Made by a program: the position numbers and the translations under genes. The notes beneath the pieces are model-generated. The model searched no databases and was not told the origin of the DNA. It saw only the letters and a program-made list of their open reading frames with translations. Positions 1-64,000 of a stretch of 64,000 nucleotides of DNA are shown here, piece by piece (positions within the stretch are counted from its first letter, which is position 1; the number at the start of each line of letters is the position of its first letter). The stretch covers positions 4,154,001-4,218,000 of the forward strand of contig NZ_CP163512.1 of NCBI RefSeq assembly GCF_041075285.1, read 5' to 3'. The stretch comes from Providencia rettgeri (GTDB lineage: Bacteria > Pseudomonadota > Gammaproteobacteria > Enterobacterales > Enterobacteriaceae).

Positions 1-8
1 ACAAAAAC

Positions 9-923
9 ATGGAGTTAACTTTTCTAGGAACCAGTGCTGGTGTGCCGACAAAAGAGCGCAATGTTACCAGTATGATATTAAATTTGGTCGGTATTCGTAA
101 AAGCTACTGGCTCTTTGACTGCGGAGAAGGCACGCAGCACCGTATTCTTAATAGTCCATTTAAAGCGCCAAAAATTGAGAAAATATTTATTACCCATTTG
201 CACGGTGACCATATTTTTGGGCTGCCGGGGTTGTTATGTAGCCGTTCAATGGGGGGAGCAACGGAACCATTAACCTTATATGGGCCAAAGGGACTCAAGC
301 AATATATTGAAACGGTGTTGTCTATTAGTGTGTCTTATATGACTTACCCTCTTGACATTATTGAGATTGAGGCTGGTCAATTGTTTGATGATGGCGAGTT
401 AATTGTCACTGCGTATTCCCTTGATCACCGTGTGGAATGTTATGGCTATCGTATTGAAGAGCATGCCAAAAGTGGGGCATTAGATGCGAACAAATTAGCG
501 CGTGATAACATTCCGCGAGGCCCGTGGATGCAAGCACTCAAGGCAGGTAAAACCATTACCCTTGAAGATGGCCGTATGGTTAATGGCGCGGATTATCTTG
601 GTGAGCCGATTCCTGGCAAAGTTATTGCCATTTTTGGGGATACCCAACCGACTCCGCAAGCACTGGAACTTGCAAGAAATGCGGATGTCATGATCCATGA
701 AACGACTTTAGAAGCGGAATTTGCGGAAAAAGCGAATGAACGCGGTCATTCAACAACACAACAAGCGGCTGAATTAGCGCGCGAAGCGGGAGTAAAACGT
801 TTTATTGCGACTCACTTGAGTGGGCGCTATACAAGTGAAGATATTCCAAGGTTATTAGCGCAGTGCCAATCTGTGTTCCCTGCAACTGAAATCGCAGAAG
901 ATTATTTGACCGTGAAAATCTAG
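9..923 (+). CDS. rnz: Ribonuclease Z (tRNase Z/RNase BN)
   Basis: Zinc-dependent endonuclease of the metallo-beta-lactamase fold that trims tRNA 3' ends (RNase BN in enterobacteria). The 304-aa length is usual for the short bacterial form. The histidine motif HLHGDH lies at residues 63-68, near the N terminus as expected, and FGDT and ATHLSGRY further on supply the remaining metal ligands. The start is only 9 bases into the window, so the promoter is out of view. It is convergent with the deoQ-like gene, and the two share a hairpin at 926-951. Family assignment is secure. Confidence 0.96.
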
Positions 924-925
924 CC

Positions 926-951
926 TAAGCGGGCAAGATATTGTCCGCTTA
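926..951. terminator. Hairpin between convergent rnz and deoQ
   Basis: TAAGCGGGCAA pairs with TTGTCCGCTTA around a GATA loop, with one G-T pair. It sits 3 bases after the rnz stop and 15 bases beyond the end of the minus-strand regulator gene. There is no strong T-run, so terminator function is inferred from position. Confidence 0.55.
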
Positions 952-965
952 ATCTCTTGATGATT

Positions 966-1745
966 TTAATAAATCACTTTCACAAACCCATTGCGGCAAT
1001 AGGTTTCATATTCATCGGAAAGCTGCCTGTTTGTGACTATCACATCAAATTGTGATAATTCCCCCATATTGGCGGTCGCCACTTCATCAAATAAGTTATA
1101 AGGGGCGAGTAAAATCTTACGAATAGATTTTTCCATCGCTTTTTTCTTCATGGGTAAATCATCAATATTATAACAGGTTACGCCATACGTACCGTGAACA
1201 CCTGCGGCGGAAATAAAAGCTTTTCTGGGGTTAATTGAGTCGAGTAGAGAAGGCAACGAAGGGTTGTAAAATGAATCACTTTTAGGGCGATATTCACCAC
1301 CGCACAATAACGCGGTGGCATTTTTTTTCTGGCTAAGTGCAAGAAAAACGTTATGGGAATAACAAATCCCCGTAAAGCTGATTTCTTCAGGGATCAGGGA
1401 AATTAATGTTGCCATTTCAATGCCATTATCAAAGAAGATCACGTCATCCTCAGTCACCATGCTAGCGGCAAGATTGGGAATATAGAGCTCTTCGGTTTGA
1501 TCTGGCGTGAAAATATCGGCTTGCTGCTCTTGGGTTACGAGGTTAGCGGGTCGGGTAACAGAAACAATATAGCCACCAAGGAGTGACATAGGGATAGGGC
1601 CTTCCGTATCTGCGCTAAGGTCTCGGCGAATGGTCATTTCAGACACTTCGAGTATCCTAGCAGCTTCTTTAAGATGAATACGTCCTGAACGTTTCAAACA
1701 TTCACTTAAGCGGCGAAGGCGTTCTTTTTGTTTAGTTTCTATCAC
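966..1745 (-). CDS. deoQ: DeoR-family repressor, DeoQ-like
   Basis: DNA-binding repressor of 259 aa. The N terminus carries a DeoR-type winged helix-turn-helix (about residues 8-45, including EVSEMTIRRDL) and the rest is the sugar-phosphate-binding DeoR C-terminal domain. The start is GTG at 1745 (minus strand), about 10 bases after an AGGAT. It lies just downstream of deoC in the same direction and beside deoK-deoP-deoX, the arrangement of the deoxyribose (deoQKPX) locus of Salmonella and some pathogenic E. coli. Its likely effector is deoxyribose-5-phosphate and its likely target the deoC/deoK divergent promoter region. The specific name rests on context. Confidence 0.8.
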   Translation of the reverse strand: MIETKQKERLRRLSECLKRSGRIHLKEAARILEVSEMTIRRDLSADTEGPIPMSLLGGYIVSVTRPANLVTQEQQADIFTPDQTEELYIPNLAASMVTEDDVIFFDNGIEMATLISLIPEEISFTGICYSHNVFLALSQKKNATALLCGGEYRPKSDSFYNPSLPSLLDSINPRKAFISAAGVHGTYGVTCYNIDDLPMKKKAMEKSIRKILLAPYNLFDEVATANMGELSQFDVIVTNRQLSDEYETYCRNGFVKVIY

Positions 1746-1800
1746 CCTACAATCCTTTTATGAGATACAAAATTAGCGCGGCTGGGCCGCGCTCCATCAT

Positions 1801-2469
1801 TTAGTAGTCGCTTGGCTTGGTTGCTGTTCCTGTGACAATCGCCACACTGGCGCTTGCGCCAATGCGGTTTGCACCGGCTTCAATCATTTTAATTGCCGTT
1901 TCACGATCACGTACACCGCCGGAGGCTTTCACACCAACTTCACTGCCAACGATGTTGCGCATTAAAGCAACATGATGTTCAGTGGCACCCATTGTACTGA
2001 AACCTGTTGAAGTTTTCACAAAACCAACGTTAATTGTGCGGCAAATTTCACAAACTTGTGTAATTTCTTCATCAGTTAACAGGCAATTTTCTAAAATAAC
2101 TTTTAATGTTGCACTACCACAGGCGGCAAATACGGCTTCAATATCTTTGCGGACGAAGTCTAAATCGCCACTTTTTAACATGCCCACGTTAATCACCATA
2201 TCCACTTCATCCGCACCGCGGCGCACAGCTTCAGCAGCTTCAAAGGCTTTTGCTTCTGTTAAACAAGCACCTAATGGGAAGCCTACCACACAGCAAACTT
2301 TTACGTCGCTGTTTTTTAAGAGCTCACTGGCTAAAGGAACATAACCGCTATTTACACATACGGAAGCAAAATGGTGTTCAGCCGCTTCTGCACATAATTT
2401 TGTGATATCACTGACAGTCGCATTAGCCGCGAGTAAAGTGTGATCAATATACTTTGCTAAGTCTTGCAT
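1801..2469 (-). CDS. deoC: Deoxyribose-phosphate aldolase, short (Bacillus-type) form
   Basis: Class I aldolase that cleaves 2-deoxyribose-5-phosphate to acetaldehyde and glyceraldehyde-3-phosphate. The start chosen is ATG at 2469 ([13 protein letters not shown]), preceded by AGGAAAG; a longer in-frame ORF to 2547 adds an unlikely hydrophobic leader. The 222-aa protein contains [15 protein letters not shown], the Schiff-base lysine motif [10 protein letters not shown] and the second active-site lysine in [10 protein letters not shown]. It is shorter than the 259-aa DeoC of the E. coli deoCABD operon, so it is probably a pathway-dedicated paralogue. It is divergent from deoK, with the regulator downstream. 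With DeoK it completes conversion of free deoxyribose to central metabolites. Confidence 0.93.
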
Positions 2470-2584
2470 TTTCAACTTTCCTATATAAATGTGGGATAGA
2501 CAACAAAGAATGAGGAAATGTGGTAGATGTAACACTTGATCATTCATTAATCGAGATCCTAATCACAAATGATATTTTTGCAAC

Positions 2585-2603
2585 ATGATAATGTTACTAT
2601 CAT
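2585..2603. promoter_or_regulatory. Inverted repeat in deoC/deoK divergent region
   Basis: ATGATA and TATCAT are separated by 7 bases, 35 bases upstream of the chosen deoK start and in the intergenic region shared with deoC. Position and symmetry fit a DeoR-type operator. No comparison with known DeoQ sites was possible. Confidence 0.35.
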
Positions 2604-2637
2604 ATCATTATGTGATTTATTTAACACGAGGGGTATC

Positions 2638-3567
2638 ATGGATATAGCAGTTATTGGTTCAAACATGGTTGATTTGATCACTTACATCGATCAAATGCCA
2701 AAAGAAGGCGAAACGTTAGAAGCGCCCGCTTTTAAAATTGGTTGTGGTGGTAAAGGGGCGAATCAGGCGGTGGCCGCTGCTAAACTCAATTCAAAAGTGA
2801 TCATGTTAACCAAAGTGGGAGATGATATTTTCGCGGATAATACGATCCGTAATTTGGAATCTTATGGCATTAACACCCGTTATGTGGAAAAAGTACCTTG
2901 CACGTCAAGCGGTGTCGCCCCTATTTTTGTTAATCAAAACTCATCAAATAGCATTTTGATCGTCAAAGGTGCGAATAAATTTTTATCCCCAGAAGACATC
3001 GATCGTGCGGCAGAAGATCTGAAAAAATGTAAGTTGATCGTGCTGCAATTAGAAGTGCAGCTTGAGACGGTCTACCACGCGATTTCATTTGGTAATAAAC
3101 ACGGGATCCCTGTCTTGCTCAACCCAGCACCCGCGCAACGCTCCCTTGATCTGGATTTTGCTTGTCGCTGTGATTTCTTTGTGCCGAATGAAACAGAATT
3201 AGAAATTTTAACCAATATGCCAGTAGACACGATGGATAACGTCCGTAGTGCGGCGCAGTCTCTGCTGGATAAAGGACTCAAAAATCTCATTGTGACCTTA
3301 GGGGAAAAGGGCGCTCTGTGGATGACTCGCGATAGCGAGTTATATATACCGGCAATCAAAGTGAATGCCATCGATACAAGTGGTGCGGGGGATGCCTTTA
3401 TTGGTTGTTTCTCTCATTACTATGTACACACGGGGAATATTGAAGAAGCACTGAAAAAAGCAGTGATGTTTTCTGCGTTTAGTGTGACAGGGAAAGGGAC
3501 TCAATCTTCTTATCCAAGTGTTGAGCAATTCAATGAATTTGTACAAATCAACACCTCAAACACATAG
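2638..3567 (+). CDS. deoK: Deoxyribokinase (PfkB/ribokinase family)
   Basis: Predicted to phosphorylate 2-deoxyribose to deoxyribose-5-phosphate for DeoC. This is a PfkB-family kinase with the N-terminal signature GGKGANQAVAAAK and the C-terminal DTSGAGDAF, which carries the catalytic aspartate and anion hole. The start is ATG at 2638 (MDIAVIGSNMVDL), preceded by CGAGGGG; the frame is open further upstream but that part is not ribokinase-like. From 2638 the protein has 309 aa, matching ribokinases. Choosing deoxyribokinase over ribokinase rests on the neighbouring deoC, deoP and deoX; sequence alone cannot separate them here. Confidence 0.88.
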   Translation: MDIAVIGSNMVDLITYIDQMPKEGETLEAPAFKIGCGGKGANQAVAAAKLNSKVIMLTKVGDDIFADNTIRNLESYGINTRYVEKVPCTSSGVAPIFVNQNSSNSILIVKGANKFLSPEDIDRAAEDLKKCKLIVLQLEVQLETVYHAISFGNKHGIPVLLNPAPAQRSLDLDFACRCDFFVPNETELEILTNMPVDTMDNVRSAAQSLLDKGLKNLIVTLGEKGALWMTRDSELYIPAIKVNAIDTSGAGDAFIGCFSHYYVHTGNIEEALKKAVMFSAFSVTGKGTQSSYPSVEQFNEFVQINTSNT

Positions 3568-3674
3568 CTAATTAATAAAACTCAACGTAGCTGTATACCC
3601 TTTGACGTATTAATCCGCCATTAGAGCTGAATAGATACTCATCGGGTATAAATTATAAAAATATAAGGGTTACT

Positions 3675-4982
3675 ATGAACATTAAGAACATCACTCAGTT
3701 ACCTGATGGGTACCTGAGTCGGACTCCTCTATTCCAATTTATCCTACTATCGTGCTTATTCCCATTGTGGGGATGTGCCGCAGCATTAAATGATATTTTA
3801 ATTACCCAGTTTAAAAGTGTCTTTGAACTCAGTAACTTCGCATCGGCTTTAGTACAAAGTGCATTCTATGGCGGGTATTTTTTAATTGCGATCCCGGCCT
3901 CTTTGGTGATCAAAAAAACCAGTTATAAATATGCGATTATGGTGGGGTTAATTCTCTATATTGCGGGTTGCAGTATGTTCTTCCCCGCCTCCCATATGGC
4001 AACTTACACGATGTTCTTGGCGGCAATCTTCGCAATTGCTATTGGTCTAAGCTTCCTTGAAACCGCAGCAAACACCTACAGTTCAATGATTGGTCCTAAA
4101 CAGTACGCCACATTACGTTTAAATATTAGCCAAACTTTCTACCCAATCGGTGCGGCGGGTGGGATCTTACTCGGCAAATATTTAGTGTTTTCTGAGGGGG
4201 ATAGTTTACAAAGCCAGATGGCAGGGATGAATGCTGAACAAATCCATGAATTCCGTTTAGCAATGCTGGAAAACACGCTAGAACCTTATCGTTATATGAT
4301 CATGGTACTGGTGGTGGTGATGCTCCTCTTCCTAATCACTAAATTCCCTAAATGTAAGGTTGCAGAAACGCAAGACCATAAGCGCCCATCTGCATTGGAT
4401 ACGCTCAAGTATTTAGCAAAAAATAGCCGCTTTAGGAAAGGGATCATTGCTCAATTCTTATATGTGGGGATGCAAGTTGCGGTGTGGTCCTTCACTATTC
4501 GTTTAGCGCTGGAAATGGGCGATATTAACGAGCGTGATGCATCTAATTTTATGGTGTATAGCTTCGCGTGTTTCTTTATTGGTAAGTTTATCGCCAATAT
4601 CTTAATGACTCGCTTTAATGCAGAAAAAGTCCTGATTATTTATTCGGTAATTGGGGCACTATTCCTGATTTATGTTGCATTTATTCCGAGTTTCACAGCG
4701 GTCTATGCAGCGGTGATGGTGAGCATTCTGTTTGGACCTTGCTGGGCAACAATTTATGCAGGCACACTGGATACCGTCGATAACGAACACACCGAAATGG
4801 CGGGAGCGGTGATTGTGATGGCAATCGTTGGTGCCGCAGTGGTGCCTGCTATTCAAGGTTATGTGGCTGACGTACTCCACTCTTTGCAACTTTCTTTCTT
4901 AGTTTCCATGCTGTGCTTTATGTATGTTGGTATTTACTTCATTGGTGAACGCCGCTTTAAAGCAAAACAAGACGCTAAATAA
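3675..4982 (+). CDS. deoP: Deoxyribose permease, FucP-family MFS transporter
   Basis: Inner-membrane major facilitator protein of 435 aa with about 12 hydrophobic segments, resembling L-fucose:H+ symporters (FucP). The N-terminal half contains the conserved FLETAANTYSSMIG region and the segment NISQTFYPIGAAGG typical of that family. It lies 107 bases after deoK in the same direction and ahead of deoX, as in described deoQKPX loci, so deoxyribose is the most likely substrate. Substrate assignment is contextual; other deoxysugars are possible. A hairpin (4991-5012) follows. Confidence 0.87.
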   Translation: MNIKNITQLPDGYLSRTPLFQFILLSCLFPLWGCAAALNDILITQFKSVFELSNFASALVQSAFYGGYFLIAIPASLVIKKTSYKYAIMVGLILYIAGCSMFFPASHMATYTMFLAAIFAIAIGLSFLETAANTYSSMIGPKQYATLRLNISQTFYPIGAAGGILLGKYLVFSEGDSLQSQMAGMNAEQIHEFRLAMLENTLEPYRYMIMVLVVVMLLFLITKFPKCKVAETQDHKRPSALDTLKYLAKNSRFRKGIIAQFLYVGMQVAVWSFTIRLALEMGDINERDASNFMVYSFACFFIGKFIANILMTRFNAEKVLIIYSVIGALFLIYVAFIPSFTAVYAAVMVSILFGPCWATIYAGTLDTVDNEHTEMAGAVIVMAIVGAAVVPAIQGYVADVLHSLQLSFLVSMLCFMYVGIYFIGERRFKAKQDAK

Positions 4983-4990
4983 TGCCGACC

Positions 4991-5012
4991 TTGGGTAGCG
5001 TTAGCTACCCAA
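4991..5012 (+). terminator. Hairpin between deoP and deoX
   Basis: TTGGGTAGC and GCTACCCAA form a perfect 9-bp stem around GTTA, followed by the weak tail TTTCCTT. It lies inside the presumed operon, so it may attenuate transcription or protect the upstream mRNA end. Confidence 0.6.
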
Positions 5013-5033
5013 TTTCCTTGATTAACCGTGAGT

Positions 5034-6056
5034 ATGAAAATGAATACACGAATTCCTCTTCACAAAAGCGTATTTACGGAAAACCCGACGCTTATTCTTA
5101 AAAATGACCAGTTCACTGCCACTGCATTTCGTTATCACACTGGCGTGGAAGCTTTACGTATTGAAAACCAGCAAGGTTACTTAACGATTTTGCCTTTTTT
5201 AGGGCAAATGATTTGGGATGCAGAATTTTGTGGCCAAAATCTGAAAATGGAAAATATGTTTTCAGCCCCCAAACGGGTACCTACAGTGATTGAAACCTAC
5301 GGGTGTTTTGCTTTTCATTCAGGTTTAATCAGTAATGGTTGCCCTTCACCAGAGGATAATCATCCCCTGCACGGCGAAATGCCTTGTGCAACAATGGACA
5401 GCGCATGGTTAGAGCTCACTGAAAACAGTGTAAAAATGTGTGGTGAATATGAGTATGTGATGGGGTTTGGTCATCATTACCGCGCTGCGCCGTTTGTTTT
5501 GTTAAAGGCAAATAGCGCATTATTTGATATTCATATGTCGGTGACTAACTTAGCATCCGTTCCTATGCCCCTCCAATACATGTGCCATATGAATTATGCC
5601 TATGTGGATAATGCAACACTGACGCAAAATATCCCTGAGCATGGGATTAAGCTGCGTGAGTCGATACCAGGGCATGTTCAACCAACAGAGAAATGGCTCG
5701 AATTTAATGACGCGTTGAAATCTGGAAAAGTCACGTTAAATCAGCTAGATCAGCCACAGATGTGTGATCCTGAAATTGTCTTCTTTATGGATAACCTTAG
5801 CCAATATACGGCAAATCCTGTGTTTAGAATGACATCGCCTGCTGGAGATACCTTTATTACGCAATTTAAATCTAGCGAATTGAACTACGCGACTCGTTGG
5901 ATTTTATACAATGGTGACCAAAAAGTCGGGGCGTTTGTATTGCCAGCCACATGTCGACCAGAAGGTTTTTTAGCGGCGAAAAAGAGCCAAACCTTGATGT
6001 GGTTAGATGCAGGGCAAACTCGTGAGTTTACGGTCACGACTGGTGTTGAAAAGTAG
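5034..6056 (+). CDS. deoX: DeoX-like protein (DUF4432/aldose-epimerase fold)
   Basis: Protein of 340 aa resembling the DUF4432/aldose 1-epimerase-like family, represented in deoxyribose loci by DeoX, whose biochemical role is not settled. Recognisable parts are the N-terminal strand region GYLTILPFLGQMIWDAEF and a histidine-rich centre (NHPLHGEMP, and MCHMNYAY) consistent with a galactose-mutarotase-like fold. A mutarotase step for deoxyribose is a reasonable inference. ATG at 5034 is used; GTG at 5028 is an in-frame alternative and neither has a clear ribosome-binding site. Downstream lies the first copy of the hairpin-flanked mobile element. Confidence 0.75.
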   Translation: MKMNTRIPLHKSVFTENPTLILKNDQFTATAFRYHTGVEALRIENQQGYLTILPFLGQMIWDAEFCGQNLKMENMFSAPKRVPTVIETYGCFAFHSGLISNGCPSPEDNHPLHGEMPCATMDSAWLELTENSVKMCGEYEYVMGFGHHYRAAPFVLLKANSALFDIHMSVTNLASVPMPLQYMCHMNYAYVDNATLTQNIPEHGIKLRESIPGHVQPTEKWLEFNDALKSGKVTLNQLDQPQMCDPEIVFFMDNLSQYTANPVFRMTSPAGDTFITQFKSSELNYATRWILYNGDQKVGAFVLPATCRPEGFLAAKKSQTLMWLDAGQTREFTVTTGVEK

Positions 6057-6067
6057 TTTTTTACCTG

Positions 6068-6256
6068 AAGAGGCAGCATATTGCTGCCTCTCAGACTGCT
6101 GACAAACCGATTAGGTTTGCCAGCAGGTTGGATAGATTTTGAAAATAAACAAGGAAAATCAATATATTGATTTTCGTCTGATAACACAAAGTGGGAAAAA
6201 CCACGCTTTTATCCCACTTTGTCAACAACCTGAAGAGGCAGCATATTGCTGCCTCT
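6068..6256 (+). mobile_element. Hairpin-targeting MITE-like element, copy A
   Basis: A 141-bp element (6092-6232) begins CAGACTGCTGACAAAC and ends TTTGTCAACAACCTG. These ends are imperfect inverted repeats of each other. It is flanked by identical 24-bp direct repeats (6068-6091 and 6233-6256), each a complete stem-loop with GAGGCAGCA pairing to TGCTGCCTC. Internal structure is a 5' hairpin with CAAACC/GGTTTG at its tip, a 22-bp AT-rich palindrome, and a hairpin with an AAAGTGGGA/TCCCACTTT stem. It has no coding capacity. It lies between the convergent deoX and DUF2750 genes. Three relatives lie at 15719, 55298 and 63100. Confidence 0.85.
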
Positions 6257-6663
6257 TACTCATATTGTTGGCATTCTTCCTCTAAATCAGCGAGCAGTGC
6301 TATCGCATCATAAATAGGTGTTTTTTCCCCATCAGGCTGCATTGCCAGCGCGACCTTAATATTGGCTTCATGCATATCGGGTAAAATTTCTGTCATTAAG
6401 TGATCAAGGGTAAACGGCATAGGCACCAAATTTGACCACTCACCTGTTAAATACAACTCCACATACGCTTTCGCAGGCCAAAGAGGAAGAGAGAGGCATT
6501 TATTATCATCCCATGTGGTGACGAGGTTTTTTCCATCACCGATACTCCAAACTTGCTGCCAATCGGCGATTTTACCGACAAAATAGCGGTATTTTTGTGA
6601 AGGACTTAAAGCCAAAACGTTATGAATTTCTTTCTTATTAGGGGAAAATATTGGGTTATTCAT
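6256..6663 (-). CDS. DUF2750 domain-containing protein
   Basis: Small soluble protein of 135 aa matching the uncharacterised DUF2750 family (features seen: YFVGKIADWQQVWSI, LPLWPAKAYVELY, and a C-terminal acidic tail DLEEECQQYE). The start is taken as ATG at 6663 (MNNPIFSPNK) because the upstream in-frame extension is a hydrophobic AT-rich translation of the intergenic region. No clear ribosome-binding site precedes it. The stop codon overlaps the end of the duplicated hairpin of element copy A, so the hairpin is this gene's terminator as well. Function unknown. Confidence 0.75.
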   Translation of the reverse strand: MNNPIFSPNKKEIHNVLALSPSQKYRYFVGKIADWQQVWSIGDGKNLVTTWDDNKCLSLPLWPAKAYVELYLTGEWSNLVPMPFTLDHLMTEILPDMHEANIKVALAMQPDGEKTPIYDAIALLADLEEECQQYE

Positions 6664-6804
6664 TATTAGATGGTCTAAAAAGTAATTGATAATTATTGGG
6701 AAAATAATATTTAGAATTGTTATCTTAGTAATAAGATAACGTAAAACAATGCACAGCAAAATGATTAAAAAATATCTATCAGATGAATTTTAGGGCGGTT
6801 AGAG

Positions 6805-7824
6805 ATGATAGAAGTATTACTTGAAAAATATGCCATTGGCATGACAATAATCGCAGCATGTCTCATGCTGTATGTCTTTTTCGAGATATTCCACAAACGA
6901 CGTAAACATAAGCATAAACATAAAAGCATTATTATTCATATTATTCAAACAGCTGCACTTTGTTTCGTGGTTATCGTTGCTGCGCAGTATGTGGACATGG
7001 CCGCGGCAGATTTTGATTTGCATTTTATTTCCACCCCGTTAGTTAATTTTATTACTATCGCATTGATTGCGTTAATTTTAATGCGAAAACTGTTCCAACT
7101 TGCTAATCGGTTAGAGAAGGCTCAAATTAAAAAAGGCAGTGATCCGACTTCCGCCCGTATTGTCGCTCGTGTATTTAAAACGACCGTGTTCGTTATTATG
7201 GTACTGCTATTTGGTGAGCACTTTGGCATGAGCCTGTCAGGGCTAATGGCGTTTGGTGGTATTGGCGGTATTGCTATTGGTATGGCAGGTAAGGATATCT
7301 TGAGCAACTTTTTCTCAGGGTTAATGCTCTATTTTGACCGTCCATTTAACATTGGGGACTGGGTCAGCTCACCAGACCGAAATATTGAAGGTACGGTTGT
7401 GGAAATTGGCTGGCGGATCACTAAGATCATCACGTTTGATCATCGACCATTGTATATTCCCAATTCGGTATTTTCGTCCATTAGTGTGGAAAACCCTGGG
7501 CGCATGACTAACCGTCGTATCAAAACGGAATTAGGCTTACGTTACGAGGATTCCGATAAAATTGGTGCGATCGTTGACGATATTCGCACAATGTTGCAGC
7601 AAGATGAAAATATCGATACTAGCCAAACCCTATTAGTGTATTTTGATGCGTTCGCAGATTCTTCGTTAAATATTATGGTGTACTGCTTTACCAAAACCAC
7701 CGTTTGGGCGGAATGGTTAGCAGCACAGCAGGAAGTCTATTTAAAAATAATTGAGATTGTTAAGCGTCACGGCGCAGATTTCGCATTCCCTTCTCAAACA
7801 TTGTATGTGGAAAAAAACCACTAA
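6805..7824 (+). CDS. ynaI: Mechanosensitive channel of the MscS family, YnaI-type
   Basis: Inner-membrane mechanosensitive ion channel of 339 aa, nearly the length of E. coli YnaI (343). Four N-terminal hydrophobic segments precede the MscS pore helix region [20 protein letters not shown], about residues 138-157, followed by [11 protein letters not shown]. The beta domain shows [11 protein letters not shown] and [12 protein letters not shown]. The C-terminal end ([13 protein letters not shown]) also matches YnaI. It opens under membrane tension and helps protect against hypo-osmotic shock. It stands alone between the DUF2750 gene (divergent) and the ornithine decarboxylase gene. Confidence 0.93.
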
Positions 7825-8096
7825 GCTCCCATACAGGATAAATTGACCGACTGATTTCATAGATTATTGTTATTAGTTGGTCATTTTATCTATCTATTTT
7901 TGTTTTTCTGATTTTATATTTGGCTAAGGGCGTAGAGGGGTGGGAATATTTTTATGCTATTAACCAGTGGCTTATAAACAATATTCGACTTCGCGGATTT
8001 TCCGTTTTTTTACCGCAGTGCAAATCATTCCAATTCCCTGATCTATCAAGTATATTGACCGCTTCTTTTCCTCAGCTAACTAAGAGCCAGACTGCT

Positions 8097-10256
8097 ATGA
8101 ATAAAATCAATGTGGCATGTAGCCAGGGGGTCGCAATCTATTTCACTAACCAATTTCAGTGGGTAGATATTCGCGATGCACAGTTAAACAATATTGCTGC
8201 GGTGGTGCTATCTGAACAAGATGCTAACCAAGGGCTGTGGGAAAGGATTGCACAGAGTAAACTCAGTATTCCGCTGTTTATCATCAGTGATAAACAGCTG
8301 CCAACACAAGACACTTTGCCACCATATGTCACGGCATTATTACCCCCTGCGCCATCTGCGCGGGAAGAAAACAGCCGCCAATTATTGGATGCTGCTAATC
8401 AGTATCTTGAACAGTTATTACCGCCATTTTTTGCTCGAATGATGGATTATGCTGCGGGTCATAATGTTACGTTTGCGTGCCCAGGACATCAAGGTGGGCA
8501 ATTTTTCCGCCGCCATCCAACCGGTGAACAATTTTACCAATTTTATGGTGAGAATTTATTCCGTACTGATTTATGCAATGCGGATGTGGCGATGGGGGAT
8601 TTATTGATCCACGAAGGCGCAGCAAAAGAAGCTCAAAAGTTTGCGGCAAAAGTGTTTAATGCAGACAAAACCTACTTTGTCCTCAATGGCACATCATCTT
8701 CCAATAAAGTGGTGCTCAATGCATTATTAACACCGGGGGACTTGGTGTTATTCGACCGCAACAATCATAAATCCAATCATCACGGTGCATTAATTCAAGC
8801 GGGAGCAACCCCCGTTTATTTAGAAACAGCACGTAATCCGTATGGTTTTATTGGTGGTATTGATGCCCATTGTTTCGATGAACGTTATTTGCGTGGCTTG
8901 ATCCAAGAGGTGATGCCAGAAAAAGCGCAGCAAACCCGACCATTTCGCTTAGCTGTGATCCAACTCGGCACATACGACGGTACCGTGTACAACGCAAGGC
9001 AAGTGGTGGATAAGATTGGTCACTTATGTGATTATATTTTGTTCGATTCGGCGTGGGTGGGTTATGAACAATTCATCCCCATGATGCGTCAGTGCTCGCC
9101 ATTACTGCTCGACTTAAATGAAAACGACCCCGGCATTATGGTCACTCAGTCAGTACATAAGCAACTGGCGGGCTTTTCACAAGCCTCACAAATTCACAAG
9201 AAAGATAACCACATTAAAGGGCAACAGCGTTTTGTTTCTCACAAAAAACTCAACAATGCCTTTATGATGCACGCCTCTACGAGTCCATTTTATCCATTAT
9301 TTGCCTCTTTAGATGTCAACGCCCGTATTCATCAAGGTGAAGCGGGGGAAATGATGTGGATGGATTGCGTGAAAACGGGCATTGAAGTGCGTAAATCAAT
9401 TTTCCAGCACTGCCGTTATTTTAGACCGTTTGTGCCTGAATTGATTGACGGGAAAGCATGGTATGAATACCCGACTGAGCAAATTGCATCTGAGCAGCGT
9501 TTCTTTAATTTTATTCCTAAGGAACGTTGGCACGCCTTTGAGGGTTATGCGCAAGAGCAATATTTTGTCGATCCCTGTAAATTAATGCTGACGACACCGG
9601 GGATTGATGTAGAAAGTGGGGAATATGAGGCATTTGGCGTACCTGCGACCATTTTGGCTCATTTTTTACGTGAGCACGGTGTGATCCCAGAAAAATGTGA
9701 CTTAAACTCGATCTTATTTTTATTAACCCCGGCGGAAACAACGGAAAAATTAGCACTATTAGTTTCTCATTTAGTGCGTTTTGAACAGTTATTGGATGAG
9801 GATGCATTACTGGAAGATGTGCTGCCATCGGTATACCAGCGCTACCAAGAGCATTATCAAGGTTATACATTGCGCCGCTTGTGTCAAGAAATGCACCAAT
9901 TGAGTGTTAATGACAACATTAAACAGTTACAAAAACAGATGTTTCGTAAAGCGCATTTCCCAGAAGTCAAAATGAACCCACAACAAGCACATTTGGAATT
10001 TATTCGTGGTAATTGCGAATTATTGCCATTGGATGAATTGGAAGGGCGCATTGCGGTTGAGGGAGCATTACCCTACCCACCGGGGGTTTTATGTGTTGTC
10101 CCAGGTGAAGTGTGGTCGGGACCTGTACTGCGCTACTTTAAAGCACTTGAGGCTGGGATCAATGCGTTACCGGGCTTCGCACCTGAGTTGCAAGGGGTGT
10201 ATATTTCGAAAAATGAAGGTGAGAGAAAACGTGTCTATGCGCATGTTTTAAAATAA
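8097..10256 (+). CDS. speF: Ornithine decarboxylase (SpeF/SpeC type)
   Basis: PLP-dependent enzyme converting ornithine to putrescine. The 719-aa protein has an N-terminal wing domain, then the fold-type I core with CPGHQGGQFF, the substrate loop FDRNNHKSNHHGAL and the PLP lysine in QSVHKQ (K355 from this start), and the C-terminal domain ending PPGVLCVVPGEVWSGP. The frame is open back to 7920, but ATG at 8097 gives the family length and has AGAG upstream. Sequence runs such as TSSSNKVVLNALLTPGD resemble the inducible SpeF more than SpeC; the usual partner potE is not adjacent, so the symbol is tentative. A strong terminator follows at 10309. Confidence 0.9.
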   Translation: MNKINVACSQGVAIYFTNQFQWVDIRDAQLNNIAAVVLSEQDANQGLWERIAQSKLSIPLFIISDKQLPTQDTLPPYVTALLPPAPSAREENSRQLLDAANQYLEQLLPPFFARMMDYAAGHNVTFACPGHQGGQFFRRHPTGEQFYQFYGENLFRTDLCNADVAMGDLLIHEGAAKEAQKFAAKVFNADKTYFVLNGTSSSNKVVLNALLTPGDLVLFDRNNHKSNHHGALIQAGATPVYLETARNPYGFIGGIDAHCFDERYLRGLIQEVMPEKAQQTRPFRLAVIQLGTYDGTVYNARQVVDKIGHLCDYILFDSAWVGYEQFIPMMRQCSPLLLDLNENDPGIMVTQSVHKQLAGFSQASQIHKKDNHIKGQQRFVSHKKLNNAFMMHASTSPFYPLFASLDVNARIHQGEAGEMMWMDCVKTGIEVRKSIFQHCRYFRPFVPELIDGKAWYEYPTEQIASEQRFFNFIPKERWHAFEGYAQEQYFVDPCKLMLTTPGIDVESGEYEAFGVPATILAHFLREHGVIPEKCDLNSILFLLTPAETTEKLALLVSHLVRFEQLLDEDALLEDVLPSVYQRYQEHYQGYTLRRLCQEMHQLSVNDNIKQLQKQMFRKAHFPEVKMNPQQAHLEFIRGNCELLPLDELEGRIAVEGALPYPPGVLCVVPGEVWSGPVLRYFKALEAGINALPGFAPELQGVYISKNEGERKRVYAHVLK

Positions 10257-10308
10257 TTTTCTTCGTATTCAGACGACAAGCATAGATTTTGCCTTATGGG
10301 GTCGTTAC

Positions 10309-10341
10309 ATTGGAGTTAGGCCATCTCTAACTCCAATTTTA
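10309..10341 (+). terminator. Rho-independent terminator of the ornithine decarboxylase gene
   Basis: ATTGGAGTTAG pairs with CTAACTCCAAT around a 7-base loop and is followed by TTTTA. It ends about 12 bases before the nucleoside hydrolase start. Confidence 0.85.
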
Positions 10342-10352
10342 TAAGGTAAGGT

Positions 10353-11288
10353 ATGAGCAAAAAAATCATCCTCGATTGTGATCCTGGTCATGATGATGCT
10401 ATCGCATTATTACTGGCTTACGGTAACCCAGATATTGATTTATTGGCTGTAACAACCGTTGCTGGTAATCAAACCCTTGAAAAAGTGACCCGTAATGCAC
10501 TGGCAATCGCAGAAATGGCGAAAATTACAGATATTCCATTTGCGGCAGGATCTGTTCGTCCATTAGTGCGAGATATTGAGGTAGCTCCCGATATTCACGG
10601 TGATTCAGGGCTTGATGGGCCAGTTTTACCCACGCCAACTTTGCAGCTTGATGAAAGGCATGCCGTTTCATTGATTATCGACACTATCATGTCCCACCCG
10701 CCTAAAACGGTCACATTAGTGCCAACTGGCGCTCTGACAAATATTGCCCTTGCTGCTCGTCTTGAGCCACGTATCGTTGAGCGAGTGAAAGAAGTGGTGC
10801 TGATGGGAGGAGGTTATCATGTTGGCAATTGGAGTGCGGTGGCAGAGTTTAATATCAAAATTGACCCTGAAGCGGCTCATATTGTTTTTAATGAAAAGTG
10901 GCCATTGACAATGGTTGGGTTGGATTTGACACATCAGGCACTTGCGACCCCTGATATTGTGAAGGAAATTGCTGCTATTGGTAGTGATTGTTCACAATTT
11001 GTCGTCGAATTACTGGATTTTTTCGGCAAGATGTACAAACAAGCTCAAGGTTTTGATGCGCCGCCCGTTCATGACCCTTGCGCTGTCGCTTATGTGATTG
11101 ATCCTTCAGTGATGACCACTCAAAAAGTCCCTGTAGATATCGAGCTTACAGGAGCGCTGACGCTTGGCATGACTGTTGCGGATTTTCGCCATCCAGCTCC
11201 AGCGGATTGCCACACGCAGGTTGCCGTTAAACTTGATCATCAGAAGTTTTGGCAGCTAATTGTGAATGCTTTAAAAAATATTGGATAA
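10353..11288 (+). CDS. Ribonucleoside hydrolase (RihA/RihB type)
   Basis: Hydrolyses the N-glycosidic bond of nucleosides, probably pyrimidine ribonucleosides, to base and ribose. The calcium-binding signature DCDPGHDDAIALLLA is at residues 8-22, followed by the family motifs VLMGGGYHVGNWS, AEFNIKIDPEAA and the active-site VHDPCAV. At 311 aa it matches E. coli RihA and RihB, which cannot be told apart with confidence here. It is separated from the DUF6882 gene by only 3 bases, so the two are probably cotranscribed. Ribosome-binding site TAAGGTAAGG precedes the ATG. Confidence 0.9.
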   Translation: MSKKIILDCDPGHDDAIALLLAYGNPDIDLLAVTTVAGNQTLEKVTRNALAIAEMAKITDIPFAAGSVRPLVRDIEVAPDIHGDSGLDGPVLPTPTLQLDERHAVSLIIDTIMSHPPKTVTLVPTGALTNIALAARLEPRIVERVKEVVLMGGGYHVGNWSAVAEFNIKIDPEAAHIVFNEKWPLTMVGLDLTHQALATPDIVKEIAAIGSDCSQFVVELLDFFGKMYKQAQGFDAPPVHDPCAVAYVIDPSVMTTQKVPVDIELTGALTLGMTVADFRHPAPADCHTQVAVKLDHQKFWQLIVNALKNIG

Positions 11289-11291
11289 TCA

Positions 11292-11765
11292 ATGCGTAAC
11301 GAATTAGAACAATTGCCCTATGAGGCATTAATAGAACGTAGCATGAACAGCTTGCAAGTGAAAAACCAATTTCATTGTGATACATGGAAACTGGATGAAG
11401 CCGATTGGTCGGTTGACCAAGACCAAGGCACCATTATTTTCCATACACCTGATAATATTACAGCGACAGCTGCCGTGCAGATAATTGGTACTTATGATCA
11501 AAGCCAAGGCAGTTGGATGTGGAGTTGGGCAAATCCGTCCATTGATAATGCGCTAGCCCAAGATGCGATTGCGGTGAAAGCGTATGGTGAGCGCAAAGAC
11601 AATGTATTGCTAACGGCGCGAGTTAGCCAAATTGAAGAGTATGATGCGTGGCAATTAACGGCACTGGCGTGTGAACTGAACCAACAGCAAGGGGTTTATC
11701 GCGGTATTGCAGGGCATACGTTGATTTTTATGACATTTGGCAAAGTTTCCCTCCAACAAAGTTAG
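11292..11765 (+). CDS. DUF6882-type protein of unknown function
   Basis: Soluble 157-aa protein starting 3 bases after the nucleoside hydrolase stop. It shows the pattern GSWMWSWANPSI in the middle, a feature of the DUF6882 family, and has no signal peptide or membrane segment. Other visible parts are an N-terminal helix and alternating beta-strand-like stretches. Function is unknown; linkage to the hydrolase suggests co-expression only. A terminator lies 8 bases after the stop. Confidence 0.75.
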   Translation: MRNELEQLPYEALIERSMNSLQVKNQFHCDTWKLDEADWSVDQDQGTIIFHTPDNITATAAVQIIGTYDQSQGSWMWSWANPSIDNALAQDAIAVKAYGERKDNVLLTARVSQIEEYDAWQLTALACELNQQQGVYRGIAGHTLIFMTFGKVSLQQS

Positions 11766-11772
11766 CTTTTGC

Positions 11773-11802
11773 TGCCTTATTGGTTTTTCAATAAGGCATT
11801 TT
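11773..11802 (+). terminator. Rho-independent terminator after the DUF6882 gene
   Basis: TGCCTTATTG and CAATAAGGCA form a 10-bp stem with loop GTTTTT, followed by TTTTC. Confidence 0.85.
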
Positions 11803-11860
11803 CCCGTCTATACTATTTCATCTTATTGTTTATATTTGTTTTTTAAACGGGAGCTGCCTT

Positions 11861-12655
11861 ATGTTAACGATAGCGCTTAATGCTGCAAATTCAGTCAAAA
11901 ACCTTGCTCTTGATGCTTTTCAACGTGCAGGGAAGTTCGATTATAAGCCAGATCGTTCGGTGGTAACTGAAACAGACTTGCGTGTTGAAGAACAAATCCG
12001 TGAATTATTCGCCAAGCACACACCAGATATTCCTGTTTTAGGTGAAGAGTTCGGTTTTACTGGGGAACAAAAATTTACCTCGGGTTGGGTGATTGACCCA
12101 ATTGATGGAACTCGTGCATTTATTTATGGCGTGCCTCTGTTTAGTACCTTGATTGCTTATGTGGAAAATGGTGAACCATTATTGAGCGTGATTAGCTTCC
12201 CTGCCATTTCTACAATGGTGTATGCCTCTAAAGGGGAAGGTTGCTGGTTAGATATTAGCGGACAGCCATTACGGCAATTAAAATTAGGGCAAGACTCGCC
12301 AAAAACACTTTCAAACGCAGTGATCAGTGCATCGGGTATTCATAGCAGCAGCTATAACTGCCGTGAGGGCACACAAGTGTACAACCTTGATGCTGTGGTG
12401 GGGCAAGCCCGTGATTTTATCTTTGCGAACGATGCGTACCAACACGCTATGGTTGCCGCAGGGCGCATTCATGGCGCGATTGATACTATTATGAAACCTT
12501 GGGATAGCGCAGCGTTAATCCCTTGCATTCGCGAAGCGGGGGGCGATGTTTGTGCTCTGAATGGTGAACGCGGTCAAGCTATGTTTGCAGGGAGTTTGTT
12601 ATCTGCCGCCACCCCTGAACTCGCCGACCAAATCGTTGAATTGATGAATTGCTAA
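11861..12655 (+). CDS. Inositol monophosphatase-family phosphatase (HisN-like)
   Basis: Magnesium-dependent phosphatase of 264 aa with all three metal-site motifs of the inositol monophosphatase superfamily: GEEFG at 61-65, DPIDGT at 79-84, and WDSAALIPCIREAGG near residue 206. Related proteins include histidinol-phosphatase HisN, inositol monophosphatase and 3'(2'),5'-bisphosphate nucleotidase; the DPIDGTRAFIYG run is most like the HisN-type group, but the substrate cannot be fixed from sequence. Ribosome-binding site CGGGAG precedes the ATG. It ends convergently with cbrC. Confidence 0.85.
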   Translation: MLTIALNAANSVKNLALDAFQRAGKFDYKPDRSVVTETDLRVEEQIRELFAKHTPDIPVLGEEFGFTGEQKFTSGWVIDPIDGTRAFIYGVPLFSTLIAYVENGEPLLSVISFPAISTMVYASKGEGCWLDISGQPLRQLKLGQDSPKTLSNAVISASGIHSSSYNCREGTQVYNLDAVVGQARDFIFANDAYQHAMVAAGRIHGAIDTIMKPWDSAALIPCIREAGGDVCALNGERGQAMFAGSLLSAATPELADQIVELMNC

Positions 12656-12660
12656 TAATT

Positions 12661-12687
12661 AATGGCGGGGCGGTTTACCTCGCCATT
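12661..12687. terminator. Hairpin between convergent phosphatase and cbrC
   Basis: AATGGCG and CGCCATT pair across a 13-base loop, with partial further pairing inside. There is no T-run; function is inferred from position between convergent genes. Confidence 0.45.
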
Positions 12688-12699
12688 ACCGATAAAACA

Positions 12700-13305
<606 letters not shown>

Positions 13306-13491
13306 TTAAGCCGTAAATACACACGGAGCAGATGGATCAGCGTACCACAGTAATGCGTTGAGTTGGGGCTAATGTCTGCATGAAAGATAGATAAACAATA
13401 GCGCATTATTTTGTTCAATTTAATTGAATGAGTTTAGCGATTTTATTAGCTTTAACTCAAATAATATTTGGGGATATGATACCTCCATCGA

Positions 13492-13509
13492 AGGCAACAC
13501 GGGTTGCCT
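13492..13509 (+). promoter_or_regulatory. Small 5' UTR hairpin upstream of the DUF1471 gene
   Basis: AGGCAAC and GTTGCCT pair around a short loop, 30 bases upstream of the start at 13539. A plausible -10 (TATGAT, about 13475) lies just before it, so the hairpin would be at the 5' end of the transcript. Confidence 0.35.
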
Positions 13510-13538
13510 CCTCAAATAAACACTGAAGGAATTATATT

Positions 13539-13748
13539 ATGAACATGTTTAAAACGTTAATGGCAGCTTCTGTATTATCTATGATGGCATTCGGCGCATC
13601 AGCCGCAACCATAACAGCAACAGGTGATACACTGGATTCAGCAGAAGCGATAATTGCAGCTAAAGCAAAAGCAGCGGGTGCAGAGAGTTACACAATCACC
13701 AGTGCGCGTATGGGGAATGTTGTTACTATGAGTGCTGAAACTAAGTAG
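13539..13748 (+). CDS. Periplasmic DUF1471 (YdgH/BhsA/McbA-like) protein
   Basis: Small secreted protein of 69 aa. A classic signal peptide (MNMFKTLMAASVLSMMAFG, cleavage predicted after ASA near residue 22) is followed by one DUF1471 domain of about 47 residues (ITATGDTLDSAEAII and a C-terminal strand VVTMSAETK). Relatives BhsA, McbA and YhcN are stress-induced envelope or biofilm proteins in E. coli. GAAGGAA precedes the start. Transcribed alone, with a long-stem terminator after it. The specific stress role is unknown. Confidence 0.85.
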   Translation: MNMFKTLMAASVLSMMAFGASAATITATGDTLDSAEAIIAAKAKAAGAESYTITSARMGNVVTMSAETK

Positions 13749-13785
13749 TTAGATAATAAAAAACTTATTGAAATATTTTATCTAA

Positions 13786-13822
13786 AATGGCGCTTGCTCG
13801 GTTTTTATCTATAAGCGCCATT
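13786..13822 (+). terminator. Terminator after the DUF1471 gene
   Basis: AATGGCGCTT and AAGCGCCATT form a 10-bp stem around a 17-base loop that contains a T-run; it is followed by AATAAAATT. Confidence 0.6.
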
Positions 13823-13881
13823 AATAAAATTATCTTCTATACTGAATAATATCACTGCCCCTGTTTAAAGGAGTTGTTGCG

Positions 13882-14508
13882 ATGAGTTTCAAATATAACC
13901 GTTTAGATAAAGACAATGCCGCAGTATTACTTGTTGACCACCAAACAGGATTGCTATCATTGGTTCGGGACCAAGACCCCGATAAGTTTAAAAATAGTGT
14001 GTTAGCATTAGCCGATCTTGCCAAATATTTTAACCTACCAACGATTCTAACGACATCCTTTGAGAATGGCCCTAATGGCCCATTAATTCCTGAATTAAAA
14101 CAACTATTTCCAGATGCCCCTTATATTGCGCGTCCTGGGCAAATCAATGCTTGGGATAATGAACAGTTTGTGAAAGCGGTGAAAGCAACAGGCAAAAAAC
14201 AGTTAATTATTGCGGGTGTGGTGACGGAAGTGTGTGTGGCATTCCCTGCGTTGTCTGCTTTAGAGGAAGGCTATGAAGTGTTCGTAATAACGGATGCATC
14301 GGGGACTTTCAACCCCATTACACGTGATGCAGCTTGGGACAGAATGTCTAAAGCGGGTGCTCAATTGATGAGTTGGTTTGGTGCGGCATGCGAATTACAC
14401 CGTGACTGGCGTAATGACGTGGAAGGTTTAGGAACTTTATTCTCAAACCATATCCCTGATTATCGTAACCTTATGACCAGCTATGCGTTGCTTTCAGAGA
14501 AAAAATAG
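13882..14508 (+). CDS. ycaC: Isochorismatase-family hydrolase YcaC
   Basis: Cysteine hydrolase of 208 aa, exactly the length of E. coli YcaC. The Asp-Lys-Cys triad is recognisable: D19 in LLVDHQTG and C118 in GVVTEVCV. The C-terminal region with ELHRDWRNDVEGL and SNHIPDYRNL is characteristic of YcaC rather than of siderophore isochorismatases. The physiological substrate is unknown. AAAGGAG precedes the ATG; a terminator follows at 14539. Confidence 0.93.
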   Translation: MSFKYNRLDKDNAAVLLVDHQTGLLSLVRDQDPDKFKNSVLALADLAKYFNLPTILTTSFENGPNGPLIPELKQLFPDAPYIARPGQINAWDNEQFVKAVKATGKKQLIIAGVVTEVCVAFPALSALEEGYEVFVITDASGTFNPITRDAAWDRMSKAGAQLMSWFGAACELHRDWRNDVEGLGTLFSNHIPDYRNLMTSYALLSEKK

Positions 14509-14538
14509 TTTTTATTTTAACCTGATGACAAATATATC

Positions 14539-14573
14539 AACCCTCAGTGCCAAATGGTATTGAGGGTTGTTCT
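14539..14573 (+). terminator. Terminator after ycaC
   Basis: AACCCTCA and TGAGGGTT form the stem, with TGCCA/TGG adding inner pairing, followed by GTTCTTT. Confidence 0.75.
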
Positions 14574-14697
14574 TTATGCTTCAGAAATGATTGTTAACCA
14601 TCACATAAAATGAGTGCTATGGTATACTTGCCCACTGTTTTTCTTTGGCTCTTTGTTTTTTGGGGCTATTCCATTGATTTTATAAAGCAAGCAAACC

Positions 14698-15699
14698 ATG
14701 CAACAAATAACACCTAAACAAGGTTATCAAAACTTAAACCGCTTTTCCGTTGCGCCGATGCTCGATTGGACAGATCGCCATTGCCGTTATTTCCATCGCT
14801 TATTAAGCAAAAACACTTTGCTGTACACCGAAATGGTGACAACAGGGGCGATTATTTATGGGAAAGGGGATTACCTTGCGTTTAGTGAAGAAGAACACCC
14901 TGTTGCGTTGCAGCTAGGTGGAAGCGACCCTGCGGCGCTAGCTCAGTGCGCTAAGTTGGCCGAGGAACGTGGCTATGATGAAATCAACTTAAACGTGGGG
15001 TGCCCATCAGATCGTGTTCAAAATGGCCGTTTTGGCGCATGCTTGATGGGCGATGCCCAGTTAGTAGCGGATTGCATCAAAGGGATGCAGGATGTTGTAT
15101 CCATTCCAGTCACGGTTAAAACACGTATTGGTATTGATGAGCAAGATAGCTACGAATTTTTGTGTGATTTTATCGAAACAGTTTCCACTCAAGGTGGCTG
15201 TGAAATGTTTATTATCCATGCCCGTAAAGCATGGTTATCCGGCTTAAGCCCGAAAGAAAACCGTGAAATTCCCCCGTTAGATTACCCTCGTGTTTATCAG
15301 TTAAAGCGCGATTTCCCGCATTTAACGATGGCGATTAACGGCGGCATTAAAACATTAGAAGAAGCAAAAGAGCATCTTCAGCATTTAGATGGCGTAATGG
15401 TAGGTCGTGAAGCTTATCAAAACCCGTCCATTTTAACGGCGGTTGATAACCAGTTATTTGGTGAACACTTTCCTGTCACTAATGGTGTGGATGCGGTGCG
15501 TGCGATGTATCCGTATATTGAAAATGAATTGTCCAAAGGCGCTTATTTAGGTCATATGACGCGGCATATGTTAGGGATCTTCCAAGGCATTCCCGGTGCT
15601 CGCCAATGGCGTCGCCATTTAAGTGAAAACGCCCACAAAAAAGGGGCTGATTTAGCGGTCGTTGAGCAGGCCTTGGCGTTTGTGACTCGCGGTGAATAG
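14698..15699 (+). CDS. dusA: tRNA-dihydrouridine synthase A
   Basis: FMN-dependent enzyme that reduces U20/U20a in tRNA D-loops. The 333-aa protein begins with the flavin-binding [14 protein letters not shown] and contains [14 protein letters not shown], with the GCPS motif at 101-104, then GACLMGDA and the substrate-contact region [16 protein letters not shown], all typical of DusA. Its terminator now exists as two copies flanking mobile element copy B; only the distal copy keeps a T-run. Confidence 0.96.
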
Positions 15700-15718
15700 C
15701 GCATTGATGATAAAGAAA

Positions 15719-15899
15719 AAGCGCCAGTGTTGACGCTTGAGGTTGTTGACAAAGTGGGATAAAAGCGTGGTTTTTCCCACTTTGTGTTATTAGGCGAAAA
15801 TCAATAAATTGATTTTCCTCGTTTATTTTCAAAACCTATTCAGACTGCCGCCAAACATGTTGTGTTTGCCTGCAGTCTGAAGCGCCAGTGTTGGCGCTT
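15719..15899 (-). mobile_element. Hairpin-targeting MITE-like element, copy B
   Basis: Reverse-orientation copy of the 141-bp element (15739-15879). It is flanked by 20-bp direct repeats (15719-15738 and 15880-15899) that are both the dusA terminator hairpin. The right copy AAGCGCCAGTGTTGGCGCTT is a perfect stem followed by TTTTT. The left copy has G to A at 15733, which breaks one base pair, and it is followed by GAGGTT rather than T residues. Transcripts of dusA should therefore read through the element and end at the right hairpin. Confidence 0.85.
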
Positions 15900-15915
15900 T
15901 TTTATCGACGAAAAA

Positions 15916-16902
15916 TCATGACGGGATAAGCAAACTTGACCCTTGGGTTTTTCTCGATTCAAGGGTGGTGTGGGCTTTTTGCGCATCTTTCAAGGCAAAA
16001 ATTTGTGATTGCGGTACATCCACATTCACGTTGCCACTTAAAATCATATCAAACAACGCATTACTGGCTTGGTCTAGCTCAGCACGGTTGGTGACATACA
16101 CCGCAAGTGATGGGCGAGTGACATATAAACCGCCTTTTTGGTTTAAAATCCCCAAATTTACGCCAGTAACAGGGCCCGATGCATTACCAAAACTGACCAT
16201 CAATCCGCGGCGTTTTAGCGAATCTAAAGAGGCAAGCCATGTGGATTGCCCCACTGAGTCGTATGCTACACTGACTTTTTGCCCCTGTGTGATCGCTTTA
16301 ACGCGTTCCGCGATGTCTTCAGTCTGGTAATTAATCACTTCCCATGCACCTGCGTCTTTTGCACGTAGTGCTTTATCCGCAGAACCAACTGTACCAATCA
16401 TTTTTGCCCCCAGTGCTTTGGCCCATTGGCAGGCAATTAAGCCCACACCGCCTGCGGCAGCGTGAAACAAAAACATTTCATCACGTTGGAGTTGGTATGT
16501 TTGATGGAATAAATAATAAACGGTCATCCCTTTTAATGAACTCGCGGCGGCTTGTTCAAAACTAATGCCATCCGGCAAATGGGCAACTGCGTGCTCAGGC
16601 ACATTGTGTACCTCGCTGTATGCGCCGAGTGGGCCTTGTGCGTACACCACGCGGTCACCGGGTTTGAAGCCAGTGACGTGAGCACCTGTTTTCACGACCA
16701 CACCAGCGGCTTCCGTACCAAGGCCACTTGGTAGTTTCGCTACAGGGTAGAGGCCGCTGCGAACATAGGTGTCGATATAATTGATGCCGATTGCGCGGTT
16801 TTCGATTTGAATTTCATTATCAGCAGGTGCGGTTGGGGAATACTCTACAAAGTTTAGAACCTCAACGCCGCCATGCTGCGTGAACTCGATACGTTTTGCC
16901 AT
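15916..16902 (-). CDS. qorA: NADPH:quinone oxidoreductase QorA
   Basis: Zinc-independent medium-chain dehydrogenase/reductase of 328 aa (E. coli QorA has 327). Visible motifs are NYIDTYVRSGLYPVAKLPSG near the N terminus and the NADPH-binding AAAGGVGLIACQWAKALGA. The start is ATG at 16902 (MAKRIEFTQHGG) with GGAG 7 bases upstream; a TTG 12 bases earlier is less likely. It is divergent from dnaB, as in E. coli. Confidence 0.94.
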   Translation of the reverse strand: MAKRIEFTQHGGVEVLNFVEYSPTAPADNEIQIENRAIGINYIDTYVRSGLYPVAKLPSGLGTEAAGVVVKTGAHVTGFKPGDRVVYAQGPLGAYSEVHNVPEHAVAHLPDGISFEQAAASSLKGMTVYYLFHQTYQLQRDEMFLFHAAAGGVGLIACQWAKALGAKMIGTVGSADKALRAKDAGAWEVINYQTEDIAERVKAITQGQKVSVAYDSVGQSTWLASLDSLKRRGLMVSFGNASGPVTGVNLGILNQKGGLYVTRPSLAVYVTNRAELDQASNALFDMILSGNVNVDVPQSQIFALKDAQKAHTTLESRKTQGSSLLIPS

Positions 16903-17116
16903 GACAATCTCCAATAAGGATCATTCGTTATTGTTTACAATATCAATCGTTTTACTATAACGCCATGTTTTAGTCAGAAGAATTATTGGTTTGTGCTTTT
17001 TGTCGCAAACGTTATTAGGCAATTCTCTGGTAGGGAGGCGCAAAGAATGCCACAACAAAAATCAGATTGGCGTATACTAGAAGCTGTTCGTTAATTATAG
17101 ACTTGGATGCAAATGT

Positions 17117-18529
17117 ATGGCTAAAAAACCCTCATCGAATTTTAAAACAGATGCCCCTCGAGACCACCAAATGGAAGGCTTGAAACTTCCACCGCACTCT
17201 CTTGAGGCGGAGCAATCTGTTTTGGGAGGATTGATGTTGGATAACGAACGTTGGGATACCGTCTCTGAGCGAGTCACCCACGCTGACTTTTTTAGTCGCC
17301 CTCACCGCACGATTTTCTCGCAGATGCAATTATTGCTAGAGCGAGGCAAGCCTATCGACTTAATTACTTTGTCGGAATCGTTAGAGCAAGAAGGTGAACT
17401 CGATAGCGTAGGGGGCTTTGCCTATTTAGCCGAGTTGTCAAAAAATACGCCAAGTGCGGCGAATATTAATGCTTATGCCGATATTGTTCGCGAACGTGCG
17501 GTTGTGCGCGATATGATTTCTGTTGCTAATGAAATCGCGGATGCGGGTTACGACCCACAAGGGCGCAGCAGTGAAGACCTGTTGGATTTAGCCGAAAGTA
17601 AGGTTTTCCAAATCGCGGAATCCCGAGCAAACAAAGATGAAGGGCCAAAAGGCATTGAAGCCATTTTATCTGAAACTGTCGAAAAGATAGAGCAGCTCTA
17701 CCAGCAACCTCATGATGGGGTAACAGGGGTTTCTACGGGGTATCAAGATCTTGATAAGAAAACGGCAGGGTTACAAGGTTCAGACTTAATTATCGTGGCA
17801 GCACGTCCATCAATGGGGAAAACCACCTTTGCGATGAACTTATGTGAAAATGCGGCGATGACAGAAGAAAAGCCTGTGCTTATCTTCAGCTTGGAGATGC
17901 CCGGTAACCAGATCATGATGCGTATGCTCGCCTCACTTTCTCGTGTTGACCAAACACGTATCCGTACTGGTCAATTAGATGATGAGGATTGGGCGCGAAT
18001 TTCCAGCACCATGGGTATTTTGATGGAAAAACGTAACATGTACATCGATGACTCATCAGGCCTGACGCCAACAGAGGTGCGCTCCCGTGCGAGGCGTATT
18101 TACCGTGAACATGGTGGCTTAAGTCTTATCATGATTGACTACCTCCAGTTAATGCGAGTACCTTCGCTTTCTGATAACCGTACCCTTGAAATTGCCGAAA
18201 TTTCGCGCTCACTCAAAGCATTAGCGAAAGAGCTCAATGTACCTGTGGTGGCATTATCACAGTTAAACCGTAGCCTAGAGCAGCGTGCGGATAAGCGCCC
18301 AGTTAACTCTGACTTGCGTGAATCAGGGTCTATCGAGCAAGATGCGGACTTGATCATGTTTATCTACCGTGATGAAGTTTACCACGACAACAGCGAGCTT
18401 AAAGGTGTCGCTGAGATTATTATCGGTAAACAGCGTAACGGGCCAATTGGTACAGTGCGGTTGACGTTTAACGGGCAGTGGTCGCGCTTCGATAACTATG
18501 CAGGGCCGGCATATAACGATGAAGACTAA
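17117..18529 (+). CDS. dnaB: Replicative DNA helicase DnaB
   Basis: Hexameric 5'-3' replicative helicase of 470 aa (E. coli 471). The N-terminal DnaB domain begins at LPPHSLEAEQSVLGGLM, the linker follows, and the RecA-like ATPase carries Walker A ARPSMGKTTF (about residue 230), Walker B in LSLIMIDYLQLM, and the arginine-containing LRESGSIEQDADLIMFIYR. It is followed by an ERIC array and alr, preserving the enterobacterial dnaB-alr-tyrB order. Confidence 0.98.
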   Translation: MAKKPSSNFKTDAPRDHQMEGLKLPPHSLEAEQSVLGGLMLDNERWDTVSERVTHADFFSRPHRTIFSQMQLLLERGKPIDLITLSESLEQEGELDSVGGFAYLAELSKNTPSAANINAYADIVRERAVVRDMISVANEIADAGYDPQGRSSEDLLDLAESKVFQIAESRANKDEGPKGIEAILSETVEKIEQLYQQPHDGVTGVSTGYQDLDKKTAGLQGSDLIIVAARPSMGKTTFAMNLCENAAMTEEKPVLIFSLEMPGNQIMMRMLASLSRVDQTRIRTGQLDDEDWARISSTMGILMEKRNMYIDDSSGLTPTEVRSRARRIYREHGGLSLIMIDYLQLMRVPSLSDNRTLEIAEISRSLKALAKELNVPVVALSQLNRSLEQRADKRPVNSDLRESGSIEQDADLIMFIYRDEVYHDNSELKGVAEIIIGKQRNGPIGTVRLTFNGQWSRFDNYAGPAYNDED

Positions 18530-18532
18530 AAA

Positions 18533-19365
18533 ATACTCGTCATATTTTGCGCTGTCGCGGTGTTGGCTGCACTCAGCTACGCGAGTCACATACTTGTGTA
18601 TGCTCCCCGCGATATCTTCGTTTGCCGCCTAGCGACACCTCAAACTATTTAGAGTATTGGAAATAGGGCGTTGGAATTCGAGTGTTTGAACTAGAGTATT
18701 AAAATTAAATGGTTCATAAAATAATATCTAATGGAAATTAGAGTATTAGCGTGTTTGTCATATTTTGCGCTGTCACGGTGTTGGCTGCACTCAGCTACGC
18801 GAGTCACATACTTGTGCGTGCTCCCCACGATATCTTCGTTTGCCGCCTAGCGACAACCCAAACTATTTAGCGTATTGGAAATAGGGCGTTGGAATTCGAG
18901 TGTTTGAACTAGAGTATTAAAATTAAATGGTTCATAAAATAATATCGGATGGAAATTAGAGTATTAGCGTGTTTGTCATATTTTGCGCTGTCGCGGTGTT
19001 GGCTGCACTCAGCTACGCGAGTCACATACTTGTGTATGCTCCCCACGATATCTTCGTTTGCCACCTAGCGACACCTCAAACTATTTAGCGTATTGGAAAT
19101 AGGGCGTTGGAATTCGAGTGTTTGAACTAGAGTATTAAAATTAAATGGCTCATAAAATAATATCTAATGGAAATTAGAGTATTAGCGTGTTTGTCATATT
19201 TTGCGCTGTCGCGGTGTTGGCTGCACTCAGCTACGCGAGTCACATACTTGTGCGTGCTCCCCACGATATCTTCGTTTGCCGCCTAGCGACAACCCAAAAC
19301 GATTTAGCGAATTAAAATTAGAGCATAAAATAAAACGATTCATAAAATAATATCTAATGGAAATT
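18533..19365. repeat. Tandem array of four ERIC elements, 218-bp period
   Basis: Four ERIC-type sequences lie head to tail between dnaB and alr. Equivalent positions (GTCATATTTTGCGCTGTC) start at 18539, 18757, 18975 and 19193, a constant spacing of 218 bp. Each holds the ERIC palindrome core GGTGTTGGCTGCACTCAG ... TTCGTTTGCC. Unit 1 (18533-18657) keeps both ends (ATACTC and GAGTAT). A unique spacer of about 95 bp, including GGGCGTTGGAATTCGAGTG, is repeated with it; the last unit is truncated. Units 1 and 3 share TGTGTATGCTCC, units 2 and 4 share TGTGCGTGCTCC, showing duplication of a two-unit block. Confidence 0.9.
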
Positions 19366-19402
19366 GATCTTTTTTAGCGTATAACAAATAGAGAATATAT
19401 TG

Positions 19403-19429
19403 AGCTGCCAAAGGGCAGCTTAATTTTTA
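19403..19429 (+). terminator. Terminator beyond the ERIC array, before alr
   Basis: AGCTGCC and GGCAGCT pair around AAAG and are followed by TAATTTTT. It probably ends transcription from dnaB, which would then carry the whole ERIC array in its 3' UTR. Confidence 0.7.
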
Positions 19430-19459
19430 GTGGGTATAGAGAAAACGAACGAGGAAACA

Positions 19460-20542
19460 ATGAAAGCGGCAACCGCATTGATAAACCGCCGCGCTCTGCG
19501 ACACAACTTGCAACGGGTAAAAGAGATTGCGCCTAATAGCCAACTGATTGCAGTTGTTAAAGCAAACGCTTATGGCCATGGATTAGTTGGGGTGGGAAGT
19601 GCAGTGGAAGCGCTAGTAGATGGCTTTGGCGTAGCAAGGTTGAATGAAGCATTACTATTGCGTCAACATGGCATCACAAAACCGATTGTCTTGCTGGAAG
19701 GTTTTTTTGAGCAAGCAGACTTAGTGTTGATGGCGGAGCATAAGATAGATACGGTTATTCACTGTGTTGAACAGCTTGAAATGCTTGAAACGGCTAAGTT
19801 GTCCCACTCTCTTAAAGTTTGGATGAAACTCGATACGGGGATGCACCGCCTTGGTGTATTGCCAAAAGAGGCTGACGCTTTTTATCAACGTTTACAACGC
19901 TGCCAACATGTCGCACTACCGATTAATATTGTGAGCCATTTTTGCCAAGCCGATGCGCCACAGTTGCCAACAACCCAACGACAAATCGACTGTTTTAAAC
20001 AGTTTATTGCAGGCAAAGAGGGGGAGAAGTCCATTGCGGCGTCTGCCGGTATCCTATTATGGCCTGAAGCTCACTATGACTGGGTTCGCCCTGGGATCAT
20101 GATGTATGGTGCTTCACCTCAAGAAGGAAAAAGTGCCGCAGACTTTGGTTTGCAGCCAGTGATGACTTTAAAATCCACTTTAATTGCCGTGAGAGAACAT
20201 TTCGCAGGTCAATGTGTTGGCTATGGTGAAACCTGGTGTAGTGACAAAGATACTCGCCTTGGTGTTGTTGCCATTGGTTATGGTGATGGTTATCCACGTA
20301 ATGTGCCATCAGGAACACCTGTGTTGGTTAATGGGCGAAAAGTGCCCATTATTGGCCGTATTTCGATGGACATGACTGTCGTGGATTTGGGGGCAAATGC
20401 CACCGATAAAGTGGGGGATGAGGTGATTTTGTGGGGGAATGGACTGCCAGTTGAAGAAATTGCCGCACAAACGGGTATTATCAACTATGAGCTACTCACT
20501 AAATTGACCTCGCGTGTTGCAATGGAATATGTAGACGAATAG
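19460..20542 (+). CDS. alr: Alanine racemase, biosynthetic
   Basis: PLP enzyme making D-alanine for peptidoglycan. The start is ATG at 19460 ([13 protein letters not shown]) with GAGGAAA upstream; the frame is open to 19430 but that extension is not family-like. The 360-aa protein has the PLP lysine in [10 protein letters not shown] (K34), the phosphate-binding region near [11 protein letters not shown], and the catalytic-tyrosine region [13 protein letters not shown]. Located between dnaB and tyrB as in E. coli. Confidence 0.97.
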
Positions 20543-20597
20543 TCAACAAAGGGTTATTTTCAAGTAACAACGTAAAACAGCGCTGAGTAACGCAATG

Positions 20598-20619
20598 AGC
20601 GCTTACATCATTAAGCGCT
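20598..20619 (+). promoter_or_regulatory. Hairpin just upstream of the tyrB ribosome-binding site
   Basis: AGCGCTTA and TAAGCGCT form a perfect 8-bp stem with a 6-base loop, ending 11 bases before the AGGAG of tyrB. There is no U-run, so it may be an mRNA stability element or operator rather than a terminator. Confidence 0.4.
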
Positions 20620-20642
20620 AAATAATGATTAGGAGATGTCCT

Positions 20643-21839
20643 GTGTTTGAACATGTTGATGCTTATCCGGGCGACCCAATTCTGTCGTTAATGGATGAAT
20701 TTAATAAAGATACTCGTGATAACAAAATTAATCTGAGTATTGGCCTTTATTACGATGGTGAAGGGAAAACGCCTGAACTGGCAACGGTGAGTACCGCGAA
20801 AGCGTCATTAAACAAACTGCCTGCGAGTGCCTCGTTATATTTGCCGATGGAAGGCTTGAAAGATTATCGCCTTGAACTGCAAAAACTGGTCTTTGGTGAC
20901 GATTGTCCGTTGATTGCCCAAGAGCGTATTGCGACGGTACAAACCATTGGTGGATCGGGCGCATTAAAAATCGGCGCGGACTTCCTACATCAGTACTACC
21001 CTGATTCAGACGTGTGGTGCAGTGACCCAACATGGGAAAACCATGCTTCCATTTTCGCTGGTGCCGGTACAAAAGTTCACTATTACCCGTACTTTGATGA
21101 AAAAACTAAAGGTGTTAAATTTGATGAAATGCTGGCAACATTCAAGAAATTACCAGCTAATAGCATCATTTTAATGCATCCATGCTGTCATAACCCAACA
21201 GGATCTGATTTAACGCCAGCACAATGGGATGAAGTCACTAAAGTGGCTGTTGAGCGTAAACTGATCCCATTCTTAGATATTGCTTATCAAGGTTTTGCTG
21301 AAGGTATCAACGAAGATGCCTATGCTATCAGAACGATGGTTAAAGCAGGTTTACCTGTATTTGTTAGTAATTCATTCTCTAAAATTTTTGGTATCTACGG
21401 TGAGCGTGCTGGTGGATTATCGGTTATTTGCGAAAACCCTGATGAGCGTGACCGCGTATTAGGTCAGCTTAAAGCGGGTGTGCGTCGTTTATATTCAAGC
21501 CCTCCATCAAATGGGGCAAAAATTGTGGCGGCGGTGTTGACCAACAGTGCAGAAAAAGCGAAATGGCTAGCGGAAGTAGAAGAAATGCGTTTACGTATTT
21601 TAGACATGCGCACTGTGCTAGTGGAAGAGTTGAAAAAAGCACTACCAAGCAAAAACTTCGACCACTTATTGAAACAGCGTGGGATGTTCAGCTATACCGG
21701 CTTTACTAAAGAGCAAGTCGCTCGCTTAAAAGATGAATTTGCAGTGTATTTAGTCGGTACGGGGCGCGTGTGTATGGCGGGGGTTAACCGCCACAATGTA
21801 AAACGTATCGTTGAGGCATTTGCGGCGGTTAGCCAATAA
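20643..21839 (+). CDS. tyrB: Aromatic amino acid aminotransferase
   Basis: PLP-dependent transaminase for tyrosine and phenylalanine (also Asp and Leu) synthesis. The start is GTG at 20643 ([17 protein letters not shown]) with AGGAG 7 bases upstream; the upstream ATG at 20625 would place the Shine-Dalgarno inside the gene. The 398-aa protein has SLYLPMEGL, the cofactor region [24 protein letters not shown], and the PLP lysine in [16 protein letters not shown]. Chromosomal position after alr and before uvrA matches tyrB. Confidence 0.95.
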
Positions 21840-21866
21840 TTATTTGCTAATTAATACATTATTGAT

Positions 21867-21892
21867 AAACGCAGGTGAAGGCCTGCGTTTTC
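21867..21892. terminator. Bidirectional terminator between tyrB and uvrA
   Basis: AAACGCAGG and CCTGCGTTT pair around a 6-base loop, with T residues on the plus-strand side. It lies between two convergent genes. Confidence 0.75.
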
Positions 21893-21902
21893 TGACTTAC
21901 CA

Positions 21903-24737
21903 TTAATAGCCGCGCTCTAAAATGGTTTTTAAGAACCTTGAAGTATGGGATTTTTCGCATTCAGCCACTTCTTCTGGTGTACCTGCAATGAGAATTTCAC
22001 CACCTCCGCTGCCCCCTTCAGGGCCTAAATCGACAATCCAGTCTGCGGTTTTAATCACATCAAGGTTGTGTTCAATGACGACAATGGTATTGCCTTGGTC
22101 ACGCAATTGATGCAGAACCACTAAAAGCTGTTGGATATCTGCAAAGTGCAGACCTGTGGTTGGCTCATCCAAAATATAAATCGTTTGCCCAGTGCCGCGT
22201 TTCGATAACTCTTTTGCCAGTTTAACGCGCTGCGCTTCACCACCAGATAATGTGGTGGCGGACTGACCAAGGCGAATATAGGATAACCCTACATCCATTA
22301 AGGTTTGCAGTTTACGCGCAAGGGCAGGAACTGCATCAAAGAATTCACGGGATTCTTCGATGGTCATATCGAGAACTTCATGAATGCTCTTGCCTTTATA
22401 TTTAATTTCTAAGGTTTCGCGGTTATAGCGCTTGCCTTTACACTGGTCGCAAGGCACGTAGACATCAGGCAAAAAGTGCATCTCAACCTTGATGACGCCA
22501 TCACCCTGACAAGCCTCACAGCGCCCCCCTTTTACGTTAAAACTAAAGCGCCCTGGATTGTACCCACGGGTACGAGATTCTGGTACGCCAGCAAATAACT
22601 CACGAATAGGTGTAAATACCCCCGTGTAAGTTGCAGGGTTTGAACGTGGTGTTCGTCCGATTGGGCTTTGGTCAATATCAATGACTTTATCGAAATGCTC
22701 CAAGCCTTCAACATCCAAATAGGGCGCAGGAGTAATAGTCGTTGCCCCATTTAATTGGCGTTGAGCAATAGGGAATAATGTGTCGTTGATCAGTGTGGAT
22801 TTGCCTGAGCCTGATACGCCAGTAATACAGGTAAATAGCCCGACTGGTATTTTTAATGTCACATTTTTTAGGTTGTTGCCTTTCGCGCCGAACACCGTCA
22901 ACATTTTGTCTTTATTGACAGGAACACGTTGTTTAGGAATTTCAATTCTACGTTCGCCACTTAAGAACTTACCGGTTAAGGACTCTGGGTTAGCAACAAT
23001 ATCTTCCAATGTACCTTGAGCCACAATTTGGCCACCATGTACCCCAGCACCAGGGCCAATATCAATCACATGATCAGCGGCACGGATGGCGTCTTCGTCG
23101 TGTTCTACGACGATCACGGTATTGCCTAAGTCACGAAGATGGATCAAGGTTTCTAATAGGCGATCGTTATCTCGCTGATGCAGACCAATTGACGGCTCAT
23201 CAAGCACGTACATCACCCCCACTAAACCCGCTCCAATTTGACTTGCAAGGCGAATACGTTGTGCTTCTCCCCCCGATAAAGTGTCTGCTGAGCGTGATAA
23301 ACTTAAGTAGTTTAAGCCTACGTTCACTAAGAATTTGAGACGATCACTTATCTCTTTCAGTACTTTTTCTGCGATTTTCGCACGTTGCCCACTGAGCTTT
23401 AAGTTTTGGAAAAACGCCATGGCATGGCCAATACTGTAATCTGCGATTTCAGGTAACGTGGTGTTTTCAACAAAGACAAAGCGTGCTTCTTTACGTAAAC
23501 GAGTTCCGTTACAAGAGACACAAGGGCGATTACTGATGTATTTTGCGAGTTCCTCACGAACAGCGGTAGATTCCGTTTCTTTATAACGGCGTTCCATATT
23601 ATTGAGGACACCTTCAAATGGATGGCGGCGAACGGTAATGTCCCCGCGATCATTACGGTATTTAAACTCAATCGATTCTTTGCCTGAACCATACAAAATG
23701 ATTTTTTGCACAGCGGGACTGAGGGAGCTATAAGGGGCTTCGACATCAAATTTATAGTGTTCGGCTAATGACATTAGCATCTGGAAATAATAAAAATTAC
23801 GGCGATCCCAGCCGCGGATTGCCCCACCAGCTAAAGAGATTTCCGTATTTTGCAGTACGCGCTCGGGGTCAAAAAATTGCTGAACGCCTAAACCATCACA
23901 GCTTGGGCAAGCTCCTGCTGGGTTATTAAAGGAAAATAGGCGCGGTTCTAATTCCACCATGCTATAGCCACAAACGGAGCAAGCAAAGTTTGCAGAAAAC
24001 ACCAGCTCTTCTGCTTTTGCATCGTCCATATCGGCAACAATAGCGGTACCACCAGAAAGCTCCAGTGCAGTTTCAAAAGATTCGGCTAGACGCTGAGCAA
24101 TGTCATCTCGGATTTTAAAACGATCCACTACCACTTCGATGGTGTGTTTTTTCTGTAATTCGAGTTTCGGTGGATCTGATAAGTCACAAACTTCGCCATC
24201 AATTCGCGCACGGATATAACCTTGGCTCGCTAAGTTATCGAGTAATTTAACATGCTCTCCTTTGCGATCTTTGACGACAGGCGCGAGCAACATCATGCGG
24301 CGATCGGTGGGTTGTGCTAAAACGTTATCAACCATTTGGCTGACAGTTTGAGCCGCTAATGGAATATCATGATCAGGGCAACGTGGCTCACCCACCCGTG
24401 CAAATAGCAACCGTAGGTAGTCATGAATTTCAGTGATAGTTCCTACCGTTGAGCGCGGGTTATGAGATGTGGATTTTTGTTCAATCGAAATTGCGGGAGA
24501 GAGCCCTTCAATATGGTCTACATCAGGCTTTTCCATTAAAGATAGAAACTGCCGTGCATAAGCGGATAGAGACTCAACATACCGACGCTGTCCCTCTGCA
24601 TATAGAGTATCAAAAGCTAAAGAGGATTTTCCTGAACCAGATAACCCCGTGATAACAATCAGCTTGTCACGAGGAATAACGAGATTGATATTTTTCAGAT
24701 TATGCGTGCGTGCGCCGCGGACTTCGATATTATCCAT
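21903..24737 (-). CDS. uvrA: Excinuclease ABC subunit A
   Basis: DNA damage-recognition ATPase of nucleotide excision repair, 944 aa. Two ABC modules are visible: Walker [10 protein letters not shown] near the N terminus and GVSGSGKST in the second half, each with LSGGEAQR signatures and LDEPS/LDEPT Walker B regions. Zinc-finger cysteines occur in [25 protein letters not shown] and CEACQGDG ... CDQCKGK. It is divergent from ssb, and a LexA box lies about 65 bases upstream of the start, so SOS induction is expected. Confidence 0.98.
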
Positions 24738-24800
24738 TTACCACTTCCCGGATGATTTGATATTGAACAATCGGAAGCGATCATTATCACATATTTTTCC

Positions 24801-24816
24801 CTGAATGGATATACAG
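24801..24816. promoter_or_regulatory. LexA (SOS) box upstream of uvrA
   Basis: CTGAATGGATATACAG fits CTG-N10-CAG with an AT-rich centre and is followed by TA, as in the LexA consensus. E. coli has a LexA box at the same position between uvrA and ssb. Confidence 0.85.
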
Positions 24817-24956
24817 TACTCGTCATATTTTCTTGCTCGTTATATTTAAGCTCGCAGCATTGTTGATTGTATTCAGCGAGGTAGCCCATATACCGTGTAG
24901 ATCCCGTACAATCTGTGTATTTGCCACCTCGTGGTGAATTAAACGATTTAGAGTAG
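24817..24956. repeat. Divergent ERIC-like element between uvrA and ssb
   Basis: It begins TACTCGTCATATTTT and ends CGATTTAGAGTA, matching ERIC ends. The centre (TTGTTGATTGTATTCAGCG ... TTTGCCACC) is diverged and contains extra bases, giving about 140 bp. It starts immediately after the LexA box. Confidence 0.75.
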
Positions 24957-25199
24957 GGGGGCTTTTGAGATTGAAAATAACAAGTCAGTTCAAGAGAGGG
25001 AATAATGTGTAGGAAGGCGTGATACGGATAAATAATATTGTGTCTATACTGAAAAGGTCACAATGAAATTTCACTTAAATTTGGAAAGCGTTTCGCAAGT
25101 TTTATCGTGTAATTTCAATTGTTGGTGCAAATCGGTTCGGTCGTTGGTAAACTTCACGGCTAATCCAGAGATTAAAATTCAATGCATCAGGAGTAATAA

Positions 25200-25718
25200 A
25201 TGGCCAGCAGAGGCGTAAATAAAGTAATTCTTATCGGTAACCTAGGACAAGATCCTGAAATCCGTTATATGCCTAACGGCGGAGCTGTGGCAAACCTGAC
25301 TCTGGCAACTTCTGAAAGTTGGCGCGACAAGCAAACTGGCGAGATGCGTGAAAAAACAGAATGGCATCGCGTGGTGATTTTCGGCAAATTAGCTGAAGTT
25401 GCGGGTGAATATCTGAAAAAAGGTTCACAAGTCTATATCGAAGGTTCTCTGCAAACGCGTAAATGGCAAGACCAAAGCGGTCAAGATCGTTACACAACTG
25501 AAGTGGTTGTTAATATTGGCGGCTCTATGCAAATGTTGGGTGGTCGTGGTGGCGATGCGTCATCACAAGGCCAGGGTGGTCAAGGTGGTTGGGGTCAACC
25601 TCAACAACCACAAGCCGCACAACAATTCAGTGGCGGCGGAGCCCCAGCTCGCTCACAAGCGGCTGCCCCGCAAACCAATGAACCACCAATGGATTTCGAT
25701 GATGATATTCCGTTCTAA
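25200..25718 (+). CDS. ssb: Single-stranded DNA-binding protein
   Basis: Homotetrameric ssDNA-binding protein of 172 aa. The OB fold spans about residues 1-110 (begins [20 protein letters not shown], with [18 protein letters not shown]), followed by a Gly/Gln/Pro-rich linker and the conserved acidic tip DFDDDIPF that recruits partner proteins. CAGGAG precedes the ATG. Divergent from uvrA as in E. coli. Confidence 0.98.
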
Positions 25719-25798
25719 AGGGAATACGTTTATAGATGTTAAAAAGCTTCATAGTATTTTCTTTACCTTATTGAATTAAAATAAACGAAGAAAAAATT

Positions 25799-25834
25799 AG
25801 GCCTCATATATCAATATATGTGAGGCCTTTTTGT
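25799..25834 (+). terminator. Terminator of ssb
   Basis: AGGCCTCA pairs with TGAGGCCT, extended by TATAT/ATATA inside, followed by TTTTTG. Confidence 0.85.
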
Positions 25835-26522
25835 TATGCCTGAAAAGATGTCGACCTATATTAGGACTCGTTAGGCTATAGTGGGTTTTACAAGTTAGCG
25901 GTTGAAAAGAGGAAGGGAAATTTGAACAAAGCGTTACAATTTTTGATTATAAAGTTGCGTTAAGTAACAAGTAAAGATCATAAAATCTACATAACCCTTA
26001 TTAAGAGTTATATGGGTGATATAAATATTGCATATAATCAATATCTTGTTGAGTTTTCATGTTCGCTATATTTTATCCTTAGTTGTAATTAATTAAATTT
26101 TGTTACTGGTCAGTAATGTGGATTATTGATAGAGAAATAAATTTATGTTTTGTTTTACATTTTTATATTTATTGACATAATTTATATTCTATTAGAATGA
26201 GGCGAGTGATATTAATATCAGTAAGGTTTAATTAACATTATGATAATATGGTTATTTTCACAATAAGTGGCATTTACTAATAACCAAATAAGCTGAAATA
26301 TTTTTTTTCAAAAAAACACATATTACAATTACTGTTGAATCTGAAACGTGGAAACCCAAGAAAATTATTTTTATCTTATTTTACTCTACATTGGGATTTA
26401 TATTTTTTGTTTTTGTTTTGGTTTTTATTAAAAATAATAAAATGTTTTGTTTTTATTTTTAATTAATCCTAAATAGGGATAAAAAAGTATAATGTTTATA
26501 GCATTATAAGGCTTAATGCTTG

Positions 26523-26540
26523 TCACTTTAATTAAAGTGA
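26523..26540. promoter_or_regulatory. 18-bp perfect palindrome upstream of the peptide gene
   Basis: TCACTTTAATTAAAGTGA is fully symmetrical and lies 124 bases before the peptide start. It could be a dimeric regulator operator; the regulator is not identified. Confidence 0.45.
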
Positions 26541-26593
26541 TATTGAATTTATATTATTGTTGTGCTTATAATCGCCATTGCCTTATTAGGTGA

Positions 26594-26617
26594 TTAGACT
26601 TTATTAATAAAATCTAA
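26594..26617. promoter_or_regulatory. Imperfect palindrome in the presumed 5' UTR of the peptide gene
   Basis: TTAGACTTTATT pairs with AATAAAATCTAA with one mismatch, 47 bases upstream of the peptide start. It may be an operator or an mRNA hairpin. Confidence 0.4.
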
Positions 26618-26664
26618 TTTATTCTAATTCAATTTTATTTAGTATTTAGAAATAAGGAAATCAT

Positions 26665-26853
26665 ATGAAACTGTTAAATGCTATTGATGCATCAAAGGTG
26701 ATTGGCGGAACAGCACCTGTATGTAATACATCTTATAATTCTGTTGTTGTTGGCGGCGGAAATGCAAGTTGTCAAGCAATCACTAAATGTACTGACAAGC
26801 ATGGTGAAGTTAGTTATAAAACGCAACCTGCTCCAGGTAAATGCCAAGCATAA
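26665..26853 (+). CDS. Double-glycine leader peptide precursor, microcin-like
   Basis: Peptide of 62 aa with AAGGAAATC just before the ATG. Residues 1-15 (MKLLNAIDASKVIGG) look like a class II microcin/bacteriocin leader: Gly-Gly at -2/-1, Val at -4, Asp at -8, Leu at -12. Cleavage would release a 47-residue core with cysteines at core positions 5, 21, 27 and 45, a GGG turn at 15-17 and lysine residues near the C terminus. It matches no bacteriocin I recognise. The downstream C39-peptidase exporter is its natural processing partner, and the DsbA-like protein could form its two disulfides. Activity (antibacterial, signalling or other) is inference. Confidence 0.75.
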   Translation: MKLLNAIDASKVIGGTAPVCNTSYNSVVVGGGNASCQAITKCTDKHGEVSYKTQPAPGKCQA

Positions 26854-26876
26854 TTAATTAGTTATAAGATAACTAT

Positions 26877-26914
26877 AAAGCATGCTGAAGAGTTGTCTTC
26901 GCATGCTTTTCTTT
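26877..26914 (+). terminator. Attenuator/terminator between peptide gene and export operon
   Basis: AAAGCATGC and GCATGCTTT pair, with GAAGA/TCTTC extending the stem around GTTG, followed by TCTTT. It lies 24 bases after the peptide stop and before the DsbA-like gene. Partial termination would give much more peptide mRNA than machinery mRNA, as is common in bacteriocin operons. Confidence 0.75.
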
Positions 26915-26933
26915 AATTAAATGGTAAAATTGC

Positions 26934-27611
26934 ATGCATAAGAAAATATCTAATTTAGCGATTGTTACGTATACCCTGTTCATTATTTTAATTTCTGTTC
27001 TTACAACAGTTTTGTTTTATCATATTTTTATTTTTGAAACATTTAAAGATAACAGTGAAAGCCAGAAGACATTTTTTGAATTCCCATTGGATAAAGTATC
27101 ATCGAGCCCAATAAAAGAAGATAATAGTATTATCGAAGTTATGTCCTACGGATGTTATTACTGCGCAACTAATAACGATGCTATCATGGAATTTGCCAAT
27201 CAGTTTTCACAAGAGGGAAATTTTAGTGTAATTCATTTGGCAAAAAAATATACAGGATTAGCGGCTTACTCTCCTATTTTTGCAACGTTAGAAGAAATGA
27301 ACATAGAGTCTGAACTGCGCTCAGATATTTTCAATGCTATTTTAAATGAAAACATCAATTTTAAAAATAATGACGAACTTTTGAATTGGCTAAAGCAACA
27401 CAATGTTGACACTGAAAAATACCTTGAAGTTAGTAAAAGCTCAGCTGTATCCGAAAAGTTAGATTACATGGAAAGTATTGCAGAGTTTTATGATATTACA
27501 GCAACACCAGCATTTATTATCAATAAGCGGTATGTCGTTTATCAAGACCGTGATTTTCCTGAGTTCACAAAATATATGGCTAAGCTTTTTGAGCAGAGTA
27601 AGCAGGAGTAA
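26934..27611 (+). CDS. Membrane-anchored DsbA-like thiol oxidoreductase
   Basis: Thioredoxin-fold protein of 225 aa. A single N-terminal hydrophobic segment (about residues 11-34) anchors it with the domain outside the cytoplasm. The redox motif CYYC is at 74-77 and the cis-proline motif ATPAF at 190-194 with Pro192, followed by IIN, all as in the DsbA/DsbG group. A helical insertion lies between. It ends 2 bases before the acyltransferase start. A four-cysteine peptide upstream suggests it oxidises that peptide in the periplasm. The start has a weak ribosome-binding site. Very AT-rich codon use compared with flanking housekeeping genes. Confidence 0.82.
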   Translation: MHKKISNLAIVTYTLFIILISVLTTVLFYHIFIFETFKDNSESQKTFFEFPLDKVSSSPIKEDNSIIEVMSYGCYYCATNNDAIMEFANQFSQEGNFSVIHLAKKYTGLAAYSPIFATLEEMNIESELRSDIFNAILNENINFKNNDELLNWLKQHNVDTEKYLEVSKSSAVSEKLDYMESIAEFYDITATPAFIINKRYVVYQDRDFPEFTKYMAKLFEQSKQE

Positions 27612-27613
27612 GC

Positions 27614-28570
27614 GTGGGGCGGTTTATTGTTGTTTGGCTAGTATTCAGTATCAAAAAACTAATTGATTTATTATCGCTATATACAGCTAAATTAAATAAT
27701 TTTTTTGTTGCCTGTTTTCGTATCATATTACGTTATATGCCGGCACCATTAGTATTAGCAATGACTTATGCGTTATGTCGTTTAGGGGTTATTGGCAGAA
27801 ATTACCGTAACCGAAGTAAAGTTGCTACTCAAAATTACCAATGTTTAACAGAGAAACCTGATTATATTGATGCGGCTTGGATTGCGGTACGGCGTTATAT
27901 ATTAGAAGAAGGGGCAACATGGGGGCAGAACAAACAAATTATGTCTCAAATTCAAGTTTGCACACGCAAACTTGATGAGGTAGTTGCCCCTCTGCACCAA
28001 AAAAATATACCCGTTATCCTCGCGCCATTACACATGGTTTCTGATGTATTAGCCACCATTGTGGGAGCGGGAACTACACCTCGAAACGCAACTGTTATTG
28101 TTTCTTCAAGTGCTGAGCAAGATAAATTTGATAATGCTGCTCGTATTCTTGGCGGCGTTAATCTGTCTTATTGCTCCATCCATCAAGAAGATAAATCTTT
28201 GGCAAAAGAGCTAATGAATTTAATGGCAGAAACGGCTTCAGGGCTGAAAAATATGATTATTTTTCCTGATATTACGCCTGACTATACGATTCATACAGGG
28301 GAAGGAATAAATAATAAACTCACATGTCGATTATTTAATCGCCCAGCAAAATTACACAGTGGGTTAGTTCGCTTATCTAGCGTGATTTCTGCACAAGTGG
28401 TTTTCTATAATTTGTATTGTAAAAACGGCATACAAATCAACATTCATGCACCAGTGCCAGCAAAAGATATTGCGACACAGATGCCAGTTATTATTGAAAA
28501 CGTGATTAGAGATTACCCGAATGATTGGCTTTTATGGCATAGCCATTCACTTTATTTTATTAATCATTAA
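27614..28570 (+). CDS. LpxL/HtrB-family acyltransferase
   Basis: Protein of 318 aa starting at GTG, with CAGGAG 5 bases upstream. It resembles lipid A late acyltransferases: an N-terminal hydrophobic region, ILAPLHMVSDVL where the catalytic His/acid motif is expected, an IFPDITPD stretch, and a C-terminal DYPNDWLLWHSHSLY matching the family's ending. The motif reads H140-x3-D144 rather than the usual H-x4-D/E, so the catalytic geometry may differ. Family members use acyl-ACP at the inner membrane; an ACP and fatty-acid enzymes are encoded in the same cluster. Acylation of the peptide or of a lipid carrier is inference. Confidence 0.7.
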   Translation: MGRFIVVWLVFSIKKLIDLLSLYTAKLNNFFVACFRIILRYMPAPLVLAMTYALCRLGVIGRNYRNRSKVATQNYQCLTEKPDYIDAAWIAVRRYILEEGATWGQNKQIMSQIQVCTRKLDEVVAPLHQKNIPVILAPLHMVSDVLATIVGAGTTPRNATVIVSSSAEQDKFDNAARILGGVNLSYCSIHQEDKSLAKELMNLMAETASGLKNMIIFPDITPDYTIHTGEGINNKLTCRLFNRPAKLHSGLVRLSSVISAQVVFYNLYCKNGIQINIHAPVPAKDIATQMPVIIENVIRDYPNDWLLWHSHSLYFINH

Positions 28571-28576
28571 GCACTT

Positions 28577-30754
28577 ATGAACAAGATTATCCCGAATACC
28601 GTTTATCAAGAAGAGACTAATGAATGTGGGTTAGCCTGCATTTCAATGTTGGCGCACACACAAGGTGTGGCAGTTTCATTGGATACTTTACGTGAGCGTT
28701 ATCCAGCAACAGATCACGGGACCTCTCTATTACAACTTTCCTCAATATTAAACGACTATGGAATTGCCACTGTGCCAATTCTTTTTGAACATGATGAACT
28801 TAATAGCATTCCTCTTCCTGCTATTTTGCATTATGGGGCAAATCATTTTGTGATTTTAGCCTATCGTAAAGGAAACAATGTATGTGTGATTAATCCAGCA
28901 ATTGGTCAGCAGTGGTTACCCTATTCGGCATTAAAATTAGAAATTAGCGGTTATGCCCTGATTTTAGATCCCAATCATCAATCAAGTTCAATTGAGACCT
29001 CGTCTTTAACCGATAAGCACCCGAAAACGCAGCGGCGTCCTCAGGGGATGATGAGTTTAAAAGAAACCAGCACTATATCGGGAATTTATTGGCTAATGCT
29101 TCTGACTTTTTTGGTCGGTTTGACGCTATTTATTATGCCAATTATGGTGAGTAATGCAGTCAATGAAGCCTTTTCAGATATAGAAAACGCAAATTTTCCC
29201 TATGGGTTATTTATTTTAGCTTTTGTGCTGGCATCTTTGTTAGCGCTTGGCGTTAGGATTATCACTGAAAAGTTTATTAAGCATTTTGTGTTAATTAATA
29301 GTGGAGCCGGTTTTTCTCGATTATTAAGTAATCCATTACGTTTTTTTGAAAAACGCGCGCCGGGTGATGTTTTTAGTCGGTTTATGGCTTGGCAAACCGC
29401 GATGACACAAAAAATCGAGCTTGATAATCAGCTACGAACAGACTGGGTGATTGGTATCATCGCCCTTGCTGTGATGTTTTGGATAGCCCCGGTTTTAGCG
29501 GCTATTTCGTCAGTTGGTGTGACCGTAATGGGGTTGATCAGTGTTTGGGCAATTATTCGAGACCGTTGGTACACCCAACAATTACAGTTAAAAACAGCTG
29601 CTCTAAATGATTTTTTTATGGAAACTCTTCAGGGGATCTTAACCGTTAAGGCGAGTGGTTTAGAAGAGCAACGAAAAATACAATTTGCGTGGTTAAGCCG
29701 TGACTTATTCACTTGCATGCAAAAAAGAAATATTTATGAACAAGTTAAAGGAACGCTATATCAGTTAACAGGTAGCTTGGAAATGGTGGTTTTTATGCTA
29801 GTCATACTGCCAATGGTTGCAAGCAAAATGATATCTCTAGGTGATTTTTTTGCATATAGCTTTATTCGCCAGATTTTCACGTCTTATATTACGCGAATTT
29901 TTTATTCAATAATTCATAAATCACAATTGCATATTATTGATACGCGAGCACACAGTTTATTTCCTGAACAGATTTCACTACCAGTGAGTTCTGCCTATGC
30001 TGAAGTATCAAATGGAAAGGCTTTGCACTTAAGATTTGAGCAATTAAGTTTTAGCTACGACCCAGCAAAACCAATTTTAAACAATATTTACTTGGATTTG
30101 CCAGCAAGGGCACAAATTGCGATTGTGGGAGAGTCCGGCGCAGGGAAAAGCACCTTACTGCGAATTATTGCTGGGTTGATACCGCTTCAAAGTGGAACTT
30201 GTTTTTCAGGAGAGGAAACACTTGTTCATCAGCAGCTTGCTCAATTAGTGTGTCTACAAAGCCAAGAAGATATTCTATTTAATGCTTCAGTTGGAGAAAA
30301 TATAACGCTATTTGCGCCAAATATTCAGGAAAAAGAGCAAAAAGTCATTAATCATTTGTTGAAAAGTCTTGTTTTGGATTCTGTTATTAACAGTTTGCCA
30401 GGTGGGATAAATGCGCTTATTAGGGAAAGTCATAGTGCTTTATCTTTGGGGCAACGTCAGCGTTTGTTATTAGCTCGTTCAATGTATAGCAACAAGCCAA
30501 TATTATTACTTGATGAGCCAACAGCTAATTTGGATGAAGAAACCGCAACTAAAGTGATCGACGCTATTCAAACTCATTGCCATAAAACAGGGAAAACGTT
30601 GGTTGTCGTCACACACAGTGACAACATCACCGCCAAGTTTGATACCGTTTATCAGATAGTCGATGGCGAACTGGCATTGAAAAATAACAGTAAGCAGGTT
30701 GGTTTTGTTCATCAAGCTTCTTCGTTGAGTCAACCCAATGAACAGCTGGCTTAA
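28577..30754 (+). CDS. Peptidase C39 ABC exporter (bacteriocin processing/secretion)
   Basis: Protein of 725 aa. Residues 1-130 form a C39 cysteine protease: Q11 (oxyanion hole), C17 in NECGLAC and H90 in HYGANHFVIL. The third residue, usually Asp in a DP motif, is Asn106 in INPAIG. About six membrane segments follow (roughly 165-430), then a nucleotide-binding domain with Walker A GESGAGKST (about 517), a variant signature SLGQRQ (about 622, normally SGGQ), Walker B ILLLDEPTANLD and the H-loop VVVTHSD. It should remove the double-glycine leader while exporting the peptide across the inner membrane. It overlaps the start of the macA-like gene by 17 bases. Confidence 0.92.
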   Translation: MNKIIPNTVYQEETNECGLACISMLAHTQGVAVSLDTLRERYPATDHGTSLLQLSSILNDYGIATVPILFEHDELNSIPLPAILHYGANHFVILAYRKGNNVCVINPAIGQQWLPYSALKLEISGYALILDPNHQSSSIETSSLTDKHPKTQRRPQGMMSLKETSTISGIYWLMLLTFLVGLTLFIMPIMVSNAVNEAFSDIENANFPYGLFILAFVLASLLALGVRIITEKFIKHFVLINSGAGFSRLLSNPLRFFEKRAPGDVFSRFMAWQTAMTQKIELDNQLRTDWVIGIIALAVMFWIAPVLAAISSVGVTVMGLISVWAIIRDRWYTQQLQLKTAALNDFFMETLQGILTVKASGLEEQRKIQFAWLSRDLFTCMQKRNIYEQVKGTLYQLTGSLEMVVFMLVILPMVASKMISLGDFFAYSFIRQIFTSYITRIFYSIIHKSQLHIIDTRAHSLFPEQISLPVSSAYAEVSNGKALHLRFEQLSFSYDPAKPILNNIYLDLPARAQIAIVGESGAGKSTLLRIIAGLIPLQSGTCFSGEETLVHQQLAQLVCLQSQEDILFNASVGENITLFAPNIQEKEQKVINHLLKSLVLDSVINSLPGGINALIRESHSALSLGQRQRLLLARSMYSNKPILLLDEPTANLDEETATKVIDAIQTHCHKTGKTLVVVTHSDNITAKFDTVYQIVDGELALKNNSKQVGFVHQASSLSQPNEQLA

Positions 30755-31907
30755 GCGTATTTTCAAACGGTCAAGGTTGTTCTTGATGCTGATGCTCATG
30801 TTGGTGTTTGCCATGGTGGCTTACATCACAGTGTTGCTGTCGCAGCCCCAACAAAATGAACAAACGCAAGTCGTCACAGTTGACCGTGGTGATATAGAAA
30901 AAGTCATTATGGTCACAGGGACATTAAAACCATCTGTACAAGTGAATGTAGGTGCCCAAGTTAATGGGCAAATAAAATATTTATATGCAAAACAAGGTGA
31001 TAAAGTCTTTAAGGGACAAATCCTTGCGGAGATAGACCCAGCCATTCAAAAATCTGATTTACGTAATGCTATCGCAAAACTATCTAGTGTGCGGGCTCAA
31101 AAAGCGTCTTCAGAAGCCATGTTACTTCAATATCGAAAAGCCTTTGAGCGACAAAAAAAATTACGCCGTGATGGTTCTGGTGTTGAAAGTGATTATGAGC
31201 AAGCACAAGCTCAGTATGAAGCGCAGAAGTATCAAGTAAAAATGAATGAAGCATTAATTGTTCAGTCTGAAATGGAAGTTGAAACAGCTAATGCTAATTT
31301 GAGTTACACCCAGATTATGGCGCCTATTGAAGGTGAGGTACTGGGGATAGTGGCAAATGAAGGACAAACTATTGTCTCCTCACAAACGGCTCCAACAATT
31401 TTAGTTTTAGCTAATCTTGATAAGATGCAAGTACAAACGCGTATTTCTGAAGCAGATATTCAGTTGGTAAATTCAGGGCAACCTTTATCTTTTTATGTAC
31501 TTGCAGATCCGGAAAAACGTTATGAAGGGACTATGGGGTATGTTCAGCCAGTACCACAAGAAGCCCTAGAAGAACGAAATATTACTAACCCAAATAATCA
31601 ACAAAATAATGCTGTGTATTACACAGGAACATTTGAGGTTGATAATAAAAACCGTGCGTTAAAAACGTCTATGACGGCTCAAGTCTTTATTCGTGTAGCT
31701 GAAGCAAAAGGGGTTGTTCGTTTACCCGTTATGGCGCTAGGTCGTTCTATTGCAGCTAACGAATATGAAGTAACCGTTTTTAAAGATAATCAACGTATAA
31801 CCCGAACAGTGACCATTGGGATCTCTGACCGTCAGTTTGTCCAAGTAGTTGATGGCGTTGATGAAGGTGAGCAAGTCGTTGTTACCAATGCAATAGGAGC
31901 AAATTAA
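30738..31907 (+). CDS. MacA-like periplasmic adaptor protein
   Basis: Membrane-fusion protein of 389 aa. A cytoplasmic start and transmembrane anchor (about residues 13-35) are followed by a barrel-sandwich domain (ITVTGTLKPSV-like region VMVTGTLKPSVQVNVGAQ and APIEGEVLGIVANEGQTI), an alpha-helical hairpin (about 105-185) and a C-terminal beta domain. The helical hairpin would contact the outer-membrane channel. It begins inside the C39 exporter gene and ends in a TAATG overlap with macB, indicating translational coupling. It is a paralogue of the housekeeping MacA type, dedicated to this cluster. Confidence 0.9.
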   Translation: MNSWLKRIFKRSRLFLMLMLMLVFAMVAYITVLLSQPQQNEQTQVVTVDRGDIEKVIMVTGTLKPSVQVNVGAQVNGQIKYLYAKQGDKVFKGQILAEIDPAIQKSDLRNAIAKLSSVRAQKASSEAMLLQYRKAFERQKKLRRDGSGVESDYEQAQAQYEAQKYQVKMNEALIVQSEMEVETANANLSYTQIMAPIEGEVLGIVANEGQTIVSSQTAPTILVLANLDKMQVQTRISEADIQLVNSGQPLSFYVLADPEKRYEGTMGYVQPVPQEALEERNITNPNNQQNNAVYYTGTFEVDNKNRALKTSMTAQVFIRVAEAKGVVRLPVMALGRSIAANEYEVTVFKDNQRITRTVTIGISDRQFVQVVDGVDEGEQVVVTNAIGAN

Positions 31908-33850
31908 TGGTTCCTATTATTACAGCGAAAAAAATCTCACGTGAATTTCTCGCGGGCACTCAGAAAATTTCTGTGCTGAAAAATATTTCGCTATCTATTT
32001 ATCAAGGTGAAATGGTGGCGATTATTGGGGCGTCTGGCTCGGGAAAATCAACGTTAATGAATATCTTGGGCTGTTTGGACAAACCATCAAGTGGGGAAAT
32101 CTATATTAATGACACCCCAGTGCATTTGGCAAATAGCGACCAGTTGGCAGAATTACGCAGTCAATATCTAGGGTTTATTTTTCAACGATATCATTTAATG
32201 CCGTATTTAACGGCGCAGGAAAATATGGCGATCCCTGCGCTATATACTGCAATGCCTGAACAAGAGCGCCAAGCTCGGATAGCGTCATTAGCCAAACAAC
32301 TGGGAATAGAAACACGGTTAACGCATAAGCCATTTCAACTCTCAGGGGGACAGCAACAACGTGTGAGTATCTGCCGAGCTCTGATCAATGGCGCGAAAGT
32401 CATTTTAGCCGATGAACCGACGGGAGCACTCGATAGCTCTAGCGGAAAAGCGCTTATGGGGGTTCTTCACCAATTACATCAGACAGGGCATACGATTATT
32501 ATCGTAACTCATGACAGAAATATCGCTAAGCAAACACAACGTATTATTGAGATTAGCGATGGGGAAATTATTGCTGATCATGCCAATGAAGTGAACAAAG
32601 ACGAAGCAGTTTATCCTAAGTTGCCCATTGTAAACAGCAACCAACGTGCATCGTTGTGGCGTAGAGGGCGGGAATCTGTGCGTATGGCATTTCGTGCGTT
32701 ACTTGGGCATAGAATGCGCGCTTTCCTTTCCATGTTAGGCATTATTATTGGTATTTCGTCGGTGATTTCTTCCATAGCCGTGGGGGAGGGCGCTAAACGC
32801 ACTATCATGGATGAAATCGGTAAGCTGGGCAAAACAACATTAGAAATTCGTCCAGGTATTGGGTGGGGAACGAAACGGCCGGACTTAGAAAGAGCGCTTT
32901 CCATTGATGATGTTAATAGCCTTTCTGCTCTTTCATGGACGAAATACGTTTCACCAGTGATAGGCACTGCGTCTGTGATTATTTATCAAGGACGAGACTC
33001 ATCTATTATGTTAAATGGTGTGTCGGAAAATTTTTTAGCTGGGCAAGGAATTAATATTATTCAAGGGGATAGGTTCCATCATTTAGACGTTATTAATAAA
33101 GAGCCTGTCTTAATTTTAGATGAGAGTAGTCGCCATATTTTATTTGGCCCAAATGAAAATCCACTCAATGAGCTAGTTCAAATTAATGGTACACCGTGGC
33201 GGATTATTGGTATCGCTAAAAAGACAGGTCCTAAAATGCTCAATAATTTTTTGATTGGTTGGGCACCTTACACATCCGTTTCACAGAGGATCACTGGAGA
33301 TAGGCCCTTTGAATCTATTTCTGTTAATTTTGCAGAAACGTTAGAACTGGGGCAAGCAACGTCTTTAGTCGAATCTCATTTACTCCAAACTCATGGAACA
33401 AAAGATTTTTTCATCGAATCCGATGAACAAATGGCGGCAACGTTACAAAAAACATCTGATTCCATGTCGTTATTAATTACCTCAATCGCGGGTATCTCAC
33501 TATTAGTGGGGGGAGTTGGGGTGATGAACATTATGCTTGTTTCAGTCACCGAACGGACTCATGAAATTGGTATTCGCTTATCTGTTGGCGCAAGGCCTTC
33601 CGATATCATGATCCAATTTCTGATTGAATCGGTCATGATTTGCTTACTTGGTGGGCTTATTGGTATTACAGGCGCGTTAATTAGTGGCGTCATTTTTTCC
33701 TATCTTACGGTTGAGTTTCGGATGGTTTTTACGCTGATGCCGATTTTATTTGCCTGTGGATTTTCCATCTTGATTGGCTTTATTTTTGGTTATTTCCCAG
33801 CATATCGCGCAGCGAAGCTTAATCCTACGGAGGCGCTGGCAAGAGAATGA
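31907..33850 (+). CDS. MacB-like ABC transporter
   Basis: Type VII ABC protein of 647 aa (E. coli MacB 648). An N-terminal nucleotide-binding domain has [24 protein letters not shown] and VILADEPTGALD; then one membrane segment (about 270-295), a large periplasmic domain and three C-terminal membrane segments with the LLVGGVGVMNIMLVSVTERT coupling region. MacB acts by mechanotransmission, driving periplasmic substrates through MacA and TolC; E. coli MacAB-TolC exports the small disulfide-bonded enterotoxin STII. Here the likely cargo is the matured peptide. Start overlaps the macA stop by 1 base; its stop overlaps the next start (ATGA). Confidence 0.93.
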   Translation: MVPIITAKKISREFLAGTQKISVLKNISLSIYQGEMVAIIGASGSGKSTLMNILGCLDKPSSGEIYINDTPVHLANSDQLAELRSQYLGFIFQRYHLMPYLTAQENMAIPALYTAMPEQERQARIASLAKQLGIETRLTHKPFQLSGGQQQRVSICRALINGAKVILADEPTGALDSSSGKALMGVLHQLHQTGHTIIIVTHDRNIAKQTQRIIEISDGEIIADHANEVNKDEAVYPKLPIVNSNQRASLWRRGRESVRMAFRALLGHRMRAFLSMLGIIIGISSVISSIAVGEGAKRTIMDEIGKLGKTTLEIRPGIGWGTKRPDLERALSIDDVNSLSALSWTKYVSPVIGTASVIIYQGRDSSIMLNGVSENFLAGQGINIIQGDRFHHLDVINKEPVLILDESSRHILFGPNENPLNELVQINGTPWRIIGIAKKTGPKMLNNFLIGWAPYTSVSQRITGDRPFESISVNFAETLELGQATSLVESHLLQTHGTKDFFIESDEQMAATLQKTSDSMSLLITSIAGISLLVGGVGVMNIMLVSVTERTHEIGIRLSVGARPSDIMIQFLIESVMICLLGGLIGITGALISGVIFSYLTVEFRMVFTLMPILFACGFSILIGFIFGYFPAYRAAKLNPTEALARE

Positions 33851-35205
33851 ATATAACCTCTATGATTGCCTATGGAAGCCTATTTTTACTCGCAGGATGT
33901 GGCGGCTTGATGAAAACAGAATATCAGCAGCCGAAACTAAACTTACCTGAGCAATGGCAACAAAACGTTCATCTATCTATCGATCAGGCGCAATCTATTC
34001 ATTTTCAAGACTCAGATTTAGCGCATCTCATCGTGCTGGTATTAGACAATAATACTGATTTAGCGTTGGCTGGAATAAAGCTAAAACAGGCAAGAGTAAC
34101 GGCTGGTTTAACAAATACGAATTTCACCCCCGATTTTTCGTTAACGGGAAGTGCATCAAACAGTAAATCAATAAAACACGGCACTCGCTCACAAGAAAAT
34201 TATAGCTCAGGATTATCATTAAATTATGAGCTAGATTTGTGGGGGAAACTTGCGCGGGTACGTGAAAAAGATGAGTGGGAAGCCATTGCCAGTGAATATG
34301 ATTTTCAGGCAACAAAGTTAACGTTGATAAGCACAGTTTCTCAGTTGTACTGGCGTATTGCATTACTCAAGCAGCAAATTGCTAACCAAATAGCAGGCAT
34401 TGAAATTGCTGAAAAAATATTAGCTCAAACAGAGTCTTGGTATTCTGCCGGTAAAATTGGTCAAATTGATGTACTGCATGCCAAACAAACAGTTATCACT
34501 CGTAAAAACGAATTAACTCGTCTTATTAACCAGAAAAATAATGAAAAAAATGCACTTATTTTGCTGCTCAACAACACGGAATTACCTGATTCTATTGATA
34601 TTAAACCCATCAATTTAGAGCAAAATATCACTGTCCATTATTCAGTTCCGTTAAGTGTTATCTCGACCCGACCTGACGTACGAGCAGCGGAGTTTCGATT
34701 GCGTTCTATGTTAGCCAACTCAGATGCAGCTCGGCTCAGCTTTTACCCGACTTTATCATTACAAGCAGCACTAAATATGGGAAGCGAACTAGTTAGCCAA
34801 TGGTTTAGCGATCCAACTCGGGTTGTCGGTGGGGCGATTTCATTACCTTTTATTCAGTGGAATACCGTACAACTCACTATCGAACAATCAAATCTACAGG
34901 TCCAGCAAGCTGGGGTTGAATTTCGTAAGAGTGCTTATAACGCCATCATGGAAGTCAATAATGCGATCAATGAGCGTACGATGGCTGAACATCAAAAATC
35001 ACAGCTTCTTCAAGGGTTATTGTTGGGCCAGCAGCGATTAAAACTGACAGAAAGTCGCTATAAGGCGGGCGTCGTTGACTATCAAACTTTATTAAATGCA
35101 CAAGATGATCTGTTGTCTATCGAAAATTCACTAGCACAGAACCAATATGATTACCTATATGCCACGCTACAACTTTGGCTAGCACAGGGCGGTGGGAACG
35201 AATGA
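33847..35205 (+). CDS. TolC/NodT-family outer-membrane efflux lipoprotein
   Basis: Outer-membrane channel subunit of 452 aa. It has a lipoprotein signal with lipobox LLAGC (Cys18) and two outer-membrane efflux-protein repeats, each with long helices and short strands; STRPDVRAAEFRLRSMLANS and ESRYKAGVVDYQTLLNAQ are typical of NodT/OprM-type proteins. It should trimerise and join the MacA-like adaptor. Start overlaps macB by 4 bases. A cluster-specific outer-membrane component suggests independence from the general TolC. Confidence 0.9.
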   Translation: MNITSMIAYGSLFLLAGCGGLMKTEYQQPKLNLPEQWQQNVHLSIDQAQSIHFQDSDLAHLIVLVLDNNTDLALAGIKLKQARVTAGLTNTNFTPDFSLTGSASNSKSIKHGTRSQENYSSGLSLNYELDLWGKLARVREKDEWEAIASEYDFQATKLTLISTVSQLYWRIALLKQQIANQIAGIEIAEKILAQTESWYSAGKIGQIDVLHAKQTVITRKNELTRLINQKNNEKNALILLLNNTELPDSIDIKPINLEQNITVHYSVPLSVISTRPDVRAAEFRLRSMLANSDAARLSFYPTLSLQAALNMGSELVSQWFSDPTRVVGGAISLPFIQWNTVQLTIEQSNLQVQQAGVEFRKSAYNAIMEVNNAINERTMAEHQKSQLLQGLLLGQQRLKLTESRYKAGVVDYQTLLNAQDDLLSIENSLAQNQYDYLYATLQLWLAQGGGNE

Positions 35206-35222
35206 TAAGAGGATATCAAGCA

Positions 35223-36461
35223 ATGTCACAATTTAAGCGAGTTGTAGTAACGGGATATGGTGCGGTGACTCCATTAGGAGGAACGGCAGCAGAATGTTGG
35301 CAAGCTATTATGGATAAGAAGTTAGGTTATCAATATGTGGATAAAACAGCGCAAGGTATTTCGTCTCATTTTTTCGGGCTTATTGATCAAGAACCGAGTA
35401 TGAAAGGGATCCCTGCGGTGATCCGCCGTCGTTTACCTCGCTATGCACGTTTAACCATGGCTGCGGCGCGTGAGGCGGTTCAAATGGCATTTGGGGAAGC
35501 CGTCCCGACGGATTACTATCCCCCGTTGTTGTGTGGGGCCATCATGGGAACGGGGTGGGCAGGGTTAGATGAAAGTTATTTATCCATTGATGAATTTAAT
35601 GAAACAGGCATGACCTCACCATTTAACTGTTTTTATTCTATGCCTAATGTGGCAACGGCTGCTTGTAGTCAATTATGGAACTTACGAGGTTATCAAAATA
35701 CTGCAATTGCTGCTTGTGCTACTGGGACTATTGCGATTGGTGATGCTTTTGAGTGTATTCGCAGTGGGAAAGCATCAATGATGTTGGCAGGTGCGGGGGA
35801 ATCATTACGTACAGATTGTGCCGTATGGAATATTGATATTTTAGGGGCATTGAGTCATGAAGCAGACAATATTGCACGTGCAAGCTGCCCATTTAGCGCA
35901 GATCGTAGTGGGTTTGTGTTATCGGAAGGTGCGGCAGTATTATGCCTTGAAGAAAGAGAGAGTGCGTTAAGCCGCGGTGCGATGATTCTTGGTGAAATAA
36001 CAGGTTATGCCAATTTCTCTGATGCTTTTGATTTTACTACACCCGCTGAGGATTGCATCGCACGAATCCAAACTATTCAATCGGCATTAAAGCAGGCCAA
36101 TATTCTCCCTGAGCAGCTCGATTATATTAATGCACATGGTACCTCAACGCCGCTTAATGATTTAAATGAAACGGAAGCATTAAAGCGTGCCTTGGGGGAT
36201 GTTGCTTATACAATCCCCGTCTCGAGTACTAAATCTTATTCTGGTCATCTTATTGCAGCTGCAGGCAGCTTTGAGGCGATAGTCTGCCTACAGGCTCTGC
36301 AAACTGGCGTCATGCCTGCCACTGCAAATCTGCATCACCCCGATCCACAGTGTGACCTTGATTACATTCCCAATGAACACCGTATTGCTGATATATCACG
36401 GGCACTCAATTTGAGTTTTGGATTTGGCGGTGCAAATGCGGCACTCGTTTTGGAAAAATAA
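35223..36461 (+). CDS. Beta-ketoacyl-ACP synthase (FabF-type ketosynthase)
   Basis: Condensing enzyme of 412 aa with an intact Cys-His-His triad: C165 in AIAACATGT, H305 in INAHGTSTPLND and H342 in KSYSGHLIAAAGS. It extends acyl-ACP by two carbons with malonyl-ACP. The start chosen is ATG at 35223 (MSQFKRVVVTGYG) with AGAGGA upstream; ATG at 35202, overlapping the previous stop, is an in-frame alternative. It begins a four-gene cassette with dehydratase, ACP and ketoreductase, and lies 1 base from the next start. No acyltransferase, enoyl reductase or phosphopantetheinyl transferase gene is present, so those would come from the host pathway or are not used. Confidence 0.9.
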   Translation: MSQFKRVVVTGYGAVTPLGGTAAECWQAIMDKKLGYQYVDKTAQGISSHFFGLIDQEPSMKGIPAVIRRRLPRYARLTMAAAREAVQMAFGEAVPTDYYPPLLCGAIMGTGWAGLDESYLSIDEFNETGMTSPFNCFYSMPNVATAACSQLWNLRGYQNTAIAACATGTIAIGDAFECIRSGKASMMLAGAGESLRTDCAVWNIDILGALSHEADNIARASCPFSADRSGFVLSEGAAVLCLEERESALSRGAMILGEITGYANFSDAFDFTTPAEDCIARIQTIQSALKQANILPEQLDYINAHGTSTPLNDLNETEALKRALGDVAYTIPVSSTKSYSGHLIAAAGSFEAIVCLQALQTGVMPATANLHHPDPQCDLDYIPNEHRIADISRALNLSFGFGGANAALVLEK

Positions 36462-36462
36462 C

Positions 36463-37254
36463 ATGAAAACATTATGTTATACCATGAAAGATGCAAATGA
36501 CTGGGCTGAATTTTCGGGGGACTATAACCCTATACACTTTGATCTTGCATGGGTCCAAGCTCGTGGAGGGAACCATTTAAGTGTACATGGGATGCGGGCT
36601 TTATTAGATGTAAAACACTTTTCGAGTCAGCAATTTTTGCAGGCAACTTTCGAGGCGGATCAGGCGATAAAATGTGTTATTCGCATTCGATATCCACTAT
36701 GGAACAATGTTAAATATCCGTTGGTGGCAGGGAATAAGCTCGGGTCATCGGCAATTTTAATGACTGGAGGGCAAAAGTGTATAACTTGCAATTTATCCTC
36801 TACTGATCGAACCGCATTAATACAAACACAAGATACGCAGTATATTTGTGCTAACGACGTATTAAATATGCAGAAAACCTTTGATGCTCGTTTTTCTAAA
36901 TTACCACTTTGGATTTTCTTAGATGCTATTGTTTTTAAACATTTAATTGAAAATGAAAATATTTTAAAGGGAAACCATCTTACCGATTGGTTTCCGAAAA
37001 ATGCCAACCTAAAAGATATTTTTGCACATTATTCTGTTGTGCAAACTCATCAAGAAGTGCAATTCGACCCGATATTTTTACAACCTGATCCCTTCAGCGG
37101 TAAAAGTGATGCTATCAAAATTGGCATACAGCCAGAAATTGTAACGGGGGATATCCATTCAGGGTTATTGGTTTGCATACAAATAGTCGCAGAGTATCAA
37201 CATAAATTGTTAAGCAATTCAATAACATTAAAAATAAGTTCAACACATGCATAG
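36463..37254 (+). CDS. MaoC-like (R)-hydratase/dehydratase
   Basis: Hot-dog-fold protein of 263 aa. The N-terminal FSGDYNPIHFD (D20, H25) followed by VHGMRALL is the catalytic signature of MaoC/PhaJ-type (R)-specific hydratases, which here would dehydrate 3-hydroxyacyl-ACP to the 2-enoyl form. The C-terminal half is less conserved and may be a degenerate second hot-dog. The start is ATG at 36463, 1 base after the ketosynthase stop. The remainder is AT-rich and lacks other known motifs. The chemistry suggests unsaturated or polyene chains when no enoyl reductase is supplied. Confidence 0.75.
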   Translation: MKTLCYTMKDANDWAEFSGDYNPIHFDLAWVQARGGNHLSVHGMRALLDVKHFSSQQFLQATFEADQAIKCVIRIRYPLWNNVKYPLVAGNKLGSSAILMTGGQKCITCNLSSTDRTALIQTQDTQYICANDVLNMQKTFDARFSKLPLWIFLDAIVFKHLIENENILKGNHLTDWFPKNANLKDIFAHYSVVQTHQEVQFDPIFLQPDPFSGKSDAIKIGIQPEIVTGDIHSGLLVCIQIVAEYQHKLLSNSITLKISSTHA

Positions 37255-37274
37255 CGTATAAAAAGGAAAAGTAC

Positions 37275-37523
37275 ATGAGTGATTATCAAACAATTTACAC
37301 TAAAATTAATGCAATGATCTGTGATGCAAAAGACCTCGATGAAGATATTGATGCAGAGCAGACACTCGATCAAATTAAATTCGACAGCCTTGATTATGTA
37401 GAATTAATGGTACTCGTAAAGCGCGAATTTAATGTCACACTTACCGCAGATTTTTTCATTGAACATCCCACAATGACGATCAAGGAAATGATCGAGTATA
37501 TTAGTAAGGAGTCAAGTTCGTAA
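37275..37523 (+). CDS. Acyl carrier protein
   Basis: Acidic protein of 82 aa with the phosphopantetheine attachment motif FDSLDYVEL (Ser38) and the helix II acidic face of ACPs. It is distinct from housekeeping AcpP. AAAGGAAAAG precedes the ATG and the stop is followed after 1 base by the ketoreductase gene. It would carry the growing chain for the neighbouring ketosynthase, ketoreductase and dehydratase, and donate it to the LpxL-type acyltransferase. Confidence 0.92.
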   Translation: MSDYQTIYTKINAMICDAKDLDEDIDAEQTLDQIKFDSLDYVELMVLVKREFNVTLTADFFIEHPTMTIKEMIEYISKESSS

Positions 37524-37524
37524 T

Positions 37525-38262
37525 ATGTCTACTCAATGGATTTTAATTACTGGTGGGAGCCGTGGTATAGGGCGATCACTGGTTATCGAATTGCAAAAAA
37601 ATTGGCATGTCGTATTTACGGGGCGAAGTGAAGAGGGGTTAACAGAAACCTTGAACGCAGTAAGTAACAATGCTTCTGGCTCATGGGTTAAAGGTTATGC
37701 CTGTGATGGAAAAGATGAAAAGCAAGTTGAGCAATTGGCGCATAAATTACTCAATTTATTTGGTGCGCCGAGTGCGATTATTCATAATGCGGGCATTGCT
37801 AGAGATGCTCTTCATATTCATCAAAATGCGGACATTTGGCAGGATGTAATGGATAATAACTTGATGTCAATTATTAATTGGGATCGTCATTTAGTGCCTG
37901 CTATGTTGCTAGAAGGGCGAGGTTCGATTGTATTAATGTCCTCTGTGACAGGATTAAAGGGCAATATTGGGCAAACCGCGTATGCCGCAAGTAAAGCCGC
38001 TATGTTCGGTATTGCTCGATCCTTGGCGCATGAGGTAGGGCGTTTTGGTGTCCGTGTAAATTGTGTGGCTCCAGGCTTGATTGATAGCGACATGACCAAG
38101 GCTATTCCTGACGCTAAGTTAAAAGCAATGTTAAGAACTATTCCTTTACGTCGTCTTGGTAAACCAGAAGAAGTGGCTAAAACCGTTGAATTTTTAATCA
38201 GTGATAATAGTCGATACTTAACGGGACAAACTATTACGTTAGATGGTGGTTTTAGTGCTTAA
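37525..38262 (+). CDS. 3-oxoacyl-ACP reductase (FabG-type SDR)
   Basis: Short-chain dehydrogenase of 245 aa. The NADPH-binding TGGSRGIGRS is at 9-18, HNAG at 87-90, and the catalytic Ser140, Tyr153 and Lys157 (YAASK) are in place. The end LTGQTITLDGGFSA is typical of FabG. It would reduce 3-ketoacyl-ACP made by the cluster ketosynthase. Last gene of the cluster; a hairpin at 38515 follows after about 250 AT-rich bases. Confidence 0.92.
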   Translation: MSTQWILITGGSRGIGRSLVIELQKNWHVVFTGRSEEGLTETLNAVSNNASGSWVKGYACDGKDEKQVEQLAHKLLNLFGAPSAIIHNAGIARDALHIHQNADIWQDVMDNNLMSIINWDRHLVPAMLLEGRGSIVLMSSVTGLKGNIGQTAYAASKAAMFGIARSLAHEVGRFGVRVNCVAPGLIDSDMTKAIPDAKLKAMLRTIPLRRLGKPEEVAKTVEFLISDNSRYLTGQTITLDGGFSA

Positions 38263-38600
38263 TATTGATGGGTATTTTTACTTATTTATTCATCAGTTAA
38301 GTGAGTTAATAACCAAACTAACAATGATAAGGTAATGCTGTTCAATACTATTTAATTGCTAAAGGTGAAGAGTAATATTACGTTCGTTCAAGTACATTTA
38401 ATCGTAAGTTTTTCACTCATATTCTTAATAAATGTATTTTTTTTAGGGGTATTATATAAATATAAAAATATCAAAAATTAAGAAAACCTTAAATAATGTT
38501 TAAAATGCAATAAAAAAGCTCCAGTAATTAACTTACTTGGAGCTTTGTATTGAGGGTGGAATAAAAAGGGTAAATACAAATTTTATTTTCATCTTGCGTA
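38263..38600. other. AT-rich intergenic end of the peptide cluster
   Basis: Between the convergent ketoreductase and AraC-type regulator genes. Apart from the hairpin at 38515-38546 I see only AT-rich sequence and no ORF. Confidence 0.5.
38515..38546. terminator. Hairpin terminator between cluster and regulator
   Basis: AAAGCTCCA and TTGGAGCTTT pair, extended by GTAA/TTAC with one bulged base. It has A residues on the left and T residues on the right, so it can act in both directions. Confidence 0.7.
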
Positions 38601-39008
38601 TCAAGCTACTTTAGGTTCCAGCAGTAAAGGGTCATTTTGACTTTCACCGGAAATTCGGTAGATTGACGGCGATGTGCCTAAATAAGCGCGAAATCGCTTT
38701 GCAAATGATTGTTGGGAGTCAAATTGATATTTTAATGCAATATCAATTACTTGTAATTCTGTGGTGCAGAGATCCTTTGCCGCTTCACAAATCCGTCTTC
38801 GGCGAATATATTCCCCCAAAGGCATACCAACAACTTTACGAAATACTCTTTGTAAATGCCACTTTGTATATCCAGATTTTAGTGCAATATCATCCAGTAG
38901 TAGACGACTAGTTAAGTTCATTTCAATCCAAACGATTATTTCATTAACAACTGTAGATTGAAACTCTGTGTATTTCCCACTATAAGGGGCTGGAATTTCT
39001 TTATACAT
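38601..39008 (-). CDS. MarA/SoxS/AarP-type AraC-family activator
   Basis: Transcription activator of 135 aa consisting of two helix-turn-helix motifs (LLLDDIALKSGYTKWHLQRVF and VIDIALKYQFDSQQSFAKRF) and no effector domain. This architecture is that of MarA, SoxS and RamA. Size fits AarP, the Providencia stuartii activator of the chromosomal aac(2')-Ia gene, which is the likeliest identity if the organism is Providencia; I cannot confirm it. Such regulators bind marboxes and raise efflux and lower porin expression. It is convergent with the peptide cluster, so control of the cluster is possible but not shown. Confidence 0.85.
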   Translation of the reverse strand: MYKEIPAPYSGKYTEFQSTVVNEIIVWIEMNLTSRLLLDDIALKSGYTKWHLQRVFRKVVGMPLGEYIRRRRICEAAKDLCTTELQVIDIALKYQFDSQQSFAKRFRAYLGTSPSIYRISGESQNDPLLLEPKVA

Positions 39009-39566
39009 AATGTTTTTCCTACTAGTTACTTTTTAATCATATCCCTCATTAGCTAAATCACCAATAAATAAAGGCTAAACAAATACGAATACAGATTGTT
39101 AATTTGTTAAATGGTATTAATACCAATTTTTAATTAATATTCGAACAGTGGTGTTTACCTTAAGGTAATATATTCACCAAGGGATGAGTATAATCAGCAA
39201 CATTTGATTCTCGACCTTGTAGTCAGCCATATCACAGCAAAGACAACGATTATTTATACAAAACTGTGCGTCGGAATCGATTTTTTGAGTCTGTATTTTC
39301 TTAAGCACTATGCTACAACCTAAAGTTGACGTTAAATCAAGGGGGAAATAGCGTTAATTAACGAGTGAATAAAACTTTATATTGATTAAAAATAAGTCAA
39401 TAATTCTGATGGCATTGAGTGTGATAAAGCTCGCATTTAGGAAGGATGAATACTGAAAAACGAAAAAATGATTGTCATAAATAAAAAATTATGTTTTCTT
39501 AAAGGCAGTTAAGCAAACTACAACAAAAATTGAACTGACAGATTAAAACAGGAAAAACCCGTGAAC
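39009..39566. other. Regulatory region between AraC-type gene and ivbL
   Basis: About 560 bases without a gene. Two perfect 14-bp palindromes occur: TGGTATTAATACCA (39112-39125) and TTACCTTAAGGTAA (39155-39168), upstream of the minus-strand regulator. The ilvB promoter should be in the right half, but I could not assign a convincing -35/-10 pair. Confidence 0.5.
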
Positions 39567-39656
39567 ATGACTGCTAATCACTCAAACCTACTACTAACCG
39601 CGCCACGTGCTGCGGTGGTCGTGCGTGTGGTGGTGGTCGTGGGCTTAGCGCCGTAA
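39567..39656 (+). CDS. ivbL: ilvBN operon leader peptide
   Basis: Leader of 29 aa (MTANHSNLLLTAPRAAVVVR then VVVVVGLAP). Valine and leucine codons are clustered: VVV, a run of five V, and LLL. E. coli IvbL has the same layout, ending VVVVVG plus a short tail. Ribosome stalling at Val/Leu codons when charged tRNA is scarce prevents formation of the terminator at 39683 and lets ilvBN be transcribed. An in-frame GTG at 39561 is an alternative start. Confidence 0.93.
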   Translation: MTANHSNLLLTAPRAAVVVRVVVVVGLAP

Positions 39657-39682
39657 CGGGTACAAATCAACGCAGATTTAGA

Positions 39683-39717
39683 AACCCCGCCGGCGCAAAC
39701 CGAGCGGGGTTTTTTTA
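39683..39717 (+). terminator. ilvBN attenuator terminator
   Basis: AACCCCGC and GCGGGGTT form the stem, followed by TTTTTT. It lies 27 bases after the ivbL stop and before ilvB. Confidence 0.92.
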
Positions 39718-39757
39718 TTATCACTCGCTCAAATTCGCAGGCTAGCAAAGGATAATT

Positions 39758-41458
39758 ATGATGAGCGAATCGGGCACCATATCACCACAGAAAACCCGTT
39801 TTACGGGGGCAGAGTTAATCGTCTATTTATTGGAAAAACATGGTATTACCATTGTTTCAGGCATCCCAGGCGGGGCTGCTTTACCCTTTTATGATGCATT
39901 AGGAAAAAGTAAAAAAATTCGCCACATTCTTGCTCGCCATGAGCAAGGGGCAGGTTTTATTGCCCAAGGTATTGCTCGAACAACGGGTAAAGCTGCTGTA
40001 TGTATTTCCTCTAGCGGCCCCGGTGCAACCAATTTAGTGACCGCAATTGCGGATGCAAAATTAGATTCTATTCCGCTAGTGTGCATTACGGCGCAAGTAC
40101 CTTCCTCAATGATTGGGACTGATGCATTCCAAGAAGTTGATACTTATGGTATTTCTATTCCAGTCACCAAACATAATTATTTAGTTCGTAGCATCAATGA
40201 GTTACCTCAGGTGATTTGTGATGCTTTTCGTATTGCCGAGTCAGGTCGTCCGGGACCGGTTTGGATTGACATACCGAAAGACGTTCAAACCGCGACCATT
40301 GAATTAACGGAAATACCTAAAGTTTTACCGAAAGATAAAGCGCCGACTTTTGATATGGAAAAAGTGATCCAAGCGGCGCAGATGATCAACGAAGCCAAAC
40401 GTCCAGTGCTGTATTTTGGGGGAGGGGTTATTAGTTCATCCTCAACAGAAACGGCGATTGCATTTGCTGAAAAAGCCTCTTTACCAACAACGATGACCCT
40501 AATGGCATTGGGTACGGTTCCTATGCGCCATCCGTTGTACTTAGGGATGTTAGGTATGCATGCGGCAGCAAGTACCAATATGGTTATGGAAGAGTCGGAT
40601 TTACTGATTGTTATTGGGGCACGTTTTGATGATAGAGCCATCGGAAAAGCCGAAAAATTTTGCCCTAATGCCAAAATTATTCATGTAGATATTGATAAAG
40701 CGGAAATCAGTAAAATTAAGCGCCCAGATATTGCCATCCATGCTGATGCAGGACAAATTTTAGAATTATTACTGCCATTGGTTGAGCGAAACACGCGAAG
40801 TGAATGGATCAAACGAGTGGACGAGTTAAAACAAAAATACCCATTAAATTTGAGTGATGCAGATAACCCGTTAAATCATTATGGATTGGTATTAGCGGCG
40901 GCGCGTGCTGCGGGTGAAGATGCTATTGTTACTACGGATGTTGGACAACATCAAATGTGGGCTGCGCAGGTTTATCCGTTATCTCGCCCTCGTCAATGGC
41001 TGACTTCGGGCGGTTTAGGCACGATGGGATTTGGTTTACCTGCCGCGATTGGTGCCGCTTTAGCAGAGCCTGAAAAAACCATCGTTTGCTTTTCCGGCGA
41101 TGGTAGTTTGATGATGAATATTCAAGAATTAGCGACCGCAGCAGAGCACCAGTTAAATATCAAGATCGTTTTGATGAATAACCAAGCGTTGGGCATGGTT
41201 CATCAGCAACAAGACTTATTTTTTGAAAACCGTATATTTGCTGCTGCTTATCCCTATCAAACTGATTTTATTAAGATAGCGGCGGGCTTTGGTTTACAAA
41301 CCTGCGATTTGAATAATGAAGCAGACCCTGCAATGGCGTTGGAAGCCGTGATGAATACAAAAGGCCCTTGCTTAATACATGCCTTGATCGATGTGAATCA
41401 GAAAGTATATCCAATGGTTCCACCAGGTGCCGCTAATATTGATATGATTGGAGCGTAA
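39758..41458 (+). CDS. ilvB: Acetolactate synthase I, large (catalytic) subunit
   Basis: ThDP-dependent enzyme of branched-chain amino acid synthesis, 566 aa. The N-terminal ThDP-binding Glu is in [15 protein letters not shown], the FAD-binding middle domain includes [12 protein letters not shown], and the ThDP/Mg site is [22 protein letters not shown] at 39758 or 39761 are both usable with AAAGGA upstream. Preceded by the Val/Leu-rich leader, which identifies isozyme I rather than II or III. ilvN follows after 2 bases. Confidence 0.96.
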
Positions 41459-41460
41459 TT

Positions 41461-41745
41461 ATGGTACTTGAACATCACCCAATTGCTTTAGAGTTAATTG
41501 TTCGTAACCACCCTGGTGTTATGTCGCATATTTGTGGTCTGTTTGCTCGCCGAGCATTTAACGTCGATGGTATCCTCTGTATGCCAATAAAAGATAAAGA
41601 TGAAAGCCGAATTTGGTTATTAGTCCAAAAAGACGAACGCTTGTCGCAAATGATTAATCAAGTTGAAAAACTTGAAGATGTCAGGGAAGTGCGTTTTAGC
41701 GATAACTTACAGCTATTTGAAATCATGCAAAATTATTTGCAGTGA
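41461..41745 (+). CDS. ilvN: Acetolactate synthase I, regulatory subunit
   Basis: ACT-domain subunit of 94 aa (E. coli IlvN 96) that activates IlvB and gives valine feedback inhibition. The ACT pattern is clear: [30 protein letters not shown] is split here only for length ([18 protein letters not shown], then [13 protein letters not shown]). It lies 2 bases after ilvB and is followed by a terminator at 41766. Confidence 0.96.
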
Positions 41746-41765
41746 TCCTTAAATTTACTTTTCAC

Positions 41766-41799
41766 ATAAGCTCATACGTTAGTATGGGCTTATTTTTTG
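41766..41799 (+). terminator. Terminator of ilvBN
   Basis: ATAAGCTCATAC and GTATGGGCTTAT pair with one G-T, loop GTTA, followed by TTTTT. Confidence 0.9.
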
Positions 41800-41909
41800 T
41801 CCAAGCAATATTGTTTTTAGGGTTTCTTAAAGCGAACGATAATGATATAACATCAAAAGATAAACCAAAAGCTTCTAAGTTGTCGGTGAATAATAAAAGG
41901 AACATAACG

Positions 41910-42572
41910 ATGCAAAATAACATCTATCTTTTAAATACATATCAATATGAAGTAGAAACAAACCTGATTAATCAAGGGCATGATGAGGAGGGAGCATGGA
42001 TAGCGTTAGAAGATAATATTTTCCACCCTCAAGGTGGAGGGCAACCAGCTGACACCGCTTGGGTGAATGATATTACTGTTCGGATTAAGAAACATTCAAA
42101 TGGTTTAATTGTCGCATATCTCCCTGATAGCGTGTCTTTTAATCTGGCGGAAAAGGTGAGCGCAAGGGTTGATAGCGAGAAACGCCGGCGCTATGCTGCA
42201 TTGCATACCGCAGGGCATTTGTTGAATTGGGAATTACGTCGTTTTGGTTGGATGGCACAAAAAGGGCATCATTTTCCCGATGAGTCACGTGTTGAATTTA
42301 CTATGATGGGAAATCAAGCCACGCCTTTCGAAGAGCTTGATAGCGTGCAAATTGAAAGTATCGTCAATCAAAGCCTACAAAGTGCTCGTAAAGTCGATAT
42401 CAGACAAAATGGCGACATGCGAATAAGTTACATCGACCAAACGGAAGAGATGCCATGCGGAGGAACGCATGTGGCTTCATTAGATGATATTTGCCATTTT
42501 TCAATTAAGTCGATGAAATTTAAAAAAGGAACTTTACGTATTAGCTATGATGCCGAGCATGTTGTTGCTTAA
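41910..42572 (+). CDS. AlaX-type alanyl-tRNA editing protein
   Basis: Free-standing trans-editing domain that hydrolyses mischarged Ser- or Gly-tRNA(Ala). The 220-aa protein contains the zinc ligands HTAGH (HxxxH) and CGGTH (CxxxH) and the editing-site FHPQGGGQPADT of the AlaRS second additional domain. ATG at 41910 (MQNNIYLLNTYQYEVE) with AAAAGGA upstream is chosen; the frame is open to 41742, but that extension would translate the ilvBN terminator and a hydrophobic stretch. The stop overlaps the convergent XRE-cupin gene by 4 bases. Confidence 0.87.
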   Translation: MQNNIYLLNTYQYEVETNLINQGHDEEGAWIALEDNIFHPQGGGQPADTAWVNDITVRIKKHSNGLIVAYLPDSVSFNLAEKVSARVDSEKRRRYAALHTAGHLLNWELRRFGWMAQKGHHFPDESRVEFTMMGNQATPFEELDSVQIESIVNQSLQSARKVDIRQNGDMRISYIDQTEEMPCGGTHVASLDDICHFSIKSMKFKKGTLRISYDAEHVVA

Positions 42573-43129
42573 ACACCATCACTGATGTGTGAGTATGTCA
42601 TCACGACAGTGGCTTGAAGTTCGCCTTCCATACATAAGTAACTGTGTGGAAAATCACCACTAAATGCATAAAAATCCCCTGCTTCTAAAACAATGTTTTG
42701 CTCGTTGTTTAAGCGTAACATGAGTGAACCTGAGTTAACCATAATATGTTCATGGGTTCCTGTCATGTGGGCAGGGCTATTAATAATTGCCCCTCGCTTC
42801 ATTGTTAATTGCCAAATTTCTGAGATATTTCCCATGCTGATGCGGAATTTAAACTGTTGTGAATATTCATCCTCATCATTCACCGTTGATTTGACAAAAT
42901 ATGGGTAGATTTCATGTTGCCGGGTAAAGAGATCGCTCAGTGGAAATCGTAGTGCAACGGCAATAGATTCTAATGTGTCAATGCGAGGGTTTGAATCACC
43001 GGATTCTAATTTGGATAGTGCTGCCTTAGATATGCCAGAAAGACGAGAAAGCTCGTTAAGAGAAAGATTTCTCGCTTGCCGAAGTAAACGGACTTTTTGT
43101 CCAATCTTTATGTTAATTTTTTTATCCAT
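42569..43129 (-). CDS. XRE-family regulator with cupin sensor domain
   Basis: Transcription regulator of 186 aa. An N-terminal lambda-repressor-type HTH (about residues 9-63, SLNELSRLSGISKAALSKLE) is followed by a cupin domain (about 108-180, with THEHIMVNSGSLMLRL and EAGDFYAFSGDFPHSY), which usually senses a small metabolite. It is divergent from the TSUP exporter gene and probably controls it. Ligand unknown. Confidence 0.88.
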   Translation of the reverse strand: MDKKINIKIGQKVRLLRQARNLSLNELSRLSGISKAALSKLESGDSNPRIDTLESIAVALRFPLSDLFTRQHEIYPYFVKSTVNDEDEYSQQFKFRISMGNISEIWQLTMKRGAIINSPAHMTGTHEHIMVNSGSLMLRLNNEQNIVLEAGDFYAFSGDFPHSYLCMEGELQATVVMTYSHISDGV

Positions 43130-43339
43130 TTAGGCCTGTCCCTGAACAGTGGTTTATCATGTTAATTCTACATCACTCAGCGGATCAAATCACATACTCT
43201 CAGTTATCCATATTATTTCAATGTGTTATTTTATTTTTTGATAGAGATTAGAATTTTAAAAAATCTAAAAAATAAAACTATTTAATAATTACGATAAAAA
43301 CTATAGTGGAAGCGTTAAAAACTTTCGGAGCTAAGCGCT

Positions 43340-44092
43340 ATGCCGTTTGAATTATTATCACCAGAAATGGCGATTTGTTTTATAACATTATTATTTGCCT
43401 ACCTCGTTTTTGGAATGGCAGGTTTTGGGTCTGCACTCATTGCGACACCTGTACTCGCGATGTATTTACCGTTGAATATGATCGTTCCCATTTTGGCTTT
43501 AATTGATTTAACGGCAGCGGTATTAAATTTATTTAAAGATGGTAAAAATGCAGATTATCAGGAAATAAAGTGGATAATTCCCCTCATGATAGTGGGAAGT
43601 TTAATCGGTGCTGCCATTTTATTAAAAACACGACCGGATATTTTGGTTTTATTATTAGGAATATTTGTTATTGGCTACGTATTAAATGCTTTCTTTTCAA
43701 AAAAAGCCAAAAAACCATTTTCAAAAGCACTGGTTGTGCCATTTAGTTTGATTGGTGGTGTTTTTAGTGCGCTATTCGGTAGTGGTGGCTTTATTTATGC
43801 AATGTATCTGTCCAGCCGTATTGAAGATAAACAGCGTTTTCGTATTACTCAAATGACATTGATTGGTTTTAGTACACTCACTCGAGTAGTGATTTTTCTT
43901 GTGATGGGAGTGTATCTTAACCTTGATATTTTATTGATTACATTATCATTTTTACCCGCGATGTTGATTGGTACATGGGTAGGAAGGCACATTACATTAA
44001 AAATCTCCCGTGAAGCTTTTTTGAAAATTATCAATATGGTTATTTTGATTTCAGGCATTGCTTTGTTATATCGATATTTCTTTGTCCTCTAA
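43340..44092 (+). CDS. TauE/SafE-family (TSUP) membrane exporter
   Basis: Integral membrane protein of 250 aa with about 7-8 hydrophobic segments and the internal repeat of the sulfite exporter TauE/SafE family (first repeat GMAGFGSALIATPVLAMYLP, second SLIGGVFSALFGSGGFIYAM). Family members export sulfite, sulfoacetate or other organic anions; the substrate here is unknown. It is divergent from the XRE-cupin regulator. Confidence 0.88.
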   Translation: MPFELLSPEMAICFITLLFAYLVFGMAGFGSALIATPVLAMYLPLNMIVPILALIDLTAAVLNLFKDGKNADYQEIKWIIPLMIVGSLIGAAILLKTRPDILVLLLGIFVIGYVLNAFFSKKAKKPFSKALVVPFSLIGGVFSALFGSGGFIYAMYLSSRIEDKQRFRITQMTLIGFSTLTRVVIFLVMGVYLNLDILLITLSFLPAMLIGTWVGRHITLKISREAFLKIINMVILISGIALLYRYFFVL

Positions 44093-44278
44093 TTAAATAT
44101 TTGCCTTAAAACGTCACTTTATTTTATAAAGATAAATAGCGGAATATAGGTGACATGCTACAATCACCGCTGACATTATTAGGTTCTTTGATAATGCGGC
44201 GGTTTTTTATATTATTAATAATTAATTTTGTGGAGTTAAAGTCTAATTCTTTAATTGAGAGTTTAGATAAATATCAAA

Positions 44279-45475
44279 ATGAGCTCTGATAATCAGTGTT
44301 TACAAAATTTTCGACATTCTCCTTCATTTGCTATTTTTACGATCACCACCAGTATTGCTGTTATCGGTATCGTCATTGGGTTAAGCATTCCAATGGTGGC
44401 ATTGAGATTAAATAACTATGGTGTGAATGAACTTACTATCGGCATTATTTCCGCGGCTCCGGCTTTAGGGATGTTTCTTATTGCCCCTGTTGTTCAGCGT
44501 ATTGTGCAATGGTCAGGCAAGCGAAAGGCGATGTTAATCGCCACCATCATTTCAGGCATTAGCTTATTACCGTTATTAAGCACACTACCACTTTGGTTGT
44601 TATTTCCTTTGCGGTTAATAACAGGGCTAGCCAGTGGTGTGATGATTTGCTTAGGTGAAACGTGGATTAACGAATTATCGCCTGAAAATAAACGAGGTCG
44701 GATCCTCGCAATCTACACCACCGTGTTCACGGTAAGCCAGTTACTCGGGCCTTCTTTTATCGCTTATTATGGCGTAGAAGATAAATCTCCTCTGCTTATT
44801 TGTACTCTGATCCACCTGATTTCGGTTGTGTTATTTATTTTAATGGATCAAAAAGTGGGCGACCGAATTGCTGCTACCGCAGAAAAATCAAATTTCTCCA
44901 TTATTCAATTTGTGAAAGTTGCACCAGGGATCTGTGGGGGAATTCTATTTTTTGCCTTTTTTGATGGCACTATTTTATCCATGTTCCCAATCTACGGAAT
45001 GGGAATGGGGCATACTGAAGCTGTGGCTGCATTAATGATTAGCGCGATTTTAGCGGGTGATGCAATTATGCAATTGCCTTTTGGTTGGCTTGCTGATCAT
45101 ATGAACCGAGAAAAGCTCTATCGAATTTGTGGTGTTGTGACGCTAGCTGCCAGCATATTGTTGCCATTGACGATCACACAGCCCTATTTAATTTGGGGGT
45201 TATTGTTTGTATTAGGGGCAACCGCAGGGGCAATTTATACCATTGCATTAGTGCAAATTGGGCAATATTTTAAAGGAAATGAATTGATTATTGCCAATGC
45301 GGCAGCGGCGATGCTGTGGGGGATTGGTAATTTATCTGGACCACTATTTGCCGGAATGGCCACCTCCATTTCACCCTCAGGCTTACCTGTTTTGCTGATC
45401 TTATCCTCTGCGACTTTTTTGTGGTTTACCCGCGAAAAATACAGTGCCCAAGCCGTTGAACAGGCGACACATTGA
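44279..45475 (+). CDS. MFS transporter, YcaD-like
   Basis: Twelve-helix major facilitator of 398 aa. The conserved loop motifs GKRKAMLIATIISG and the GETWINELSPENKRGR region resemble the YcaD subgroup (TIGR-type MFS with unknown substrate). It follows the TSUP exporter gene in the same direction after 186 bases. A hairpin (45489-45511) lies between it and the convergent ArnT-like gene. Confidence 0.82.
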   Translation: MSSDNQCLQNFRHSPSFAIFTITTSIAVIGIVIGLSIPMVALRLNNYGVNELTIGIISAAPALGMFLIAPVVQRIVQWSGKRKAMLIATIISGISLLPLLSTLPLWLLFPLRLITGLASGVMICLGETWINELSPENKRGRILAIYTTVFTVSQLLGPSFIAYYGVEDKSPLLICTLIHLISVVLFILMDQKVGDRIAATAEKSNFSIIQFVKVAPGICGGILFFAFFDGTILSMFPIYGMGMGHTEAVAALMISAILAGDAIMQLPFGWLADHMNREKLYRICGVVTLAASILLPLTITQPYLIWGLLFVLGATAGAIYTIALVQIGQYFKGNELIIANAAAAMLWGIGNLSGPLFAGMATSISPSGLPVLLILSSATFLWFTREKYSAQAVEQATH

Positions 45476-45488
45476 TCTTTAATGGGGG

Positions 45489-45511
45489 ACGGGTGTCAAC
45501 AGCACACCCGT
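45489..45511. terminator. Hairpin between convergent MFS and ArnT-like genes
   Basis: ACGGGTGT and ACACCCGT form a perfect 8-bp stem. No T-run is present. Confidence 0.5.
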
Positions 45512-45517
45512 TACACG

Positions 45518-47203
45518 CTATTCAGCCACTTTATAAACCACTAAATTCTCACGGTATTCATCTGGTCTATGATTATGCCAAAAGAGAGTCATGCCTTGTG
45601 GGGCGGGCTTGACTTCTTTTGATAACACAATCAACCAGCGGCAATGCTGAGGCTTTTCGAACCTGTCTTGCCGTTGATGCAAGATCCCTGTGTAATAGTA
45701 CAACATTGGCGCTTCAGACTCGCCGATATTATCAGAAGCCATGCAATCGCTATCTGTAAATTGCCCAGATAAATGCTGCTCTAAATCGACAAACACCCCT
45801 TCGAAACCTTTGGTGTAATCAACCCAGCCTAAAAATAGCGTTAAAGTGATCCCCCAGACAGCACATAAACCCAAAGCCCAGTTTTTCATCAACTGAAAGG
45901 CAGGGGAGAAGTTCGGAATAATTCGGTTGCGTAAGAACCAAACGAGGGTGATCAGTAGCCCACTGAAAAAAGCCAAGGTGGAAAAGGGCATCTGGTAACT
46001 CATAGGGAGCCAACGGCTAAATAGCGTTAACCATTCTTGTTGGTGATTTGTTAGGGTGATGAAATAACTGATCCACAGAAACACCACCAATAATGACCAA
46101 AACAGTGCGGAGAAACGTGAAACCCCATTTAGTATCTTTTCAGGGATTGCCAACAGTACAGGGGTACCAATAATGGCCATCGGTGCGATAAAAGGAAGAA
46201 GGTACAACGCGCGACCAGAAGCCGAAATTTGCAAAAAAACGATACCTAATAGCGGGAATAACGTGAGTAAATAGCTATTAGCATTAACTAAGCGTTTGAT
46301 TGGGTGACGCAAAAAATAAGCCACTGCTAACAAACCTGATGGCAGGGCAAACAATGAAACGGCAGCAGGAATGCGTGTTAAATTCGCTTTTGCGCCTAGC
46401 TTTTCAACAGAAAAACCAAAAAAGCGACCTATATTATTTTCCCAAAACCAAACTATAAATAAATCAGGATGTTGTAAGTAAAGCTGAATTGGCCAAGGGA
46501 GGATAGCAAGAAGAGCGACGAGCCCAGCGGCAAAACTGTACAGCCAAAATTGCTTTGTGCGGCATTGAGTTAAAAATACAGGAGCGAGCAAGAGGCAAAT
46601 CCAAAGGACACCAGGAATAAAGACGCCTTTAGAGAGCATTGTCACCACGGTTCCTATACAGAGCCAAACGGCAGACATCCTCATTTTTTGTTGCAAAATC
46701 AACCCTAATAACCCATAAAGCCCAATTGTCGCCCCTGCGGTTAAGGCGACATCGGTAAACATATCATGGCTGTGGCGGATAAGCCCCGGCGCACTGACAT
46801 ACAGTGCAAATGCAACCCAAATGCGGATATCGGTAAAATCTTTCGCGACAAAAAAGCGGCGGGCTAATAAAACAAAAAATGAAAAATTAACCACTGAAAA
46901 AAATAGGCTGGCGGTTCGAGCCGCATCGTAAAGTGGCATAATCCCTGAAAATAAGTGGGATGTTATCGTAGCAACCCAATAATAAAGCGGGGGTTTTTCC
47001 ATAAAAGGTTCACCCGCATTGGTTGGAACTAGCCACTGCCCCGTTTCGTACATGGTTTGAATAATACCAAAACTGTAATTTTCATCTTGCTTCCATGGGC
47101 TATGACCATAGATACCCGGAAGTAAATAGAGGGCAAGGAAACCGATAAAAAGTAGTAAAACACCTCTTTGTAACGTGATGGATGGTGTATTTGTATTTGG
47201 CAT
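45518..47203 (-). CDS. ArnT-like GT39/GT83-family glycosyltransferase
   Basis: Inner-membrane polyprenyl-phosphate-sugar glycosyltransferase of 561 aa with about 11-12 hydrophobic segments. The N-terminal periplasmic loop has the catalytic acidic motif KQDENYSFG and the EKPPLYYWVATITSHLFSG region shared with ArnT and other PMT-superfamily enzymes. ArnT adds aminoarabinose to lipid A, giving polymyxin resistance. No arnBCADEF genes are adjacent, so this is either an orphan ArnT homologue or acts with another sugar donor. The start is AT-rich with a long intergenic region upstream. Confidence 0.82.
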   Translation of the reverse strand: MPNTNTPSITLQRGVLLLFIGFLALYLLPGIYGHSPWKQDENYSFGIIQTMYETGQWLVPTNAGEPFMEKPPLYYWVATITSHLFSGIMPLYDAARTASLFFSVVNFSFFVLLARRFFVAKDFTDIRIWVAFALYVSAPGLIRHSHDMFTDVALTAGATIGLYGLLGLILQQKMRMSAVWLCIGTVVTMLSKGVFIPGVLWICLLLAPVFLTQCRTKQFWLYSFAAGLVALLAILPWPIQLYLQHPDLFIVWFWENNIGRFFGFSVEKLGAKANLTRIPAAVSLFALPSGLLAVAYFLRHPIKRLVNANSYLLTLFPLLGIVFLQISASGRALYLLPFIAPMAIIGTPVLLAIPEKILNGVSRFSALFWSLLVVFLWISYFITLTNHQQEWLTLFSRWLPMSYQMPFSTLAFFSGLLITLVWFLRNRIIPNFSPAFQLMKNWALGLCAVWGITLTLFLGWVDYTKGFEGVFVDLEQHLSGQFTDSDCMASDNIGESEAPMLYYYTGILHQRQDRFEKPQHCRWLIVLSKEVKPAPQGMTLFWHNHRPDEYRENLVVYKVAE

Positions 47204-47845
47204 ATTTATTTAAAACTATAGTTCGTTAGGATAAAAATAAAATAATAACTGTGGTTAATAGTAATTAACCTAATATATTAAGAAATAATATCCAATTAGC
47301 GACAAATATGGATATTTTGTTAATAAATAATATTATTAGCTAATTTGCGTTTCATCTATTTTACCATGAATTAATAATGAGTTAGCGAAACCTTTTGTAA
47401 GCAAATATTCGGTGATTATACCAAAGAAAATAATCACGCTATCTAAACAAAGCTTATATGAAAATTAATTAGTGGTTTTTACGTGCTGTTATTTCTAATA
47501 AAAGGAGAAAAAATAAATAATAACGCGCAGAATTGATTTTATTATTAGGTATTTTATTCTATTTTTGTGGTGAAAAAATGAGCTAGATGTGGGTAAAAAA
47601 CTAAAAACACTTGATCATTTGCCCGTTTTCGAATGATAATTGCTCCCCTCACAATACGCCTTACTCTTATTTTTAAGCCAAACGATTGCGCCACTGTTTT
47701 GATTGAGGTTTTTCTCTCAGTCAATTTAGTTTTTATCAAAACGTAATCGTTTACGTCAGCGGATGTGTGATAAAGCCAGTTAGGTGAGCACATAAGCTTA
47801 CTGGCTTTTAGAATGTTCGTTTACCATTAACAGCAGAGGTACACC
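47204..47845. other. Intergenic region between ArnT-like gene and ghxP
   Basis: About 640 bases, very AT-rich in the left half. The only features I can support are the PurR-like palindrome at 47741-47756 and a GTTCG-rich leader before ghxP. A 79-codon minus-strand open frame here is not convincing. Confidence 0.5.
47741..47756. promoter_or_regulatory. PurR-type operator upstream of ghxP
   Basis: ACGTAATCGTTTACGT is a near-perfect palindrome centred on CG and close to the PurR consensus ACGCAAACGTTTGCGT. It lies 90 bases before the purine permease start. Confidence 0.7.
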
Positions 47846-49192
47846 ATGTCAGGCCAACCGGCTTCATCCAACTGCAAATTGGATTCATTTTTTAAGATCA
47901 CCGCTCGAGGCTCTTCCGTTCGCCGTGAAATCATTGCAGGGTTAACCACATTCTTAGCGATGGTCTACTCTGTTATTGTTGTGCCTGGTATGTTGGGGCA
48001 GGCTGGTTTTCCACCTACTGCTGTGTTTATTGCTACCTGCTTAGTGGCGGGGTTTGGCTCCTTACTAATGGGATTATGGGCGAATTTGCCGATGGCAATT
48101 GGCTGTGCCATTTCACTCACCGCGTTTACCGCATTTAGCTTAGTATTAGGCCAACAAATTAGTATTCCTGTTGCATTAGGGGCGGTATTCCTGATGGGGT
48201 GCTTGTTTACTATTATTTCTGTGACAGGCATTCGTAGCTGGATTTTACGGAATATGCCAATGGGGATCGCTCATGGCACAGGGATTGGTATCGGTCTGTT
48301 TTTATTATTGATCGCGGCAAATGGTGTCGGTTTGGTGATAAAAAATCCAAATGCAGGCTTACCTGTAGCTTTAGGTGAATTTACCTCTTTCCCTGTTTTA
48401 ATGTCATTAGCGGGTCTTGCGGTTATTTTCGGCTTGGAAAAGCGCCGTGTACCGGGTGGCGTGTTATTGGTGATTATTGCTATTTCAATTATTGGTTTAA
48501 TTTTTGACCCAGCCGTGAAATATCAAGGTTTCTTTAAGTTACCGTCATTAGGTGATGAAGGTCTTTCTCTGGTGTTCAACATGGACATTATGGGCGCATT
48601 ACAACCAATGGTTTTGCCGAGCTTGTTGGCGTTAGTGATGACCGCCGTATTTGATGCGACGGGGACGATCCGTGCAGTTGCTGGACAAGCCAACTTATTA
48701 GATAAAGACGGGCAAATTATTGATGGTGGAAAAGCGTTAACCGCTGACTCCGTAAGCAGCATTTTTGCGGGGGCGATTGGTGCTTCACCTGCGGCGGTTT
48801 ATATTGAATCTGCTGCTGGGACTGCCGCAGGCGGTCGTACAGGTTTAACTGCTGTTGTTGTCGGTGTGTTATTTCTGTTGATCTTGTTTTTATCGCCGTT
48901 GTCATACTTAGTGCCTGCTTATGCGACCGCGCCAGCCCTGATGTACGTTGGGTTATTAATGTTAAGCAATGTCTCGAAATTGAATTTTGATGATTTTGTT
49001 GATTCAATGTCGGGTCTATTGTGTGCGGTGTTTATTGTCCTGACGTGTAATATCGTAACGGGTATTATGCTTGGCTTCGCAGCCTTAGTCATTGGTCGCA
49101 TTTGCGCAGGTGAATGGCGTAAATTGAATATCGGAACCGTTGTGATTGCAGTACTTTTGGTGGCGTTTTATGCTACCGATTTGGCAATTTAA
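47846..49192 (+). CDS. ghxP: Guanine/hypoxanthine permease
   Basis: NCS2/AzgA-like purine permease of 448 aa (E. coli GhxP/YjcD 449). It contains [19 protein letters not shown], the long conserved [19 protein letters not shown], and the signature [18 protein letters not shown], all nearly as in YjcD. About 12-14 membrane segments. Followed by yjcE, the same neighbour as in E. coli. PurR regulation is likely from the upstream palindrome. Confidence 0.94.
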
Positions 49193-49206
49193 AGTTAATT
49201 ATATCA

Positions 49207-49233
49207 ACAAGGCGGGGGTTGTTACCGCCTTGT
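49207..49233 (+). terminator. Hairpin after ghxP
   Basis: ACAAGGCGG and CCGCCTTGT form a 9-bp stem around a 9-base loop; there is no T-run. Confidence 0.55.
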
Positions 49234-49449
49234 AACGCATTATTTCGATTAATCGCAAAGTATAAATTTTTTTCCCATAGAACGGGTAGCTAGGGATAGA
49301 ATAGATACAAGGTGATGATCAAGTGGATGGGCTATTTTTCACTTGTAAGCGCTTATTTGTCATAATCGAAGTCTGGACGGTGCTATCTCTTACTATGCGG
49401 CGGCAGGCAAATTTGGATTCTGGTCGTTTGGTTAATCAGTAAGGGCAAC

Positions 49450-51099
49450 ATGGAAATTTTCTTTACCATACTTATTTTGATTTTAGCCGTCTCTGTTTCA
49501 GGGGTTGCCGCTAAAATTCTTCCTATCCGTATTCCGCTTCCACTTATTCAAATCGCTATTGGTGCATTGCTGGCTTGGCCACAATTTGGCTTACATGTGA
49601 CCTTTGATCCCGAACTGTTTATGGTTCTGCTGATCCCGCCTTTGCTGTTTGTTGATGGCTGGAAAACACCCACCCGTGAATTTTTCCAAAATGGGCGGGA
49701 GATTTTTATTCTTGTACTGGTGTTGGTACTAGTCACTGTGATTGGTATTGGCTACTTAATTTACTGGTTAATGCCGGGTATTCCACTGATTGCCGCATTT
49801 GCCCTTGCTGCGGTGCTTTCGCCAACGGATGCGGTTGCGTTATCTTCCATCGTAGGGAAAGGGCGTATTCCTAAACGGATGATGAGTGTCCTCGAAGGTG
49901 AAGCATTAATGAATGATGCTTCAGGTCTGGTGGCATTAAAATTCGCTGTCGCAATTGCTATGGGCACCATGGTGTTTAGTACATCAGGGGTAACCATTGA
50001 ATTTTTCAAAGTCGCCGTGGGGGGATTATTGGCAGGGATTATTGTGACTTGGTTGTACAGTAAATCCTTGCGCTTAATGAGTCGCTGGAGTGGTGATGAT
50101 CCTGCGACGCAAATTGTTTTTATGCTACTTCTGCCATTCGCTTCATATATGATTGCAGAACACATTGGTTTTTCAGGTATCTTAGCCGCAGTCGCTGCGG
50201 GGATGACTATCACTAAATCTGGCGTGATCCGCAATGCGCCATTGGCGATGCGTCTGCGTGCAGATAGTGTTTGGTCGATGTTGGAGTTTGTATTTAACGG
50301 TTTAGTCTTCATCATGTTAGGACTGCAATTGCCGGGGATCTGGAAAACTTCAGTCATTCAAGCAGATCTCGATCCAAGTGTTGAAACATGGATGCTGTTT
50401 GCCGCTGTTGCCATTATTTACTTTGCCTTATTATTGCTGCGTTTTTGTTGGCTATGGCTGATGAAAAGATTTAGCCGTTTGTTTTTAAAGAAAAAACCGT
50501 TGCAATTTGCTAACTATACTGTGCGTGAACTGTGGCTGGCTTCTTTTGCGGGAGTTCGCGGGGCAATTACTTTAGCCGGTGTACTCTCTATTCCACTGTT
50601 TTTAACCGATGGCTCACCATTCCCTGCTCGTTATCAATTGGTGTTTATCGCAGCAGGGGTCATTTTGTTCTCCATTTTTGCAGGGGTCATTGCACTGCCA
50701 TTATTATTACGTAATTTTAAAGTGAGTGACAAAGAAGCGGATGCTAACGAAATTCGTATGGCGAAGGCCAAAATGGCGGAAGTGGCGATTGTCAGTTTAA
50801 ATAAAATGGAAGAGCGTTTATCTGCGGATGTGGACGAAAAGCTCGACTCAGAAGATATCAGCGAGGTTGCCTCTCGCGTTACGGGGTATCTGAGACGCCG
50901 CACAGCAGAGCAAGATGAAATGGAACATAACTTGCAAATTGAAGACCTTGAGCGTCGTTTCCGTTTGACTGCGCTGCGTGCTGAGCGTGGTGAGCTTTAT
51001 CACTTACGTGCCACGAAAAAAATCAGTAATGAGACGCTGCAATCTTTGTTGATTGACTTAGATTTATTAGAAGCGGTGCTGATTGAAAAAGAGCATTAA
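49450..51099 (+). CDS. yjcE: CPA1 Na+/H+ antiporter YjcE
   Basis: Cation/proton antiporter of 549 aa, exactly the length of E. coli YjcE. The NhaP-type core has ALAAVLSPTDAVALSSIVG and EGEALMNDASGLVALKFAV with the ND ion-binding pair, and ASFAGVRGAITLAGVLSIP near the end of the membrane domain. A soluble C-terminal helical tail of about 120 residues (KMEERLSADVDEKL onward) follows. It lies after ghxP as in E. coli. Confidence 0.94.
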   Translation: MEIFFTILILILAVSVSGVAAKILPIRIPLPLIQIAIGALLAWPQFGLHVTFDPELFMVLLIPPLLFVDGWKTPTREFFQNGREIFILVLVLVLVTVIGIGYLIYWLMPGIPLIAAFALAAVLSPTDAVALSSIVGKGRIPKRMMSVLEGEALMNDASGLVALKFAVAIAMGTMVFSTSGVTIEFFKVAVGGLLAGIIVTWLYSKSLRLMSRWSGDDPATQIVFMLLLPFASYMIAEHIGFSGILAAVAAGMTITKSGVIRNAPLAMRLRADSVWSMLEFVFNGLVFIMLGLQLPGIWKTSVIQADLDPSVETWMLFAAVAIIYFALLLLRFCWLWLMKRFSRLFLKKKPLQFANYTVRELWLASFAGVRGAITLAGVLSIPLFLTDGSPFPARYQLVFIAAGVILFSIFAGVIALPLLLRNFKVSDKEADANEIRMAKAKMAEVAIVSLNKMEERLSADVDEKLDSEDISEVASRVTGYLRRRTAEQDEMEHNLQIEDLERRFRLTALRAERGELYHLRATKKISNETLQSLLIDLDLLEAVLIEKEH

Positions 51100-51156
51100 T
51101 ATGAAAAACCGAGTATTCTACTCAACATTCTTTAGCTTGAGATAAAGTATAGTCTT

Positions 51157-52056
51157 ATGTGGTTACTCGTTATCACGACGCTGCTTTGGGCAGCGTCTTT
51201 TAGTTTGATTGGTGAATATTTAGCAGGTCAAGTCGATAGCTGGTTCTCTGTGCTGGTGCGTGTTGGCCTTGCCTCACTGGTATTCCTACCTTTTCTTCGC
51301 TGGCGTCGCTTTAGTGCTAAAGTGATTTCACTATACATGTTAGTGGGCGCTTGCCAGCTTGGGATCATGTATCTATTTGTTTTTCATGCATATCAATACC
51401 TTACAGTGGCGGAATTTTTACTATTCACGGTATTAACGCCGCTGTATGTCACGTTAGTTTATGATTTATTAGAGGGGCAGCCACTGCGTAAAGGGTATTT
51501 ATTTAGCTCATTACTGGCGGTGATCGGCGCAGCAATTATTCGCTATGACCATCTGAGCGGCTCCTTCTGGCTAGGGCTTATGCTTGTACAGTTAGCCAAT
51601 ATCTTTTTTGCTATCGGGCAGGTGGGATATAAGCGTTTGATGGAGGTATATCCGATCCCTCAACATCAAGCTTTTTCATGGTTCTACCTTGGCGCAACGC
51701 TCATTGCGTTTATCGGCTGGTTATTGTTTGGTAATAAGTCCATGATGCCAACGACAAATCTCCAATGGGGTGTGTTGCTGTGGCTTGGTATCGCTGCATC
51801 GGGTATTGGTTATTTTATGTGGAATTATGGGGCGACAAAAGTGGATGCTGGAACCCTTGCTATCATGAATAACATGATGGTTCCAGCAGGTCTATTAGTG
51901 AATTTCGCCATTTGGCAGCAACATCCTAATTGGTTGAGCTTTACCATTGGATCGAGCTTAATAATTGCTTCTCTTTGGGTGCATAAGCGCTGGATACTTT
52001 CGCGGGCTTCACATAAGAAAGGTTCTCCACCGCGTGATCTGTCGCAGTCTCAGTAA
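51157..52056 (+). CDS. EamA-family (DMT superfamily) transporter
   Basis: Ten-helix drug/metabolite transporter of 299 aa with two EamA repeats (first starting [20 protein letters not shown], second from [20 protein letters not shown]). The substrate is unknown; carboxylate/amino acid export is common in the family. The last 116 bases overlap the 3' end of metR on the opposite strand; the overlapping C-terminal tail is hydrophilic ([19 protein letters not shown]). Confidence 0.85.
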
Positions 52057-52897
52057 AGGCTTCGATCGCTGGCTGGCGTTGCTCTCCTTCACGGCATGCA
52101 GCGTACAGTCGGCTCCATAAACCGCTTCCTAACGTCTTGGTCTTAATTAATCCTTGTTTTTCAAAGGAGTCTACTGCCCAATGAGGTAATGCAGCAATAC
52201 CCATTTTGGCTGCGACCATTTGGATTAAAATTAATGTGTTATCCACATTTTTCACGTTAGGTGAAACACCGGCAGGTTGCAAAAAGTGGCGCCAAACATC
52301 GAAACGCTCACGCTGTACAGGGTAGAGCAGCAAGGTTTCATCCGCCAGATCGTGGGGCTTAATTTGTGGTTTCTTCGCAAGTGGGTGGTCACTCGCAACA
52401 ATCAATTTCACTTCATAATCAAACATCGGTGTGTAATGAATACCTTGATCAGGCAAAATGTCTGACGTCATCACAAGGTCGAGCTCCCTTGAGAGTAATT
52501 CAGGTTGCGGGTCGAAAGTCACACCTGATTTAAAATCTACACTTACCTGTGGCCAAGTTTGCCTAAATTGTTGTAATGCAGGTGTTAGCCATTGAATGCA
52601 ACTGTGGCACTCGATAGCAATACGCAGAGCACAAATCCCCGGTTCATTACAGACTCGAATGGCGTCTTTCACTAATGGCAGCACTTGTTGTGCTAATTGC
52701 AATAAAACTTCCCCTTGCGGCGTAAACCGTAATGGTTGGCTTTTTCGTACAAATAAGCGAAAGCCTAACCGATGCTCTAAATCACTAAACTGATGTGATA
52801 GAGCCGATTGCGTTTGATGCAAGTGTGTCGCTGTGGCCGCTAATGAACCGTACTGGCTGAGTGCTTGCAATGTCTTTAAATGTTTTAATTCGATCAT
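51941..52897 (-). CDS. metR: LysR-type activator of methionine genes, MetR
   Basis: LysR-family regulator of 318 aa (E. coli MetR 317). The N-terminal winged HTH is [20 protein letters not shown] ... [15 protein letters not shown], with [18 protein letters not shown], followed by the effector domain that senses homocysteine. Divergent from metE with a 108-base intergenic region, as in other Enterobacterales. Its 3' end overlaps the convergent EamA gene by 116 bases. Confidence 0.95.
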
Positions 52898-52961
52898 GAG
52901 AAACCTTCACGGAGACAATGAAATATTTGCGCTTGTGCTTTATACAGTACCTGTTGATTAT

Positions 52962-52985
52962 AGATGTGTAAACATCTAGACGGCT
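52962..52985. promoter_or_regulatory. Three tandem Met boxes (MetJ operator)
   Basis: AGATGTGT, AAACATCT and AGACGGCT lie end to end as 8-bp units, each close to AGACGTCT, 21 bases before metE. Tandem 8-mers are the MetJ recognition pattern. Confidence 0.8.
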
Positions 52986-53005
52986 AAATATTTTAAGGGG
53001 TCAAT

Positions 53006-55285
53006 ATGTCTGTTATAAATCATACACTTGGTTTTCCACGCATTGGTCTGAAAAGAGAGTTAAAACGTGCACAAGAAGATTATTGGGCAGGAAAGATTGA
53101 CCAATCTGCACTTTTAGCTGTGGGTCATGAGCTGCGCATTCGCCACTGGGAACAGCAAAAAAAAGCCGGTGTAGAATTATTACCGGTGGGTGATTTTGCT
53201 TGGTATGACCAAATCCTGACAACCAGTCTACTATTAGGCAACGTGCCGCCACGCCATCAAAATAAAGATAGCTCTATTGATTTAGATACCTTATTTAGAG
53301 TCGCTCGTGGTCGCGCGCCAACAGGGGCACCAGCACCAGCGAGTGAAATGACAAAGTGGTTTAATACCAACTACCACTACATTGTGCCTGAATTTCAAAA
53401 AGGGCAAAAATTTGCGCTATCTTGGAACCAATTGTTTGATGAGGTCGATGAAGCGTTAGCATTAGGTCATCGGGTTAAACCCGTGGTTATTGGACCAATT
53501 ACCTACCTGTGGTTAGGCAAGGTGAAAGGTGAACCATTTGACCGTTTATCCCTATTGAATGAGTTATTACCTGTTTACCAAGAAATATTGGCGCGTTTAG
53601 CCGAGAAAGGGATTGAGTGGGTACAAATCGATGAACCCGCATTGGTACTGGACTTACCAATTGAATGGCAACAGGCTTATCAATCGGCCTATCAAGCATT
53701 ATCGGGTCAAACAAAATTGCTGTTAACAACTTATTTTGATGGTATTAATCATCACTTAGATATCATCAAACAGTTACCTGTGCAGGGGCTACACGTCGAT
53801 ATTGTGGCGGGCTCCGATGATGTGGAACAACTGCATCAAGCACTACCTGCTGACTGGGTGTTATCACTGGGAGTGATTAATGGACGTAATGTATGGAAAG
53901 CCGACCTTGGTGAGAAATTTGCCCAAGTAAAACCGTTGTTAGGTAAACGTTCAGTGTGGGTGGGCACATCTTGTTCATTACTTCATAGCCCCATTGATTT
54001 AAATGATGAAACTCGCTTAGATACGGAAGTTAAAAGCTGGTTTGCGTTTGCGTTACAAAAATGCGAAGAACTCTCGCTGTTGAGTGATGCTCTGAATCAA
54101 CCCACTGAAGCAAATGTGGCTGCATTAGAAACATACAGTGCTCCAATTCGTGCTCGTAAAACCTCAACTCGCGTAAATAATATTGCGGTCGCGCAACGTT
54201 TAGCGGCAATCCGCCAAGGGGATAGTGAGCGTACTAGCCCATATCCACAACGTGCCCAGCGCCAACGTAAGCGTTTTAACTTACCATTATGGCCAACAAC
54301 GACGATTGGCTCTTTCCCTCAAACCAGTGAAATTAGAACATTACGATTAGATTTCAAAAAAGGTCATGTGGATAAAACCTATTACCGCACAAATATCAGC
54401 GAACACATCAAACAAGCGATCAAAGAGCAAGAGGTTTTGGACATTGATGTGTTAGTACACGGCGAAGCAGAACGTAACGACATGGTTGAGTATTTTGGTG
54501 AACACTTTGAGGGTTATGTATTTACTCAAAATGGTTGGGTACAAAGCTATGGCTCACGCTGTGTAAAACCCCCGGTGATCATTGGCGATATTAGTCGTCC
54601 GCAGGCAATTACCGTGGAATGGGCGAAATATGCGCAATCTTTAACGGAAAAACCAGTTAAAGGCATGTTAACGGGGCCTGTCACTATTCTATGCTGGTCA
54701 TTCCCCCGCGAAGATGTCAGCCGTGAAACCATTGCAAAACAAATCGCACTTGCGCTGCGTGATGAAGTGGACGATTTACAAAAAGCGGGTATCGGTATTA
54801 TACAGATTGATGAACCCGCTTTACGTGAAGGTTTGCCACTGCGTAGAAATGAATGGACAGCATACTTAAAATGGGCCGTTGATGCCTTTAAGCTGAGCGC
54901 AGCCATTGCTGAAGATGACACGCAAATCCATACACATATGTGTTATTGCGAGTTTAATGACATTATGGATTCCATCGCGGCACTGGATGCTGATGTGATT
55001 ACCATTGAAACTTCACGCTCAGATATGGAATTACTGGATGCATTTGAAGATTTTGATTATCCAAATGAAATTGGACCGGGTGTTTATGATATTCACTCAC
55101 CGAATGTACCAAATGTGGAGTGGATTGTTGCATTGCTCAGAAAAGCAGCAAGCCGTGTCCCTGTTGAGCGTTTATGGGTCAATCCAGATTGTGGACTAAA
55201 AACTCGTGGTTGGGTTGAAACCCGTCAAGCGCTAGCCAATATGGTACAAGCGGCAAAATTGTTGAGAAATGAGCACACATCTTAA
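53006..55285 (+). CDS. metE: Cobalamin-independent methionine synthase
   Basis: Zinc enzyme of 759 aa that methylates homocysteine with methyltetrahydropteroyltriglutamate. The N-terminal pterin domain starts [19 protein letters not shown]; the catalytic C-terminal barrel begins [15 protein letters not shown] and holds zinc ligands in [11 protein letters not shown] and [10 protein letters not shown], with the [11 protein letters not shown] substrate region. AAGGGG precedes the ATG. Upstream Met boxes and divergent metR predict MetJ repression and MetR activation. Its terminator is duplicated around element copy C. Confidence 0.98.
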
Positions 55286-55297
55286 TTGAAATAACAA

Positions 55298-55475
55298 AAG
55301 GCAGGGAAACCTGCCCCAGACGGCTGACAAACATATCATGTTTGGCGGCAGTCTGAATAGGTTTTGAAAATAAACTAGGAAAATCAATATATTGATTTTC
55401 GCCTAATAACACAAAGTGGGAAAAACCACGCTTTTATCCCACTTTGTCAACAACCTGAGGCAGGGAAACCTGCCC
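55298..55475 (+). mobile_element. Hairpin-targeting MITE-like element, copy C
   Basis: A 142-bp element (55316-55457), same orientation as copy A. It is flanked by identical 18-bp direct repeats AGGCAGGGAAACCTGCCC (55298-55315 and 55458-55475). Each repeat is the metE hairpin, a GGCAGG/CCTGCC stem with a GAAA loop. The left hairpin is followed by element sequence, the right by TTTAGG. The 5' internal hairpin has tip pairing CAAACAT/ATGTTTG. Confidence 0.85.
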
Positions 55476-55501
55476 TTTAGGAGACACAGAAGGTTAATGG
55501 A

Positions 55502-55891
55502 TTAACCAAATAATTTGGATTTCAACAGATTCATGCCAATAGAGGCTAGGTCGAGGTTCTCTGGGATCTCGCCATTGGGTGTTGCACTATCAACCAGTTG
55601 AGGGAGGTATTTGGCGATTAAATCTGATGTTGATTGTGTATCTAAGCCTACAGATTGTGCGAGCTCTTGGATATTGACGTTGCCAAAAACTTGCATTAAT
55701 TGACTACCATCAATCGGCAAATTGACGCCTTCGCTAATCCACGAAGTAATAATGCCACCTAAGCCTTGCTCGTTAAATTTATCGATGACACCAGAAAGGC
55801 CACCTTGGTTTTCAATCCACTTAATAACAGATTGAAATTGTTGCATTTTATCCCCTGCAACCATGCCTAACATTTGATCTAATAGCCCCAT
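55502..55891 (-). CDS. yidB: YidB family protein (DUF937)
   Basis: Soluble protein of 129 aa (E. coli YidB 132) of the DUF937 family. It begins MGLLDQMLGM and contains GGLSGVIDKFNEQGLGGIIT and SWISEGVNLPIDGSQLMQVFG (shown in part), typical of YidB. Function unknown. It is convergent with metE; the right hairpin of copy C lies 27 bases past its stop. Confidence 0.9.
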   Translation of the reverse strand: MGLLDQMLGMVAGDKMQQFQSVIKWIENQGGLSGVIDKFNEQGLGGIITSWISEGVNLPIDGSQLMQVFGNVNIQELAQSVGLDTQSTSDLIAKYLPQLVDSATPNGEIPENLDLASIGMNLLKSKLFG

Positions 55892-56269
55892 TTTTGACTC
55901 CTAAGTTACATGCCAATTGATGCTCTCACTCATAGTATGGAGCATTATTTGAAAAATTGTAGGTCGCTATTGTGATCAATTTATTTTTCAGGTCAATGAA
56001 AATGGGGGGAATTATGGCAATTTAATTTAAAAACGATGTGATGGAATGTATGGAAAATGTGAATAATTACAGCCAATGTCACATTTTTTATCACATATTC
56101 TTGTGAATGCATCTAGTAATAATTTTTTTATTTACTTGTTTATTTTCAATTGATTGCGTTTGTTTTGGTTGTTTTTTATATTGTTGTTAATGTGATTTTG
56201 GTCATGTGTTTGTGAATTTCGTTATGTGAAAATTTAAAGCAATCACGAAGATTAACAACATTAGGGATC
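55892..56269. promoter_or_regulatory. Promoter region of the tetronate operon with a CRP-like site
   Basis: About 380 AT-rich bases between divergent yidB and ltnD. TGTGATTTTGGTCATG at 56191-56206 resembles the CRP consensus (TGTGA-N6-TCACA, one mismatch in the right arm shown) and lies about 65 bases before the operon start. No operator for the operon's DeoR-type regulator could be assigned. Confidence 0.5.
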
Positions 56270-56272
56270 ATG

Positions 56273-57181
56273 ATGGGAAATTTCGTTAATCATATTGGCG
56301 TTATTGGCCTTGGATCTATGGGAATGGGGATAGCGCAATCCTTAATAAAAAATAATATTCCTACCTATGGATTTGATTTAAATAAAGAAGCATGTAAAAG
56401 CTTATTATCTAGTGGGGCAAAAGCGGTGAGTCAAAATGCCGCTGATTATGCACAGCAAATCGAGGCTTTGCTATTTGTCGTGGTAAATGGTCGCCAAGTT
56501 GAAACGATTTTGTTTGCGGGCGATAAGCCACTTGTTGAGCAACTACGCCCCGGCACAATCATTGTCTTACATAGCACTTTAGCGGCTGAGCAAACTAAGC
56601 AAATTGCAAAGCGTCTCGCACATTATCAATTATCGCTGGTGGATGCACCAATTTCAGGTGGTGCAATTAAAGCTGCTGAAGGCAAACTCACCGTAATGGC
56701 TTCTGGTGAACCTGCATTATTTGACAAACTGGAGCCTGTATTTAATGCCATTTCTGAGCGCCTATACCGCGTTGGGGACGCCGTTGGCTTAGGATCAACA
56801 GTAAAAACTATCCATCAATTACTTGCAGGGGTGCATATCGCCGTTGCGGCAGAAAGCATGGCACTAGCATCAAAAGCAGGGATCGACCTTGATCTGATGT
56901 ATGACATTGTCACCCATGCTGCTGGGAACTCTTGGATGTTTGAAAACCGCATGCAACATGTATTAGATGGTGATTACACACCAAAGTCATCCGTTGATAT
57001 TTTTGTAAAAGATTTAGGGTTAGTGATGGAAACAGGGAAAGCATTAAATTTCCCACTTCCACTTGCTGCTACCGCTCATCAAATGTTTATTTCTGCGAGT
57101 AATGAAGGCTTTGGCCAGCAAGATGACAGTGCAGTTATTAAAACATTTAAAGGAATTACTTTACCGGAGAAAAAAGCATGA
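56273..57181 (+). CDS. ltnD: L-threonate dehydrogenase
   Basis: NAD-dependent 3-hydroxyisobutyrate-dehydrogenase-family enzyme of 302 aa, oxidising L-threonate to 2-oxo-tetronate. It shows the Rossmann GVIGLGSMGMGIAQSL, the substrate motif DAPISGGAIKAAEGKL and the catalytic lysine in GLGSTVKTIHQLL. ATG at 56270 (adjacent, in frame) is an alternative. The assignment as LtnD rests on the following otnK, otnC, otnI and denD genes, which together form the published type of L-threonate/D-erythronate pathway. Confidence 0.87.
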   Translation: MGNFVNHIGVIGLGSMGMGIAQSLIKNNIPTYGFDLNKEACKSLLSSGAKAVSQNAADYAQQIEALLFVVVNGRQVETILFAGDKPLVEQLRPGTIIVLHSTLAAEQTKQIAKRLAHYQLSLVDAPISGGAIKAAEGKLTVMASGEPALFDKLEPVFNAISERLYRVGDAVGLGSTVKTIHQLLAGVHIAVAAESMALASKAGIDLDLMYDIVTHAAGNSWMFENRMQHVLDGDYTPKSSVDIFVKDLGLVMETGKALNFPLPLAATAHQMFISASNEGFGQQDDSAVIKTFKGITLPEKKA

Positions 57182-58455
57182 CAGTGAAGTTAGGCGTGAT
57201 TGCCGATGATTTTACCGGTGCGACAGATATTGCGGGCTTTATGGTACAAAACGGTTGGAAAGTGGTTCAACTATTGAACGAGCCCGACGAGAACACCATT
57301 GTGCCTCATGATGTTGATGCGATTATTGTTAGCTTAAAAAGTCGCTCTTGCCCTGTTGATGAGGCGATTAGCGCTTCAATAAATGCATGTAACTGGCTTA
57401 AACAAAAAGCGCAGTGTCAGCAAATTTTCTTTAAATATTGCTCAACTTTTGATTCGACAAAAAAAGGGAATATTGGCCCAGTCACCGATGCATTAATGGC
57501 ACAGTTGAATACGCATTTAACTGTTATTTGTCCAGCACTGCCTATCAATGGCAGAACCGTTGTTCATGGGCATTTATTTGTTAATGGTCAATTGCTTAAT
57601 GAAAGCGGAATGCAACATCATCCAGTGACACCCATGACAGATGCAAATTTATTGCGTGTTATGGAGAAACAGTCGAAAGGGAAAGCAGGTTTAATTTCAC
57701 TGGCAGATGTACAACAAGGGGGCGACACAATCCGTGCACAGCTAGCGGCGTTTGCTGTGCAAGGCGTCAATTATGTGGTTATCGATGCCATTACGATGGA
57801 TGACTTATTGCCAATTGCGAGTGCGGTGAAAACAATGCCATTACTTACTGGTGGCTCAGGTTTAGGTGCAGCGCTGGCAAACATTGATAGCCAATGTGTG
57901 TGGGGGGGGAATACAAGCCGAGGAGAAAAACCGTCTGGCTCAGCAAGAAAAACGGTGATTTTATCAGGTAGCTGCTCTGTTATGACAAACAAGCAAGTAC
58001 AAGTTTACCAGCAAATAGCACCTGCAAAAGCGTTGGATGTGGGTGAATGCTTAAATAACCCAGAGTATGCCAAATCATTGGCAGCTTGGGTTCAAGAACA
58101 GCAATCTACAGGTTTAGCACCGTTGTTATATGCAACTCAGCCACCGGAGTTATTAAAGAAAACGCAAGAAAAGTATGGCGCTGTGGAGTCTAGCCGTGCG
58201 GTAGAAAATGTATTTGGCGAAGTAGTGAAGCGACTTCAATTACAAGGGTTTAATACATTTATTATCGCGGGCGGTGAGACGTCAGGCAAAGTAGTTCAAA
58301 GCCTTGGTACTGAGCAATTAAGTATAGGCTCACCGATTGCTCCGGGGGTTCCATGGGTACAGGATTTAGCAAGCGGAAACTGGTTAGCATTGAAATCAGG
58401 CAACTTTGGCCAAGAAAATTTCTTCCAGTTCGCACAGGAGATGTTTAATGAGTGA
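57178..58455 (+). CDS. otnK: 3-oxo-tetronate kinase
   Basis: Four-carbon acid sugar kinase of 425 aa (DUF1537 family). The N-terminal domain starts LGVIADDFTGATDIAGFM with KYCSTFDSTKKGNIGPVTDA; the C-terminal nucleotide-binding domain has IIAGGETSGKVVQSL. It phosphorylates 3-oxo-tetronate for OtnC. The start overlaps the ltnD stop by 4 bases (ATGA), and its end overlaps otnC by 8 bases. Confidence 0.93.
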   Translation: MTVKLGVIADDFTGATDIAGFMVQNGWKVVQLLNEPDENTIVPHDVDAIIVSLKSRSCPVDEAISASINACNWLKQKAQCQQIFFKYCSTFDSTKKGNIGPVTDALMAQLNTHLTVICPALPINGRTVVHGHLFVNGQLLNESGMQHHPVTPMTDANLLRVMEKQSKGKAGLISLADVQQGGDTIRAQLAAFAVQGVNYVVIDAITMDDLLPIASAVKTMPLLTGGSGLGAALANIDSQCVWGGNTSRGEKPSGSARKTVILSGSCSVMTNKQVQVYQQIAPAKALDVGECLNNPEYAKSLAAWVQEQQSTGLAPLLYATQPPELLKKTQEKYGAVESSRAVENVFGEVVKRLQLQGFNTFIIAGGETSGKVVQSLGTEQLSIGSPIAPGVPWVQDLASGNWLALKSGNFGQENFFQFAQEMFNE

Positions 58456-59089
58456 TGAAAAGGCGCTGCGCCAAGAGTTAGTCGATTGGGCTAAGTCAAT
58501 GTTTAACCGTGGATACAGTAGCGGTGGCGCAGGAAATATAAGTGCAAGGCTACCTGATGGCTGCATTATTGTCACACCAACCAATTCCAGTTTTGGGGAT
58601 CTGGACCCAAACAAACTCAGTAAGTTAGATGCAACAGGAAATTGGATTGATGGCGACAAGCCAACGAAAGAAGTCTCTATGCATATGGCAATGTATCTAC
58701 AACGCCCTGATTGCCAAGCAGTTGTTCACTTACACTCTCCGTGGCTGACGGCACTATCGTGCTTAGCGGGATTAGATACCGCAAACTGCTTGCCACCCAT
58801 TACGCCATATTACGTGATGCGTGTGGGGAAACTGCCACTAATTGAGTACTTACCACCGGGGGATGACCGAATTGGAGAGGAAATTGCGAAATTAGCACCG
58901 ACGCACAACGCAGTACTGCTATCTAACCACGGGCCCGTTGTGGGGGGAAAAACATTAAGACAAGCATTTTTTAATGCAGAAGAGCTGGAAGATACGGCTC
59001 GCTTATATATCACATTGCGCCCGCATGGTTTTACGACATTAACGCAAGAGCAAGTCGAACTGCTCGAAAGTCGTTATCCACAACAGTAA
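58448..59089 (+). CDS. otnC: 3-oxo-tetronate 4-phosphate decarboxylase
   Basis: Class II aldolase/adducin-family enzyme of 213 aa producing dihydroxyacetone phosphate and CO2. Metal-binding histidines are in VVHLHSPWLTAL and SNHGPVVGG, and the phosphate-site GGAGNISARLPDG lies near the N terminus. The start is ATG at 58448 (MSDEKALRQELVDW), inside the end of otnK; a longer frame to 58406 would overlap more and lacks a reason. otnI follows after 10 bases with AAGGAGG. Confidence 0.92.
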   Translation: MSDEKALRQELVDWAKSMFNRGYSSGGAGNISARLPDGCIIVTPTNSSFGDLDPNKLSKLDATGNWIDGDKPTKEVSMHMAMYLQRPDCQAVVHLHSPWLTALSCLAGLDTANCLPPITPYYVMRVGKLPLIEYLPPGDDRIGEEIAKLAPTHNAVLLSNHGPVVGGKTLRQAFFNAEELEDTARLYITLRPHGFTTLTQEQVELLESRYPQQ

Positions 59090-59099
59090 GGAGGCAAAA

Positions 59100-59879
59100 A
59101 TGGCAAAGTTTGCAGCAAACCTCAGCATGATGTTTAACGAAGTCTCTTTTATGCAGCGTTTTGAATGTGCAGCGAATGCAGGTTTTAAGGGTGTTGAATA
59201 TCTTTTCCCTTATGGAGAAGATGCCAATTTAATTGCGAATGAACTGGAAAAGTACAATTTAACGCAAGTGCTGTTCAATATGCCTGCGGGGAACTGGGCG
59301 GCGGGGGAGCGCGGTATGGCATCTCTTCCGGGACGCGAGTCTGAATTTGCCGAAAGTGTACAAACGGCGCTCAAATACGCAAAAGCATTGGGCTGTAAAC
59401 AAGTTCATGCTATGGCGGGAAAAGTGAGTGAAAGCTTCACATTAGAACAGCAAAAAGCGTGTTTTATCAAAAACATTCAACATGCTGCGGATGTGATGGC
59501 TGAACATGGGATCCGTGTACTGATTGAACCAATTAATACCCGCGATATGCCTGGATATTTTTTAACCACGCAAAAGCAAGCTGAAGCATTATTACCTGAA
59601 ATTAATCGTGACAATGTGTTTATCCAGTTGGATTTATATCACTGCCAAATTATGGAAGGTGATTTATTGAAAACAATCGAGCGCTTATGGGGTAAATTTA
59701 GTCATATCCAAATAGCGTCAGTCCCTTATCGTCATGAACCGGATAGCGGCGAAGTGAATTACCCATGGATATTTAAACAATTGGATAAAATGGGTTATGA
59801 AGGCTGGTTAGGATGTGAATATTATCCAGCAGGTCGTACCGAAGATGGCTTAGGCTGGCTTAAACAAGCAAATTCATAG
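59100..59879 (+). CDS. otnI: 2-oxo-tetronate isomerase
   Basis: Hydroxypyruvate isomerase-like TIM-barrel protein of 259 aa converting 2-oxo-tetronate to 3-oxo-tetronate. It begins KFAANLSMMFNEVSFMQRF and contains RVLIEPINTRDMPGYFL and FIQLDLYHCQIMEGD with metal-binding Glu/Asp/His. Strong AAGGAGG upstream. Its place between otnC and the regulator distinguishes it from the glyoxylate-pathway Hyi. Confidence 0.92.
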   Translation: MAKFAANLSMMFNEVSFMQRFECAANAGFKGVEYLFPYGEDANLIANELEKYNLTQVLFNMPAGNWAAGERGMASLPGRESEFAESVQTALKYAKALGCKQVHAMAGKVSESFTLEQQKACFIKNIQHAADVMAEHGIRVLIEPINTRDMPGYFLTTQKQAEALLPEINRDNVFIQLDLYHCQIMEGDLLKTIERLWGKFSHIQIASVPYRHEPDSGEVNYPWIFKQLDKMGYEGWLGCEYYPAGRTEDGLGWLKQANS

Positions 59880-59891
59880 ATAGGAGAACCT

Positions 59892-60659
59892 ATGCTTCCT
59901 TCTGAGCGTCGTGATTTTATTTACCGTTACGTGCATGAACACCAAACTGTTTCAATCGGTGATTTGGTTGAGCTAATGGATGTTTCTCATATGACTGTAC
60001 GGCGCGATATTCGTATGTTGGAGGAAGAAGGAAAGGTTCTGAGCATTAGTGGTGGCGTTAAGTTGAATGATGCATTGCACCAAGAGTTACCTTGGCGGGA
60101 AAAGGCTCGATTACATCACCGTCATAAGCGTGAAATTGGGCAATTTGCGAGTTCATTGGTTGAAGATGGGCAAGTTGTGTATCTCGATGCCGGTACAACA
60201 ACCTTTGAAATCGCTCGTGTTCTTGGTGAGCGCTTTAATTTAACTATCGTCACCAATGATTTTTCCATTATGCAGTATTTAATGGATAAGCCGCAGCTCA
60301 ATTTGTACCACACGGGCGGTCAAGTGGACAAAGGCAACCATTCGTGTGTTGGGAATACTGCGGCGATGATGTTGCGAACATTGAACGTGGATATTGCATT
60401 TATCAGTACCAGTTCATGGGATCTACAACATGGTGTTTCAACACCTCATGAAGAAAAAGTACAAATAAAACAAACTTTACTGGATGTAAGCCGACGTTGT
60501 GTGTTGGTTTCAGATAGTAGCAAATTTGGCAAGTATGGCATGTTTCGTGTTTGCCCTCTAAATCAATTGCACGACATCGTTTGTGATGATCGGTTACCCG
60601 CTGATGTGGTGCAAAGGATAACAGAACAAAACGTCAAACTTCATTTAATAAAGACATAA
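59892..60659 (+). CDS. DeoR-family regulator of the tetronate operon
   Basis: Repressor of 255 aa with an N-terminal DeoR HTH (about 6-57, LVELMDVSHMTVRRDIRMLE) and the sugar-phosphate sensor domain (GTTTFEIARVLGERFNLTIV region). It is encoded within the operon, 12 bases after otnI with TAGGAG upstream, so autoregulation with the operon is expected. Ligand unknown, probably a phosphorylated tetronate intermediate. Confidence 0.9.
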   Translation: MLPSERRDFIYRYVHEHQTVSIGDLVELMDVSHMTVRRDIRMLEEEGKVLSISGGVKLNDALHQELPWREKARLHHRHKREIGQFASSLVEDGQVVYLDAGTTTFEIARVLGERFNLTIVTNDFSIMQYLMDKPQLNLYHTGGQVDKGNHSCVGNTAAMMLRTLNVDIAFISTSSWDLQHGVSTPHEEKVQIKQTLLDVSRRCVLVSDSSKFGKYGMFRVCPLNQLHDIVCDDRLPADVVQRITEQNVKLHLIKT

Positions 60660-60721
60660 AACATCAATAATCTTACCTAGAACTGCATAGCTAGAAAAAG
60701 GCTATAGCAAGGAGAATTACA

Positions 60722-61681
60722 ATGAAAATTATTATTACTGGTGGCGCAGGCTTTCTGGGCCAGCAGCTAGCCGCTGCTTTGCTTAAAAATAACCAGGGCT
60801 TACATTTTGACCACCTTGTTTTAGCTGATATTCACTGCCCTACATCGCCTGTAGAAGATGCGAGAGTGAGTTGTATCGCTTTAGATTTAACTCAGGCTGG
60901 CGCAGCCAATAAACTCATTGATGGGCAAACGGATGTGGTATTCCATCTTGCTGCAATCGTCAGTAGCCATGCTGAAAGTGATTTTGACCTAGGCATGAAG
61001 GTTAATTTCGACGCAACACGCCAATTATTGGAAGTGGCTCGTGAGAAAAACCCAGCAATTAAATTTTTGTTCACCAGCTCATTGGCTGTTTTTGGTGGTC
61101 AGCTGCCTGATGTGATCACTGATTTGTGCGTTGTGAACCCACAGTCATCTTATGGTGCACAAAAAGCAATGTGCGAGTTGATGGTGAATGACTACTCCCG
61201 TAAAGGTTATGTAGATGGACGTGTGATGCGTTTACCGACAATCAGTATTCGTCCAGGGGTACCAAATAAAGCGGCTTCATCATTTGCAAGTGGCATCATT
61301 CGTGAGCCTTTAAAGGGGGTTGAGAGTGTTTGCCCGGTTTCACCTGACTTGGCGTTATGGTTATCAAGCCCAGAAACAGTCATTAGCAATTTTATTCATG
61401 CAATTAGCATTCCCGCAGAGAAATTTGGTCAATCACGGACAGTGAATTTGCCCGGTATCACCGTCACCGTCCAAGGCATGATAGATGCATTACGTGATGT
61501 TGCAGGTCAAGAAGTTGTTGATCTTATCCGTTTTGAACCCGATGAGGCGATTAACCGTATTGTGGCGAGTTGGCCGGGCAAATTTGATATTAGCCGTGCA
61601 TTGGATTTAGGGTTCCGTGCAGATGGCTCGTTTGGTGATGCGATCCGTTCATTTATCACCCACCACGGCTCGTCTAGATAG
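60722..61681 (+). CDS. denD: D-erythronate dehydrogenase
   Basis: Extended short-chain dehydrogenase (NAD-dependent epimerase family) of 319 aa. It has the NAD-binding ITGGAGFLGQQLA near the N terminus, FHLAAIVSSHAE, and the catalytic YGAQK. In tetronate loci this family member oxidises D-erythronate to 2-oxo-tetronate, the same product made by LtnD from L-threonate, so the operon can use both epimers. AAGGAG precedes the ATG. Confidence 0.88.
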   Translation: MKIIITGGAGFLGQQLAAALLKNNQGLHFDHLVLADIHCPTSPVEDARVSCIALDLTQAGAANKLIDGQTDVVFHLAAIVSSHAESDFDLGMKVNFDATRQLLEVAREKNPAIKFLFTSSLAVFGGQLPDVITDLCVVNPQSSYGAQKAMCELMVNDYSRKGYVDGRVMRLPTISIRPGVPNKAASSFASGIIREPLKGVESVCPVSPDLALWLSSPETVISNFIHAISIPAEKFGQSRTVNLPGITVTVQGMIDALRDVAGQEVVDLIRFEPDEAINRIVASWPGKFDISRALDLGFRADGSFGDAIRSFITHHGSSR

Positions 61682-61691
61682 GAGATAGCCT

Positions 61692-63068
61692 ATGTCCTAT
61701 ATTCCTGTTATTGGCCTTGCGGTGGCCATATTTGTCTTGATATTTTTAGTATTACGAACGCGTGTGCATGCCCTATTGGCAATGTTAATTGCCGCAGCAA
61801 TCGCGGGGATTTGTGGTGGTTTGACAGGAGCAGAGACGGTAACTGTCATTACAAAAGGCTTTGGGTCAACACTCGGTAGCATCGGAATTGTTATCGGGCT
61901 CGGGGTCATGATGGGAAGGGTACTGGAAGTTTCAGGTGCTGCTGAACAAATCGCCTATAGCTTTATCAAATGGTTGGGGAAAAAACGTGAAGAGTGGGCG
62001 CTGGCAATTACGGGCTATATTGTCAGCATCCCTATCTTCGTTGACTCTGCTTTCGTCATTTTATATCCACTGGCAAAAGCACTGGCAAAAAACGGCAAGC
62101 GCAGCATATTAACATTAGGGGTTGCACTTGCTGGTGGTTTAGTTGTTACACACCACACTGTTCCACCAACGCCAGGTCCTTTAGGTGTTGCTGGTATTTT
62201 TGGTGTTGATGTTGGAGCGATGATCCTAGCAGGGATGAGCCTCGCAATTCCTTGTGTGATCGGAATTGTTTTTTATGCCAAATGGTTAGGGAGGAAATAT
62301 CCTGAATTTATGCCAGATGAAACGGGCAGTGAAGATCTCAAAGAAGTTCACGCACGTTACATGGAAGAAAAAGCAAACAAACCATTACCAAGCTTATTTT
62401 TATCTTTGCTGCCGATTGCCACGCCAATCTTATTGATCTTTATTAATGCTATTAATGGCTTGATTTTAAAGACAGAATCATTCCAAGGAATGGAAGGTAA
62501 TTGGTATTTCCAGACATTTGAATTCTTGGGCGCGCCAATTATTGCTTTATCGATTAGTGTGTTGATCTCAATATATACATTAATGCCAAAAGCAACAAAA
62601 GAAGAAGTCATCGACCGTATGGAAGAAGGCTTACAAGCGGCGGGGATCATCTTGTTAGTGACTGGTGCTGGTGGCGCACTCGGCGCGGTATTACGTGATA
62701 GTGGGACAGGTAATATTCTCGCAGAGCAGGTTGCAAACTTACCGATTACACCCGTATTAATTCCTTTTATTATCGCGACATTGGTTCGTTTGATTCAAGG
62801 ATCTGGCACAGTTGCGATGATCACCGCAGCGTCAATATCTGCACCAATCATCAGCCAAATCCCTGATATTAACTTATTGGTTGCGGCGCAAGCAGCAACA
62901 ATGGGGTCTCTGTTCTTCGGTTATTTCAACGATAGCCTATATTGGGTTGTGAACAGAATGATGGGGATTAAAGACGTGAAACAACAAATGATCGTTTGGT
63001 CTATTCCAACAACAATAGCTTGGGCGATTGGTTTAGTTGGCGTCCTTGTCCTTGATGTCATTCTCTAA
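61692..63068 (+). CDS. GntP-family permease (tetronate uptake)
   Basis: Inner-membrane transporter of 458 aa with about 12 hydrophobic segments, of the gluconate:H+ symporter (GntP) family. Recognisable parts are GFGSTLGSIGIVIGLGVMMG, VTHHTVPPTPGPLGVAGIFG and RLIQGSGTVAMITAASI. It lies 10 bases after denD with AGGAG, so it is probably the uptake system for D-erythronate or L-threonate. Its terminator is duplicated around element copy D. Confidence 0.9.
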   Translation: MSYIPVIGLAVAIFVLIFLVLRTRVHALLAMLIAAAIAGICGGLTGAETVTVITKGFGSTLGSIGIVIGLGVMMGRVLEVSGAAEQIAYSFIKWLGKKREEWALAITGYIVSIPIFVDSAFVILYPLAKALAKNGKRSILTLGVALAGGLVVTHHTVPPTPGPLGVAGIFGVDVGAMILAGMSLAIPCVIGIVFYAKWLGRKYPEFMPDETGSEDLKEVHARYMEEKANKPLPSLFLSLLPIATPILLIFINAINGLILKTESFQGMEGNWYFQTFEFLGAPIIALSISVLISIYTLMPKATKEEVIDRMEEGLQAAGIILLVTGAGGALGAVLRDSGTGNILAEQVANLPITPVLIPFIIATLVRLIQGSGTVAMITAASISAPIISQIPDINLLVAAQAATMGSLFFGYFNDSLYWVVNRMMGIKDVKQQMIVWSIPTTIAWAIGLVGVLVLDVIL

Positions 63069-63099
63069 AATTGTACTTTAATTTTTATCTGCCAAACCA

Positions 63100-63279
63100 A
63101 AGCGCCTTTACAGGCGCTGAGGTTGTTGACAAAGTGGGATAAAAACGTGGTTTTTCCCACTTTGTGTTATCAGGCGAAAATCAATATATTGATTTTCCTT
63201 GTTTATTTTCAATAACCTATCCAACCTGTCGCCAAACATGTTATGTTTGTCAGCAGTCTGAAGCGCCTTTACAGGCGCT
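63100..63279 (-). mobile_element. Hairpin-targeting MITE-like element, copy D
   Basis: Reverse-orientation 142-bp copy (63119-63260) flanked by identical 19-bp direct repeats AAGCGCCTTTACAGGCGCT (63100-63118 and 63261-63279). Each repeat is the terminator hairpin of the permease gene (AGCGCCT/AGGCGCT, loop TTAC). Only the right copy is followed by TTTTTT. The sequence is close to copy B, with a few changes including one extra base in the middle. Confidence 0.85.
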
Positions 63280-63350
63280 TTTTTCGATAATCAAATAAAT
63301 TCATCTATACTGATTGCATCTTAGTTTGACTTTCGTTGATAAGCTTATTT

Positions 63351-63366
63351 TGTGATGTCAGTCACT
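63351..63366. promoter_or_regulatory. CRP site upstream of udp (distal)
   Basis: TGTGATGTCAGTCACT matches TGTGA-N6-TCACA at 9 of 10 conserved positions, 128 bases before the udp start. Confidence 0.75.
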
Positions 63367-63402
63367 TTTTAATGAAAATAAAATGACGCTGTTTTCATTA
63401 AA

Positions 63403-63418
63403 GGTGATTTTCATCACT
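63403..63418. promoter_or_regulatory. CRP site upstream of udp (proximal)
   Basis: GGTGATTTTCATCACT is a second CRP-like palindrome, 52 bases downstream of the first (about five helical turns). Paired CRP sites bracketing a CytR site are known at E. coli udp. Confidence 0.7.
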
Positions 63419-63493
63419 AAATTAACTTATGCTTATCGCTATATTAATAGTAGCGAATTAATTCAATGATGCCATTGTGTAAAGGAGTTTGAT

Positions 63494-64000
63494 ATGTCTG
63501 ACGTTTTCCACTTAGGTTTAAAAAAAAGTGACTTACAGGGCGCAACCGTAGCGATTGTTCCTGGGGATCCTAACCGTGTTGAAAAAATTGCACGTCTGAT
63601 GGATAACCCTGTACACCTTGCTTCATTACGTGAATACACGTCTTGGCGTGGTGAGCTCGATGGTAAAGCTGTTATTGTTTGCTCAACGGGTATTGGTGGT
63701 CCATCTACTTCTATTGCAGTTGAAGAACTTGCACAATTAGGTATTCGTACCTTCTTACGTATTGGTACAACAGGTGCAATTCAAGAAGATATCAATGTGG
63801 GTGATGTATTAGTCACCACGGGTGCGGTGCGTTTAGATGGCGCAAGTCAGCACTTTGCGCCACTTGAATACCCAGCAGTTGCGGATTTTGATTGTACTAA
63901 TGCATTGTTTGCCGCCGCAAAAGATGCGGGAGCAACGGTTCATGTTGGCGTAACGGCGTCGTCAGATACTTTCTACCCAGGTCAAGAGCGTTATGATACC
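63494..64000 (+). CDS. udp: Uridine phosphorylase (5' part, runs off the window)
   Basis: The first 169 codons of uridine phosphorylase, which splits uridine to uracil and ribose-1-phosphate. The start [20 protein letters not shown] is preceded by AAAGGAG. The phosphate-binding [13 protein letters not shown], the [16 protein letters not shown] and the [14 protein letters not shown] motifs are present. In E. coli udp lies close downstream of metE; here yidB and the tetronate operon lie between. Tandem CRP-like sites upstream predict CRP/CytR control. Confidence 0.96.

Follow-up and report, generated by a model that had tools for sequence, protein, structure and literature searches.

The eleven-gene cluster at positions 26665-38262 of the Providencia rettgeri window (the whole 64,000-nucleotide stretch of DNA that was analysed) probably produces a small secreted peptide that carries disulfide bonds and a lipid, the acyl chain being taken from a dedicated acyl carrier protein (ACP) and attached by an LpxL-type enzyme, a reading to which we give a probability of roughly 60%. 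There is strong support for the genes forming a single pathway to a secreted peptide: they co-occur in a conserved order, their divergence is correlated, and the cysteine number of the peptide core tracks the presence of a DsbA-like gene across loci. The one-pathway claim of the initial annotation stands on these grounds, whereas acylation and its site, disulfide formation, secretion and activity are steps that we infer.

Composition of the locus

All eleven genes lie on the + strand and run in one direction, in the order precursor, DsbA-like protein, LpxL-like acyltransferase, C39 exporter, MacA, MacB, channel, ketosynthase, MaoC, ACP and ketoreductase. Every gene named in the initial annotation was found in place on that strand, as were the overlaps it listed (C39/macA, 17 bp; macA/macB, 1 bp; macB/channel, 4 bp); a ketosynthase start at the ATG at 35202 would give a further overlap, of 4 bp, with the channel. 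Domain matches above cut-off comprise C39, MacB_PCD/FtsX, HlyD, OEP, ketosynthase, ACP and SDR.

The precursor (26665-26853, 62 aa; translation and Pfam) has a 15-residue leader (26665-26709) ending in GG (residues 14-15) and a 47-residue core with four cysteines (C20, C36, C42 and C60), whose K45, within TDKHG, is an invariant residue. In searches of Pfam, NCBIfam, PHROGs and PADLOC, DUF4762 was the sole family above its cut-off (53.9 bits against 27) and brought no function with it; a DUF4124 match was also present below cut-off. A promoter-like site upstream (TTGAAT-18-TATAAT, 26543-26572, + strand, consensus scan) is weak evidence, as the region contains no more sites of this kind (38) than its shuffled versions would lead one to expect (46.1). 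Between the precursor and the remaining genes, folding predicts an attenuator- or terminator-like RNA hairpin (26877-26909, + strand), held within a stretch (26854-26925) with a folding z of -4.60; folding of 7 other loci placed a hairpin after the precursor in each (stretch z -1.55 to -5.57).

Next in order is a membrane-anchored DsbA-like thiol oxidoreductase (26934-27611; DSBA, 38.2 bits, cut-off 25.6), in whose translation a CYYC motif, a T-P loop and a hydrophobic N-terminus can be read. The acyltransferase (27614-28570, GTG start) follows, and structure matching gives it the fold of lipid A and mannoside acyltransferases, with VIA-align re-examination speaking for the families among Foldseek's matches only. 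Its Pfam PF03279 (Lip_A_acyltrans) score falls below cut-off (16.9 bits against 22.3), although 8 of 13 members match that family at an E-value of 0.01 or better (best, 4.6e-5). The catalytic motif of LpxL and LpxM is HX4(D/E); H140 and D144 form HX3D instead, which is invariant in 57/57 loci. A first profile comparison, set against just two lipid A acyltransferases, lacked power (probability 4.7). The final one set 76 acyltransferase sequences against 30 PF03279 proteins from 31 loci (each represented by the longest stop-to-stop frame covering the match, with one of 559 aa excluded) and aligned the histidine with the conserved histidine of the 30 proteins and the aspartate with their acid after a one-residue gap. 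Against PDB sequences, the acyltransferase alignment returned one chance match (E 1.1). The "LpxL-family" label first applied to this enzyme rests on fold and profile comparison and is weakened by the sub-cut-off score: the enzyme is LpxL-like in fold, belonging to a divergent group, and no standard PF03279 member. The low score and the HX3D motif both count against the preferred explanation. Domain searches of the eleven proteins returned no GNAT match.

The export machinery consists of a C39-peptidase ABC exporter (28577-30754; domain matches), a MacA-like periplasmic adaptor (30738-31907; PRK11578, 278 bits, cut-off 342), a MacB-like ABC transporter (31907-33850; PRK10535, 674.1 bits, cut-off 966) and an outer-membrane channel lipoprotein of NodT/TolC type (33847-35205; domain matches) with a LAGC lipobox read from its translation. 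Both MacA and MacB score below their NCBIfam equivalog cut-offs; MacB has PF12704, PF02687 and PF00005 all over cut-off, and the combination expected of MacAB-TolC, a MacB periplasmic domain, FtsX and an ATPase accompanied by MacA, is present.

The fatty-acid cassette opens with a FabF-type ketosynthase (35202-36461; domain match) that retains Cys-His-His and is 35% and 32% identical to the genome's two other ketosynthase matches; its mechanical ORF start at 35175 is probably too far upstream, with 35202 or 35223 likelier. The MaoC-type dehydratase (36463-37254, likewise probably a better start than the mechanical 36418) had been named outright; its Pfam score is below cut-off (18.5 bits against 27), while the GDxNPxH motif is kept, as GDYNPIH. 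An ACP with a DSLD motif (37275-37523; Pfam) and a FabG-type 3-ketoacyl-ACP reductase (37525-38262; domain matches) complete the set, and none of the eleven genes was recognised as encoding an enzyme for malonyl transfer or enoyl reduction. Aryl polyene clusters carry aromatic starter enzymes, a paired ketosynthase/chain-length factor and a thioesterase; that identity was ruled against, the cluster having a lone Cys-His-His ketosynthase and the other hallmark genes being absent among the eleven.

Conservation across loci

Fifty-eight loci were collected with the acyltransferase as query, and are hence a biased sample. The same gene order is seen in 49 of them, which is beyond chance, with some genes broken or partly matched (e.g., the C39 gene of L036 and L067, and several genes of L082 and L093). 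The ketosynthase and ACP are kept in 58/58 loci and MaoC in 53 (rather than 54, a 34-bit match in L087 having been discarded as chance). Text patterns matched at each of two ketosynthase histidine sites in 47/58 loci, in the ketoreductase in 47/53, in DsbA in 42/54 and in the acyltransferase in 53/58; aligned columns show the shortfalls to be pattern misses, except for broken fragments (the L082 DsbA and L093).

A precursor is present in 56/58 loci; of the two exceptions, one is truncated at the end of its contig. The remaining locus, L086, in which no precursor was recognised, counts against the preferred explanation, as do the E. coli plasmid copies, where none was recognised in the upstream stretch searched (3/3); the refutation proposed at the outset, homologous loci lacking a precursor, is thus for the most part withstood. 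GG is present in 59/59 distinct precursors, their starts having been picked with GG in mind; this count includes L084, L085 and L102, which lack cysteine columns and so do not appear in alignment A3, and excludes L105 and L117, which were spotted by eye, and L118. The [DN]KxG motif is missing from these last three, namely the two most distant precursors and an orphan DUF4762 gene standing alone. That orphan and the missing motif count against the preferred explanation, as does the prospect that [DN]KxG may be a turn or receptor motif instead of an acyl site. Many cores have five cysteines, so that pairing of every cysteine is impossible, a further point against it.

Divergence is correlated between cluster genes in a distance test of 53/58 loci, which left out L064, L082 and L093 (cut or broken), L086 (no precursor) and L047 (precursor identical to that of L044); block inheritance of the operon accounts for part of this correlation and to that degree counts against the explanation. 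Natural losses occur as well: the DsbA-like gene is lost together with core cysteines, and MaoC and the ketoreductase are gone where the ketosynthase and ACP stay. Distant loci hold little beyond precursor, acyltransferase and exporter, and the acyltransferase, C39 and precursor remain together where fatty-acid genes were not found, the cassette having been viewed in loci reached through the precursor or acyltransferase. The clusters are spread over many Enterobacterales genera, and 12 of 14 plasmid records were classed as conjugative or mobilizable. When E. coli genomes were searched by blastn with a ketosynthase-to-ACP stretch from Citrobacter, only a 148-base piece was returned, in 3/5426 genomes and always on plasmids, which says little because DNA similarity there is too low.

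Proposed pathway and alternative readings

The DUF4762 precursor would be made first, with the predicted hairpin behind it probably lowering downstream expression. An acyl chain would be fashioned on the dedicated ACP by the ketosynthase, MaoC and ketoreductase, while the host fatty-acid pathway would provide malonyl transfer and, if needed, enoyl reduction. On the cytoplasmic side of the inner membrane the LpxL/PatA-like enzyme would then pass this chain from ACP to precursor, with the K45 side chain the likeliest acceptor. By analogy with their families, the C39 domain would cleave after GG, the ABC exporter would carry the core across the inner membrane, and MacA-MacB with the lipoprotein channel would expel the product after the DsbA-like protein had formed two disulfides in the periplasm, a step suggested by the tie between cysteine number and gene presence. 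The product may be a bacteriocin of microcin type. More tentatively, at somewhat under even odds, the loci may represent a widespread, partly plasmid-borne Enterobacterales peptide class in which an LpxL/PatA-fold enzyme, its active site shortened to HX3D, N-acylates an invariant lysine with a chain from a devoted ketosynthase and ACP, before disulfide formation and C39/MacAB export.

Inspection by eye of the window's ORF list revealed no recognisable immunity gene, although small immunity proteins can escape notice; this counts against the preferred explanation and feeds two others. The lipidated peptide could be a signal, surfactant or host-directed factor, a possible though not favoured account that differs in role only; many cluster-bearing genera are animal-, insect- or plant-associated, which fits it, whereas the double-glycine leader and C39 exporter are the usual bacteriocin or microcin arrangement. 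It is unlikely that the peptide leaves without lipid while the acyltransferase and fatty-acid genes alter the producer's envelope (e.g., lipid A) as self-immunity. The enzyme's fold suits that account, and the minimal distant loci suit it as well as they suit maturation, but immunity gained through a dedicated ketosynthase and ACP, kept at every one of the 58 loci, would come at a high cost. Bacteriocin immunity proteins, moreover, usually vary along with the precursor, unlike this acyltransferase with its 45 invariant positions across 57 loci, a weak point because conservation would equally be expected of an enzyme that modifies lipid A. Still more improbable are two products, the acyltransferase and fatty-acid genes making a separate exported lipid or polyene with the peptide as partner or co-exported passenger: aryl polyene clusters do combine ketosynthase, dehydratase, ketoreductase and ACP with an LpxL-like acyltransferase, but here the ketosynthase is single, none of the eleven genes was recognised as an aromatic starter enzyme or a thioesterase, and acyltransferase, C39 and precursor remain linked at loci where no cassette was found.

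Relation to known systems and significance

Among known systems, class II microcins of the colicin V type (C39 exporter, adaptor and TolC) resemble the lipidated-peptide pathway proposed here in their double-glycine leader, C39 exporter, adaptor (here MacA-like), outer-membrane channel and small core with disulfide-capable cysteines; the cluster adds a second, MacB-type pump, a dedicated DsbA-like protein, acyltransferase and fatty-acid cassette, and differs in having no recognised immunity gene. Fatty acyl groups on ribosomal peptides, as expected of this product, occur in the GNAT-lipidated RiPPs, which include selidamides, nostolysamides (fatty acyl on Lys), microvionin, goadvionins and lipoavitides (PMC13060382). 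In contrast, the present cluster has an LpxL/PatA-type fold and a dedicated ketosynthase/ACP, with no recognised GNAT or lanthionine enzyme. DAG-RiPPs are likewise lipidated, through the lipoprotein pathway (lipoprotein signal and Lgt/LspA/Lnt; PMC12636315). This cluster has a double-glycine leader instead, and it departs from LpxL/LpxM and PatA in its HX3D motif, sub-cut-off PF03279 score and linkage to a peptide precursor. HlyC-type toxin-activating lysine acyltransferases, which move an acyl chain from ACP to an internal lysine of a type I secreted protein, embody the same idea as the transfer proposed here, although their fold is GNAT-like. One gene for a toxin-activating lysine acyltransferase is mentioned near putative microcins in Serratia (PMC13101503).

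No paper on this cluster was recognised in the open-licence PMC literature, a scope largely outside subscription journals. We know of no earlier case of a lipid A-type acyltransferase acting on a ribosomal peptide. If correct, the proposed pathway would provide the first; it would also make the product a RiPP equipped with a dedicated type II fatty-acid cassette, showing such a cassette to serve a peptide. It would further give a function to Pfam DUF4762 and add a further kind of enzyme for lipidating ribosomal peptides, beside GNATs and the lipoprotein pathway. The natural losses render each step directly testable, and, given clusters in many Enterobacterales genera and on plasmids, this order may harbour a lipopeptide with an antibacterial or signalling role that has so far escaped attention.

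Conservation and distribution of the cluster

In the source genome (4.35 Mb, single contig), eleven genes, all on the plus strand, are situated between ssb (25200-25718; named from its own sequence), which forms the upstream flank, and a soxS-like regulator of the AraC type (38601-39008, minus strand), which forms the downstream flank. The three overlapping junctions claimed for the locus in the initial annotation were seen, and in all four gene junctions overlap (17, 1, 4, and 4 bp, the last if the ketosynthase starts at ATG 35202). G+C content drops to 0.299 in 26001-28000, while every other 2-kb step of the window lies at 0.36-0.47, and this lowest step covers the precursor, the DsbA gene, and the beginning of the acyltransferase gene; low G+C is frequent in acquired DNA.

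The cluster is real and strongly conserved. Sixteen further DUF4762 sites in other genomes were each examined with their flanks; the cluster adjoins the DUF4762 gene at 15 of them, and all eleven genes are present at 13. One site (L020) is only partly covered by the stretch examined and shares its contig with a locus at which all eleven genes were matched (L036), another (L028) has a cluster without ketoreductase, and one (L031/L118) is an orphan DUF4762 gene. No cluster lies beside this orphan (L118:3447-3644), the motif of which reads CKGKFG, and a complete cluster is found elsewhere in the same genome.

A scan with acyltransferase patterns, limited to one genome per species, yielded 58 loci from Providencia, Klebsiella, Hafnia, Trabulsiella, Enterobacter, Citrobacter, Erwinia, Pantoea, Rahnella, Yersinia, Serratia, and other genera. 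The co-occurrence of precursor, exporter, and ketosynthase, proposed earlier as a check, is seen in 49 of these 58 loci, in which all eleven genes were matched in order (by tblastn, such that some of the 49 include broken or partly matched genes: C39 in L036 as well as L067, and more than one gene each in L082 and L093), but not in the three E. coli plasmid copies examined, upstream of which no precursor was recognised. L064 is truncated where its contig ends. MaoC and ketoreductase are both missing from five Serratia loci, and DsbA from three Rahnella loci, with no precursor found in one of the three (L086) either. Rahnella laticis carries two clusters in one genome (L080 and L086), in one of which neither DsbA nor a precursor could be recognised. 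Pairwise distances of five cluster proteins correlate over 53 loci (r 0.67-0.95; largest permuted value, 0.18), which is compatible with block inheritance of the whole cluster and is alone no proof of protein interaction.

The family at large is rare: 7 of 394 genomes from the order carry DUF4762, and 5 of 398 from the phylum carry the acyltransferase, one of the five being distant. Among 60 genomes around that of the window, precursor and acyltransferase are both present in 10 and both absent from 49, while one (G039) has a distant acyltransferase only; within the genus, the figure is 8 of 24 genomes. Cluster-type genes are carried by 14 of 72,556 plasmid records, ten of them from E. coli, and two pairs of equally long records may each represent the same plasmid. 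The E. coli IncF plasmids pMTY9812_NA1, pCFSAN083828_2, and pPSS-15_1 (L099, L100, and L103) hold the DsbA-to-ketoreductase cassette; upstream of it, no ORF with a family-like leader was recognised, and reading by eye revealed ORFs resembling insertion-sequence or transposase remnants. The Salmonella and Chimaeribacter plasmid copies look decayed; plasmids of these kinds may have lost the peptide or may rely on one encoded at another site. On the Serratia marcescens plasmid pE41 (L102:3982-14745), the order is precursor, MacA, MacB, channel, ketosynthase, MaoC, ACP, ketoreductase, acyltransferase, and C39, with no DsbA gene found in the stretch examined; the linkage thus survives reshuffling.

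Precursor peptides

The window precursor belongs to Pfam DUF4762, as do all 56 members of the precursor alignment, and has a short double-glycine leader, MKLLNAIDASKVIGG. Sixty precursors (59 distinct) were collected from 58 sources, namely the window, 56 of the 58 scan loci, and the pE41 locus, two loci possessing a second copy. Core lengths range from 35 to 54 residues; the non-cysteine invariant core positions in the alignment (56 sequences) are K45 and G47, and a [DN]KxG motif is present in 59/59 distinct precursors, supplying the sole core lysine of the L091 precursor. Two unlike tandem precursors precede one maturation gene set in L042:8796-9247 and L046:8807-9237. Where any of the 71 proteins from a protein search bears a name, it is "DUF4762 family" or "hypothetical protein". 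A long stem lies 3' of the precursor gene in 8/8 chosen loci that were folded, the sequences differing, and the z-score of the folded stretch is below -2 in seven of the eight; systems for such peptides usually combine plentiful precursor transcript with attenuation of the genes that follow.

All 56 distinct precursors adjoining a DsbA gene (a fragment in L082) have four to six core cysteines; in five-cysteine cores, one cysteine would stay unpaired unless the peptides dimerise. Where DsbA is absent, as judged within the locus stretches examined, precursors have two cysteines (L084, L085, L102, and L105) or none (L117), a set of approximately four independent cases given that L084 and L085 are close relatives. 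The pE41 precursor in this set has 53 aa and contains DKDG.

Predicted maturation enzymes and natural gene losses

Invariant columns comprise the ketosynthase Cys-His-His and ACP Ser (58 loci each) and the MaoC Asp/His and ketoreductase Ser-Tyr-Lys (53 each), and the DsbA CxxC is found in 53 of 54 sequences, the 54th (L082) being a broken fragment. The C39 domain (window copy 28577-30754) has its Cys and His, and the third triad position is Asn (NPA.G) in each of the 57 loci that have a residue at this point; the usual third residue is Asp. The FabF-like window ketosynthase scores 384 bits to the fabF model, under the cut-off of 493.75, and is 35% and 32% identical to the genome's two other ketosynthase matches.

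Ketosynthase and ACP are retained in 58/58 scan loci, which suggests that they set the acyl chain and deliver it; the ketoreductase is also missing in one compared genome (G034), and a missing ketoreductase or MaoC could be replaced by FabG and FabZ of the host. Acyltransferase and C39 exporter remain together at two distant loci where no fatty-acid cassette was found in the stretch examined, L117 and L105, the precursors of which were picked by eye from their GG leaders and the acyltransferases of which matched no Pfam family. At L117:3393-10269, a double-glycine precursor free of cysteines is accompanied by acyltransferase, C39, MacA, and MacB; L105:9765-15700 comprises a proline-rich double-glycine precursor, an acyltransferase-like gene, an HlyD-type adaptor, a C39 exporter, and a TolC-type outer-membrane channel.

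Proposed pathway

Neither lipidation of ribosomal peptides nor export of the microcin type is new in itself. In the sections of PMC13060382 consulted, GNAT enzymes lipidate lanthipeptides at the N-terminus or at ornithine/lysine side chains, whereas an LpxL/PatA-like acyltransferase is predicted to fill this role in the window cluster. Lipoprotein-pathway RiPPs are treated in part of another source (PMC12636315), and an account of Serratia marcescens class II microcins mentions modification genes, with no MacB in the portions of its main text consulted (PMC13101503). No account of the cluster was recognised in the open-licence literature searched, and as far as could be seen it is uncharacterised. 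Points against the proposed pathway are that no immunity gene was recognised, that the E. coli plasmid copies show no recognisable precursor, and that five-cysteine cores leave one cysteine over unless they dimerise. Gene content, order, and conservation are observed, with fold predicted; the chemistry, acyl site, export, and activity of the product we infer. Most simply, the cluster would be a pathway for a lipidated disulfide peptide, with an acyltransferase type new for ribosomal peptides.
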